From contig JAOBWH010000078.1 of NCBI GenBank assembly GCA_025463265.1, forward strand, positions 1 to 41,521: DNA of 41,521 nt, written 5' to 3'. The first letter of the stretch is position 1. Every line of letters begins with the position of its first letter. This document shows, piece after piece, positions 1-41,521 of this stretch. Origin of the DNA: Ilumatobacteraceae bacterium. Its GTDB lineage: Bacteria > Actinomycetota > Acidimicrobiia > Acidimicrobiales > Iamiaceae. Both the position numbers and the translations under genes were made by a program. The notes under the pieces were generated by a model. That model saw nothing but the letters and a program-made list of their open reading frames with translations. It did not search any database and was not told the DNA's origin.

Positions 1-207
1 GCCAAGAAGGGCTTCGTGGTCGCCGCCTTCATGGTGGGGCTCGACGACGAGATCCTGGCCATCGCATCCGACGGCGTCGTGACCCGGATGGAGGTCCGGG
101 AGATCTCGTCACAGGGGCGCGATGCCACCGGCGTGAAGGTGATGAACGTGGCGGGGGATCGGACGGTCGCAGCGGTGGCCCCGGTCCTCTCCGCCGACGA
201 TGAGTGA
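1..207 (+). CDS. gyrA: DNA gyrase subunit A, C-terminal end (5' part outside window)
   Basis: The frame is open from the first base and ends at TGA 205-207. The 68 visible residues contain GyrA C-terminal beta-propeller features: a run around LDDEILAIASDGVVTR, then ISSQGRDATGVKVMNV, typical of the last blade, and an acidic tail ending DDE. GyrA is the breakage-reunion subunit of the type II topoisomerase that introduces negative supercoils using ATP hydrolysed by GyrB. The wrapping domain seen here bends DNA around the enzyme. The neighbours (DUF3566 gene, tRNA-Ile) match the conserved gyrA-downstream order of Actinobacteria, which supports the call and suggests proximity to oriC. The stop overlaps the next gene's start. 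Confidence 0.93.
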   Translation, partial: AKKGFVVAAFMVGLDDEILAIASDGVVTRMEVREISSQGRDATGVKVMNVAGDRTVAAVAPVLSADDE

Positions 208-538
208 CCGGCGCCGCCTCGCGCCTGTGTCGATGAGCGAGCGGGGCCAGGCGGCCCCGCTCGCACTGATGGCCGTCCTGTTCGCCGCGCTGCTCGCGGT
301 GGGCGTCGTCCGGGTGGGCGACGCGGCCGGGCGTGGGGCCGCAGCCCAGGCCAGCGCCGATGCCAGCGCGCTCGCCGGGGCCGCCGACGGTGAGGAGGCC
401 GCCGTCGAGGTGGCGACGGCCAACCAGGCCCGGGTCGTGCGGTTCGAACAGGTGGGCGACGATGTGCGCGTCATCGTCGAGCGACGTGGCGCGACCGCCA
501 CGGCCCGCGCTCGATGGCAGCCTGCGCCCATCCCCTAG
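200..538 (+). CDS. TadE/TadG-like small membrane-anchored protein
   Basis: This 112-residue protein starts at ATG 200, inside the last codons of gyrA (8-base overlap), so translation is probably coupled. Residues about 15-60 resemble the N-terminus of TadE/G-like pilus-assembly pseudopilins: an ERGQAAP motif, one hydrophobic helix (LALMAVLFAALLAVGVV), then an Ala/Gly-rich stretch with ASADASALAGA, as seen in actinobacterial secretion-neighbourhood TadE-like proteins. The rest is a short hydrophilic domain. Such proteins are usually inner-membrane anchored and act with Tad secretion genes, none of which are visible here. An alternative internal start is ATG 233. Function is inferred from the N-terminal motif only. 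Confidence 0.7.
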   Translation: MSDRRRLAPVSMSERGQAAPLALMAVLFAALLAVGVVRVGDAAGRGAAAQASADASALAGAADGEEAAVEVATANQARVVRFEQVGDDVRVIVERRGATATARARWQPAPIP

Positions 539-548
539 GCTGGCCTCC

Positions 549-1205
549 GTGTCTGTCGAGCCTCCTGGGCCCCCTGCCGCACCGAAGGCGTCGGCTGCTG
601 CCCCGCGGGCCGGGAGCGGGCCGAAGCGCCCGCCGCGGCCCGAGCGCAAGGCGCCCGCCAGCGCCAAGGCCTCCGAGGCGCCCAAGGGCACGTCGACCGG
701 CTTCGCCACGGTGAGCGCCCCCGCCGCAGCCACCGCCGTCGCCGAGCGCGGCCCGGTCACCGCCCCGCCCACCGCCCAGACCGCAGCGGTGCCCACCGCC
801 GCCACCGTTCCTGCCGCCTCCAGCTCCACCGGTCGTCGGCGCACCCGCCGTGGCCGCCGGGTGAAGCGGGTCCTGCGCCGCATCGACCTGTGGTCGGTGC
901 TGAAGCTCTCGCTCGTGGTCTACACGTGCCTGTACGTCTCGGTGCTGGCCACGCTGGCCGCCCTGTGGGGGATCCTCTACCAGAGCGGCAACGTCGACAA
1001 GCTCCAGTCGTTCCTCGGCGACGTCGGCCTTGAGAACTTCACGTTCTACGGGAACCAGATGTTCCGGGCCTGTGCCGCCATCGGCGCGGTGGGCGTCCTG
1101 GCTGGCACCGTCATCACCGTCCTGGCCACCGCACTGATCAACATCATCAGCGAGATGACGGGCGGCATCCGCCTGATCGTCATCGAGGAGGACGTCGACC
1201 GGTAG
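549..1205 (+). CDS. DUF3566 domain membrane protein
   Basis: I place the start at GTG 549, ten bases after the previous stop; the frame is open further upstream but there overlaps the TadE-like gene. The 218-residue product has a long low-complexity N-terminus (residues 1-100, rich in Pro, Ala, Lys and Arg) and a basic patch (RRRTRRGRRVKR). The DUF3566 domain follows, beginning RRIDLWSVLKLSLV, with two membrane helices flanking a short loop and a conserved end around TGGIRLIVIEED. Members sit directly after gyrA in most Actinobacteria (Rv0007 in M. tuberculosis) and their molecular role is not established. The Pro/Ala-rich cytosolic tail may be a disordered interaction region. Confidence 0.88.
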   Translation: MSVEPPGPPAAPKASAAAPRAGSGPKRPPRPERKAPASAKASEAPKGTSTGFATVSAPAAATAVAERGPVTAPPTAQTAAVPTAATVPAASSSTGRRRTRRGRRVKRVLRRIDLWSVLKLSLVVYTCLYVSVLATLAALWGILYQSGNVDKLQSFLGDVGLENFTFYGNQMFRACAAIGAVGVLAGTVITVLATALINIISEMTGGIRLIVIEEDVDR

Positions 1206-1267
1206 GGCGGTGCGGGGGAAGCAGTTCGCATCCCCGGGGGCACACCCACTACCGTCGGCTCCCGCTC

Positions 1268-1341
<74 letters not shown>

Positions 1342-1366
1342 CGTAGTTCCCATCCCGGAGGCAGCC

Positions 1367-1504
1367 GTGACGATGATCCGCCGAGCGTTGGTCGCCCTCG
1401 GGCTGGCCGGTCTGGTGGCAGCGGTCCTCCGGGTCCGGGGGTCCGGTGGCACCCCGCCCCAACGTGGGGGTTGGCGGGAGCTGTCCCCCGACGAGCTGCG
1501 CTGA
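1367..1504 (+). CDS. 45-residue membrane peptide after tRNA-Ile (DLW-39-like position)
   Basis: GTG 1367 is preceded by a good ribosome binding site (GGAGG at 1357-1361). The frame runs 45 codons to TGA 1502-1504, which overlaps the next ATG as TGATG, indicating coupled translation. The product has a basic start (MTMIRR), one hydrophobic helix (ALVALGLAGLVAAVL) and a polar tail ending WRELSPDELR. In many Actinobacteria a roughly 40-residue DLW-39 family membrane peptide with an acidic, Trp-containing tail is encoded just after tRNA-Ile/tRNA-Ala. Position and layout match that family, although the DLW motif itself is absent. An alternative start is ATG 1373. Confidence 0.6.
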   Translation: MTMIRRALVALGLAGLVAAVLRVRGSGGTPPQRGGWRELSPDELR

Positions 1505-2481
1505 TGCACGTCGCCGTCGTGGGCCTGGGCGCCGTCGGCACCCGGGCGGCCCGTCAGCTCGCGTCCACCGACGAGGTCGATCGGGTCACGCTCTTCGAGA
1601 CGCAGGACGGCCGCGTCGCCGAGGTCTCCTCCTCGCTCGGGGCGAAGGCCCGCGCCGGCTCGGGCGCGGCCCAGGACCTGGCGGATGTCGACGTGGTGGT
1701 GCTGGCCACGCCGTGCGGCACCCACGCCGGTCCGGCGGCGGCGCTCGTGGGCCGGGGGATCCCCGTGGTCAGCACGTCCGACGACGTCGATGAGGTTCGG
1801 GCGCTGCTCGACCTCGGACCCGAGGCCGAGGCCCGGGGCACATCGGTGGCGGTCGGCGCCGCCTTCTCGCCCGGCCTCACCTGCCTGCTGGCGCGGCTGG
1901 CGGCCGATCGCCTCGATCAGGTCGACGAGATCCACGTGGCTCGCCTGGGCACCGGCGGTCCGGCGTGCGCCCGCCAGCACCACGGGTCCCTGGGCGGGGT
2001 GGCGCTCGACTGGCGCGATGGGGGCTGGCAGCGCCGGGCGGCGGGCTCGGGCCGGGAGCTCAGCTGGTTCCCCGATCCCATCGGCGCAGCCGACTGCTAC
2101 CGGGCCGCCCTGCCGGACGCGCTGCTGCTCGTGCCGGCGTTCACCGGGGTCGGTCGGGTCACGGCTCGGCTGGCGGCCACGCGCCGCGACCGGCTCACCG
2201 CTCGCCTGCCGATGCTGCGGCCCCCGCACCCCGAGGGCGGGCTCGGCGCGGTCCGGGTGGAGGTCCGGGGACGAGGCCGCGACGGCATCTCGGTCGAGAT
2301 CCTGGGCGCCATGGACCGGCCCGGCATCGCCGGCGGAGCGGTCGCCGCGCTGGCGGCGGTGGAGCTGGGCGCCGGTCGGGCGACCCACGCCGGGGCGTCG
2401 GGTCTGGCGACCCTCGTCGAGGTGAAGCCGTTCCTCCGCGAGCTCGCTCGCCGCGGGGTGAAGGTCGCCGAGTTCGGCTGA
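1504..2481 (+). CDS. Saccharopine dehydrogenase-like NAD(P)-binding oxidoreductase
   Basis: This 325-residue protein starts at ATG 1504, overlapping the previous stop. It opens with a Rossmann nucleotide-binding motif (VAVVGLGAVGTRAARQL, GxGxxG at residues 7-12). Further Rossmann-like elements follow (VDVVVLATPCGTHAG; GIPVVSTSDD; AFSPGLTCLLA). The middle and C-terminus resemble the substrate domain of saccharopine-dehydrogenase-like or homospermidine-synthase-like reductases. Such enzymes act on amino-acid-derived substrates in the cytoplasm, but nothing here fixes the substrate. The upstream membrane peptide is translationally coupled to it. A general oxidoreductase of the Gfo/Idh type is less likely because the EKP motif is absent. 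Confidence 0.72.
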   Translation: MHVAVVGLGAVGTRAARQLASTDEVDRVTLFETQDGRVAEVSSSLGAKARAGSGAAQDLADVDVVVLATPCGTHAGPAAALVGRGIPVVSTSDDVDEVRALLDLGPEAEARGTSVAVGAAFSPGLTCLLARLAADRLDQVDEIHVARLGTGGPACARQHHGSLGGVALDWRDGGWQRRAAGSGRELSWFPDPIGAADCYRAALPDALLLVPAFTGVGRVTARLAATRRDRLTARLPMLRPPHPEGGLGAVRVEVRGRGRDGISVEILGAMDRPGIAGGAVAALAAVELGAGRATHAGASGLATLVEVKPFLRELARRGVKVAEFG

Positions 2482-2577
2482 GGTCGGCTCGAACCGCTCG
2501 TTCCCTGGTCACCCACCATGCGTGGCGCTCTGACCACGCTGTGCGACAATTCTTTGGCGTTCTGTGGGCCGAACGGC

Positions 2578-2604
2578 TCAATCATCGGCGATCCGGGCCG
2601 ATCC
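2578..2604 (+). promoter_or_regulatory. Candidate FliA/WhiG-type promoter upstream of the sigma gene
   Basis: TCAA at 2578-2581 is separated by exactly 15 bases from GCCGATCC at 2597-2604. The known sigma-28/WhiG consensus is TAAA-N15-GCCGATAA. A second, weaker match with the same spacing is TCAA 2628-2631 and GTCCGTAA 2647-2654. Either would allow the sigma factor to transcribe its own gene. GCCGAT-like words are common in GC-rich DNA, so this is tentative. Confidence 0.3.
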
Positions 2605-2702
2605 AGTCTGTTTCGCGAAGAAATCGTTCAAGTCGCCTCAACTTCGGTCCGTAACCCTCTGCACCCACTGGACACGGGTCAACAACGAAAGAGGGCGATG
2701 AG

Positions 2703-3551
2703 ATGACCACCGAGACGGACCGCGAGATTCAGAAGCTGATCGAGGACCACCTGCCGCTGGTGCGGCACGTGGTGTTCCAGGTGGCGGTGAACTTCCCCCG
2801 CCACGTCGACCGCGAAGAGCTCGCCACCGCCGGTGCGCTCGGCCTGGTCGAGGCCGCTCGCCGCTTCGACGAGTCGCGGGGCGTGCCCTTCGACCGCTTC
2901 GCCGCCCAGCGCATCCGGGGAGCGATCCTCGATGCCGTGCGTGCCGCCGACTGGGCGCCCCGCTCGGTGCGCAACCTGGCCCGCCGGCTCGAGTCGATCG
3001 AGCAGCGTCTGGCCAGCAACCTCGGCCGCATGCCGTCGCCCGATGAGACCGCTGAGGCCCTGGGCGTCAGCAAGGAGGAGCTGCGGCGCCTCCAGGACAA
3101 GATGTTCCGCTCCGTCGTGCTGGCGCTCGAGTACGACGTCAACGACGGCGAGGAGGACCTCACCCTGGTCGAGGTCCTCACCGACGACACCACGCTCGAG
3201 CCCTCCGAGGAGCTCGAGAGCCGTGAGCTCAAGGCGTACCTCCGTGACGCCGTGCACCTCCTCCCAGAGCGCCACCGCCTCGTGGTGGTCGGCTACTTCC
3301 TCGAGGGCCGCAAGTCCCAGGAGCTGGCGTCGTTCCTGGGTGTGACCGAGTCCCGGATCTCGCAGCTGCGCTCCGAGGCGCTGGAGATGCTCCGTGAGGG
3401 CATCACCGCCCAGTACGAGGCCGAGACCGGCGAGATCATCGAAACCCCCCAGGGCCGCGTCGCCCGCCGCAAGGCCGGGTACGCCTCCGCCATCGGCGAG
3501 GCCTCCCACTGGCACGATCGCATCGGCGAGAAGGTCACCGCCACGGCGTAG
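2703..3551 (+). CDS. FliA/WhiG-family RNA polymerase sigma factor
   Basis: This 282-residue sigma-70 family protein has region 2 at about residues 15-85 (LPLVRHVVFQVAV, ELATAGALGLVEAARRFD, FDRFAAQRIRGAILDAVR), region 3 around residues 95-150 and a region 4 helix-turn-helix near 200-240 (LLPERHRLVVVGYFLEGRKSQELASFLGVTESRISQLR, shown in part). The lack of region 1.1 and the FAAQRIRGAILD signature place it in the FliA/WhiG/SigB-like alternative group. FliA-type factors direct core polymerase to flagellar and motility promoters, and a FlgN-like gene lies just downstream on the other strand. A 45-residue tail after region 4 is longer than usual. The start ATG 2703 follows AGAGGGCG. WhiG-like developmental use is an alternative. 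Confidence 0.85.
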   Translation: MTTETDREIQKLIEDHLPLVRHVVFQVAVNFPRHVDREELATAGALGLVEAARRFDESRGVPFDRFAAQRIRGAILDAVRAADWAPRSVRNLARRLESIEQRLASNLGRMPSPDETAEALGVSKEELRRLQDKMFRSVVLALEYDVNDGEEDLTLVEVLTDDTTLEPSEELESRELKAYLRDAVHLLPERHRLVVVGYFLEGRKSQELASFLGVTESRISQLRSEALEMLREGITAQYEAETGEIIETPQGRVARRKAGYASAIGEASHWHDRIGEKVTATA

Positions 3552-3622
3552 CCGTCGGCCTCGCCGGCACCGTCGGCGAACCAGACCACACCGCCTGCGT
3601 TCTGCGCCGGCGTGTCCACCGG

Positions 3623-3656
3623 ACCGGGCCTCACGGGGCCCGGTTCTGTCGTTCTT
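3623..3656 (+). terminator. Intrinsic terminator after the sigma factor gene
   Basis: An 8-bp stem ACCGGGCC (3623-3630) / GGCCCGGT (3637-3644) with a 6-base loop is followed by a T-rich run, TCTGTCGTTCTT. It lies 72 bases after the sigma gene stop and between convergent genes. Confidence 0.6.
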
Positions 3657-3674
3657 CGGCCGGTTCTGTCGTTC
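3641..3674. repeat. Two copies of a 14-base direct repeat
   Basis: CGGTTCTGTCGTTC occurs at 3641-3654 and again at 3661-3674, a period of 20 bases. The first copy overlaps the descending arm and tail of the terminator hairpin. Confidence 0.7.
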
Positions 3675-3722
3675 AGCGGTCGGTCTGGCCGGCCCGGTCG
3701 GCCGGGTCGGTCCCGCCGTCGG

Positions 3723-4235
3723 CTAGCGCAGGAAGTCGATCAGGTCCGGCATGCGGAGCCGGGCGGCGGTGCCGAGCACGGCGTCGAGTGCCGCACCCCG
3801 GGCGAGGCGGTCGAGCTCGGCGTTGCGGATCGGCCGGCCCGTCGCCGGCGCACCCGCCGTGGCGCCCACGGGCTGGCGGCTCAGCGCCTCGAGCCCTTCG
3901 CGTGCAGCGCCCGCGTTCTGGTGGGCGACGACCTCGATCTCCGAGACCAGGTTGGAGAGCAGTGCGTGGTGGTCACGGAGGATCGCCGGCCACGGACCGG
4001 GCGCCGCGGCCGCCAGATCCCGGAGGGTGGCCCCGCAGCTGGTCTGGGCCACGGTGGCTGCACGGAGCAGGTCCAGCTCCCGGGCCCGGGTCCGGGCCCG
4101 CTCGACCTCACGGGTCGCCCGGGGGAGGAACCGTGCCTCGCCGGCCTCGATCAGGAGGCGGGTCTCGATGAGCTTGAAGAGCAGGACCTCGAGCGCTTCG
4201 CCCTCGCGCTCCAGGATCGTTCCGACTGGTTCCAT
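3723..4235 (-). CDS. FlgN-like flagellar export chaperone
   Basis: This 170-residue, mainly helical protein starts at ATG 4235 with GGAG seven bases upstream; the 17 residues in frame before it look untranslated. Its N-terminal half has the heptad-like pattern of FlgN (ILEREGEALEVLLFKLIETR, then LPRATREVERARTRARELDL). A mid-region has LLSNLVSEIEVVAHQN, and the C-terminus ends DLIDFLR, similar to the end of actinobacterial FlgN-like proteins. FlgN binds the hook-filament junction proteins FlgK and FlgL in the cytoplasm before export. Its position tail-to-tail with a FliA-type sigma factor supports a flagellar role. Sequence conservation in this family is weak, so the call rests on pattern and context. 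No other flagellar gene is in the window. Confidence 0.65.
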   Translation of the reverse strand: MEPVGTILEREGEALEVLLFKLIETRLLIEAGEARFLPRATREVERARTRARELDLLRAATVAQTSCGATLRDLAAAAPGPWPAILRDHHALLSNLVSEIEVVAHQNAGAAREGLEALSRQPVGATAGAPATGRPIRNAELDRLARGAALDAVLGTAARLRMPDLIDFLR

Positions 4236-4348
4236 GCTCGCACTCCATCGGCCTCCACCACGCAGGGTGAAGCCATACCCACACATTCCTCGCTCTCCGG
4301 GGTGCGCTCCGTGCCGCGTCCGCGGCCCGGCCGGTGCAGACTGACGGG

Positions 4349-5317
4349 ATGCTCGTCGACTGCGCCATCTACCGCGATGGGACCCGGATCGACGATGCGG
4401 GCGACGTGTCCGGCGCGTCGGAACGGGCGGCGGCCGAAGGTGCGTTCGCGTGGATCGGCCTGCACGAGCCGTCGGCGGAGGAGTTCGCCGCCGTCACCGC
4501 AGAGTTCCACCTCCACGAGCTGCTGGTGGAAGACGCCCTCAAGGCGCACCAGCGGGCGAAGATCGAGCAGTACGGCGACGTGTGGTTCGTGGTCCTCAAG
4601 ACCGCGGGGTACCACAACCCCGACGAGGTGGTGGTGGGGGAGATCCAGTTCATCATCGGGCCGGCCTTCCTCATCACGATCCGCCACGGGCACGCCACCC
4701 CCCTCACCGATCTGCGCGCCCACCTCGAGCGCGACGGCCGCATCTTGGAGCTCGGGCCGCCGGCGGTGCTCTACGCCGTGGCGGACCGGGTGGTCGACGA
4801 CTACGTCCTCGTCATCGAGGAGCTCGAGGTCGATGTCGACGAGGCCGAGGCCGCGGTGTTCAGCGACGAGCGGCTCAACCCCGCTGAGCGGATCTTCGGG
4901 CTCAAGCGCCAGGTGCTGGAGCTCCTCCGCAACGTGATGCCCATGAGCGAGGTGATGACCGACCTCGAGCGGGCCGACGGCCTGCTCCGGGAGTCTCCGC
5001 TGCAGCACTACTTCCGCGACGTGCACGACCACCTCCAGCGGGTGCTGGGCCGCCTGGAGCTCGTCCGCGACCTGCTGACCGACGCCCTCAACGCCAACCT
5101 GGCCCAGGTGAGCGTGCGCCAGAACAACGACATGCGCACCATCTCGGCGTGGGCGGCGCTGATCGCAGCGCCGACGATGCTCGCCGGCGTGTGGGGCATG
5201 AACTTCCGCAACATGCCCGAGCTGGACTGGGCGGCTGGCTACCCGGTCGCCATCGGCTCGATGCTGGTGGTGGTGGGCCTGCTGTGGTGGCAGTTCAAGC
5301 GGTCGGGGTGGCTGTGA
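4349..5317 (+). CDS. corA: CorA-family magnesium/cobalt transporter
   Basis: This 322-residue protein starts at ATG 4349. It has a large cytosolic N-terminal domain (motif LHELLVEDALKAHQRAKIEQY), a long helical stalk (residues about 150-260) and two C-terminal membrane helices. The hallmark GMN sequence is present just after the first helix (MLAGVWGMNFRNMPE), and the second helix ends with a basic tail, RSGWL. CorA forms pentamers in the inner membrane and passes Mg2+, Co2+ or Ni2+ down the membrane potential. The length is normal. The last 23 bases overlap the 3' end of the convergent membrane-protein gene, so antisense transcription into each gene is likely. Confidence 0.9.
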   Translation: MLVDCAIYRDGTRIDDAGDVSGASERAAAEGAFAWIGLHEPSAEEFAAVTAEFHLHELLVEDALKAHQRAKIEQYGDVWFVVLKTAGYHNPDEVVVGEIQFIIGPAFLITIRHGHATPLTDLRAHLERDGRILELGPPAVLYAVADRVVDDYVLVIEELEVDVDEAEAAVFSDERLNPAERIFGLKRQVLELLRNVMPMSEVMTDLERADGLLRESPLQHYFRDVHDHLQRVLGRLELVRDLLTDALNANLAQVSVRQNNDMRTISAWAALIAAPTMLAGVWGMNFRNMPELDWAAGYPVAIGSMLVVVGLLWWQFKRSGWL

Positions 5318-6374
5318 CCGGCCGGTCCGCCCCCGGCGCCGCCTGAGGCGACGTCGTCCGCCGGGCGGGTCGGGCGAGCAAGAGCACGGCGAGCCCCAGT
5401 CCGACGCCGATCGAGGCCGAGGTCACGCCCCGGTCGAGCGACGGTGCCAGCGTGGTGGGGAGCACCGCCCGGGTGAGCACCGCCCAGCGGGTGGCGCCCC
5501 AGCCGAGCAGCGCAGCCGCGGTGGCGGCCACGGCGACCAGCCGGGTCCGGTCGGGGCCCACCGCGCCCGTCAGTCCGGCGGCCAGGGCGATCGCCGCCAC
5601 CGCGACCGGCGCCACCGGCGCGCCGGCATCAGCGGGGACGGCCTGCCAGGTGGCCCAGGCCGTGATCACGGCACCGGCAGCGACCACCGCCCCCACGGCG
5701 GCACCGGCCCGCTGGCCCCAGCGCAGCCCCACGGCCAGCGCCACCACCAGGGCACCACTTGCGACCAGGCCCCACGCCGCCACCGACGGGGGGTCCACCA
5801 GCACGAGCGTGCCGGTCACGGTGGTCGGGGTCCCATCGACGGTGATCGGCACGGTCCAGGTGCCGTCCGGACCGCCGAGGTCGACCTGTCCGTCGTCGTC
5901 GACCGCCCGCGGTCTCGTCGGCGACATCCAGTGGATCCGGTGGTCGTGCCAGGCGTAGGAGCCGTCGGTGGCGACGGTCTCCCACCGGGGTCCGGCGCCC
6001 GGGTCGGGGGCCCGGCGGGTGGTCCCGTAGCGGGAGCCGTTGGCGGCGGTGGCCACCGCGGAGGCGTTGCGCCGCACGGTGCCGTCGGCGTCGAAGCGCA
6101 GGTAGGGCACGGCGCTCGCCGGGTCGCCGCCCGACGTGGGGTAGTCCGCCACCACCGCCGTGTGGCCGGCCGGGATGGTGAGCTCGAGCAGGGCGTCGCC
6201 GCCGACCACGCGCACCTCGGCCCCGGCCGGGAGCGCAGGGCGGACCTCGGTGACCGTCGAGCGGAAGTCGGTGGGTCGAGGCGGATCCGCAGCTGCGGGT
6301 GTGGCCGCGAGGCCGATCACCACCAGCGCCCCGAGCACGGCGCCGGCGAGTCGGGTCGCCGGCGGGCGCGTCAT
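5295..6374 (-). CDS. Exported multi-pass membrane protein of unknown function
   Basis: This 359-residue protein has a clear signal peptide (residues 1-29: RLAGAVLGALVVIGL, cleavage near TPAAADP). An extracytoplasmic beta-rich domain of about 170 residues follows (LELTIPAGHTAVVADYPTSG; WHDHRIHWMSP), then five or six membrane helices. The layout (signal, periplasmic domain with His-rich HDHRIHW, TM bundle) is reminiscent of copper-handling or YcnI/CopD-like proteins, but I cannot assign a family. The ATG overlaps the preceding small ORF by four bases, so it is the last gene of a coupled unit with the phosphatase. Its 3' end overlaps corA. Confidence 0.72.
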   Translation of the reverse strand: MTRPPATRLAGAVLGALVVIGLAATPAAADPPRPTDFRSTVTEVRPALPAGAEVRVVGGDALLELTIPAGHTAVVADYPTSGGDPASAVPYLRFDADGTVRRNASAVATAANGSRYGTTRRAPDPGAGPRWETVATDGSYAWHDHRIHWMSPTRPRAVDDDGQVDLGGPDGTWTVPITVDGTPTTVTGTLVLVDPPSVAAWGLVASGALVVALAVGLRWGQRAGAAVGAVVAAGAVITAWATWQAVPADAGAPVAPVAVAAIALAAGLTGAVGPDRTRLVAVAATAAALLGWGATRWAVLTRAVLPTTLAPSLDRGVTSASIGVGLGLAVLLLARPARRTTSPQAAPGADRPVTATPTA

Positions 6375-6508
6375 CGCTTGGCGCGCCGCGCCACCACGAA
6401 GGCGATGATGCCGGTCACGAGCAGGACCCCGACGACGAGCACCACCGGATCCGAGCCGGAGGTGTCCGGCGGCGTCGACTGGGCCAGCAGCGAGATGAGC
6501 CCGAGCAT
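6371..6508 (-). CDS. 45-residue single-pass membrane peptide in the phosphatase operon
   Basis: ATG 6508 overlaps the phosphatase stop (TGATG) and the TGA 6373-6371 overlaps the next ATG (ATGA), so the frame is locked on both sides into an overlapping gene string. The product has a polar N-terminus (ending SGSDPVV), one strong helix (LVVGVLLVTGIIAFVVA) and a basic C-terminus RRAKR, i.e. a type I-like single-pass peptide with a cytosolic basic tail. No homology is recognised. The double overlap is the main evidence that it is real. Confidence 0.65.
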   Translation of the reverse strand: MLGLISLLAQSTPPDTSGSDPVVLVVGVLLVTGIIAFVVARRAKR

Positions 6509-7275
6509 CAGGCGTCCTGCAGGAGGGCGAGGACGTCGTCGTGCACCTTGCCGTTGCTGGCGACCCCGCTGCCGTGGCCCGGACCGTCGGTGCCGGCGTA
6601 GCTGGTGAACCGGCCGCCGGCCTCGGCGAGGATGATGGGCATGGGGGCCAGGTCGTAGAGCTCGGCGACCGGGTCCACCATCGCCTCGATCCGGCCGGTG
6701 GCCACCAGCACGTAGCCGTAGCCGTCGCCCCAGGTCCGCAGCTGCACGCCGGTGCTCTTCACCCGCAGCATCGCCTCGTCGCTCCAGATGTTGAACCCGC
6801 TGGTGCTGATGCAGGCACCGTCGAGCGAGGGGTGGTCGTTCACCGACACCGGGGCGCCGTTGGCGAAGCAGCCGAGGCCCCGGCCGGCGGCCACCGTCTC
6901 GCCCAGGGCCGGCACGTTGATGACGCCGATGGCGATGCCGTGCTCGTCTTCGAGCGCGAGCAGGTTCGTGTAGAGGGGCACGCCGTGGGTGAACGCCTTC
7001 GTCCCGTCGATGGGGTCGAGGATCCAGCGCCGGCCCGAGGTGCCGAGCTTCTCGGCCTCCTCCTCGCCGAGGATCCCGTCATCGGGGAACAGCCGCTCGA
7101 GCTCCTCGCGGACGAGGCGCTCGGCCCCACGGTCGGCCACGGTCACCGGGGTCCCGTCGCCCTTGCGGTCGATGGCCAGATCCGCGCGTCGGAAGTGCTG
7201 GAGGGTGAAGTCCCCGGCCTTGCGGATGATGGTGACCGCTGCCTCGAGCAGCTCAGGGTCGACAGGCGTCGTCAT
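6508..7275 (-). CDS. hisN: Histidinol-phosphatase / inositol monophosphatase family enzyme
   Basis: This protein has 255 residues from ATG 7275, chosen over ATG 7284 because GAGG then lies nine bases upstream. Metal-binding and catalytic motifs of the IMPase fold are intact: GEEE (residues about 72-75), WILDPIDGTKAF (residues about 87-98) and the C-terminal ELYDLAPMPIILAEAGG. The DPIDGTKAF variant followed by HGVP is closer to HisN-type histidinol-phosphate phosphatases than to SuhB-type inositol phosphatases (usually DPLDGTTNF), so histidine biosynthesis is the preferred role. No other his gene is nearby, so inositol-phosphate or PAP hydrolysis remains possible. It is followed by two overlapping membrane-protein genes. 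Confidence 0.82.
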   Translation of the reverse strand: MTTPVDPELLEAAVTIIRKAGDFTLQHFRRADLAIDRKGDGTPVTVADRGAERLVREELERLFPDDGILGEEEAEKLGTSGRRWILDPIDGTKAFTHGVPLYTNLLALEDEHGIAIGVINVPALGETVAAGRGLGCFANGAPVSVNDHPSLDGACISTSGFNIWSDEAMLRVKSTGVQLRTWGDGYGYVLVATGRIEAMVDPVAELYDLAPMPIILAEAGGRFTSYAGTDGPGHGSGVASNGKVHDDVLALLQDA

Positions 7276-7309
7276 GCCCGTCATCCTCGCACGGGCGTGC
7301 GGCGCAGCC

Positions 7310-8740
7310 CTAGAAGCGGGCGTTGTAGGTGGAGCCGGTGCGCAGGAACTTCACGAGGTCGGTGACGCCCGTGGTGCCGGCGCCGTTGATCCAGTCGGTC
7401 CAGCGCTTGTACTCGGCCGCCGACGGGGCCTGCTTGATCATGGCGGCGTGGACCTGGATGACCTTCACCTGGGCGTTGGTCTTGCGCTGGTACTCGGATG
7501 ACTCGCACAGCTGACGCATCACCCAGCCGCGCTTGGAGCCGCCGTCGAGGCGGCGCTTCCAGTAGTCGAGGCCGGCTGCGTCGGGGGTCCGGCCGAACAG
7601 GTTGCGGTAGAGCTGGGTGACGTACTCGGTGTTGTCCAGGTCGCCGTAGCGACGGGTGAACTCCGAGCCGGCGGCGAACTGGCTGGCGGCGGCGTCGAGC
7701 GACGTGCCGGCGCGCGCCTTGCGGATCCAGTAGTCGAGCCCGGAGTAGTCCGGGATCCGCAGGAAAAAGCCGAGGTAGAGGCGGGCGGCGGGCGCCGAGA
7801 CCTTGGTGGCGCCGTCGTAGTTGAGCATGTCGGCGGTGAACCGGTCCGGCGTGATGGTCCCGCCCTCGAGGTTCTCGGTGGCACGGGCCACGAACGCAGC
7901 GGACGGCACGATGCCGAGGAAGTCGGCGACCTGCTGCTTGGCGAACGTGGGCGCGTCGGGCAGGGGGGCGAAGGCGCTGTTGGGCACCTTGGCTCGGACC
8001 TTGGCCGGCTCGGCGGCCTCCAGCGAGTACTTCGCGTTGACGGCGGCCGCGTTGTACCACTTCGCGTTCGGCATCCGGATCTCGAAGTGGCAGTGGGCGC
8101 CGGTGGCCTCGGCGTTGCCGCTGTCGCCGAGGAAGGCGATGTGCTCGCCCTTGAGGACCCGCTTGCCGGTGGCCATCCCGGGGGCGAAGGCGTACTTGAA
8201 CTGGTTGGCGCCGTTGTCGGTGCCGGGATCGTCGTTGTTGATGTGGAGGTAGCAGTAGTACCAGCCGTCGTCGCCCTTGAGGTAGAGCGAGTTGCCCGAG
8301 GACTGGTGGCGCAGCTCGATGATGGTGCCGTCGGTGACGGCGAGGAGCTTGAGCATCTTGTTGCCCATGAGGTCCTGGCCCTCGTGGCGCCGCCCGCCGC
8401 TGCGGGGTGCGAGGTAGGTGTCGCTCCAGCTGGCCTTGCCGAGGGTGGCGTCGGGGAGCACCGGGAACATCATCGGCCGCACGTACTTCTCGTCGGCGGG
8501 CCGGGGCGGGAGGAAGCCGTAGTCCTCGCTGGCCTCCGGGGGGACCGTGTCGGTGCCCTCGAGGCTGTCGCCCTGGGCGCTCGGGTCGCTGCCGGCACCG
8601 CCGAAGGAGGCGCCGTCCTGCGCACCGGCGACGCGGGGGATGAACGGGGCGAGCCCCGCGGCGAGGCCGCCGGCGACGACCATGCGCCGGCTGAGGCCGG
8701 ATGGGCGGGGCTCGGGATCGGGGTGGCAGGAGCACGACAT
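7310..8740 (-). CDS. Secreted M23 peptidase with C-terminal DUF4214 repeats
   Basis: This 476-residue protein starts at ATG 8740. Residues 1-41 form a Tat-like signal (SRRMVVAGGLAAGLAPF, ending VAGAQD). Residues about 85-225 are an M23 LytM-type zinc peptidase domain: HEGQDLMG supplies the H-x3-D metal ligands and GAHCHFEIR the HxH motif, so the catalytic set looks intact. Residues about 285-476 contain two or three DUF4214 repeats (YLGFFLRIPDYSGLDYWIRK; LYRNLFGRTPDAAGLDYWKR; a weaker third around YKRWTDWI). M23 enzymes cut peptidoglycan cross-links, and DUF4214 occurs on cell-surface or extracellular proteins. A wall-remodelling enzyme tethered by DUF4214 is the inference. A 34-base gap to the phosphatase gene suggests co-transcription. 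Confidence 0.88.
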   Translation of the reverse strand: MSCSCHPDPEPRPSGLSRRMVVAGGLAAGLAPFIPRVAGAQDGASFGGAGSDPSAQGDSLEGTDTVPPEASEDYGFLPPRPADEKYVRPMMFPVLPDATLGKASWSDTYLAPRSGGRRHEGQDLMGNKMLKLLAVTDGTIIELRHQSSGNSLYLKGDDGWYYCYLHINNDDPGTDNGANQFKYAFAPGMATGKRVLKGEHIAFLGDSGNAEATGAHCHFEIRMPNAKWYNAAAVNAKYSLEAAEPAKVRAKVPNSAFAPLPDAPTFAKQQVADFLGIVPSAAFVARATENLEGGTITPDRFTADMLNYDGATKVSAPAARLYLGFFLRIPDYSGLDYWIRKARAGTSLDAAASQFAAGSEFTRRYGDLDNTEYVTQLYRNLFGRTPDAAGLDYWKRRLDGGSKRGWVMRQLCESSEYQRKTNAQVKVIQVHAAMIKQAPSAAEYKRWTDWINGAGTTGVTDLVKFLRTGSTYNARF

Positions 8741-8898
8741 GGCAGAGACCTCGTTGGCGGGCCGGCTGGGCAGGGCCGGGTGCGGGTCGGGGGATCCCTT
8801 CCCATCGGCCGCAAAGTGCCGATGAATATGACGATAGCGTTACGACCGAGAGGTTTCCAGGCTGCCACCGGTTTCGACCGCCCGGTAGGGTGCGGATC
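8741..8898. promoter_or_regulatory. Divergent promoter region between the M23 and Fur-family genes
   Basis: 158 bases separate the two divergent starts. The only AT-rich patch (about 8818-8845, containing GATGAATATGACGATAGCG) is the likely location of promoter elements and possibly of the Fur-family operator. I could not find a convincing Fur/Zur palindrome in it. Confidence 0.35.
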
Positions 8899-9372
8899 GT
8901 GGCCGACGACGTGCACCCCGCCATCGCCGCCCGTCTCGATGACGACGGCCAGCGCTACACCTCCGGCCGGCGCAAGCTGGTCGAGGTGCTCGTCGACGCG
9001 GGACGCCCGCTGACCGCAGCCGAGGTGCTGGTGGAGGGCGACCTGGCCCAGAGCTCGGCCTACCGGAACCTGGCCGTCCTCGAGGCGTGCGGGGTCGTGC
9101 ACCGCGTCGCCGGATCCGACGAGTTCGCCCGGTTCGAGCTGGCCGAGGACCTGACCGATCACCACCACCACCACCTCATCTGCACCTCCTGCGGTGCGGT
9201 GGCGGACTTCACCGCGCCCGAGGGGCTCGAACGCTCGGTCGAGGAGCTCGCCCGCCAGGTGGCGGCCACGGCGGGGTTCGCCGCCGACCACCACCGCTTG
9301 GACCTGTTCGGCCGCTGCCAGGCCTGCCAGGCCTGCCTCCCGGCCCCCCACGCGGCCGCGCACGACACCTGA
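8899..9372 (+). CDS. Fur-family metal-responsive transcriptional regulator
   Basis: This 157-residue protein has GTG 8899 as start, with GGTAGGG ending eight bases upstream. The N-terminal winged helix includes QRYTSGRRKLVEVL and a recognition helix around SSAYRNLAVLEACGVVHRV. The C-terminal dimer/metal domain has the His-rich DHHHHHLICTSCG and a second CxxC pair near the end (CQACQAC), so the structural zinc site is intact. Family members (Fur, Zur, PerR, Nur) repress iron, zinc, peroxide or nickel genes when metal-bound. The subtype cannot be read from sequence; the short length and extended CxxCxxC tail lean towards Zur. The adjacent genes do not name a metal. Confidence 0.88.
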   Translation: MADDVHPAIAARLDDDGQRYTSGRRKLVEVLVDAGRPLTAAEVLVEGDLAQSSAYRNLAVLEACGVVHRVAGSDEFARFELAEDLTDHHHHHLICTSCGAVADFTAPEGLERSVEELARQVAATAGFAADHHRLDLFGRCQACQACLPAPHAAAHDT

Positions 9373-9430
9373 CGGCGCTCGCCGAGCGCCCAACCGTCGT
9401 GTCCCGCCCGTTCCCGCGCCAGGAGCCCCC

Positions 9431-11026
9431 ATGTCTGATCCCACCACCGAAGCCGCCCGCCGCCGGACCTTCGCCATCATCTCCCACCCCGACGCCGGCA
9501 AGACCACCCTCACCGAGAAGTTCCTGCTCTACGGCGGCGCCCTCACCAGCGGCGCCGGCGCGGTGAAGGCCCGCGGCGACCGCCGCTCGGCCACGTCGGA
9601 CTACCTGGAGCTCGAGCAGCAGCGCGGCATCTCCATCACCTCGACCGTGCTGCAGTTCCCGTACCGCGACCGGGTCGTGAACCTGCTCGACACCCCCGGC
9701 CACCGCGACTTCTCCGAGGACACCTACCGCGTCTTGGCGGCCGCGGACGCCGCGGTGATGGTGCTCGACGCGGCCAAGGGCATCGAGCCCCAGACGCTCA
9801 AGCTGTTCGAGGTGGCCAAGGCCCGCCAGATCCCGATCATCACGTTCATCAACAAGTGGGACCGCCCCGGTCTCGACCCGCTCGAGCTGCTGGACCAGAT
9901 CGACGACAAGATCGGCGTCACCGCTGCGCCGGTGACCTGGCCCGTGGGCATCGCCGGCGACTTCCGCGGGGTGATCGACCGGCGGACCGACCAGTTCATC
10001 CGCTTCACCCGCACCGCCCGCGGTGCCACCGAGGCGCCCGAGGAGGTCGTCGACGCCGACCGCGCCGCAGGCGAGGAGGGCGAGGCGTGGGACGTCGCCG
10101 CCGAGGGTGACGAGATGCTCTCCGCCATGGGCCTCGACTACGACGAGGAGCTCTTCCTCGGCGGTGAGCTGTCGCCCACGTTCTTCGGCTCGGCCATCAC
10201 CAACTTCGGGGTGCGGCTGCTGCTCGACGGCGTCATCGACCTGGCCCCGGCGCCATCGGCCCGCTCCGACACCGACGACCAGCCTCGGGCCCTGGACGCG
10301 CCCTTCAGCGGGTTCGTGTTCAAGGTGCAGGCCAACATGGACAAGGCCCACCGCGACCGCAGCGCGTTCATGCGGGTCTGCTCGGGCCAGTTCGAGCGGG
10401 GGATGGTGGTCACCCACGACGCCACCGGCAAGCCGTTCGCCACCAAGTACGCCCACACGGTCAACGGCCAGGACCGCGAGACCCTCGACATCGCCTACCC
10501 GGGCGACGTCGTGGGCCTGGTCAACGCCATGGACGTGCGGGTCGGCGACACCCTGTGGCTGGACCAGCCGGTCACGTTCCCACGCATCCCGAGCTTCGCC
10601 CCGGAGCACTTCTCGGTGATCCGCGTGCGCGACACCAGCAAGTTCAAGCAGTTCCGCAAGGGCATCGCCCAGCTCGACGAGGAGGGCGTGGTGCAGGTGC
10701 TGCGGGACCCCGACTTCGGCGATCAGGCCCCGGTGCTGGCGGCCGTCGGCCCGATGCAGTTCGAGGTGGCGGTGCACCGCCTGGAGAACGAGTTCGGGGC
10801 GCCGGTCGAGCTGAGCCCCACCTCCTACACGGTGGCCCGCCGCACCGATGCGGCCAGCGCCTCCGCCCTGCGGGCGATGCGCGGCGTCGACGTCCTCGAC
10901 CGCTCCGACGGCACCCGCATCGCCGTCTTCGAGAGCATCTACTGGCTCGACCGCCTCATCGCCGACCAACCCGAGCTCGTCCTCGAACCCCTCGTCGCCG
11001 GCGAACTGGCCGCCACCAACGGCTGA
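9431..11026 (+). CDS. prfC: Peptide chain release factor 3
   Basis: This 531-residue translational GTPase starts at ATG 9431 with AGGAG six bases upstream. G1 is HPDAGKTT (residues about 19-26), followed by the switch I segment RGDRRSATSDYLELEQQRGISIT, shown in part, G3 DTPGH and G4 NKWDR. The QQRGISITST sequence and the C-terminal ESIYWLDRL are characteristic of RF3 rather than EF-G. RF3 is a cytoplasmic GTPase that recycles RF1/RF2 from the ribosome after peptide release. RF3 is absent from many bacteria, so its presence is worth recording. The gene stands alone. A 9-base tandem repeat follows it. Confidence 0.95.
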   Translation: MSDPTTEAARRRTFAIISHPDAGKTTLTEKFLLYGGALTSGAGAVKARGDRRSATSDYLELEQQRGISITSTVLQFPYRDRVVNLLDTPGHRDFSEDTYRVLAAADAAVMVLDAAKGIEPQTLKLFEVAKARQIPIITFINKWDRPGLDPLELLDQIDDKIGVTAAPVTWPVGIAGDFRGVIDRRTDQFIRFTRTARGATEAPEEVVDADRAAGEEGEAWDVAAEGDEMLSAMGLDYDEELFLGGELSPTFFGSAITNFGVRLLLDGVIDLAPAPSARSDTDDQPRALDAPFSGFVFKVQANMDKAHRDRSAFMRVCSGQFERGMVVTHDATGKPFATKYAHTVNGQDRETLDIAYPGDVVGLVNAMDVRVGDTLWLDQPVTFPRIPSFAPEHFSVIRVRDTSKFKQFRKGIAQLDEEGVVQVLRDPDFGDQAPVLAAVGPMQFEVAVHRLENEFGAPVELSPTSYTVARRTDAASASALRAMRGVDVLDRSDGTRIAVFESIYWLDRLIADQPELVLEPLVAGELAATNG

Positions 11027-11060
11027 AGCCCTTCTCGGTCACTCGTTCACCCCGCTGCGC

Positions 11061-11105
11061 TCCGTTCTCTCCGTTCTCTCCGTTCTCTCCGTTCTCTCCG
11101 TTCCC
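11061..11105. repeat. Five tandem copies of a 9-base unit
   Basis: TCCGTTCTC repeats at 11061, 11070, 11079 and 11088, with a diverged fifth copy (TCCGTTCCC) at 11097. It lies in the gap between prfC and the phosphatase gene, 35 bases after the prfC stop. Read on the minus strand in one frame it would encode an Asn-Gly-Glu repeat, but no convincing gene surrounds it. Confidence 0.9.
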
Positions 11106-11137
11106 TCGAGCTTCTCGACCGACGCCCACGGGGCGAA

Positions 11138-11162
11138 TGTTCAATCGCCTGAAGGGCGAATT
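11138..11162. other. Imperfect hairpin upstream of the PhoD-like gene
   Basis: TCAATCGCC and GGCGAATTGA form a nearly perfect stem with one bulged A around a short loop, ending six bases before the ATG at 11168. It could mask the ribosome binding region or serve as an operator; no T-run follows it, so it is not a typical terminator. Confidence 0.4.
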
Positions 11163-11167
11163 GAGCA

Positions 11168-12772
11168 ATGGCTACTCATGTGCTCGGGGAGGCGTCGTGG
11201 TCCTCTGGGAGCATGGACAGCAACGCCTTTGCCAACGGGGTCGCGAGTGGGGATCCGCTCGCCGATCGGGTCATCCTCTGGACCCACCTCTCCGGGGTGG
11301 AACCGGGCGTGGACGCGCCGGTGTCGTGGTGCGTGGCGCGGGACCACCGGCTGAGCGACCTGGTGTGCCAGGGCACCGCCGTGGCGGTCGCCGAGGCGGA
11401 CCACACCGTGCACGTCGACGTCACCGGGCTGGAACCGGGGACCACCTACTACTACGGGTTCGACGTGCCCGGCGCCGTGTCCGACGTGGGCCGCACGCGC
11501 ACCTTGCCCACCGGCCACGTGGAGCGGGTGCGGTTCGCCGTGGCGTCGTGCGCCAAGTTCAACGCCGGCTTCTTCAACGCCTACGACCGCATCGCCGCTC
11601 GGGCGCTGGCCGGTGAGCTGGACCTCCTCGTCCACCTCGGCGACTACATCTACGAGGCGTCCAACACCCCGCCGAAGAACCAGACGCCAGGTGCGGACAT
11701 CGGCCGCCCGTTCGACCCCCTCCACGAGTGCACGACCCTCGCCGACTACCGGACCCGGTACCGCCAGTACGTGGGTGACCGGTCGGTGCAGCGGGTGCGG
11801 GCGGCGGTCGCGCTGGTCGCAGCGATCGACGACCACGAGCTGGCCGACGGCGCGTGGCGCGGCGGTGCCGACAACCACGATGAAGCGGTGTTCGGCCCGT
11901 GGACCGAGCGCCGCGACGCGGCGTTCCGGGCCCGGGAGGAGTGGCTCCCGATCCGCCGGCCTGATCCCAGCGATCCCACGCGGGTCCACCGCACGGTGCC
12001 GATCGGCGACCTCGCCGACCTGTTCCTCACCGACATCCGGAGCCGCCGGGACCAGCCGGTGACGGGCGAGGCCATGGGCGATCCCGGCCGCACCCTGCTC
12101 GGTGCGGACCAGCGGGAGTGGCTGCTCGAGGAGCTCACGTCGTCGGACGCGGCGTGGCGCCTGTGGGGCAACCCGTCGGTGCTGTCGACCACGTTCCGTC
12201 CGGACGTGGCGGATGACCTGCTCGAGCCGCTCCGCAAGCTCAAGTTGATGCACCCCGATGACATCGCCTGCGACCAGGACCAGTGGGACGGCTATCCCGC
12301 CGAGCGCGATGCGATCCTCGCTCGCATCGAAGCCGACCAGCTCGACGATGTGGTGGTCCTGTCGGGCGACATCCACGTCGGCATGGCCTTCGAGGTGCAC
12401 CGCGACCCGTTCGCGGCGGCGGCGACCGGTGCGGCGCCGATCGCGGTGGAGCTGGTCACGGCCAGCCTCACGTCGCAGAACCTCGACGACAAGCTCGGCT
12501 ACGCGTACGGCGGGTCCCGCGAGGCGCAGGACCGCTTCCTCGAATCGTTCCCCCACGCCCGGTGGACGGACTTCGACGGCCACGGCTACCTGCTGGTCGA
12601 CCTCGACCACGAGCGGCTGGAGGCCACGTGGTGCTTCGTCGACAGCGTGCTGGTGCCCGGCGAGGACGAGTTCTGCGCCGCGACGTATCGCGTGCCCCGC
12701 GGCCGGTCCGAGCTGGTGCCCGTGGTCGACCCGCTGCTCGCGCCGCCGACCCGCCCGCCGCTCAGCCGGTGA
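11168..12772 (+). CDS. PhoD-like metallophosphatase
   Basis: The protein has 534 residues if started at ATG 11168; ATG 11213 is an alternative and neither has a strong ribosome binding site. The N-terminal PhoD_N/fibronectin-like part begins NAFANGVASGDPLADRVILW and includes LEPGTTYYYGFDV. The metallophosphatase domain carries the expected metal ligands: SCAKFNAGFF, HLGDYIYE, DDHELADG and SGDIHVG. PhoD enzymes are Ca2+/Fe3+-dependent alkaline phosphodiesterases/phosphatases. Most are Tat-exported, but no signal peptide is visible here, so a cytoplasmic role or a missed upstream start is possible. It sits alone between a repeat-bearing gap and a convergent lipoprotein gene. Confidence 0.87.
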   Translation: MATHVLGEASWSSGSMDSNAFANGVASGDPLADRVILWTHLSGVEPGVDAPVSWCVARDHRLSDLVCQGTAVAVAEADHTVHVDVTGLEPGTTYYYGFDVPGAVSDVGRTRTLPTGHVERVRFAVASCAKFNAGFFNAYDRIAARALAGELDLLVHLGDYIYEASNTPPKNQTPGADIGRPFDPLHECTTLADYRTRYRQYVGDRSVQRVRAAVALVAAIDDHELADGAWRGGADNHDEAVFGPWTERRDAAFRAREEWLPIRRPDPSDPTRVHRTVPIGDLADLFLTDIRSRRDQPVTGEAMGDPGRTLLGADQREWLLEELTSSDAAWRLWGNPSVLSTTFRPDVADDLLEPLRKLKLMHPDDIACDQDQWDGYPAERDAILARIEADQLDDVVVLSGDIHVGMAFEVHRDPFAAAATGAAPIAVELVTASLTSQNLDDKLGYAYGGSREAQDRFLESFPHARWTDFDGHGYLLVDLDHERLEATWCFVDSVLVPGEDEFCAATYRVPRGRSELVPVVDPLLAPPTRPPLSR

Positions 12773-12812
12773 GCGGGCCACCCCCGCACGGGCTCGGTGC
12801 CCGGCGCGGCCG

Positions 12813-14312
12813 CTAGTCGCAGGTGGTGCCGTCGCTCGGGATGGTGAGGTCGACCAGGTACTCCCGCACGAGGTCGTCGATGCAGGGCTTGCCGCTGTTG
12901 ACGACCGTGTGGCCCTCGCCCTCGTTGGTGACGAGCACCGCGCCGGGGATCTGCTTCGCCACGGCCACCCCGTTCTCGTAGGGGGTGGCGGGATCCTTGG
13001 TGGTGCTGACCACCAGGATGGGCGGCAGGCCCTTCGTGGTGGCCGGGACCGGCTTCAGCGGCTTGGAGCTGGCCGGCCACATCGCGCAGCGCACGTAGTC
13101 CGAGACGATGGGGCCGCCGAAGTTCGGGATCTCCTCCTCGGCCCGGACGGAGGCGTCGAGCACCTCGTCGGGGTCCGTGGGCCACGTGTCGTCCAGGCAC
13201 CCGACGGCGAAGTAGCCCTCGAAGCTGGCACCGGTGAGGTACTGGTCGGCGAGGGCCACGAGGCCGCTGCCGTCGCCGTCCTGGGCGTTGCGCAGGCTGC
13301 TCGAGATCTGGCTCCAGAACTGCTGGTTGTAGAGCCCGGCGGACAGGGCGAGCGTGACGACGCCCGGGCCGGCCGCCCGGTCCGCGCCAGGGGCGGGGAT
13401 GGGCGCCTTCTCGGCCGCGGCCACCACCTCGTCGATCACGTCGCGGGGGTCCTGATCGCCGAAGCCGCAGCCCTCGTCGTCGCAGTGGGCGAGGTACGAG
13501 TCGAGCGCCGTCTCGAAGCCGGCCGCCTGGGTCTCGGCGGTGGTGAGGCCGTCGGGCTCGTGGTCGACGACGCCGTCGAGGATCATCGATCGCACGTGGG
13601 TGGGGAACTGGCGGGCGTACTCCTGGCCGAGCGACGTGCCGTACGAGTAGCCGAGGTAGCTGAGCTGCTCGTCGCCGATGGCCTTGCGGATCTCGTCCAT
13701 GTCCCGGGCCGCATCGGTGGTGCCGAGGAAGGGGAGGATGTCGCCGTACTTCTGCTCGCACTCGTCGACGAACGCCTGCGACCCCTCGAGGATCGCAGTG
13801 CGGTCGGCCTCGCTGTCGATGCTCTGGTCGATGTCGTAGATCTCCATCAGGTGCGAGTGGCAGTCGAGCGGGGTGCTTTCGCCGACGCCGCGGGGATCGA
13901 AGCCGACGATGTCGAAGCGGTCGCCGATGCCGCCCGCCCGGTTGAAGCCCCGGGCCAGGTCGATGGCGGAGCCGCCGGGCCCGCCGGGGTTCACGAACAG
14001 CGTGCCGATCCGGTTCTCCTGGTCGTCGGCGGGGTGGCGGGTGACGGCGACCTCGATGGTCTTCCCGTCGGGCTTCGAGTAGTCGAGCGGCACGTCGATG
14101 GTCCCGCACTGGAAGCCGCCGCCGCAGTCGGACCAGTCGACCGTCCGGGCGCCCGGCTCCGGCACGACGGTGGGGGTCGGGCCCTCGTCCGACGACGACG
14201 ACGGCGCCTTGGTGGTGGTGGTGGGCTCGGGAGCGGCGTCGTTGCCGCCCGAGGTGGCGCACGCGCTCAGGAGCGAGGCCGACACGACGAGGGCGGCAAG
14301 GATTCGCTTCAC
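12813..14312 (-). CDS. TAP-family alpha/beta-hydrolase lipoprotein (tripeptidyl aminopeptidase-like)
   Basis: The start is GTG 14312, giving 499 residues with a lipoprotein signal (MKRILAALVVSASLLSAC, lipobox L-S-A-C with Cys18). A Thr/Ser/Pro linker follows. The hydrolase domain shows the oxyanion region NPGGPGGS, the nucleophile elbow GYSYGTSLG, the acid in STTKDPATP and the histidine in GEGHTVV, so the catalytic triad appears complete. A C-terminal TAP-like domain contains CAMWP and a probable disulfide near CIDD and the terminal TTCD. Streptomyces relatives release tripeptides from N-termini outside the cell. A lipid-anchored exopeptidase is the likely role. It lies 70 bases after the MgtE_N/CBS gene on the same strand. 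Confidence 0.87.
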   Translation of the reverse strand: MKRILAALVVSASLLSACATSGGNDAAPEPTTTTKAPSSSSDEGPTPTVVPEPGARTVDWSDCGGGFQCGTIDVPLDYSKPDGKTIEVAVTRHPADDQENRIGTLFVNPGGPGGSAIDLARGFNRAGGIGDRFDIVGFDPRGVGESTPLDCHSHLMEIYDIDQSIDSEADRTAILEGSQAFVDECEQKYGDILPFLGTTDAARDMDEIRKAIGDEQLSYLGYSYGTSLGQEYARQFPTHVRSMILDGVVDHEPDGLTTAETQAAGFETALDSYLAHCDDEGCGFGDQDPRDVIDEVVAAAEKAPIPAPGADRAAGPGVVTLALSAGLYNQQFWSQISSSLRNAQDGDGSGLVALADQYLTGASFEGYFAVGCLDDTWPTDPDEVLDASVRAEEEIPNFGGPIVSDYVRCAMWPASSKPLKPVPATTKGLPPILVVSTTKDPATPYENGVAVAKQIPGAVLVTNEGEGHTVVNSGKPCIDDLVREYLVDLTIPSDGTTCD

Positions 14313-14382
14313 GGCCGCCGATCCTACGGACCGGCAGCGCACCGCAGCCCGCGGCCGCTGATGAGGCGCAGCCTCGGGAACG

Positions 14383-15585
14383 TCAGGTGCGGACCCTCGT
14401 GCCGCGCCAGCCTTCGGGCAGGACGTGGTCGAGGACGTCGTCGACCGTGACCGCGCCGACCAGGCGACCGGCCCGGTCGCACACGGGCAGGGCGAGCAGG
14501 TCATAGGACGCCAGGCGCTCGGCGACGTCGCGCAGGGGCAGGTCGGGTGCGACGGGCTCGGTGCTGTCGTTCACGCACTCCTCGAGGGTGGTGGACGGCT
14601 GCTCGCGGAGCAGGCGCTGGAACCCGACGACCCCGACGTACCTCCCGGTGGGGGTGGACACCGGTGGCTGGGTCACGAAGACCTGAGCTGCCAGCTCCGC
14701 AGGGATCTCGCGCATGCGGATCGACGCGAGCGCCTCGGCCACCGTGGTGGTGTGGGCCAGGATCACCGGCTCGGGGGTCATGAGGCCGCCCGCCGTGTCC
14801 TCGTCGTAGGCCAGCAGGCGCCGCAGGGGGATCGACTCCTCCGGGCGCATCTCCTCGAGCAGGGCGGCGCGCTCGGTCTCGGGCAGGTCGGCGAGGAGGT
14901 CGGCCGCGTCATCGGGCTCCATCTCCTCGAGGATGTGGGCGGCCCGCTCGAGGTCGAGGGTCTCAACGAGGCGGACGGCCTCCTCCTCTTCCATCTCCTC
15001 CAGGAGGTCGGCGACCTGTTCGTCGGCGAGCAGGGCGACGACCTGGTGGCGGCGGGCGGCCGGCAGCTGCCGGAGCCGGTCGACCACGTCGGTGGGGTGG
15101 AGGTCGCGCAGCTCGGCGACCTCGTCCATCTCCGGCGTGCTGGTGAAGCTCGACGCCACCTGGTCCCACGGCACCACGTTGGGGGCCCGGCGCCGCAGCG
15201 GGCCCCGCCGCCCGAGCGCCACGAGGACCACGTACCAGAACGCCTTGTCGGGGCCGGGGGCGATGGCCAGGTCGGTGACGTGCTCGTCGCCGACCTTGGT
15301 GTCGAACAGGCTGCCGACGGCGAGCTGCTCGCCAGGGCGCCGGGTGAACGAGCGGACGCTGACCGTTCCGCCGACCATGCGGACCCCGCTGGGATCGATC
15401 TCCGCGACGCGGCTCATGTTGATGAAGATGTTCCGCCGCTCGATGTTGGCGACCAGGCCGAGCACGCGCAGCTTGTCGCCCGACGAGGCCAGCACGACGT
15501 CGCGGATCCGGCCGACCGGATCGCCGTCGGCATCGGTCAGCGGCAGCCGCACCAGCCGAGAGACGAACGCAGGAGTCGTGGTCAC
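14383..15585 (-). CDS. Soluble PRC-barrel / MgtE_N / CBS-pair protein
   Basis: This 400-residue protein starts at GTG 15585. Residues about 5-85 and 90-150 look like two PRC-barrel modules (VRLPLTDADGDPVGRIRDVV). Residues about 160-260 are an MgtE N-terminal superhelical domain (LHPTDVVDRLRQLP, MEPDDAADLLADLPETERAA). Residues about 275-400 form a CBS pair (MTPEPVILAHTTTVAEAL and VAPDLPLRDVAERLASYDLL). It lacks the MgtE membrane domain, so it cannot be a transporter by itself. The same soluble architecture is known in mycobacteria. A Mg2+- or nucleotide-sensing regulator is the inference. It follows kdpE by 38 bases and may be in the kdp operon. Confidence 0.85.
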   Translation of the reverse strand: MTTTPAFVSRLVRLPLTDADGDPVGRIRDVVLASSGDKLRVLGLVANIERRNIFINMSRVAEIDPSGVRMVGGTVSVRSFTRRPGEQLAVGSLFDTKVGDEHVTDLAIAPGPDKAFWYVVLVALGRRGPLRRRAPNVVPWDQVASSFTSTPEMDEVAELRDLHPTDVVDRLRQLPAARRHQVVALLADEQVADLLEEMEEEEAVRLVETLDLERAAHILEEMEPDDAADLLADLPETERAALLEEMRPEESIPLRRLLAYDEDTAGGLMTPEPVILAHTTTVAEALASIRMREIPAELAAQVFVTQPPVSTPTGRYVGVVGFQRLLREQPSTTLEECVNDSTEPVAPDLPLRDVAERLASYDLLALPVCDRAGRLVGAVTVDDVLDHVLPEGWRGTRVRT

Positions 15586-15623
15586 GCCAGGACGCTACAG
15601 GCGCACCTGTGGGTCCGAGGCCG

Positions 15624-16301
15624 TCAGGCCTCGAAGCGGTAGCCCATGCCGGGCTCGGTGATGAGGTGCTTCGGGCGGCTGGGGTCCGCTTCCAGCTTCC
15701 TCCTCAACTGGGCGAGGTAGACGCGGAGGTAGTTGGTCTCCCGCTCGTACTGCGGGCCCCACACGGTCTGGAGGAGCTGGCGCTGGCTGATCAGGCGTCC
15801 GGGGTTGCGCACCAGGGTCTCGAGCAGCTGCCACTCGGTGGGGGTGAGGTGGACCTCGGCACCGTCGCGGAGGACCCGCTTGGCCGCGAGGTCGACCGTG
15901 AACGCATCGGTCACCACGGTGGGGGCCTCGTCGGGCCCGGGGGTGCCGCGCCGGGTGGCGGCGCGGAGCCGGGCGAGGAGCTCGCCCATGGAGAACGGCT
16001 TCGTCACGTAGTCGTCGGCGCCGGCGTCGAGGGCGGCGATCTTGTCGGCCTCGGCGTCGCGCACCGACAACACGATGATCGGCACCTTGGTCCAGCCGCG
16101 GAGCCCCTCGACCACGGCGATGCCGTCGATGCCGGGCAGGCCCAGGTCCAAGATGACCACGTCGGGGTGGCTGGTCGCGGCCAGGTCGAGCGCCTGCTCG
16201 CCGGACTCGGCCAGGTCGACCTCGTAGCCGCGAGCGGCCAGGTTGGTCCGCAGGGCGCGGCGGATCTGCGGCTCGTCGTCGACCACCAGGACCCGCGTCA
16301 C
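15624..16301 (-). CDS. kdpE: KdpE response regulator (OmpR family)
   Basis: The start is GTG 16301, which overlaps the kdpD stop (GTGA). The 225-residue product has a receiver domain with acidic pocket D8-D9, phospho-acceptor D52 (VVILDLGLPGIDG) and K101 (YVTKPFSMGEL). A winged-helix DNA-binding domain follows (LTPTEWQLLETLVRNPGRLI; VYLAQLRRKLEADPSRPKHL). KdpE is phosphorylated by KdpD and activates the high-affinity K+ ATPase genes kdpFABC at low K+. No kdpFABC genes are in the window. A direct-repeat site upstream of the first gene of this run may be its own target. Confidence 0.92.
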   Translation of the reverse strand: MTRVLVVDDEPQIRRALRTNLAARGYEVDLAESGEQALDLAATSHPDVVILDLGLPGIDGIAVVEGLRGWTKVPIIVLSVRDAEADKIAALDAGADDYVTKPFSMGELLARLRAATRRGTPGPDEAPTVVTDAFTVDLAAKRVLRDGAEVHLTPTEWQLLETLVRNPGRLISQRQLLQTVWGPQYERETNYLRVYLAQLRRKLEADPSRPKHLITEPGMGYRFEA

Positions 16302-18829
16302 GGTGATGAGCCTGGCGCGTCGCCGGCGGCGGGCAGGGTGATCCGGACGGTGAGGCCGCCACCGGGGGTGTCCTCGGCCCGGATGCTGCCGCCCATCGCG
16401 CTCACGAAACCGTGGGCGACGGCCAGCCCGAGGCCGACGCCGGTCCCGGTGGTGTCGCCCAGGCGCTGGAACGGCTCGAAGAGGCGGTCGTGCTCGGTGG
16501 CCGGCACCCCCGGCCCGTGGTCGATCACCGCGAGGCGCACCACGGCACCCTCGGCATCGGCGCAGAGCTCCACGGGCGTGCCGGCACCGTGGCGGAGCGC
16601 GTTGGCGACGACGTTGGCCACCGACCGCTCGAGCAGGGCGGGGTCGGCCGCGATCGGGGGGAGGGTCTCGGGCACGTCGACGACGAGGTGGTCGTCGGGC
16701 CCGACGGCGATGCTCGATGTGGCGGCGGCGACCACCTCTTCCCAACCCACGGCGCGGGTGACCATCTGGAGGACCCCGGTCTGGAGGCGGCTCATGTCGA
16801 GGAGGTTGCCCACCAGGCGGTTGAGCCGGTCGGTCTCCTCGTCGATGGTGAGGAAGAACTCGTGCTCGTCGTGGTCGCTCCACCGCACGTCGTCCTGGAG
16901 CAGGCTCGACACGGAGGCCTTGATCGAGGCCAGGGGCGTCCGCAGGTCGTGCGACACCGCCCGAAGCAGGGCCGTGCGCAGGGCGTCGCCCTCCGCCGCC
17001 ACCGCGGCCTCGGCCGCTTCGGCACGGAGGCGCCGCTGCTCGAGGGCGGTCGCCAGCTGCGCGGCGAAGGCGCCGAGCACCATGCGATCGTCGGCCGAGG
17101 GCACCGCACCGGTGAGCGCCAGGGTGGCGTCGTCTCCGGCCGCGACCTGAACGGTGGCGTCGGCGGGGTGGTCGTGGAGGGGCGCCCCCGAGCCGTGCAC
17201 CAGCCGCCACCCGGCGCCGTCGGCGGTGTACAGCGCTGCGCTCTCGAGCTGGAAGGTGCTGCGGACCCGGTCCAGCATCGACGGGACGGGGTCGGGGCTG
17301 AGGGCGAGTCCGGCCGCGACGCGCGCCAGCGACTCCGCCTCCCAGCCGGCACGGCGGGCGTCCGCCGCCCGCCGTTCGGCGCGAGAGACCAGCAGGCTCA
17401 CGGCCACGCCGACGATGGCGAACGCCAGGAGCGCCGCCGTGTTCTCCGGTGCGTCGATGGAGAGCGTGTGGTGCGGTGGGGTGAGGAACCAGTTGACCGC
17501 CAGCCCCGACGCCACCGCGATGGTGAGACCGGGACCGGTGCCGCCGACCGCGGCGACGGCCAGCACGAGCAGGACGTAGGCCATGAGGTCCCCGGGCAGG
17601 CCGAACTCGTCGCGGAACGCGACGAGGAGTGCGGTGAGCAACGGGAGGCCGATGGCGCCGAGCAGCCATCCGGTGGTGCGCCGCCGGCGGGTGAGGGGGG
17701 AGCGGAGCAGGGTCGGCCGCCAGGTCGGGCGCCGCGGCAGGGCCTCGTCCGGGGTGCGGCTGATGACGTGGACGTCGAGGTCGCCGGAGGACCGCACCAC
17801 CTGGTTGACCACCGAGCCGCGCCAGAGCTCGGTCCACCGGCTCCGGTGCGTGGCCCCCAGCACGATCTGGGTGGCGTGCTCGGCGCGGGCGAAGCGGACG
17901 AGCGCGGTGGCGACCTCGTCGCCCACCACCTCGTGGTACGCCCCGCCGAGGTCGGCGAGCAGGGCGCGCTGCCGGTCGAGCGCCTCGGGCACCGGTGCCG
18001 TCAGGCCGTCGCCCGCCTGCACGTGGACCCCGAGCAGCTCGCCTCGGGCCCGGCTGGCGATGCGGCCGGCGCGGCGGATCAGGTGCTCGCCGCTCGCCGA
18101 CCCGGTGAGGGCGACCACCACCCGCTCGCGGGCCTCCCACGTGCGGTCGATGCCGTGGGCGTCCTGGTAGGCGGTGAGGGCGTCGTCCACCTTGTCGGCC
18201 AGCCACATCAGGGCCAGCTCGCGCAGTGCGGTGAGGTTGCCGACCCGGAAGTAGTTCGCCAGCGCGTCCTCGACCTTGTCGGGGCCGTAGATGTTGCCGT
18301 GCGCCATCCGCCGTCGGAGGGCCTCGGGGGTCATGTCGACGAGCTCGACCTGGTCGGCGCCGCGCACGATGGGGTCGGGCACGGTCTCGCGCTGGGTGAC
18401 GCCGGTGATGCGCTCCACCACGTCGTTGAGCGACTCCAGGTGCTGGACGTTGACGGTGGTGATGACGTCGATCCCGGCGTCGAGGAGGACCTCGACGTCC
18501 TGCCAGCGCTTCTCGTTCGCCGAGCCGGGCACGTTCGTGTGCGCCAGCTCGTCGACCAGGGCGACGGCCGGGTTGCGGGCGAGGACGCCAGCCAGGTCCA
18601 TCTCCTCGAACGGCCGGTCGCGGTGGACGATGACCGAACGGGGGACGACCTCCAGCCCCACGGCCTGGGCGATCGTGTTGGGCCGGGCGTGGTGCTCCAC
18701 GTGGGCGATGACGACGTCGGTGCCCCGCTCGGCGCGCCGGTGACCCTCGCTGAGCATGGCGTAGGTCTTGCCGACGCCGGGCGCAGCGCCCAGGTAGATC
18801 CGCAGGTTCCCGCGCGCCGCATCGGCCAT
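16298..18829 (-). CDS. kdpD: KdpD osmosensitive K+ channel histidine kinase
   Basis: This 843-residue protein starts at ATG 18829 (GTG 18832 is possible). The N-terminal KdpD domain begins LRIYLGAAPGVGKTYAML (Walker A) and includes VALVDELAHTNVPGS. A universal-stress-protein-like domain follows (residues about 235-360), then the DUF4118 four-helix membrane region, a GAF-like segment, and the kinase core: H box AVSHDLRTPLASIK, N box NVVANALRHG, G1 DHGPGVP and G2 GVGLGLAVAHG. All catalytic motifs are present. KdpD senses low K+ or turgor in the membrane and phosphorylates KdpE, whose gene overlaps its stop by four bases. Confidence 0.95.
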   Translation of the reverse strand: MADAARGNLRIYLGAAPGVGKTYAMLSEGHRRAERGTDVVIAHVEHHARPNTIAQAVGLEVVPRSVIVHRDRPFEEMDLAGVLARNPAVALVDELAHTNVPGSANEKRWQDVEVLLDAGIDVITTVNVQHLESLNDVVERITGVTQRETVPDPIVRGADQVELVDMTPEALRRRMAHGNIYGPDKVEDALANYFRVGNLTALRELALMWLADKVDDALTAYQDAHGIDRTWEARERVVVALTGSASGEHLIRRAGRIASRARGELLGVHVQAGDGLTAPVPEALDRQRALLADLGGAYHEVVGDEVATALVRFARAEHATQIVLGATHRSRWTELWRGSVVNQVVRSSGDLDVHVISRTPDEALPRRPTWRPTLLRSPLTRRRRTTGWLLGAIGLPLLTALLVAFRDEFGLPGDLMAYVLLVLAVAAVGGTGPGLTIAVASGLAVNWFLTPPHHTLSIDAPENTAALLAFAIVGVAVSLLVSRAERRAADARRAGWEAESLARVAAGLALSPDPVPSMLDRVRSTFQLESAALYTADGAGWRLVHGSGAPLHDHPADATVQVAAGDDATLALTGAVPSADDRMVLGAFAAQLATALEQRRLRAEAAEAAVAAEGDALRTALLRAVSHDLRTPLASIKASVSSLLQDDVRWSDHDEHEFFLTIDEETDRLNRLVGNLLDMSRLQTGVLQMVTRAVGWEEVVAAATSSIAVGPDDHLVVDVPETLPPIAADPALLERSVANVVANALRHGAGTPVELCADAEGAVVRLAVIDHGPGVPATEHDRLFEPFQRLGDTTGTGVGLGLAVAHGFVSAMGGSIRAEDTPGGGLTVRITLPAAGDAPGSSP

Positions 18830-18858
18830 CACCGCAACCTACGACCGGTCGAGGTGGG

Positions 18859-19608
18859 TCAGACGGCGTGGGCGCCGGTGCGGGTGAGGGCGGCGCCCAG
18901 GAAGCTGGCCAGGACGAGGGCGGTGCGGCGGCGGTCGGGGGACACGCCGACGAGGTGCGCCGGGGGCTCGCACACCAGCCAGCCGGTGACGGCGCCCGCC
19001 CCCCGCACCGGGATCACGATGCCCTCGGGCGGGAGGGCGAAGCCGTCCTCGACGTGGACGTAGGTCGCATCGACGCGACCGGTCTCCTCCATGCTGGGAT
19101 GGGGGAGCTCTGGTGGGAGCAGCGAGTAGGCGCAGCCGGGGACGAGCAGGACCTTGGCCACCTCCGTCTCGACCGCAGCGACGACGTCACCCACCGGCGC
19201 GCCGTCGGCGACCAGGCGGCTCACCCGGTGCAGCCCGCCGACCTCGTCGACGCCGTCCTGCTTGCCCCGCTCGGCGCGGACCCGCTCGAGCACGATCTGG
19301 CCGACGGCCAGCCCGACGACCAACAGCAGGATCGTCGTGATGATCTCGCTGCCGTCTTTGATGGCCAGCGAGTCGTACGGCCTGGTCAAGAAGTAGTCGA
19401 ACCCCAGGGCGCCGGCGAGCGCGGTGGCCCCGCCGGCCCAGCGCCCGCCGATGGTCGCTGCCGCGAGGGTCACCAGCGCCAACATCAGCGCTGCGTTCGC
19501 GTGGGACACCTCGCCCCGGAACCCGCCCATCAGCCCGGCCACGCACAGGGCGACGATGGCCCCCAGCGCGCCCCCGATCAGTTCGGAATCGCTCAGCGGT
19601 CGTCTCAT
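18859..19608 (-). CDS. DUF4118 membrane sensor-like protein without kinase core
   Basis: This 249-residue protein starts at ATG 19608 and ends 29 bases before kdpD. Four membrane helices (residues about 12-110) match the DUF4118 domain of KdpD, including FDYFLTRPYDSLAI, the DUF4118 signature. Residues about 125-245 look like a GAF-type domain (LHRVSRLVADGAPVGDVVAA; IVIPVRGAGAVTGWLV). No HisKA or ATPase motif is present, so it resembles the input half of a KdpD-like kinase. It may modulate the neighbouring KdpD by hetero-oligomerising. Its membrane module is repeated inside KdpD, so duplication followed by loss is possible. Confidence 0.83.
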   Translation of the reverse strand: MRRPLSDSELIGGALGAIVALCVAGLMGGFRGEVSHANAALMLALVTLAAATIGGRWAGGATALAGALGFDYFLTRPYDSLAIKDGSEIITTILLLVVGLAVGQIVLERVRAERGKQDGVDEVGGLHRVSRLVADGAPVGDVVAAVETEVAKVLLVPGCAYSLLPPELPHPSMEETGRVDATYVHVEDGFALPPEGIVIPVRGAGAVTGWLVCEPPAHLVGVSPDRRRTALVLASFLGAALTRTGAHAV

Positions 19609-19645
19609 GCCAGTCGGTGTACGCCCCGCTCGCGCGCGAGGGAAC

Positions 19646-19666
19646 CGTCTTGACGCGTCCTTGACG
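19646..19666 (-). promoter_or_regulatory. Candidate KdpE box: direct repeat with 11-base period
   Basis: CTTGACG occurs at 19649-19655 and 19660-19666 (CGTCAAG on the minus strand), an 11-base period and 38-58 bases upstream of the DUF4118 gene start. OmpR-family regulators typically bind tandem half-sites one helical turn apart, so this could be an autoregulatory KdpE site for the kdp-like operon. Confidence 0.4.
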
Positions 19667-19746
19667 CCGAAGCCCCGGATCTTGTCGTCACCCTGAGGCC
19701 GCTCGGCGGTGACCGAGGCCGATGTCGGCCTCGCTGCCGCTGCGGA

Positions 19747-20340
19747 TCAGCCAGCCCGCCTCACCGGTGGCCTGCCGTCGACACGAGGCGTGCGCAACGA
19801 GGTGTCCGCTCTCATCGGCTCGATGGCGGTCGGGCGCACCCGGCGGGGCAGGGGCCGCGCCTCGGGGGCCCGGGCGGTGGCTGATGCCGCCGACGGGGCG
19901 GGCGCTGACGGCGCCGAAGCCGGCGTCGGGGCGGGCTTGGGTTCCGGAGCGCTCGCAGCTGCGGCCCGTTCCGGGACCGGCACGGGCAGCGCGGCGAACA
20001 CCCGAGCGAGGGCTCCCGGATCGATGCACACGTACCGGGCCGAGATCGCCTGCGTGCGGTCGACCCCGACCGGCCGGACCCCCGTGACCTCGAGCAGCGG
20101 GCCGCCGTCGCTCCGCATCACGACGGTGGCTCCGCTGCGGAGGTTGCGCCCGCCGATCGTGCACCCGCCATCGGAGTCAGGCGCGACGTCCACGACCACG
20201 ACGAGCCGGACCGCGCGCTTGGTTCGCAACCCGGGCTTGACGACCCTCAGCACGATCCGCCGATCCAGCACGGAGACGCGAGGCCGAGCACGTCGATCGA
20301 CCACCGAACCCGGGAACAGCGCCACCACGTTGCGGCTCAT
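19747..20340 (-). CDS. Hypothetical PilZ-like protein with Pro/Ala-rich tail
   Basis: This 197-residue protein starts at ATG 20340 with GAGG seven to ten bases upstream. Residues about 1-115 form a compact beta-rich domain beginning MSRNVVALFPGSVVDRRARP. The early DRRARPR and the later VDVAPDSDGG loosely resemble the RxxxR and D/NxSxxG motifs of PilZ c-di-GMP receptors, but the second motif is degenerate, so c-di-GMP binding is uncertain. Residues about 115-197 are low-complexity Ala/Pro/Arg. A GGDEF-EAL enzyme is encoded nearby. I do not recognise a confident family. Confidence 0.55.
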   Translation of the reverse strand: MSRNVVALFPGSVVDRRARPRVSVLDRRIVLRVVKPGLRTKRAVRLVVVVDVAPDSDGGCTIGGRNLRSGATVVMRSDGGPLLEVTGVRPVGVDRTQAISARYVCIDPGALARVFAALPVPVPERAAAASAPEPKPAPTPASAPSAPAPSAASATARAPEARPLPRRVRPTAIEPMRADTSLRTPRVDGRPPVRRAG

Positions 20341-20550
20341 CACAGACCTCGCTCATCTCGTTTGGGGCCACGATGCACCCCGACCCGTGAACGAACGGTG
20401 AAGGCGCGCGGGGTGAGCTCGCGGGCGGTGGTGCCTCCCGTGAGCAGCGGCCGGACAGGATGCCGCGCCCTGGAGCGGGTATCGCTGCGGGGCGTGCCGG
20501 GTAGCGCCAGAGACCGGGGCGGCGGCACATCTCCCGAGGAGGACCAGGTC

Positions 20551-20613
20551 GTGAGCGAGTCGAACACTGCGTGGCCCGAGGTGGCCGCAGCGGCGCGCGA
20601 GGCCCTGGCGTGA
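20551..20613 (+). CDS. 20-residue peptide translationally coupled to the Ser/Thr kinase
   Basis: GTG 20551 has a strong ribosome binding site (GAGGAGG ending eight to nine bases upstream). Twenty codons end at TGA 20611-20613, overlapping the kinase GTG as GTGA. The peptide reads MSESNTAWPEVAAAAREALA, with an amphipathic Ala-rich helix at its end. It may be a leader whose translation delivers ribosomes to the kinase start, or a functional micropeptide. The frame extends upstream as an unconvincing 83-codon ORF. Confidence 0.5.
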   Translation: MSESNTAWPEVAAAAREALA

Positions 20614-22304
20614 TCGGCCCCGAGGCGGTCGTCGCCGGCCGCTACCGGCTGCGGTCCCAGATCGGCGGCGGCGGCATGGGCGCCGTCTGGTTGGCCGAAG
20701 ACGAGCGGCTCGGCCGCGAGGTGGCCGTCAAGCACGTGCTGTCGTCGACCCTCGTGGACCCGGCGACCGCCGCCGAGCAGCGGGAGCGGGCGATGCGCGA
20801 AGGTCGGATCGCCGCGCGGCTGAGCCACCCGCACGCCATCGCGATCTACGACGTGGTCGTGGAGGACGGCGAGCCGTGGCTCGTCATGGAGTACCTCCCG
20901 TCTCGCAGCCTCGCCGCCGTCCTCGCCTCCGCCGGTGCCCTCCGGGTGGACCAGGTCGCACAGATCGGTGCCCAGCTCGCCGATGCGCTCGGCGCCGTGC
21001 ACGCAGCCGGCATCGTCCACCGCGATGTGAAGCCGGCCAACGTGCTGATCGGTCAGGGCGACGGGATCGAGGGCCTGGTCAAGATCACCGACTTCGGGAT
21101 CTCGCACGCCAGCGGGGACGTGACCCTCACCCAGACGGGCATGATCACCGGGACCCCCGCCTACCTGGCGCCGGAGGTGGCCCGCGGCATCGAGCCGGGC
21201 CCGGCCGCCGACGTGTTCGCCCTCGGCGCCACGCTCTACGCCTGCCTCGAGGGCCAGCCCCCGTTCGGCACCGGCGAGAACGCGCTGCAGCAGCTGCACC
21301 TCGTCGCGGCCGGGACCATCGAGCCGCCGCAGCGGGCGGGCGCGCTGACCCAGCCGCTCCTGCGCATGCTGGCCGCTGATCCCGTCGACCGTCCGTCCAT
21401 GGAGCAGGTCCGCAACGAGCTCGTCTCGCTGGCGGCGGGGCGCGACGGCGACACCACCGCCGTGCTCGCCGTCGCCACGGACATCACCTCGCCCGACCAC
21501 GTCGCCGAGCCCACGCCCGCCGCCGCCCTCCCCGTCGCACCCGTCCTCGGAGGCTTGGGCCGATCGGATGTGCCCACGGTGTCCGCCCCGCGCCTCCCCG
21601 AGCCACCGGAGGAGCCGCCGGAGGTGCCGGTCGATCCGCCTCAGGCGGCCCCGCTGGGCGCCGGCGGACCACGCCGACGGTCCCCGGCTGCGGTCTGGGC
21701 CGCCGTCGCCGCCGTGATCGTGATCGCCGGCCTCGTCGCCGGGTGGGGCCTGGGGCGTGGCGACGGCACCGGCGGTGAGGCGGCGACGTCGTCGGCCCGT
21801 GCTGCGACGACCACCGCCACCGCCGCCGCCAGCACCGAAGCGCCCCAGACGACCGCTGTGGCTCCGATCGACACTGCGGCGGAGACCACGCCCGAGGCCC
21901 CCGTCGCGACGACGGTTCCCGCCGACGGCGCCAGCGAGAAGGGCAAGGGCGGGAAGAAGGGCACGGAGGCTCCGGCGGCGAGCAAGGGCGAGGTGTCGCG
22001 CTTCCTCGACGACTTCCACGCGGCGGTGACGGAGGATCCGGATGCGGCCTACGACATGGCCGGACCGACGTTGCACGGTGCGATCAGCCGGGAGGGCTTC
22101 GCGGAGTTCTGGTCCGAGTTCGACGACGTCCGCATCAGCAACGTGCAGCTGGCGGATGACGGCACTGCGCTCGCCGACGTGACGCTGGAGTACGGAGACG
22201 GCACCGTCCAGGTGGAGCGCCACCGGTACCACTTCGTCGACCAGGACGGGTCCCGACTCCTCGACCGCGACGAGTTCGTGGAGGTGATCTCCTCCCGCAC
22301 GTGA
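20610..22304 (+). CDS. Receptor-type eukaryotic-like Ser/Thr protein kinase
   Basis: The start is GTG 20610 with GAGG seven bases upstream; the product has 564 residues. The cytosolic kinase domain (residues about 10-280) has the glycine loop IGGGGMGAVW, VAVK (Lys41), HRDVKPANVL (catalytic Asp), DFGIS and APE motifs, so it is predicted active, with Thr-rich activation-loop sites (TLTQTGMITGTPAY). A Pro-rich juxtamembrane stretch leads to one membrane helix (AAVWAAVAAVIVIAGLVAGW). Outside the membrane are a Thr/Ala linker and a roughly 105-residue C-terminal domain (VSRFLDDFHAAVTEDPDAAY) that looks like an NTF2/DUF4878-like fold. PASTA repeats are absent, so it is not PknB-type. The extracellular ligand is unknown. 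Confidence 0.92.
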   Translation: MIGPEAVVAGRYRLRSQIGGGGMGAVWLAEDERLGREVAVKHVLSSTLVDPATAAEQRERAMREGRIAARLSHPHAIAIYDVVVEDGEPWLVMEYLPSRSLAAVLASAGALRVDQVAQIGAQLADALGAVHAAGIVHRDVKPANVLIGQGDGIEGLVKITDFGISHASGDVTLTQTGMITGTPAYLAPEVARGIEPGPAADVFALGATLYACLEGQPPFGTGENALQQLHLVAAGTIEPPQRAGALTQPLLRMLAADPVDRPSMEQVRNELVSLAAGRDGDTTAVLAVATDITSPDHVAEPTPAAALPVAPVLGGLGRSDVPTVSAPRLPEPPEEPPEVPVDPPQAAPLGAGGPRRRSPAAVWAAVAAVIVIAGLVAGWGLGRGDGTGGEAATSSARAATTTATAAASTEAPQTTAVAPIDTAAETTPEAPVATTVPADGASEKGKGGKKGTEAPAASKGEVSRFLDDFHAAVTEDPDAAYDMAGPTLHGAISREGFAEFWSEFDDVRISNVQLADDGTALADVTLEYGDGTVQVERHRYHFVDQDGSRLLDRDEFVEVISSRT

Positions 22305-22312
22305 GCGGTCCC

Positions 22313-22338
22313 GGCCCAGCCACGACGTGGTCCGGGCC
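22313..22338 (+). terminator. Possible GC hairpin after the kinase gene
   Basis: GGCCC (22313-22317) pairs with GGGCC (22334-22338) and CCAC with GTGG inside, separated by a small internal loop. It follows the kinase stop by eight bases. There is no clear T-run, so termination is uncertain. Confidence 0.35.
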
Positions 22339-22426
22339 CGTAGCAACAGGGTTCTCGCCGCACGAACGCCTGGGCGTCGTGACCGTCTGCGGCGCGAGAG
22401 GCGGCGGAGGCTGCGAGCATGTCGTC

Positions 22427-23575
22427 ATGGAGAACGGGACCGCTGCCGGACGCACGAGGTCGAGCCGGTGGCGCCGGACGCTGGTCGTGGCCGCGATCCT
22501 CGCGACGCTGGCCGTCCCGGACGGTCGCGCGGTGGCGGTCGGCGGGTACGGCAGCGGATCGCTGCTGGTGCCGAACCCCGAGACGATGGCCGTCGACGAG
22601 GGTGCACCGTTCGCCTTGGCGGGTGCCACCGCGATCCCGGGGCGCTTCATCGGCGACACGGTGTACGGAGGCACCGACGACATCCTCTGGTACACCCCGG
22701 GACCGGGCGGCGATGCGCTCTGGGAGTCTCGACCCGGCGGAACGTGGCGCTCGCACCCCATCTCGATCGACGGGCGGTTCGAACCGGTGGTCGGCTCCTT
22801 CACCGACGGGGTCGAACAGGACATCCTCTGGTACGCGCCCGGCCCGCACCCCGACGAGCTGTGGGACTTCACCGACAACGGGACGATCACCAAGAAGGGC
22901 CTGGCGATCGACGGCGACTACCAGCCGGTCGTCGGCCGCTTCACCCAGGTCGGCCGACAGGACATCCTCTGGTACGCGCCCGGCGCCGCCCCCGACGCGT
23001 GGTGGTCGTTCGGCCCCGGCCTCTCGATCACCAGCCGCCCGCTGCAGGTCAACGGCCGGTTCACCCCGCTCGTCGGCTCGTTCGGGTGCCGTGACGCCTA
23101 CGGACCCGACAGCTTCGAGGATGTCTTCTGGTATTCGCCGGGCCCGGGTCCCGACGCCGTCTGGGACTTCGGTGCGAAGCGCACGATCACCAAGACCCCG
23201 GTCACGGTCGACGGGACCTACACCCCGGTCCCCGGTGCGTTCACCGACGACCAGTGCACCGACATCATCTGGTACGCGCCCGGCCGTGCTCCCGACCACC
23301 TGTGGGACTTCGAGGGGTCCACGGCGCACCCCGAGAGCGTCCCGCTGAAGATCGACGGGCGGTACCGGCCGGTCGCCGGCAACCTGTTCCCGAGCTCCTA
23401 CGGCTTCACCGACGTGCTGTGGTTCGGCCCGGGCACCGCACCCGACGTGATCTGGGACTTCACCGCTGACGGCGAGCCACCCACCGACCGCACCGTCGAG
23501 GTCGAAGGAACCCGGACCCCGCTGATCGGGTTCTTCACCGCCGGCCACATGTCGATCCTCGACCGCACGACCTGA
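22427..23575 (+). CDS. Secreted six-repeat protein (WYAPG repeats), propeller-like
   Basis: This 382-residue protein starts at ATG 22427, chosen because it gives a normal signal peptide (RRTLVVAAILATLAV, cleavage near GRAVA). The mature part contains six repeats marked by DILWYAPGPxPDxLWDF-like cores at residues about 85, 132, 179, 232, 279 and 329, spaced 47, 47, 53, 47 and 50. Each core is followed by a T/S-rich strand and DGRFxPVVGxF. The D-x-LW beginning recalls FG-GAP/VCBS-type repeats, and six regular blades would suit a beta-propeller. Similar proteins occur in Acidimicrobiia. Function is unknown. The stop codon lies in a 13-base tandem repeat. Confidence 0.8.
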   Translation: MENGTAAGRTRSSRWRRTLVVAAILATLAVPDGRAVAVGGYGSGSLLVPNPETMAVDEGAPFALAGATAIPGRFIGDTVYGGTDDILWYTPGPGGDALWESRPGGTWRSHPISIDGRFEPVVGSFTDGVEQDILWYAPGPHPDELWDFTDNGTITKKGLAIDGDYQPVVGRFTQVGRQDILWYAPGAAPDAWWSFGPGLSITSRPLQVNGRFTPLVGSFGCRDAYGPDSFEDVFWYSPGPGPDAVWDFGAKRTITKTPVTVDGTYTPVPGAFTDDQCTDIIWYAPGRAPDHLWDFEGSTAHPESVPLKIDGRYRPVAGNLFPSSYGFTDVLWFGPGTAPDVIWDFTADGEPPTDRTVEVEGTRTPLIGFFTAGHMSILDRTT

Positions 23576-23600
23576 CCACACGACCTGACCGCACGACCTG
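23562..23600. repeat. Three copies of a 13-base tandem repeat across a gene end
   Basis: ACCGCACGACCTG (23562), ACCACACGACCTG (23575) and ACCGCACGACCTG (23588) run head to tail; a fourth partial unit follows. The first unit carries the last codons of the six-repeat protein, and its TGA stop spans the unit junction, so unit number could change the 3' region. Confidence 0.85.
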
Positions 23601-23650
23601 ACCGCAGACCGAACGGATCGGCTGGTCGCCCGGCACGCGCCAGGTGGTCG

Positions 23651-24568
23651 CTACTCCTTCAACAGCCCGATCAGCTCGATCTCGATGCGACGGTTGCGGC
23701 CCCGGTTCTCCTCGGAGTCGTTCGGTGCGACGAAGTCGACCTCGCCCCGGCCCACGGCCTCGATCCGAGCGGGATCGACGCCGTTGGCTGCGAGGTAGGA
23801 CCGGAGGGCTTCGGCCCGGGCGGTCGACAGGCGCAGGTTGAACTCCGGGGTGCCGGAGTCATCCGTGTAGCCCACGATCCGCATCGTCGCCTGCGGGTTG
23901 AGCCGCATGACGGTCACGCCCAGCTGCATCAGCGGTTCGTAGCGGGCGTCGATGGCCGCGCTGTTCTTCGGGAACAGGAAGTCCTCGTCGACGCGCACGC
24001 GCCCATCGGTGGGGACGGGCACCCGCGGATCGATCTGGTACCGCACGATCACGTTGCCGGCGCCGATCACGGCGGCGGCCTCGGAGCGGAAGCGCTCCTG
24101 CACCGCTCGGCTGGGGACGGTGCCCTGGAGGATCAGCTTGCCGTCGCGGTAGACGGCCTCGTGACGGGGGAGCTGGGCGACCGGGATCTTGGAGGTGGCC
24201 GAGGTCGTCGACGGGGTGCGCGCCTCGGTGGTCGTGGTCGCCGGCGCCGCCGTGGTGGTCGACCGCTCGGGAGCCCGGGTCGTGGAGGTGACCGGTGCGG
24301 CCGTGGTGGCTGCATCAGATGTGGTCGAGGAGACGGCAGGACCGGCGGCCTCGGTGCGGCCGTCGCCGCCGTCGCTGGTGAGCGCAGCCAGCGTCGCCGC
24401 CCCCAGCAGGAGCACGCCGACGCCGGCGAACACGACGCCCTTGCTCCGGCGCTTCGGGGCGGCGTAGGGGAGCTCGCCGGGTCCGCCGCTCGCCGGGATG
24501 TCCGCGCGAGGCCCGTGGATGTCCAGCCAGGGATGGTCTCGGTTCGGCGGCGGCGTCGGCTCGGTCAT
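23651..24568 (-). CDS. OmpA-family peptidoglycan-associating membrane protein
   Basis: This 305-residue protein starts at ATG 24568. It has a cytosolic Pro-rich N-terminus, one membrane helix (VVFAGVGVLLLGAATLAAL, residues about 44-63), a Thr/Ser/Ala linker (65-125), a BON-like segment (LPRHEAVYRDGKLILQGTVP) and a C-terminal OmpA domain (residues about 195-305). The domain shows VGYTDDSGTPEFNLRLSTAR, LAANGVDPARIEAVGRGE and NRGRNRRIEIEL, the peptidoglycan-binding signature. Such actinobacterial proteins anchor the membrane to the cell wall. The gene follows the GGDEF-EAL gene by 110 bases on the same strand. Confidence 0.88.
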   Translation of the reverse strand: MTEPTPPPNRDHPWLDIHGPRADIPASGGPGELPYAAPKRRSKGVVFAGVGVLLLGAATLAALTSDGGDGRTEAAGPAVSSTTSDAATTAAPVTSTTRAPERSTTTAAPATTTTEARTPSTTSATSKIPVAQLPRHEAVYRDGKLILQGTVPSRAVQERFRSEAAAVIGAGNVIVRYQIDPRVPVPTDGRVRVDEDFLFPKNSAAIDARYEPLMQLGVTVMRLNPQATMRIVGYTDDSGTPEFNLRLSTARAEALRSYLAANGVDPARIEAVGRGEVDFVAPNDSEENRGRNRRIEIELIGLLKE

Positions 24569-24599
24569 GGGAGTCCTCGGGGAGGGTGGTCGAGGGGGA

Positions 24600-24613
24600 T
24601 GCCGACGTCGGCA
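24600..24613. promoter_or_regulatory. 14-base perfect palindrome upstream of the OmpA-like gene
   Basis: TGCCGACGTCGGCA is its own reverse complement and lies 31 bases before the OmpA-like start. It could be an operator for a dimeric regulator; GC-rich sequence makes chance palindromes more common. Confidence 0.3.
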
Positions 24614-24678
24614 CGACCACGTCGGGAGCTACCCCGATCGAGGAGCGGCCAACCGGCCAGGGTGCCGTTCACGGGAGC

Positions 24679-27600
24679 TCAGTGCAGCAGGAACTTGGGG
24701 TTCTCGTGGGGGCTGCTGTCCAGCAGCGCGCTGATCTGGTCGGCCTCGACGGGCTTGGAGAACAAGAAGCCCTGGCCGAGGTCGGCGCCGAGGGACTGGA
24801 GGAGCGTGACCTGCTCGGGGCGGTCGATGCCCTCGGCCACGGTGTGCACGCCGAGGCGCTGGGACAGCTCGATCATGGACTGGACGACGGCGCCGTCGCC
24901 GGGGTTGGTGCCGAGGCCGGTGACGAAGCTGCGGTCGATCTTGATGATGTCGATCGGGAAGCGCTGCACGTACTGGAGCGAGGAGTAGCCGGTGCCGAAG
25001 TCGTCGACGGCGAGCGAGACGCCGATCTCGCGGAGCTCGGCCAGGCGCTCGCGGGTCATCTCGGTGTCGTGCATGAGGGTGGTCTCGGTGATCTCCAGCG
25101 TGACGGTGGAGGGATCGAGGCCGGCGTCGCCGACGGCTTCGCGGACGTCGCGGATGATCTGCTCGTGCATGAGCTGGCGCACGGACAGGTTGATGCTCAT
25201 CGACATGGTGGAGCTGGCGGGGAGGCGGAGCTGCCAGGCCCGGAGCTGCTGGCAGGCCTCGCGCATGACCCATCGGCCGAGCGGCACGATGAGGCCGGTG
25301 TCCTCGGCGAGGGGGATGAACGCGTCGGGGGAGAGCAGGCCGCGGGTGGGGTGCGCCCAGCGGACGAGCGCCTCCACGCCGGTGATGCGCCCGGTCTGGA
25401 GCGACACGATCGGCTGGTAGTGGCACCGGAGCTGGTCGTCGTCGATGGCCCGGACCAGGTCGGCCTTGAGCTCGAGGCGCTCGAACACGCTGGTGTGCAT
25501 GTGGGCCTCGAACACGGCGTAGCGGTTCTTGCCCCGGTCCTTGGCGAGGTACATCGCGACGTCTGCGCTGCGCAGGAGCACCTCGGCGTCCACGCTCTCG
25601 TCGTCGGCGAAGGCGATGCCGATGCTGGCGGTGACCCGGATGTCGCGGCCCTGGATCCGGTAGGGCTGGGCGACGAGGGCCAGGACCCGCTCGGCGAGGG
25701 CGACCACGCCGGCCTGGTCGGGCGAGTCGACCACGAGGACGGCGAACTCGTCGCCGCCGAGGCGGGCGGCGAGGTCGTCGGACGACAGCGAGGTGATGAG
25801 CCGGGTGGACACCTCCTGGAGGAGCTGGTCGCCGACGGCGTGGCCGAGGGAGTCGTTGACCGTCTTGAAGTCGTCGAGGTCGATGAACAGGGCACCCACC
25901 GACTCCAGCCGCTTGCTGGTCCGCAGGGACGAGGCGGTCTGCTGGGTGAACATGGTGCGGTTGGCCAGGCCGGTGAGCGTGTCGTGGAGGGCCTGGAACC
26001 GCAGGTCCGCCTCCAGCGCCTTGCGCACCGTGATGTCTCGGGCGTTGAGCACGACGCCGCCGACGGCCGGCACGTCGCGCATGTCGGTCACCGTGATGTC
26101 GACGGTGCGGAGCTCACCGGAGCGGTGGCGCAGCTGGGTCTCGATCCGGCGGGTGGTGAGGTCCCCGGTGGGGAGGCGCTTCTGCGACAGCTCGGGGTAC
26201 GTGGTCTGGAAGGTGGCCACGTCCTCGGGTGCGACGAGGGCGATGGCCGGGGTGCCGTCGAGCTCCTCGGGCGTGTACCCGAGCATCTCGGCGATGGCCG
26301 GGCTGATGTACGAGAAGCAGCCGTTGTCGGAGACGACGGCGACGACGTCGCTGGAGCTCTGGACGAGGGCGCGGAAGCGGGCTTCGCTCTCGGCGAGCTG
26401 CTTCTCCGTGGCCTTGCGGTCGCTGATCCCGCGGGCGGTGACGACGAGGCCCTGGATCTCGGGGTCGTGCTCCAGGTCCCGGGTGCGGATCTCGAACCAG
26501 CGGTGGCTGCCGTCGATGTGGCGGATGCGGACCTCGACGCTGTCGGTCTCATCGTGCTGCTGGGTGGACGTGCCGTCGAGGACCCGCGCGAGCGTGGGCC
26601 AGTCGTCGGGGTGCACCCACCGGGCGGGGTGGCTGGCGAGCAGCGCCTTCTCGTTGAGGCCGAGGAGGCGGTGGGCGGCGGGGCTGGCGAAGGTGATCTG
26701 GCGGTCCGAGTCGACCACCAGCACGATGTCCGAGGAGTTCTCGACGAGCGCCCGGAAGCGGCGCTCGCTGCGGCGGCGCAGCAGGTTCTCGGTCAGCACC
26801 GCGCTCTCCAGGGCGAGCGACACGGTGGACGCCAGCGTCTCCACGCTCTGGCGCAGCGTGGCATCGGCCGGCCGGCGCGACGTGAGGATCAGGGCGCCGC
26901 TGAGGTCCGCCTGCGAGCTGAGCGGGGCGACGAGCACGCTGCCCGTGACGCCCCCGGCTGCCGCGGCGGCGAGGTCGATGGGGGCGGCGTGGTCCACCGA
27001 GGCGAGGGTGAGGCCCTCCAGCCCGTCCACCAGCCCCTGGGGCACGCGGTCCATGGCGATGGAGGTGCCGACCGCGGACTCGGCGTCTTGGCCCACGGCG
27101 TCGAGCACCCGCAACGAGTTCCCGGCGACCTGGGCGATGGCGACGCGCAGCCCCGGCGTGTCGCCCGCCAGGCGGACGACGGCCCGCAGCGTGGCCCGGT
27201 GCATCGCGTGGCGGCTGGAGGCGGCGGCCAGATCGGCGTTGGCCTCGCGCTGGATGGCCTGGAGCTCGACCGCCTGCTCCTGCGCCCGGACGAGGAGGCG
27301 GAAGCGGGCCAGCACGACCAGCGCCATGAGCGCCGATCCGACCGCCATGACCGACAGCTCGATGTCGCGGTGCGCAGCGTCGGCCCAGACGAGCATCAGG
27401 GGGGCGACGAGCAGGCCGCCGGCGAGCAGCACGATGCGCTTGCGCGTCAGCAGCAGCACCCGTTCCGACGGTGGCTCGAACAGGCGGGGCATGCCCGGGT
27501 GGAGGGCGGCCGCGCCGTAGAAGGTGTAGATGAACGGGCCCGCCAGCAGCGAGGCGCCTGAGCGCAGCCCGTCGACCGAGGCCAAGGTGGCGGCGATGTC

Positions 27601-28203
27601 GCAGATGAACAGCAGGCCCACGGCGCAGGCCAGCAGGTAGTACGGGAACGACCGCACGCCGGGGCCCACCGCCAGGCGGACGGTGACCGCCAGCAGGATC
27701 GTGGTGAGGATCGAGAACCCGGCGTTGACGAGGCGGTCGGCGAGCGGCTGGGAGTCGTTGACCATGTACGGCCACAGCACCAGGGCCCACACCGCGGTGG
27801 CCGACCCGATGGCCACGATGAGCCCGTCGAGGTGGGCCGCCATGTTCTTGCCGTAGGAGCGGATGGTGCCCATCTGGTAGGTGCCGAGGATGAGGCACAC
27901 GTAGGCGAGGGCGATCCAGAGGTCCGCGGGCGACGGGAAGGACTTCATCTCCGGCACCACGCTCGCCAGCACACCCCGCGTGATCCCGGCGAGCAGGAAG
28001 CCGCTGCCGGCCAGCCCGAAGTACGACCAGGTCGAGCGGGCATCGTCGCTCACCGCCCGGCGCGAGGTGGTGAGCCCCGCAGCCGTGGCTGCGATGCCGA
28101 TCGGGAGCGCGACGATTCCCTGTGCGTCCGGGCCGAGGATCGCTGCTGCGATGCCCAGCGCGGCGCCAGCGCCCAGGAAGATCATCCAGATTCGTTCGCG
28201 CAT
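24679..28203 (-). CDS. Membrane-bound PAS-PAS-GGDEF-EAL c-di-GMP enzyme
   Basis: This 1174-residue protein starts at ATG 28203, preceded by AGGGG. Eight or nine membrane helices (residues about 5-310) are followed by a GAF-like region (345-485), two PAS domains (about 500-625 and 630-750), GGDEF (RLGGDEFAV near 816) and EAL (VEALVRWAHP near 942). The EAL active-site set seems complete: INLSVRQL, LEITETTLM, DDFGTGYSSL, KIDRSFV. The GGDEF active site is intact, but the inhibitory RxxD site is not: the residues before LAARLGGDEF read SSDD. It may both make and degrade c-di-GMP, which controls motility and adhesion; a flagellar sigma gene and a PilZ-like gene occur in this window. Confidence 0.94.
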   Translation of the reverse strand: MRERIWMIFLGAGAALGIAAAILGPDAQGIVALPIGIAATAAGLTTSRRAVSDDARSTWSYFGLAGSGFLLAGITRGVLASVVPEMKSFPSPADLWIALAYVCLILGTYQMGTIRSYGKNMAAHLDGLIVAIGSATAVWALVLWPYMVNDSQPLADRLVNAGFSILTTILLAVTVRLAVGPGVRSFPYYLLACAVGLLFICDIAATLASVDGLRSGASLLAGPFIYTFYGAAALHPGMPRLFEPPSERVLLLTRKRIVLLAGGLLVAPLMLVWADAAHRDIELSVMAVGSALMALVVLARFRLLVRAQEQAVELQAIQREANADLAAASSRHAMHRATLRAVVRLAGDTPGLRVAIAQVAGNSLRVLDAVGQDAESAVGTSIAMDRVPQGLVDGLEGLTLASVDHAAPIDLAAAAAGGVTGSVLVAPLSSQADLSGALILTSRRPADATLRQSVETLASTVSLALESAVLTENLLRRRSERRFRALVENSSDIVLVVDSDRQITFASPAAHRLLGLNEKALLASHPARWVHPDDWPTLARVLDGTSTQQHDETDSVEVRIRHIDGSHRWFEIRTRDLEHDPEIQGLVVTARGISDRKATEKQLAESEARFRALVQSSSDVVAVVSDNGCFSYISPAIAEMLGYTPEELDGTPAIALVAPEDVATFQTTYPELSQKRLPTGDLTTRRIETQLRHRSGELRTVDITVTDMRDVPAVGGVVLNARDITVRKALEADLRFQALHDTLTGLANRTMFTQQTASSLRTSKRLESVGALFIDLDDFKTVNDSLGHAVGDQLLQEVSTRLITSLSSDDLAARLGGDEFAVLVVDSPDQAGVVALAERVLALVAQPYRIQGRDIRVTASIGIAFADDESVDAEVLLRSADVAMYLAKDRGKNRYAVFEAHMHTSVFERLELKADLVRAIDDDQLRCHYQPIVSLQTGRITGVEALVRWAHPTRGLLSPDAFIPLAEDTGLIVPLGRWVMREACQQLRAWQLRLPASSTMSMSINLSVRQLMHEQIIRDVREAVGDAGLDPSTVTLEITETTLMHDTEMTRERLAELREIGVSLAVDDFGTGYSSLQYVQRFPIDIIKIDRSFVTGLGTNPGDGAVVQSMIELSQRLGVHTVAEGIDRPEQVTLLQSLGADLGQGFLFSKPVEADQISALLDSSPHENPKFLLH

Positions 28204-28279
28204 GTGCCCCTACTCGTCGGCCGCAGTCGGCCGTCCTACATCCTTTCGGATGGGAAGGGGCGCGACGTGCCTCGTCGGG

Positions 28280-28296
28280 GTCCGACAGGGTCGGAC
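28280..28296. promoter_or_regulatory. Inverted repeat between divergent genes
   Basis: GTCCGAC (28280-28286) and GTCGGAC (28290-28296) form a perfect 7-bp inverted repeat with a 3-base centre, between the GGDEF-EAL gene and the small membrane-protein gene. A shorter hairpin, CATCC/GGATG with loop TTTC, lies at 28239-28252. Either could be an operator for the divergent pair. Confidence 0.35.
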
Positions 28297-28368
28297 GACC
28301 GACTTATTTCCGTTTCGCCCACGAGCAGCTACGGTGACGCCACGCAGGGTGACTGAGGGGACCTCGTG

Positions 28369-28842
28369 ATGAGCCAGCTGACCGGGTCATCGTCCAGCAC
28401 CGGCAGTCCGCACTTCCCGGATCGCCCGCGCTCGAAGCTCCGCCAGCGCCTGGAGCTGTCGTGGGTCATCGGCATCGTCGTCTTCACGCTGGTGCGCTTC
28501 TTCGTCGCCCGCGAGACGCTCGAGAAGTACGGCCTCAACATCTGGGTCTTCGGGTTCATCGACCTGATCACCGCCGTCCCCTACGCCATCGGCACCGCCC
28601 GCGTCGTGGGTGCGCTCGTCGACCGCGACCTCGCCGGGGCCTCGAAGTGGGCGGGCATCGCCGCGATCAGCTTCTTCGCCCCCTACGGGTACATCCTCTG
28701 GGCGGGCCAGGACGCCACGTTCCCCACGTCCGTCTACGTGATCCTCGGGCTGCTCGTCGCGGTCTTCGGCGCGAACGCCGTGTGGGGCATCGTCCGCAAG
28801 GTGCGAGCCGCCCGCGCCGACGCGCACGCCCCCGCGATCTGA
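28369..28842 (+). CDS. Small integral membrane protein of unknown function
   Basis: The start is ATG 28369 (GTG 28366 is possible), with AGGGG upstream; the product has 157 residues. A basic, Ser-rich N-terminus (residues 1-30) is followed by four membrane helices: ELSWVIGIVVFTLVRFFV, then IWVFGFIDLITAVPYAIGTA, GIAAISFFAPYGYILWAG and VYVILGLLVAVFGANAVWG. The end is basic and cytosolic. I recognise no family. It is divergent from the GGDEF-EAL gene. Confidence 0.75.
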   Translation: MSQLTGSSSSTGSPHFPDRPRSKLRQRLELSWVIGIVVFTLVRFFVARETLEKYGLNIWVFGFIDLITAVPYAIGTARVVGALVDRDLAGASKWAGIAAISFFAPYGYILWAGQDATFPTSVYVILGLLVAVFGANAVWGIVRKVRAARADAHAPAI

Positions 28843-28935
28843 CCCAGCGATCTGACTCCGCCCCGGGTCAGCCCGGAGCGCCCGGCCCGGGTCCGGGTGA
28901 TGCCGTGGTGCCGGTGGCGCCGGTCCGGAGAGCGG

Positions 28936-29853
28936 TCAACGGGTGGCGTCGGTGCGGTCGGCGAGCACATCGATGCCCGCCAGGTTGTTGAGCCCGAACC
29001 GGCGGATCTCATCCGCGGTGAGCGCTTCCATGTTCCACCGGTAGAAGTCGGGGTTGTGGTGCGCGATCTGCGACATCGCCGACTGGCTCGTCGACATCAC
29101 CACGGGCACCACGTCGCCGCCCATGTGGAAGTGCGGCTCGCCGAGCTGCGAGAAGGGCATGCAGTAGAGGTCGCACAGCACGTCGAAGATCCAGGTGTCG
29201 ATGAGGGCGACGATGCCGCGGGCGCCGAGGCGCAGCGCATCGGCCCACCCGGCGCGGAACAGGTGGTCGAGCACGCCGCTGCCGCCGTAGTCCTGGCGGA
29301 CCACGAGCGACGAGAGCTCGCAGAGCGGGTTCGGATCGTCGAAGTTGGTGCGCTCGAACTGCCCGACGGGGAGGTCCTGGTACGGCCCGAGGATCGTGCG
29401 GACGCTGCCGACGAACTCGCCCGTGTCATCGACGATGGCGTGGAAGCGCGAGTGGTCGTGCCAGCGGGCCAGCTCCTCGACGCGACGGCGGCTCGAGTGG
29501 TCGGCGTAGCCGAGGCTCACGTAGCGCTCGTAGACGAAGGCCTCCGCCTGCATCCACAGGTCGCCGCCGGTGATGGCGATCAGCTGGTGGTCGTCGCGCA
29601 GCGGGCTCGGCCGGCCGCTGACCACCCGGGCTGCGGCGGCCTTGGCCGCTCGGGCCGCCTCCGCCTTCTCCGCTGCGGCCAGGGCATCGTCGGTGAGGTC
29701 GAGGATGAGCTCGCCGTCGGCCGCGACCGACAGCAGGACCTCATCGGCCACCGCAGCCCGTCGAGCGGTGGCGGCGTCGGTGATGTCGATGACGACGCCG
29801 TCGTCATCGTCGTCACGCCGGTGTCCTTCGTCGTGTGCCTTCGGAATCGCCAC
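28936..29853 (-). CDS. GNAT-fold N-acyltransferase, FeeM / autoinducer-synthase-like
   Basis: The start is GTG 29853, with GGAGGGG six bases upstream; the longer reading has a low-quality Arg-rich extension. The 305-residue protein has an acidic, Asp-rich N-terminus (DDDDDGVVIDITD), an Ala-rich helical linker and, from about residue 100, a domain with QAEAFVYERYVSLGYAD, FHAIVDDTGEFVGSVRTI, CELSSLVVRQDYGGSGVLDHL and HFHMGGDV. This layout resembles the N-acyl amino acid synthase FeeM / LuxI-like branch of the GNAT superfamily. Such enzymes move a fatty acyl group from acyl-ACP onto an amino-group acceptor, giving signal or surfactant lipids. The acceptor is unknown. The GNAT-type R/Q-x-x-G-x-G/A is represented by RQDYGGSG. 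Confidence 0.68.
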   Translation of the reverse strand: MAIPKAHDEGHRRDDDDDGVVIDITDAATARRAAVADEVLLSVAADGELILDLTDDALAAAEKAEAARAAKAAAARVVSGRPSPLRDDHQLIAITGGDLWMQAEAFVYERYVSLGYADHSSRRRVEELARWHDHSRFHAIVDDTGEFVGSVRTILGPYQDLPVGQFERTNFDDPNPLCELSSLVVRQDYGGSGVLDHLFRAGWADALRLGARGIVALIDTWIFDVLCDLYCMPFSQLGEPHFHMGGDVVPVVMSTSQSAMSQIAHHNPDFYRWNMEALTADEIRRFGLNNLAGIDVLADRTDATR

Positions 29854-30082
29854 TGCTCGCCCCTCCAGACGTGTGTACCCAGGGCGAAGCGTAGGCCACC
29901 CAGTGTGGCGCTGTCCGGTGCTCCGTCTCGCTGCGTAGCGGCTCGACCGCCGAGGCGCGCCAGAACGAGGCCACACAAGGCGATGCCGTGACGAACCGCC
30001 CACGCACCGCGAGCGCTCGACGGCCCGAGTTCCGGACTCCGCGCCCCGCACGGCGGTTCGCTAACGTCGCTGGTCCCACCCC

Positions 30083-30155
30083 GGGGCCGTAGCTCAGTTG
30101 GCAGAGCGCTGCCTTTGCAAGGCAGATGTCGTCGGTTCGATTCCGATCGGCTCCA
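30083..30155 (+). tRNA. tRNA-Ala (TGC anticodon), probable island integration site
   Basis: The acceptor stem GGGGCCG pairs with CGGCTCC (one G-T), the D-arm is AGCTCAGTTGGCAGAGC, the anticodon stem CTGCC/GGCAG holds TTTGCAA with anticodon TGC, and the T-arm is TCGGTTCGATTCCGA. The discriminator is A30155; CCA is not encoded. Unfamiliar, less GC-rich sequence and an integrase gene begin directly after it, so its 3' end is a likely attB/attL. Confidence 0.96.
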
Positions 30156-30182
30156 CTCGAATCCCGCCCTGGTCAGGGTCCC

Positions 30183-30267
30183 CGTGCCACAGAAGGGGCA
30201 GTCCTCCCTCCGCTCCAGAATCGGCCCGGCGTGCCACGTACGTGCCATAGCGATGAGGGCGTGCCGG
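30183..30267. repeat. Four CGTGCC motifs next to tRNA-Ala (possible recombinase arm sites)
   Basis: CGTGCCAC at 30183 and 30230, CGTGCCAT at 30241 and CGTGCCGG at 30260 cluster within 112 bases of the tRNA 3' end. The middle two form a palindrome, CACGTACGTG (30235-30244). Short direct repeats beside an attachment site are typical of tyrosine-integrase arm-binding sites; this assignment is an inference. Confidence 0.35.
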
Positions 30268-30365
30268 GGAGGCGGGGCTCGTCGGTCGAGGTAAGAGTGC
30301 GCCTCCACGAGCAAGCTGTCGCCTCGGCCGGTAACCTCCTTTGACCAATCTTGGGGGGTTCAACG

Positions 30366-31979
30366 GTGGGTAAGAAATCGCTCTACAAGGGTGATGGGCG
30401 GGTCAAGACCTACACACTTCCTGTCAGCGGATCGGTAGTGCTCTACGGCCCCGAGATCGACGTGGTCCAGACGGCCGAGTTTCAGCGGCTCGCCGGACTC
30501 AAGCAGCTTGGCACGAGCTATGTGGTGTTCCGAGGCGCACTGCACACGCGCTTCGAGCACAGCCTCGGGGCGCTGCACCAGGCCGAGCGCATGATGCAGG
30601 CCATCGAGCGCAACCCCAAGAACGGCGCGCCGATCGACCGAGCGGCCAGACGCCTGGCGCGCCTTGGTGCCCTCCTCCATGACCTCCCCCACGTTCCGTT
30701 CGGTCACACCCTGGAGGATGAGTTCAAGCTCCTCCAGCGCCACGATGTGAACAAGGCCCGCATCAAGACCTTGTTGGTCAAGAGCGACATCGGAGGCATC
30801 CTTCGGAGTGCCCTCCCTGACGGGGAGTTCGAGCAGCTTGTCGCTGTCCTTGATGCCAAGAAGGACGAGGAGTTCGCGGAGCTTGAATACCCGTTCGTTG
30901 GCGACATCGTGGGCAACACGGTTTGTGCCGACCTTCTCGACTACGTCCCGCGGGACCTGACGGCTTGCGGACTTCCGGTCGCCCTTGGCGATCGCTTCCT
31001 TGACTACCTGACCATCAGCGACGACGGGGAGTCGAAGCTGAACCGGCGGCGAATCGTGCTCAACCTGGACAAGGGTGGGATGCCTCGGCCTGATGTCGAA
31101 TCAGAGGTCGTGAAGCTTCTCTCGTATCGCTACGAGCTGGCCGAGCGGGTTTACTTCCATCACGCCAAGAACGCGGCCAGCGTCATGATCGGCCGCGCAG
31201 TGTTCGCCGCGGGTCTTGCGGTTGGTGAGGATTCGCCCAAGAAGCTCGACAGGAACTTCCACTGGCTCAGCGACGAGATGCTGCTGCAAGCTCTGGCCGT
31301 CCCAGAAGTTGCTGATGCGATGTCCCTCGTGCGGGCGAACAGCGTGACCCCCGAGGGGATCGAGCTGGCGTCGGACCTCGCACAAGGGGTCCTTGATCGG
31401 CGGATGTTCAAGATCGCGTACATCGGGGTTCACGACGACATGGCCGTCGGGGCTGAGCGTGTCGTTGAGGAGTACGGAGGCCCCGAGGCTCGGATGGAGC
31501 TTGAGGATCGGCTCGCCCGACAGGCGGGACTCGATTCCGGTGATGTCCTGGTCCACATCCCCCGTTTCCGCATGATGCGGAAGGACGCGGATGTGCGGGT
31601 TCGTGCCGCAAACCGGGAAATCCTCAAGCTCAACGAATGGGACGCGCTCCACAGCCGTCGGATCGACGCTCTCAACCAGGCCCACGAACGGCTCTGGCGG
31701 GTGACGGTCTACATCCGCCCTGAGCTTGAGGCCGCAGTCGCCATCGTGCGTGCCGCCGCCGAGGAGACCTTCCACGCACCGTCTCGATACGGGGATGCGC
31801 CCCTGCTCCGGCCGTACCTCCGTGCGGTGTTCGACCAGCACCAAGAGGCCCGCGGCTGGACCTATGAGGACCTGCGCCGCTTGGAGGCGAAGCCGTTGGC
31901 TGCGTTCTCGGAGGCATCGTCCCTCGATGCCATCGTGGACAACCTTCACGCCCATATCGGGGTGTTGCGTGAGCAGTAG
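30366..31979 (+). CDS. SAMHD1/dGTPase-like HD-domain phosphohydrolase
   Basis: The start is GTG 30366, preceded by GGGGGG eight bases upstream; the product has 537 residues. The HD metal site is complete: H60/H65 in ALHTRFEHSLGAL, H105-D106 in LLHDLPHVPFGH, and a distal D near 190-193 in VCADLLDY. The opening IDVVQTAEFQRLAGLKQLG is characteristic of the COG1078/SAMHD1-like branch of dNTP triphosphohydrolases. These enzymes hydrolyse dNTPs to deoxynucleoside and triphosphate; some bacterial relatives starve phages of nucleotides. The long C-terminal half (residues about 330-537) is helical and unassigned. It is the first gene of the tRNA-Ala island, and its stop abuts the convergent ImmA-like gene with no spacer. 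Confidence 0.85.
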   Translation: MGKKSLYKGDGRVKTYTLPVSGSVVLYGPEIDVVQTAEFQRLAGLKQLGTSYVVFRGALHTRFEHSLGALHQAERMMQAIERNPKNGAPIDRAARRLARLGALLHDLPHVPFGHTLEDEFKLLQRHDVNKARIKTLLVKSDIGGILRSALPDGEFEQLVAVLDAKKDEEFAELEYPFVGDIVGNTVCADLLDYVPRDLTACGLPVALGDRFLDYLTISDDGESKLNRRRIVLNLDKGGMPRPDVESEVVKLLSYRYELAERVYFHHAKNAASVMIGRAVFAAGLAVGEDSPKKLDRNFHWLSDEMLLQALAVPEVADAMSLVRANSVTPEGIELASDLAQGVLDRRMFKIAYIGVHDDMAVGAERVVEEYGGPEARMELEDRLARQAGLDSGDVLVHIPRFRMMRKDADVRVRAANREILKLNEWDALHSRRIDALNQAHERLWRVTVYIRPELEAAVAIVRAAAEETFHAPSRYGDAPLLRPYLRAVFDQHQEARGWTYEDLRRLEAKPLAAFSEASSLDAIVDNLHAHIGVLREQ

Positions 31980-32504
31980 TCAGCAGGCGGCAGGCATCGA
32001 GGATCGCTGACGGTTGCAGGCGCAGCCGCCGCCGCGGTGACGCCAACCGCACTCTTTGCACACAACCGTCCCGTTCTCCAGCAGGAACGGGCTTGGAACC
32101 TCCTTGGCCCGCACCAGCGCCCACGCGGCCACGCGCTCCTCGACCTTCGCCCGCTTGGTCACCTGTCGAAGACCTACGCCGGGCTCGACCGGCCCGACGA
32201 GGAGGGCGACGGCGAACTCATCAGCGAATCGCTCCTCAGACGAAGCGCCCACCCATTCCGCCAGGCCACGTCGCACCAGGACGTGCCCCAGCTCGTGAGC
32301 CAACACGAACCGGCGGCGTCGTCTACCCAACGTGGTTCGGATGACGATCTCCGAAGCGCTGACGGTCATCCCGTCTAGGGATGAAGGTAGGTCTCGCTCT
32401 CGGACGCTGACCTCCAGCTCGGCCAAGATCGCGTCGATATCGACGGGGAGCGACGACCTTCGTCGTACGCGATGGGCGAGGCGATCTGCGCCCGATGACG
32501 ACAT
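31980..32504 (-). CDS. ImmA/IrrE-family metallo-endopeptidase with C-terminal zinc ribbon
   Basis: This 174-residue protein starts at ATG 32504 with no clear ribosome binding site, possibly leaderless. The zincin motif HELGH (residues 70-74) with downstream acidic residues (EERFADEF, residues 90-97) defines the ImmA/IrrE (COG2856) family. The C-terminus carries CKECGWRHRGGGCAC, a probable zinc ribbon not usual in ImmA. In ICEBs1, ImmA cleaves the repressor ImmR to induce the element; in Deinococcus, IrrE cleaves DdrO. Here a divergently encoded HTH protein is a candidate substrate or partner. The role in controlling the island is inferred. Confidence 0.83.
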   Translation of the reverse strand: MSSSGADRLAHRVRRRSSLPVDIDAILAELEVSVRERDLPSSLDGMTVSASEIVIRTTLGRRRRRFVLAHELGHVLVRRGLAEWVGASSEERFADEFAVALLVGPVEPGVGLRQVTKRAKVEERVAAWALVRAKEVPSPFLLENGTVVCKECGWRHRGGGCACNRQRSSMPAAC

Positions 32505-32602
32505 AGTGCAAACTGTAATCACACGGGCGTGGTTTGGCACCGCCAGCTGCCAATAACAGCACACAAAGTGCACGTATCGCCCGAAGGCGCGAGGCTGGTC
32601 CG
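32505..32602. promoter_or_regulatory. Divergent control region of the ImmA-like and HTH genes
   Basis: 98 bases separate the two starts. AGTGCA occurs at 32505-32510 and 32567-32572, and GCAC-N5-GTGC forms a small inverted repeat at 32559-32571. This is a plausible operator region for a switch controlling both genes. Confidence 0.35.
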
Positions 32603-33064
32603 GTGGCTGTCAACCGGATTACGACGAAGGAGGCTGCGTCGCGTGTCGGCGTCTCACCCACGTTCCTCTACAAGCTGGTTGAGGACGGCGAGGTGCCGGG
32701 TCACATCGAGGAGTTGCCGGGCGGTGGTCGCAAGTTTCGCTTCATGGAGCAGGAGATCGACGCCTACAACGAGGATGGTGGCTATCAACGGACGCGCCAT
32801 CTCCGGCCGGACCTGGTGCGGCGCGACCCGACTCCAGCCGCTGGCGAAGGGGACGAGGTGGGTCTCCGTAGACAGCTTCAGGAGCGCACCGAGGAGTGCC
32901 TGTCCCTCCGGAGTCAGGTCGAGACAGAACGCCTTGCACGGCTCGCGGCCGACATGCGCGTCGATGAACTCCAGAGAACGCTGCAGGTCCGCAACCAGAT
33001 GATCCGGTCCGTTGTGGATGGCGACCCCTCCTGGGCGGACGTTCTTGGGCCACCCCCCGAGTAG
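32603..33064 (+). CDS. Excisionase-like HTH protein with coiled coil
   Basis: The start is GTG 32603, with GAGG eight bases upstream; the product has 153 residues. Residues about 3-55 are an HTH_17/MerR-type winged helix (ITTKEAASRVGVSPTFLYKL, then GRKFRFMEQEIDAY), as in recombination directionality factors. Residues about 80-135 form a coiled coil (LRRQLQERTEECLSLRSQVE; DELQRTLQVRNQMI). The C-terminus ends SWADVLGPPPE. It could be an excisionase or a transcriptional regulator; the divergent ImmA-like protease favours regulation. A second excisionase-like gene lies beside the integrase, so the two proteins may have separate jobs. Confidence 0.72.
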   Translation: MAVNRITTKEAASRVGVSPTFLYKLVEDGEVPGHIEELPGGGRKFRFMEQEIDAYNEDGGYQRTRHLRPDLVRRDPTPAAGEGDEVGLRRQLQERTEECLSLRSQVETERLARLAADMRVDELQRTLQVRNQMIRSVVDGDPSWADVLGPPPE

Positions 33065-33207
33065 TGCCTGCGTTCCCACCGGCCGCCGGGCTGGCGCATC
33101 TGTCGGGGTAGACGCCCTCAGGGTCGACCCCAGCCAGGGATCGTTCCGAAACACCATTCGAGATGCGTCGGCGACGCCGCTAGTCAGTCGGGCGACGAGC
33201 CCCCTAC

Positions 33208-34422
33208 TCAGACGGCGCGGAGGTTGGCTCGGGCCTCCTTGGCGGCGGTCTTCGCCGCGGCCAGCTTGGCCTCGGCGATTACCTTGCTGAACCCGGTGGC
33301 GACGATCTCGTCGCTCTGGGCGTGCTGATAGATCAGTGCCGCTCTCGGTGAGGCGTGGCCCATCCTCTTCATGAGGGTGCGGATGTCGACCCCGATGGCC
33401 ACGGCGAGGGTCGCGTGGGTGTGGCGCAGGTCATGGAAGCGGAGACCGGTGAGGTTGGCCTTCTCCACCGCGGGCAGCCAGGCTCGGCGGTAGAAGTTCG
33501 ACCTCCGGATGTAGCCCCCCTGGGGGGCGGTAAAGACGAGGCCGTTCTTGCCGGGCTCGGCGAACTTCTTCATGTGGTCCTTCAACGCGGCCATGACCTC
33601 AGGGGGCATCGTCACCGTGCGGACACCGGCCTCGGTCTTCGGTGGCCCGCAGACAAGGGTCTTGCTGTCCGGCTGGGTGACCTGCTCGACCACCCGGATG
33701 GTGGCCTTGTTGAAGTCGATGCGGTGCCGTCGGAGAGCGCAAAGCTCACCCAGCCGTAGCCCCCCGTAGGCAGCGACCAGCACCATCGCCCTGTAGCGCT
33801 CGGGCATGGCCTCGCTGATCTGGATGACCTCCTCGGCCGTGGCAACTCGTTGCTCTGGCGACCTCTCCGACGCCACCCCGTGAAGGCGGCACGGGTTTCG
33901 AGCGATGATCTCATCGTCCACCGCCACCTCCATGATGGAGCGCAAGATCCGGTAGGCCTTGGCGACCGTGTTGCGCGAGATCGGCTGCTTCGGCTTGGAC
34001 TCCGCCGCTGCTTCCGGTGTGCCTTCCTTCTTCGGGTATCGCGGCAGGGCCGACACCCACCCATGCCAGGCCCTGATGGTCTCGGAGGTGATCTGGTCGG
34101 CCTGCGTGCCCGTGAAGTAGGGGAGGATGTAGCGGCTGAGGTACGAGCCGTAGGTGGCTGCCGTGGTCGGCCTCAGGTTGGGCCGGGAGTCGGACCAGGC
34201 GAGGGCCAGGTCCTCGAACAGCGTCTTCGCCTTTTGAGGGTCGAGCCAGGTCCCGCGGTCGAGATCGGTCTGCATCGAGGCCAGGTAGCGGTTGGCCTGG
34301 GCCTCCGTCCTGAAGGTGTGTGGGGCGGAGTGCATGCGCCCGGAACGATCGCGGTAGCGCGCCTGAAATCGGCCGCTGGGCAGTGTCCGGACCGAACCGA
34401 AGGTTCGGCGCTCTTGGGTCAT
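33208..34422 (-). CDS. int: Tyrosine recombinase / integrase
   Basis: This 404-residue protein starts at ATG 34422, with AGAGG five bases upstream. The N-terminal AP2-like arm-binding and SAM-like core-binding domains (residues about 1-170: SGRFQARYRDRSGR; WSDSRPNLRPTTAATYGSYL) are followed by the catalytic domain. It has the first Arg in YGGLRLGELCAL, the HxxR box in HDLRHTHATLAV, GHAS, and the nucleophile Tyr in AALIYQHA, so it appears active. Actinobacterial integrases of this type commonly use tRNA 3' ends as attB. Its 3' end faces tRNA-Ala 3 kb away, with HD, ImmA and HTH genes in between. The preceding gene is excisionase-like. Confidence 0.93.
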   Translation of the reverse strand: MTQERRTFGSVRTLPSGRFQARYRDRSGRMHSAPHTFRTEAQANRYLASMQTDLDRGTWLDPQKAKTLFEDLALAWSDSRPNLRPTTAATYGSYLSRYILPYFTGTQADQITSETIRAWHGWVSALPRYPKKEGTPEAAAESKPKQPISRNTVAKAYRILRSIMEVAVDDEIIARNPCRLHGVASERSPEQRVATAEEVIQISEAMPERYRAMVLVAAYGGLRLGELCALRRHRIDFNKATIRVVEQVTQPDSKTLVCGPPKTEAGVRTVTMPPEVMAALKDHMKKFAEPGKNGLVFTAPQGGYIRRSNFYRRAWLPAVEKANLTGLRFHDLRHTHATLAVAIGVDIRTLMKRMGHASPRAALIYQHAQSDEIVATGFSKVIAEAKLAAAKTAAKEARANLRAV

Positions 34423-34442
34423 GCGTACCTCTCGTTCGGGCG

Positions 34443-34904
34443 TCAGCCAGTTGTATCGCGCGGGCCTGACAGTGAAGCCCTGAGAATCGCCGATCGGATG
34501 GGGTCGGTGGCTGGGGTCGGGGGCTGAACCTCACGGGCGGGAGGCGCATCCTTGGATGGCTTCGTTGGCCGCTGGATCACGCGGGTGGTCACGGCGTCGA
34601 GGTCCGCTCGGGTGAACCTGTTGAACCGGCCGGTCTTCGTGACTACCACTCGTCCCTCCTCTACCAAGCGGCGGATGAACCTTGGGGCAACATTGAGGTA
34701 ATCCGCAGCTTGATCTGTGGTCAGGTAGCGCTCGGTCCTGCTCAGGGCCGGGACAAGCCGTAGGGGCGAGGGCTCAACCCCGCGGGCGTAGCTGCGGGTG
34801 CAGTCCTCCTCGGTGAGCCACTCCTCCCCACACCAACCACACGAGCTCCTCCTGGGTGATCCGGTGAGTTGTGAGAGACCCACAGCCTCACCCGGAGGGC
34901 TCAC
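34443..34904 (-). CDS. Excisionase-like HTH protein with N-terminal zinc knuckle
   Basis: The start is uncertain: GTG 34904 gives 153 residues, and TTG 34943 would give 166. The N-terminal part contains CGWCGEEWLTEEDC, a possible zinc knuckle. Residues about 58-105 form an HTH_17 domain (YLTTDQAADYLNVAPRFIRR; TKTGRFNRFTRADLDAV) typical of excisionases. The Pro-rich C-terminus ends 20 bases before the integrase start, the usual xis-int order. It probably bends att-site DNA to favour excision and may also repress int. Confidence 0.78.
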   Translation of the reverse strand: MSPPGEAVGLSQLTGSPRRSSCGWCGEEWLTEEDCTRSYARGVEPSPLRLVPALSRTERYLTTDQAADYLNVAPRFIRRLVEEGRVVVTKTGRFNRFTRADLDAVTTRVIQRPTKPSKDAPPAREVQPPTPATDPIRSAILRASLSGPRDTTG

Positions 34905-34961
34905 CTCACCGGTGGACCACCCACGCCACCCCGCCAGGGACAATGTCCCCGCTCATCACAG

Positions 34962-36962
34962 CTAGGTCGTCGACGGATCGGTCACCTCTGCATCGAAACC
35001 CAGTTGGTCGGCGAGCCGCTTGTGCAGCTCGACCAACGCCTTCTGTCCGAGAGCATTCAGCACATGTGTCGGCGGAAAGGTCTGAGTTGCGGCCGAGACG
35101 ATGTTTTGCGCCACGCGAATCTTGCTCGGCGGGTCAACGTCTCGCGCCTTGCACCAGGCTTTGACCACCGCCGCTCGTCCAGCTTCGCTGAGGTCGGAGA
35201 CTTGCGGCAGATCATCAGCCAGATAGGGCCGCAGCTCGATCTGAACAGCTTCGACGTAGACCTCAGCGGTCACGAGGTCTTCAAGCGTCACGCCCCCCGA
35301 AGCCAGGTGAGCAAGTGAGTGGATTCGCTCGCCATCGATCCCTGCGTCCTCTAGTGCGACCGCCAGAGCGAGGCCAGGGGGGTCACCGTCGACGATGTAT
35401 GCGACGCGCCCTCCCTCCTTATCGAGGTCACCGAGGCTGTCTGTCGAGGCATTGCTGATCCCAGGAGCGACTCGATAAACGAGCGGACCGGACCCTGTGG
35501 CCTCGCGAATAAGCGTGGGATAGAGGATCGCGTCTGATGCGCCTTCGGTGATGAGAATCTCGCGCGGGACCGCGAAGGGGAGCGCCGATGCACCCATCCC
35601 GAAGAGAAGCGGAGCGTGGCCGGGGCCGGAGGTCCAAAAGGCATTGTTGATGACGCTTCGATGCTCACCTGATGGCTCGACTGCGCGCACCCCCGTGCCG
35701 AGGTCCGGTGGGAGCGCGCCGGGAGAGTGCGTGGTGTAGATCACTTGCTTCGCGAGCCGCTGATTTTCGAGGATCTCGATGAGGTTCGCCTGCGCTCCGA
35801 GATGCAGGTGGGTCTCGATCTCGTCGATGAGCAGGATCGTGTCCCTCGCACCCTCCCGTTCGAGGAACGCTCGCAGCGCCAGGAACCACCGGAGGCCATC
35901 GCTGCGGTCCGAAACCGACAGGTAGCCGAGTTCCTTGCCGGCTTGCACCAACACCGACATCACCGTTCCATCAAGAGCGAGCCGGGGGGCGGCGAGGGAT
36001 TGATCCCACGATTCGCTGAAGACTTGGTCTAGGCGCTCGTTGGCCACCTCAATGAGCTGTTCGACGTAGCCTCGGTCGCCTTCGATCGCGCCGATCAGCG
36101 TGGGGAGACTGAGGCCGGCCATCTGGGCCAAGTTCGCCAGCGGGGCGGGGAACTGACCGTCCTCGAACTCTGCAAGGTCGTACCGGTCTTGGATGTCGCG
36201 CTCCTCCTGGCTGAACAGAGCGAACCTTGGCAGGCGCTGCCCGAGCACCTCTTCCACCATGGAGCGCGGATGTTCCTTGGACTCAGCGGTCGCAGCTTGA
36301 TCGAGCGCCTGAGCCGCTTGGGACCTGGCTGCACTCGACGCCTCCCATGCGGCTGCGACCACGGCATCGGCTTCGTCGTCTTCACCAGCAGCGAGAGGCG
36401 GAGCTTCGATGCTTTCGAGCATGAGGCCAGCTTCGGTGATGGTGGCGATCGCGTTGTCAGGGAGCGTCTCGTCATCGGAAGCGAGGATCTCGCGCGCTGC
36501 CTCCCAGGTCTCGGCCGACCACGCGAGTTCGCCCGTCGAGTAGGCAGCATCGAGATACTCGTCACCTGTGAGATCCTCGACCGCCTCCAACGCAACGCGA
36601 CGCGGAGCGAGGTCTCGTGCTGGCTCTGGCTCAAACGTCCAGTGCTCGGAACGCCGACGGCTCTTCTCCACCCAACAGCGCTCAACCGTGTTGATCATGG
36701 GAACGTGGGCCAGAGCCTCGGTGTCACTCTGTTCCAACTGGAACAGCGCCTTCGTCGCTGGGACTGCACTCGCAGGCCGAGTCCTCGTGCCCAGTTCGGG
36801 AGGTAGAGGCTCCCCAGACCCGGTGAGGGACAGCGCTAACAGCAGCGTGCTCTTTCCAGCTTCGTTGGGTCCCACGATCGCAACGAGCTGATCGGCGACC
36901 AGAAGGGAACTTTGCTCGGCGAAACGCTTCACACCGACGAGCTTGAACTTCAACAGCCGCAT
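34962..36962 (-). CDS. OLD-family ATP-dependent nuclease (AAA ATPase plus TOPRIM-like domain)
   Basis: This 666-residue protein starts at ATG 36962, with GGAAGGA eight bases upstream. The N-terminal ABC/SMC-type ATPase begins MRLLKFKLVGVKRFAE with Walker A GPNEAGKST (residues 31-39), a helical insert (about 150-300), a signature-like SDGLRWFLAL, Walker B ILLIDEIETHLHLG and the TTHSP switch. The C-terminal third has TOPRIM-like motifs: ILITEGASDAILYPTL (Glu) and VAYIVDGDPPG (DxD). This order defines OLD-type nucleases, which include GajA of Gabija and P2 OLD. The nuclease residues seem present but the TOPRIM is divergent. No UvrD-like gajB follows. It sits 102 bases after the HEPN-like gene and directly before xis-int, all on one strand. 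Confidence 0.85.
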   Translation of the reverse strand: MRLLKFKLVGVKRFAEQSSLLVADQLVAIVGPNEAGKSTLLLALSLTGSGEPLPPELGTRTRPASAVPATKALFQLEQSDTEALAHVPMINTVERCWVEKSRRRSEHWTFEPEPARDLAPRRVALEAVEDLTGDEYLDAAYSTGELAWSAETWEAAREILASDDETLPDNAIATITEAGLMLESIEAPPLAAGEDDEADAVVAAAWEASSAARSQAAQALDQAATAESKEHPRSMVEEVLGQRLPRFALFSQEERDIQDRYDLAEFEDGQFPAPLANLAQMAGLSLPTLIGAIEGDRGYVEQLIEVANERLDQVFSESWDQSLAAPRLALDGTVMSVLVQAGKELGYLSVSDRSDGLRWFLALRAFLEREGARDTILLIDEIETHLHLGAQANLIEILENQRLAKQVIYTTHSPGALPPDLGTGVRAVEPSGEHRSVINNAFWTSGPGHAPLLFGMGASALPFAVPREILITEGASDAILYPTLIREATGSGPLVYRVAPGISNASTDSLGDLDKEGGRVAYIVDGDPPGLALAVALEDAGIDGERIHSLAHLASGGVTLEDLVTAEVYVEAVQIELRPYLADDLPQVSDLSEAGRAAVVKAWCKARDVDPPSKIRVAQNIVSAATQTFPPTHVLNALGQKALVELHKRLADQLGFDAEVTDPSTT

Positions 36963-37064
36963 CTAGGCGATCCTTCCGTGCTTGGTCGAGAGCACGGGCT
37001 GATGCCTGACGCTCCGCTATGCGTCTGATGACCATACGACAGAGGTCTGACAGTCAGTGAAGCC

Positions 37065-38060
37065 TTAGAGATCCTCGGCAAAGCCAAGCAGGCCCGTCAG
37101 CAGCATTATCACCTGCACCGTGTTTCGCTTACTGAACTGGCGTCGGCCGACCACATGCACGCTTGCGTGGCGTGAGAAGGCGTGCGGCACACGGTCGCCA
37201 GCGTGAACCTGGAAGGTTCGGTGGGCGTGCCAGATCGGAACCACGACGAGGTTCCAGCGAAGATCAAACTCCCGCAGCTCATCTGCATCGGGGGTCTCGC
37301 GGTGGCTGGTGACCCGATGACGCAACTGGCGGGGAAGGACGGTCGTCAGGGCGGAGTCCAGAACGTTGGTGGCGAGAGCCTGTGCCGCACTGGGGTAACC
37401 GCTCTGCGCAGCGCAGATCGCTTCAAGCGCGTACTCGACATGGCTCGCCGTCCACTCCCGGCCGCACCCGCTTAGAACTTCGGAGCAGTCATCGAGGATG
37501 AGGTTGTAGTTGCGTCCCAGCACCGCTCGGCGCTTCTGTCTGGTGGGTGCGAGGAGTAGTGATCGTGCAATCGGAGCACGAGGCACCAGATACAGCGGGA
37601 TCCCCTCGGTCTCGACGAAGGACTCGATCGTCGAAATCTCCACATCCTCCAGATCCCGGAGGTTGGGCGGTAGCTGCGCACGTCGAGCACGTCTGAAGCC
37701 CTCTGCGACGCTGGCTGCCATCTGCGTCTGGAGCCGTTGCATAGGTGCGAACGCGACCTCCATCTGCTTCGCCCACCGCCGGCTCTGCACCGCCATCGCC
37801 TCGTTAAGAGCCTGGAATCCGGTGGAGTGGAGTATCGACTGCCGGACTTGTTCGCCCAAGCGCTGGGCGAGTTGCTCCTGCAACTGGCGCTGCGGGGCGA
37901 AAGCTTGTGCCAACCGGTCGGCCATCGAGCGCTGGATCCTTTGAAATGCCCCGGACTCCGCCAGGTGCTGCATCAACCGGGGGAGTTCAGCGTCTGTGAT
38001 GGCGCTGGCTGAAGAGCGACCATCTCGATCCAGCGACTCGTCTGGCTGTGCTCCCTCCAT
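37065..38060 (-). CDS. Coiled-coil protein with HEPN-like C-terminus, candidate RNase effector
   Basis: This 331-residue protein starts at ATG 38060. Residues about 25-125 are Gln-rich heptads (RLAQAFAPQRQLQEQLAQRL) predicted to form a coiled coil. Residues about 180-331 are helical, with LILDDCSEVLSGCGREW and a C-terminal FSRHASVHVVGRRQFSK followed by a hydrophobic helix. The R297-x4-H302 pattern (RHASVH) matches the R-polar-x3-H catalytic motif of HEPN ribonucleases; the following ENAL-like helix pattern is common in HEPN/Abi-like proteins. The domain call is an inference from that motif and helicity, not a recognised family. Its place between an RHH gene and an OLD nuclease suggests a defence or toxin role. 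Confidence 0.55.
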   Translation of the reverse strand: MEGAQPDESLDRDGRSSASAITDAELPRLMQHLAESGAFQRIQRSMADRLAQAFAPQRQLQEQLAQRLGEQVRQSILHSTGFQALNEAMAVQSRRWAKQMEVAFAPMQRLQTQMAASVAEGFRRARRAQLPPNLRDLEDVEISTIESFVETEGIPLYLVPRAPIARSLLLAPTRQKRRAVLGRNYNLILDDCSEVLSGCGREWTASHVEYALEAICAAQSGYPSAAQALATNVLDSALTTVLPRQLRHRVTSHRETPDADELREFDLRWNLVVVPIWHAHRTFQVHAGDRVPHAFSRHASVHVVGRRQFSKRNTVQVIMLLTGLLGFAEDL

Positions 38061-38127
38061 GCCTGGATGCTCTCACGAGTCGGCGCGGCGAGCGGGGACG
38101 AAGCGATTTCGTCCCGGCGCAGAGCGA

Positions 38128-38298
38128 TCAGGCTCCGACGATCGGCTTTGTCTGTTCCAGGTAGTAGCGCAGGGCGATCCGTATGGTCTGCGCCATCGTC
38201 CGATCCTCGACTTCCGCCCGACTGAGAACAGCTTCGTGGAGGTCCCTCGGGAGCCTGACGTTCACTGGTTGATCGCCGACCTTCGCTTGTGGTGCCAT
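38128..38298 (-). CDS. Ribbon-helix-helix (CopG/Arc-like) small protein, antitoxin-like
   Basis: This 56-residue protein starts at ATG 38298 and lacks an obvious ribosome binding site. It has the RHH pattern: a beta strand PVNVRLPRDLHEAVLSRAE, then a second helix MAQTIRIALRYYLEQ. RHH proteins bind operator DNA as dimers and often neutralise or autoregulate toxins. It is 67 bases upstream of the HEPN-like gene on the same strand, so an antitoxin-toxin relationship is plausible. It could equally be a simple regulator of the island. Confidence 0.7.
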   Translation of the reverse strand: MAPQAKVGDQPVNVRLPRDLHEAVLSRAEVEDRTMAQTIRIALRYYLEQTKPIVGA

Positions 38299-38397
38299 GG
38301 CCACATTTTGCTGACAGCGCGCGCGAAGGGGGTGGATGGTCGGTGTGATCAGTGGGGTCCGCGATGTCGTCATCACATCGCGCGAGGGCTTGTTTGT

Positions 38398-38464
38398 ACC
38401 GCCACCATGGCGGTCCCGCAGGAGTCAGCCAGAGCGTTTGCCGACACCGACTGACTCCTGCGGG
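38398..38464. other. Two abutting hairpins upstream of the Cys-rich small protein
   Basis: ACCGCCA (38398-38404) / TGGCGGT (38408-38414) forms a 7-bp stem with a 3-base loop. Immediately next, CCCGCAGGAGTCAG (38415-38428) / CTGACTCCTGCGGG (38451-38464) is a perfect 14-bp stem with a 22-base loop. They sit between the divergent RHH and small-protein genes, ending 22 bases before the ATG at 38487. They may be a structured leader, a small RNA or a protein-binding site. Confidence 0.75.
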
Positions 38465-38486
38465 CACAACCGAAAGGTATTCAACC

Positions 38487-38651
38487 ATGGCCAACCGAGT
38501 GAGCGCATACCACTCGACCAACGAGACCGATCCGGACAAGCATCACGTCTTCTCGGACTGTCCGAACGGTCAGCAGATTCCCGCCGCCAACCGGCGGTCC
38601 GGAACGAACGGCTGGCCGCTGTGCGGTAGCTGCAAGAACATGGGTGGCTGA
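38487..38651 (+). CDS. 54-residue Cys-rich (zinc-ribbon-like) small protein
   Basis: ATG 38487 has AAAGG upstream. The 54-residue product reads as an N-terminal SAYHSTNETDPDKHHVFSDC region with His/Cys ligands, then GQQIPAANRRSGTNGWPLCG and the terminal CGSCKNMGG. The H-x-C plus CxxC pattern with the conserved RRSGTNGWPLC core resembles small metal-binding proteins found widely in accessory DNA; function is unknown. A structured leader precedes it and a terminator-like hairpin follows 32 bases after the stop, so it is likely expressed as its own short transcript. Confidence 0.72.
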   Translation: MANRVSAYHSTNETDPDKHHVFSDCPNGQQIPAANRRSGTNGWPLCGSCKNMGG

Positions 38652-38683
38652 ACCCCACCCACGCGCATCTGCCCTGGAGTTGA

Positions 38684-38718
38684 CGCCCCTCGTCCGCCCA
38701 TCCGGCGAACGAGGGGCG
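38684..38718 (+). terminator. Hairpin after the Cys-rich small protein
   Basis: CGCCCCTCGT (38684-38693) pairs perfectly with ACGAGGGGCG (38709-38718) over a 15-base loop. No strong T-run follows, but its position just after the stop fits a terminator. Confidence 0.5.
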
Positions 38719-38894
38719 GTAGCGCTTGTCGATGTAAGCGGTCGAGTTGATGGTGGCTTCGCCCGATCGGGATCAGGTCGGCTCTGGCCCCTCCGGAGGG
38801 AAGGCGAGGCGAACAACGACGCAGGGGATGGGTCTGCCCCTTGCGGCATGATGCTGGCGGCAGAGGCTCACCACAGGCCACGCAAGGCGATGGC

Positions 38895-39779
38895 CTACGA
38901 CTTGACGAATACGACCGGGTTCTCATCGGCTTCGCCTTCAGCTCCCCCGAGTTTGATGTCCGATGCGGGAACCTCCGCCCCATCCATTCTCACCGTGATC
39001 ATGACGCTTTCAGAGTTCCCCAGTTCGAACCCGGCTCCGGTCTCCCCGTCGCCAGGCGGGAGGGTGAGGTCAACCTCTGTGGAGAATGGGGCATCGCCGT
39101 CCTCGTCACTGTCGTCGGAGTCATCGGTTTCCTTCGCCCGAACCTGGTCAGCAGTGACGGTGACCGTCACCTCGGACTCGTTGTTGGATCGGACGTGCCA
39201 TCCGCCGAAGTCGGTCCAGATGAAGACTCCGGGACCACTTGCCGCTCGCGCTTGGGCGTCGGATCCATCCATGCCGACGGCGTCCCCCACGGGACCTTGC
39301 CAGTTCTTGACGATCTGCGATTCAACGTCGTCGGTCGGGCCGTTGGGGTCCGAACTTGGTTGTTCCGTGCGTGGCCCGGTGGAGTCGTCGGGACCATCGG
39401 AGCTGTCGGAACTGCGACCACCCGTCACCAGCAACGTGCTTGCGAGCACCACCACGAGACCCAGCACGAGAAGAGAGGAGCTGACGATTCCTAGGACCCG
39501 TCCGGCCTGAGCTTGTCCTCGATTGGTGTACCTCGACGGTTCTGCGTCGATTTCACGAACGACCCGGCTTCCTTTCGCCCAGGCGAATGGGCCGAGCAGA
39601 CCGCACAGCACAATGCCGAGGATGCCGAAGACAAGCACTGTGACCGCGTCTGGATGCTCCTGCGGCCCCGCCTCAGACCGCTTGCCGTCGGTGAACTGTG
39701 CGCCATCCCACCAGCGTTCTCCACCATCCGGCGTCGGGTACCACCCTGGCGGAGGTACGTCCTGGTTCGATCCTGACAT
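38895..39779 (-). CDS. DUF2510 / DUF4190-like membrane protein with secreted acidic domain
   Basis: The start is ATG 39779, with GGAG about five bases upstream; the product has 294 residues. The N-terminal DUF2510 motif PPPGWYPTPDGGERWWDG is followed by two membrane helices (VTVLVFGILGIVLCGLLG; VLGIVSSSLLVLGLVVVLAS) with a loop like DUF4190. The outer part is a Ser/Asp-rich linker and a roughly 150-residue domain with TVTVTADQVRAKETDDSDDS. DUF2510 marks many actinobacterial surface and secretion-linked proteins, but its function is unclear. It looks out of place near an integrase and may belong to the island cargo. Confidence 0.78.
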   Translation of the reverse strand: MSGSNQDVPPPGWYPTPDGGERWWDGAQFTDGKRSEAGPQEHPDAVTVLVFGILGIVLCGLLGPFAWAKGSRVVREIDAEPSRYTNRGQAQAGRVLGIVSSSLLVLGLVVVLASTLLVTGGRSSDSSDGPDDSTGPRTEQPSSDPNGPTDDVESQIVKNWQGPVGDAVGMDGSDAQARAASGPGVFIWTDFGGWHVRSNNESEVTVTVTADQVRAKETDDSDDSDEDGDAPFSTEVDLTLPPGDGETGAGFELGNSESVMITVRMDGAEVPASDIKLGGAEGEADENPVVFVKS

Positions 39780-39805
39780 GTCCACTCCCATGGTCGGCGG
39801 GACGA

Positions 39806-39822
39806 ATCATCACATAGATGAT
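39806..39822. promoter_or_regulatory. Inverted repeat upstream of the DUF2510 gene
   Basis: ATCATC (39806-39811) and GATGAT (39817-39822) flank ACATA, 27 bases before the DUF2510 start. A second inverted repeat, GTATGCGAATAC (39890-39901), lies in the same intergenic region. Both are AT-rich for this genome and may be operator or promoter elements of the divergent pair. Confidence 0.35.
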
Positions 39823-40025
39823 CGACGTGCGGCGTGTTGTCCTGGGCGCTTTCGCCGTCGCTTGTCGGGTGGCTCAGCCGGTGATGTGGGTATGCGAATA
39901 CTTGGTGTGTTGAGGAGTTCGGTGGCACGGGCGGCCTGGGTGGTCACCTGGTGCTGATGGCGGGGGTATGGAGGCGAGTAGCTTGCGCCGGTGGCAGTGG
40001 CGATCTGCCGACGGGGGAGAGAACA

Positions 40026-40721
40026 ATGCGACGTATCTTGGCTGCGCTAGCGCTGGCGGCGTGCGTCTCGGGGTGCGGTGGCAGTGGTGCCTCTGATTCG
40101 AGTGCGGCCACGACCGGCTCGTCGGGTCAGACGACTTCCTCACCGCCATCCACTACAGCAACCACCGTCGCAACCACGACGACGGAGGCTCCCGCTCCCA
40201 AGTACCGGCTGCTCTCCGAGGGCGACCTGAGGGGCTCCCTGGTGGGCATCCAGGACCTTCCGGTCGGGTACAGCCAGGACCCTCCTGAGACCGACAACGT
40301 CAACAAGACCTTCTGCGACTACAAGCCGCCGTTCGACGAGAAGGTCAAGGTGCGCCAGAGCTTCACCAAGGGCGGGGGCATGTCCACCGAGGCCCTAAGC
40401 CTTGGTCTTCGTCAGTACGAGAGCCCCGAGCAAGCCAAGGCTGGGTTCGATGCCATGACCAAGGCGCTGGAGACCTGCACCGGGGAGACCTTCGAGGGCT
40501 CCAAGCTGACCTACGCACCGATGTCTGCACCGAAGATCGGCGACGCCTCGATCGGAGTCAGGATGAAGGTGGATGACACGGATGTGCTCCAATTCTTCGT
40601 CCTTGTCGGGCCGACCCTGGTCAATACTGGCGGTGGGGGCGTGATGGATGCCAACACCGATGAGATCACCGGCGTCCTCCAAGCACAGGTCGACAAATAC
40701 CGAGCGGCAGCATCCGACTAA
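40026..40721 (+). CDS. Lipoprotein with Thr-rich linker, sensor-domain-like
   Basis: ATG 40026 is preceded by GGGGGAGAG. The 231-residue product has a lipoprotein signal MRRILAALALAACVSGCGG (lipobox VSGC, Cys17), a Ser/Thr linker (residues about 20-58) and a domain of about 170 residues (YRLLSEGDLRGSLVGIQDLP; FDAMTKALETCTGETFEGSK). Two cysteines in the domain (FCDYKPP and ETCTGE) are likely paired. The layout recalls mycobacterial PknH-type sensor or LppP/lipoprotein families. Function is unknown. Confidence 0.78.
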   Translation: MRRILAALALAACVSGCGGSGASDSSAATTGSSGQTTSSPPSTTATTVATTTTEAPAPKYRLLSEGDLRGSLVGIQDLPVGYSQDPPETDNVNKTFCDYKPPFDEKVKVRQSFTKGGGMSTEALSLGLRQYESPEQAKAGFDAMTKALETCTGETFEGSKLTYAPMSAPKIGDASIGVRMKVDDTDVLQFFVLVGPTLVNTGGGGVMDANTDEITGVLQAQVDKYRAAASD

Positions 40722-40881
40722 GGCCCAAGCGCGACTCGTCCAGCGCTCCACCGACCGGTGTCACTCCACCTGCAACCGCTGGAAACGTTCCGGCGGAACT
40801 GAAGCTGTATGCGGGCAGCGCTCCGTCGGTCACCCCTGCGACGCCTCACGGGTTGACACCACCGGAGGCTCACACTCCAAG

Positions 40882-40899
40882 GCGAGCGACTGCGCTCGC
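40882..40899 (-). terminator. Hairpin between convergent envelope-protein genes
   Basis: GCGAGCG (40882-40888), loop ACTG, CGCTCGC (40893-40899). It lies directly downstream of the minus-strand gene ending at 40903 and also after the lipoprotein gene, so it may terminate both. Confidence 0.5.
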
Positions 40900-40902
40900 T
40901 GG

Positions 40903-41424
40903 TCAGTCCCAAGTCCCGATGAAGACCTCTGGGTCGCACCCGAAGGTGTACTGCGAGGGGAGTTCGGCGTCGGAGCCGTCGACGCTCGTGACGGCCCCAG
41001 CACCCCGGTCGAAGAACAGTTGGTTTCCCTCAGCGTCCGTGATGACCGTGTTGCCCGTCGTTCCCGGCAGATCGGCAGCAACTGCTGGAGGGATCTGCGA
41101 GGCATATGGCTGCTCCGTGCAGGCGGACTCCTTCAACTCGTTGAAGGCGGCTAGGGCCTCTGCCGACCCTGAGTCACTCGGAGGCGGCGGTGGTACTGCT
41201 GTGGTGGTCGGCGCTGGGGCGGTGGTTGCTGTCGTGGTGGGTGCTGAGACTTTGCTGCCGATTGCGTCGAGACTTCCGGTCACTTCACTAGCCGGGCCAA
41301 GGAACTGGTCCCAGTCTGCTTGGGAGAACGTGCGGCCAGGAAGGTACTCCCCGGTCCTGCACGTCAGGATGGTCTCCCCTGGGCTGGAGGTCGACTTCGG
41401 AAGCACAAGGTCGAGTGTCGCCAC
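40903..41424 (-). CDS. Thr/Pro-linker protein, unknown function, start unclear
   Basis: GTG 41424 gives 173 residues: a short domain (STSSPGETILTCRTGEYLPG), a Thr/Ala/Pro linker (residues about 60-85) and a C-terminal domain with CTEQPYASQIPPAVAADLPG and CDPEVFIGTWD. No signal peptide is visible. Upstream in the same frame the translation stays protein-like for about 23 codons (TNWGGRCYLDFAGGQG) before TAG 41490-41488, with no standard start codon in between. The real gene may begin with a rare codon, or it may be a broken 3' remnant of a larger gene. Its threonine-linker style matches the neighbouring lipoprotein. Confidence 0.55.
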   Translation of the reverse strand: MATLDLVLPKSTSSPGETILTCRTGEYLPGRTFSQADWDQFLGPASEVTGSLDAIGSKVSAPTTTATTAPAPTTTAVPPPPPSDSGSAEALAAFNELKESACTEQPYASQIPPAVAADLPGTTGNTVITDAEGNQLFFDRGAGAVTSVDGSDAELPSQYTFGCDPEVFIGTWD

Positions 41425-41521
41425 GCCTTGACCGCCAGCGAAGTCGAGGTAGCATCGACCTCCCCAGTTCGTCTTGACGGCGAGTTGTACGAGCTAGACC
41501 TGCTCGATCGGTATGTGGAAG

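What the first reader, a model, noticed from the sequence alone, without database searches (positions are those of the whole stretch)
30366..33064. HD dNTPase, zinc protease and HTH genes packed between tRNA-Ala and the integrase
The integrase is 3 kb from its presumed attachment site, and that space holds a SAMHD1/dGTPase-like protein, an ImmA-like protease with an extra zinc ribbon and a divergent HTH coiled-coil protein. dNTP depletion is an established anti-phage strategy, and ImmA proteases trigger responses by cutting regulators. A protease-controlled nucleotide-depletion module is possible; ordinary control of the mobile element is the simpler reading.
Basis: partly seen in the sequence, partly recalled or inferred. 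Interest (0 to 1): 0.65.

Follow-up and report, generated by a model that had tools for sequence, protein, structure and literature searches.

The report
Protease-paired SAMHD1-like nucleotide-destroying gene pair
Beside a mobile element's integration site sits an enzyme that probably destroys DNA building blocks next to a small zinc protease, and the same two genes sit side by side in many unrelated bacteria and one phage, which suggests an unnamed protease-controlled defence system.

Summary
Between tRNA-Ala (30083-30156) and a tyrosine integrase (33208-34422) lie a SAMHD1-like HD protein, an ImmA/PprI-type M78 protease with a CxxC-x8-CxC tail, and a helix-turn-helix (HTH) gene divergent from the protease. 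The element is real: 43 bp of the tRNA recur exactly on another contig, and a relative has the uninterrupted site.

HD and M78 genes are adjacent in 19 of 22 related loci, from eight phyla and a viral contig, in three gene orders. No M78 gene lay within 1 kb in any of 84 distinct control HD loci. Catalytic residues are intact in 19 of 19 pairs, and HD and M78 divergence correlate (r 0.69). Five pairs lie near restriction-modification, SIR2 or CBASS genes. The HTH partner was seen only in an actinobacterial subset and is not one family.

Best reading: a two-gene dNTP-depletion immune module controlled by its protease. Whether the protease activates or restrains the dNTPase, and whether it cuts HD or an HTH repressor, is untested. 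I found no description in the held papers searched or in PADLOC-DB 2023. No activity has been shown.

The parts
30083..30156 (+). tRNA-Ala (TGC), integration target
   Evidence: ARAGORN; Rfam
30114..30156 (+). attL core: 43 bp exact direct repeat of G000:C181:889-931 (attR)
   Evidence: aligned
30366..31979 (+). SAMHD1-like HD protein, probable dNTP triphosphohydrolase (537 aa); H60, H105-D106, H109, H114, E117, D189
   Evidence: Pfam; PDB sequence search; AF2 + Foldseek; residues
30678..30683 (+). HD motif (H105-D106)
   Evidence: invariant columns
31980..32573 (-). M78 (ImmA/IrrE/PprI-type) zinc metalloprotease, tail-to-tail with HD
   Evidence: Pfam; capP model 4e-14; AF2 + Foldseek to PprI
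32283..32297 (-). HELGH zinc-binding active-site motif
32016..32060 (-). C-terminal CxxC-x8-CxC putative zinc ribbon
   Evidence: same motif in L037 and L031 only, of 19
32534..33064 (+). HTH_17 / excise-type DNA-binding protein with long C-terminal tail, divergent from the protease; true start probably internal
33208..34422 (-). tyrosine integrase of the element
34443..34943 (-). excisionase-like HTH next to the integrase
34962..36962 (-). neighbour: AAA_21 ATPase with Toprim-like C-terminal half (OLD-like; the Toprim part is by eye)

Best explanation
The HD and M78 genes form a two-gene immune module carried by mobile DNA. The HD protein is a SAMHD1-type dNTP triphosphohydrolase, the effector. 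The M78 protein is a CapP/PprI-like sensor protease that controls it. Infection or DNA damage (single-stranded DNA is the known trigger of PprI, and also activates CapP cleavage of CapH) would activate the protease. Cleavage would then switch the dNTPase on, either by processing the HD protein itself (its long C-terminal part is a guess at the target, for the majority layout where no HTH gene was seen) or, in actinobacteria such as this window, by removing a divergently encoded HTH repressor. The dNTPase would drain dNTPs and stop phage DNA synthesis. Shown here: gene linkage across phyla, intact active sites in both proteins, SAMHD1 and PprI folds by prediction, placement on an integrated element, defence-gene neighbours for some loci. 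Inferred: dNTPase activity, that the protease controls HD, the trigger, the cleavage target, anti-phage function.
For: 19 of 22 related HD loci have an adjacent M78 gene in three arrangements (13 downstream same strand, 4 upstream same strand, 2 convergent); stop-delimited frames overlap or lie within 105 bases, start codons not determined. 0 of 84 distinct control HD loci have one within 1 kb, 52 of them with more than 1.2 kb on both sides (a recount without four duplicated places). M78 genes are rare: 23 matches in 10 genomes, 0-5 each. HD/M78 distances co-vary: Mantel r 0.69, 0 of 10000 permutations, 18 pairs. Active sites: HD H60, H105, D106, H114, E117, D189 in 19 of 19; HExxH plus third ligand E in 19 of 19. 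HD model: 49 of 50 listed Foldseek hits are titled SAMHD1, the other 'model of Cullin4'; best E 8e-17. M78 model: best hits IrrE/PprI, 3.5e-5. PADLOC's best model for all five M78s tested is capP. Same HD/HE spacing as CloA's H117-D118, H126, E129 (passages of PMC12265719). R-M, SIR2 or CBASS neighbours in L030, L032, L067, L127, L047. One pair on a viral contig with both gpA terminase domains. ssDNA activates PprI, and CapP cleavage of CapH (passages of PMC10904395).
Against: No activity, cleavage or phage assay exists. The HTH gene is not universal and no homology among HTHs was detected (E 0.88). 14 of 19 pairs have no R-M, SIR2 or CBASS neighbour identified. L041's pair sits between class II ribonucleotide reductase (by eye) and dCTP deaminase; L082's lies upstream of pheS/pheT and L093's beside uvrA (both by eye). 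That would also suit nucleotide housekeeping. L082's HD is frame-interrupted. G303 (L033) holds only a C-terminal HD remnant, 42% identical to the window's, and no M78 anywhere. PADLOC-DB's dGTPase model hits the HDs only weakly (7e-5 to 1e-6). A larger tree did not place three M78-linked HDs (L032, L129, L081) in the main clade. Only one viral contig was found. No inverted repeat or sigma-70-type promoter was found between protease and HTH.
Confidence: 0.45

Rival explanations
1. The protease restrains the dNTPase, as in a toxin-antitoxin pair or in Clover, where the partner suppresses the dNTPase until infection: M78 holds or degrades HD, and loss of M78 (phage shut-off) frees it.
For: Closely packed, in most loci co-directional genes; PADLOC RmrA (RosmerTA antitoxin) models also match the M78s, weaker than capP; in Clover inactivating the partner NTase is toxic (passage of PMC12265719).
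Against: The protease active site is kept in 19 of 19, which a pure binding antitoxin would not need; the RmrA matches cover the peptidase part, not an N-terminal Xre HTH.
Confidence: 0.25
2. The pair keeps nucleotide pools balanced in the host or in the element (housekeeping or replication control), with no anti-phage role.
For: L041 lies between ribonucleotide reductase (by eye) and dCTP deaminase (PF06559 3.8e-75); 14 of 19 loci show no R-M, SIR2 or CBASS neighbour identified in what I scanned.
Against: Patchy and rare: 2 M78-linked HDs (of 3 matches) in 296 genomes of the class; no HD match in 10 of 12 genomes of the genus, some of them incomplete; the two that have it carry pairs whose HDs are only 35% identical; R-M, SIR2 and CBASS neighbours in five loci.
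Confidence: 0.15
3. A CapH/CapP-like three-gene switch: the protease acts only on the HTH repressor, and HD is simply the regulated payload.
For: HTH-like gene divergent from the protease in the window, L037, L031, L049, L030; capP model match; PprI-DdrO and CapP-CapH precedents.
Against: In the 13 loci with protease downstream of HD no directly adjacent HTH was noticed by reading (L047 has a LexA-like gene, by eye, about 1.2 kb further on); HTHs not detectably homologous; HD is convergent with the protease in the window, so HTH would have to act at a distant HD promoter.
Confidence: 0.1
4. Ordinary mobile-element cargo: the three genes serve excision and maintenance of this element and their proximity is accidental.
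For: They lie between tRNA and integrase here and in L031; HTH_17 is an excisionase-type domain.
Against: Pair linkage across phyla, with an integrase found in 3 of 17 pair loci by the window-integrase query and one more by eye; 0 of 84 controls.
Confidence: 0.05

Closest known systems
SAMHD1 (animal dNTP triphosphohydrolase)
   Same: Sequence profile E ~1e-30 to human and other SAMHD1; predicted fold matches along ~500 columns; catalytic residues kept
   Different: No SAM domain found; bacterial; encoded beside a zinc protease; allosteric sites not tested
Bacterial anti-phage dGTPase (Tal et al. 2022, recalled and cited in PMC12265719; PADLOC dGTPase)
   Same: HD dNTPase thought to deplete dNTPs
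   Different: Only weak match to that family's model (1.1e-5); those are single genes as recalled, here a protease partner is conserved
Clover (CloA dNTPase + CloB nucleotidyltransferase; PMC12265719, abstract, outline and passages seen)
   Same: Two-gene logic: HD dNTPase plus dedicated regulator; same HD/HE spacing
   Different: The regulator is a nucleotidyltransferase making p3diT, not a protease
CapP/CapH of CBASS and PprI(IrrE)/DdrO (PMC10904395, passages seen)
   Same: M78-type protease; best PADLOC model is capP, best folds are PprI; HTH-like gene divergent in the actinobacterial subset
   Different: No directly adjacent HTH noticed in 13 of 19 pairs, and the only CBASS cyclase seen is near L047; the window protease has a CxxC-x8-CxC tail of unknown function
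RosmerTA (RmrA with M78 domain)
   Same: M78 domain matched by RmrA models
   Different: Weaker match than capP; the match does not include an Xre HTH; whether HD resembles RmrT was not tested

Membership tests
SAMHD1-like HD dNTP triphosphohydrolase | HD domain with H...HD...D metal ligands and HE catalytic pair | tested here: met
   H60, H105, D106, H114, E117, D189 in 19 of 19; residue roles by comparison with CloA and recalled for SAMHD1
SAMHD1-like HD dNTP triphosphohydrolase | SAMHD1 fold | tested here: met
   AF2 pLDDT 88.7; 49 of 50 listed PDB matches are titled SAMHD1
SAMHD1-like HD dNTP triphosphohydrolase | dNTP hydrolysis | not testable with these tools
   needs enzymology
M78 (ImmA/IrrE) metalloprotease | HExxH plus glutamate third ligand | tested here: met
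   19 of 19; Pfam M78 over cut-off in the window
CapH/CapP switch | M78 protease beside an HTH repressor | tested here: inconclusive
   divergent HTH-like gene in 5 actinobacterial loci, two with weak domain calls; not noticed in the 13 downstream-protease loci
CapH/CapP switch | protease cleaves the HTH protein on ssDNA/DNA damage | not testable with these tools
   needs biochemistry
CBASS | CD-NTase cyclase in the same operon | tested here: not met
   none among ten window proteins scanned; L047 has a cyclase about 2.3 kb beyond its protease
Clover | nucleotidyltransferase partner gene | tested here: not met
   partner is M78, no NTase among ten window proteins scanned
PADLOC dGTPase defence family | full-length match to the family model | tested here: not met
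   1.1e-5 over 89 residues only
Integrative element at tRNA | integrase, att repeat, empty site in a relative | tested here: met
   43-bp exact repeat; G003 (L159) carries tRNA-Ala followed within about 40 bases by the far-flank DNA

The most novel reading that the evidence does not exclude
A previously unnamed, cross-phylum bacterial immune system in which a PprI/CapP-type protease senses viral or damaged DNA and directly switches on a SAMHD1-like dNTPase by proteolysis: a protease-gated counterpart of animal SAMHD1 restriction, also carried by a phage.
Probability: 0.28. Interest if true: 0.8.

Novelty: new variant of a known kind. Interest (0 to 1): 0.62.

Why it matters
How bacteria keep toxic dNTP-destroying enzymes off until infection is largely open; Clover is one answer (a nucleotide signal). 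A conserved protease partner would be a second, mechanistically different answer, and would link DNA-damage-sensing proteases to a SAMHD1-type antiviral effector. The system is small (two genes), found in eight phyla, and directly testable in laboratory strains.

Tried and rejected
Single-protein pattern scans of viral contigs with HD and protease found no relative; the protease had no plasmid match. Plasmid and phage tblastn hits to HD (26 and 10 records): the seven regions opened are other HD contexts; six have annotation, none annotated as M78, and the phage record has no annotation; the M78 profile found nothing in the four of them searched. I rejected the idea that one conserved HTH is a third component everywhere. 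I rejected HD as a plain housekeeping COG1078-like enzyme (family name recalled): M78-linked HD frames are longer (stop-delimited 544-725 aa, frame-interrupted L082 excluded; controls median 452, 10-90% range 423-515) and mostly separate in the trees. Tree caveat: support of the main clade is 90-93, and three linked rows fall outside it. Rows dropped: one search left out duplicates, ORFs under 380 aa and L082; one search left out eight distant own-phylum rows. Controls: one search printed 88 loci, but four places were held twice; one search gives 84 distinct (52 with more than 1.2 kb on both sides). Loci of that control include the G303 remnant (L033). The control's profile was built from the pair proteases, so it could miss other M78 types; L030's protease was a seed chosen by eye and, like L049's, has no Pfam match at its place. 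Defence-neighbour scans: one search used neighbours picked by eye; others (132 ORFs, 19 loci; 131 ORFs, 14 of 16 drawn control loci) list only the top 25 of 62 and 56 families; control hits shown were helicase- and kinase-type models (the naming of these as helicase and kinase is recalled). The strong mad3 match is L093's uvrA-like gene, so not counted; PD-Lambda-3_B (6e-89) was not traced to a locus; L101 has a DRT-type match (8.6e-17), not counted. I claim no formal enrichment. No inverted repeats or promoters between protease and HTH; one terminator-like site, at chance level. The HD residue check used a wrong offset and was redone.
Full report
What is there. The window is contig C43 of a 4.05-Mb draft genome. 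Its genus contains G009, whose contig has the same length (53454 bases) and the same HD and M78 scores as JAOBWM010000216.1, titled Acidimicrobiales bacterium (L048), so the window is most probably from Acidimicrobiales (Actinomycetota). HD and protease genes end tail to tail without a spare base; the HTH gene diverges from the protease. Downstream lie a tyrosine integrase, an excisionase-like gene and an AAA_21 ATPase with an apparent Toprim half.

The mobile element. The 3' half of the tRNA-Ala (30114-30156, 43 bp) recurs exactly at G000:C181:889-931, where no tRNA is found. In relative G003 the tRNA-Ala is followed within about 40 bases by DNA matching the C181 flank (C181 2511-4785); in G008 the flank (from C181 1047) lies about 4 kb downstream of the tRNA. 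So something was integrated at the tRNA in G000, and the HD gene is the first gene inside the left end. The right end is on another contig, so the element's size is unknown (at least 11.4 kb here if the contig ends inside it). In G009, of the same genus, a different HD-M78 pair (HD 35% identical) lies between the gene that flanks this tRNA and the tRNA itself (matches at C76:46817-47393 and 30798-30875; HD at C76:39813-41651), with SIR2 and type IIG restriction genes. The spot looks like an integration hotspot used twice by non-orthologous HD-M78 pairs. L031 (G314) repeats the layout tRNA - HD - M78 - HTH - integrase at a tRNA-Leu.

Linkage of HD and protease. HD relatives were sought in 61 genomes, 396 of the phylum, 296 of the class, the 84,980 species genomes of genome contigs (pattern-limited, 80 best of 148 kept) and viral contigs. 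The four seed loci were the window and three of its closest relatives; the M78 neighbours were noticed afterwards. A profile from these four proteases found M78 genes next to HD in window, L037, L031, L030, L032, L049, L101, L067, L040, L038, L041, L042, L039, L047, L081, L093, L082, and a later profile in L127 and L129: 19 distinct loci. By record titles and tree labels they come from Actinomycetota, Acidobacteriota, Zixibacteria, Planctomycetota, Myxococcota, Pseudomonadota, Ignavibacteriota and Verrucomicrobiota, plus one viral contig. Order: protease downstream on the same strand in 13, upstream on the same strand in 4, convergent in 2. Of 22 related loci the three without a called M78 are L059 (a convergent small ORF with HELIE and a sub-threshold M78 match, E 0.024), L097 (HD at a contig start) and L104 (HD at a contig end). 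G303 has only a C-terminal HD remnant and no M78. Against this, 0 of 84 distinct other HD loci had an M78 within 1 kb, 52 of them with more than 1.2 kb visible on both sides. M78 genes are scarce: 23 matches in ten genomes, and in G314 the only one is the HD neighbour. HD and M78 distances correlate (Mantel r 0.69, 0 of 10000 permutations, 18 pairs, L082 left out); shared descent as a unit explains this too. In one search the 16 linked rows fall within a 19-row clade (support 90), with three more linked rows, 16 of 19 are in a clade of support 93 and three are outside it. L067 (Hyphomicrobiales) and L127 (window's order) have close HDs (end branches 0.15 and 0.19), pointing to cross-phylum transfer or to a mis-binned contig.

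What the proteins are. HD: six catalytic positions are kept in 19 of 19 (H109 in 17 of 19), spaced as in CloA. The AF2 model (pLDDT 88.7) matches SAMHD1 along about 500 columns; 49 of 50 listed matches are titled SAMHD1, the other is a Cullin4 model. Protease: HExxH and the third ligand in 19 of 19; AF2 core confident, tail not; best solved folds are IrrE/PprI (3.5e-5); no PDB match by sequence. PADLOC's capP model is the best for the five proteases tested (window, L041, L127, L129, L037). The CxxC-x8-CxC tail is found only in the window, L037 and L031.

The HTH. A gene diverging from the protease is present in window, L037, L031, L049 and L030. Domain calls are firm for window and L031, fair for L049 (1.1e-4), weak for L037 and L030. 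The window HTH has no detectable homologue in the other loci then held and the window and L037 proteins do not match (E 0.88). So a regulator position may be conserved, not a regulator family. Other loci were read by eye only.

Context. Defence genes near pairs: L030 SIR2 and type IIG R-M; L032 cytosine methylase, REase and Vsr; L067 methylase and XhoI; L127 ThsA-like SIR2, HsdR-N, methylase and Vsr; L047 CBASS cyclase and 2TM effector. L129 sits with both gpA terminase domains. Other pairs have neutral or unclassified neighbours; L041 has a dCTP deaminase directly downstream, which is either nucleotide housekeeping or a second dNTP-draining enzyme. I claim no statistical enrichment.

Mechanism. 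The common denominator is HD + M78 with both active sites kept, so the protease most likely regulates the dNTPase. PprI is activated by ssDNA, and ssDNA also activates CapH cleavage by CapP (passages of PMC10904395), which gives a plausible infection or damage trigger. Direct action on HD fits all layouts; action through an HTH repressor fits only the actinobacterial subset. A restraining role (Clover-like) is the main rival.

Literature. Searches listed no paper that, from its title or the start of its abstract, describes an HD-M78 pair; listings were capped (for example 25 of 41, 15 of 114, 8 of 78). Passages were read in PMC12265719, PMC10904395 and PMC12255303. Subscription papers, preprints outside PMC and newer defence catalogues were not searched, so the claim of novelty is limited to these sources and PADLOC-DB 2023.

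Noticed in passing
window 34962-36962 (-): AAA_21 ATPase with an apparent Toprim half (OLD-like; best PADLOC model AriA, 1e-18) beside the integrase and excisionase: a second possible defence gene on the same element.
   Followed up: partly
L041:5896-9920: HD - M78 - two-domain dCTP deaminase in a row, with ribonucleotide reductase (by eye) upstream: two dNTP-draining enzymes around one protease, or nucleotide housekeeping.
   Followed up: partly
L033:2422-4353 (-): Protein with an HEVAH zincin-like N-terminal part (by eye) and a dCTP deaminase C-terminal domain (5e-34), a few kb from a remnant C-terminal HD fragment (7386-8078).
   Followed up: no
L059:7696-8184 (-): Small convergent ORF beside an HD clade member with HELIE in place of HExxH; possibly a degenerate M78 partner.
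   Followed up: partly
L117, L120 (plasmids): Another HD architecture (about 800 aa) preceded by a small hypothetical gene on Rhizobium and Desulfosarcina plasmids.
   Followed up: no
L118, L122 (plasmids): Recurrent operon radical SAM - 3'-5' exonuclease - AAA ATPase - HD protein on Roseibium and Sinorhizobium plasmids; another possible HD-based system.
   Followed up: no
L039:4092-4838 (-): Tyrosine-recombinase-like ORF (by eye) about 1 kb from the HD-M78 pair.
   Followed up: no
G009:C76:30798-47393: tRNA-Ala neighbourhood with HD, M78, SIR2 and type IIG R-M genes: same chromosomal spot as the window element but on the other side of the tRNA.
   Followed up: partly
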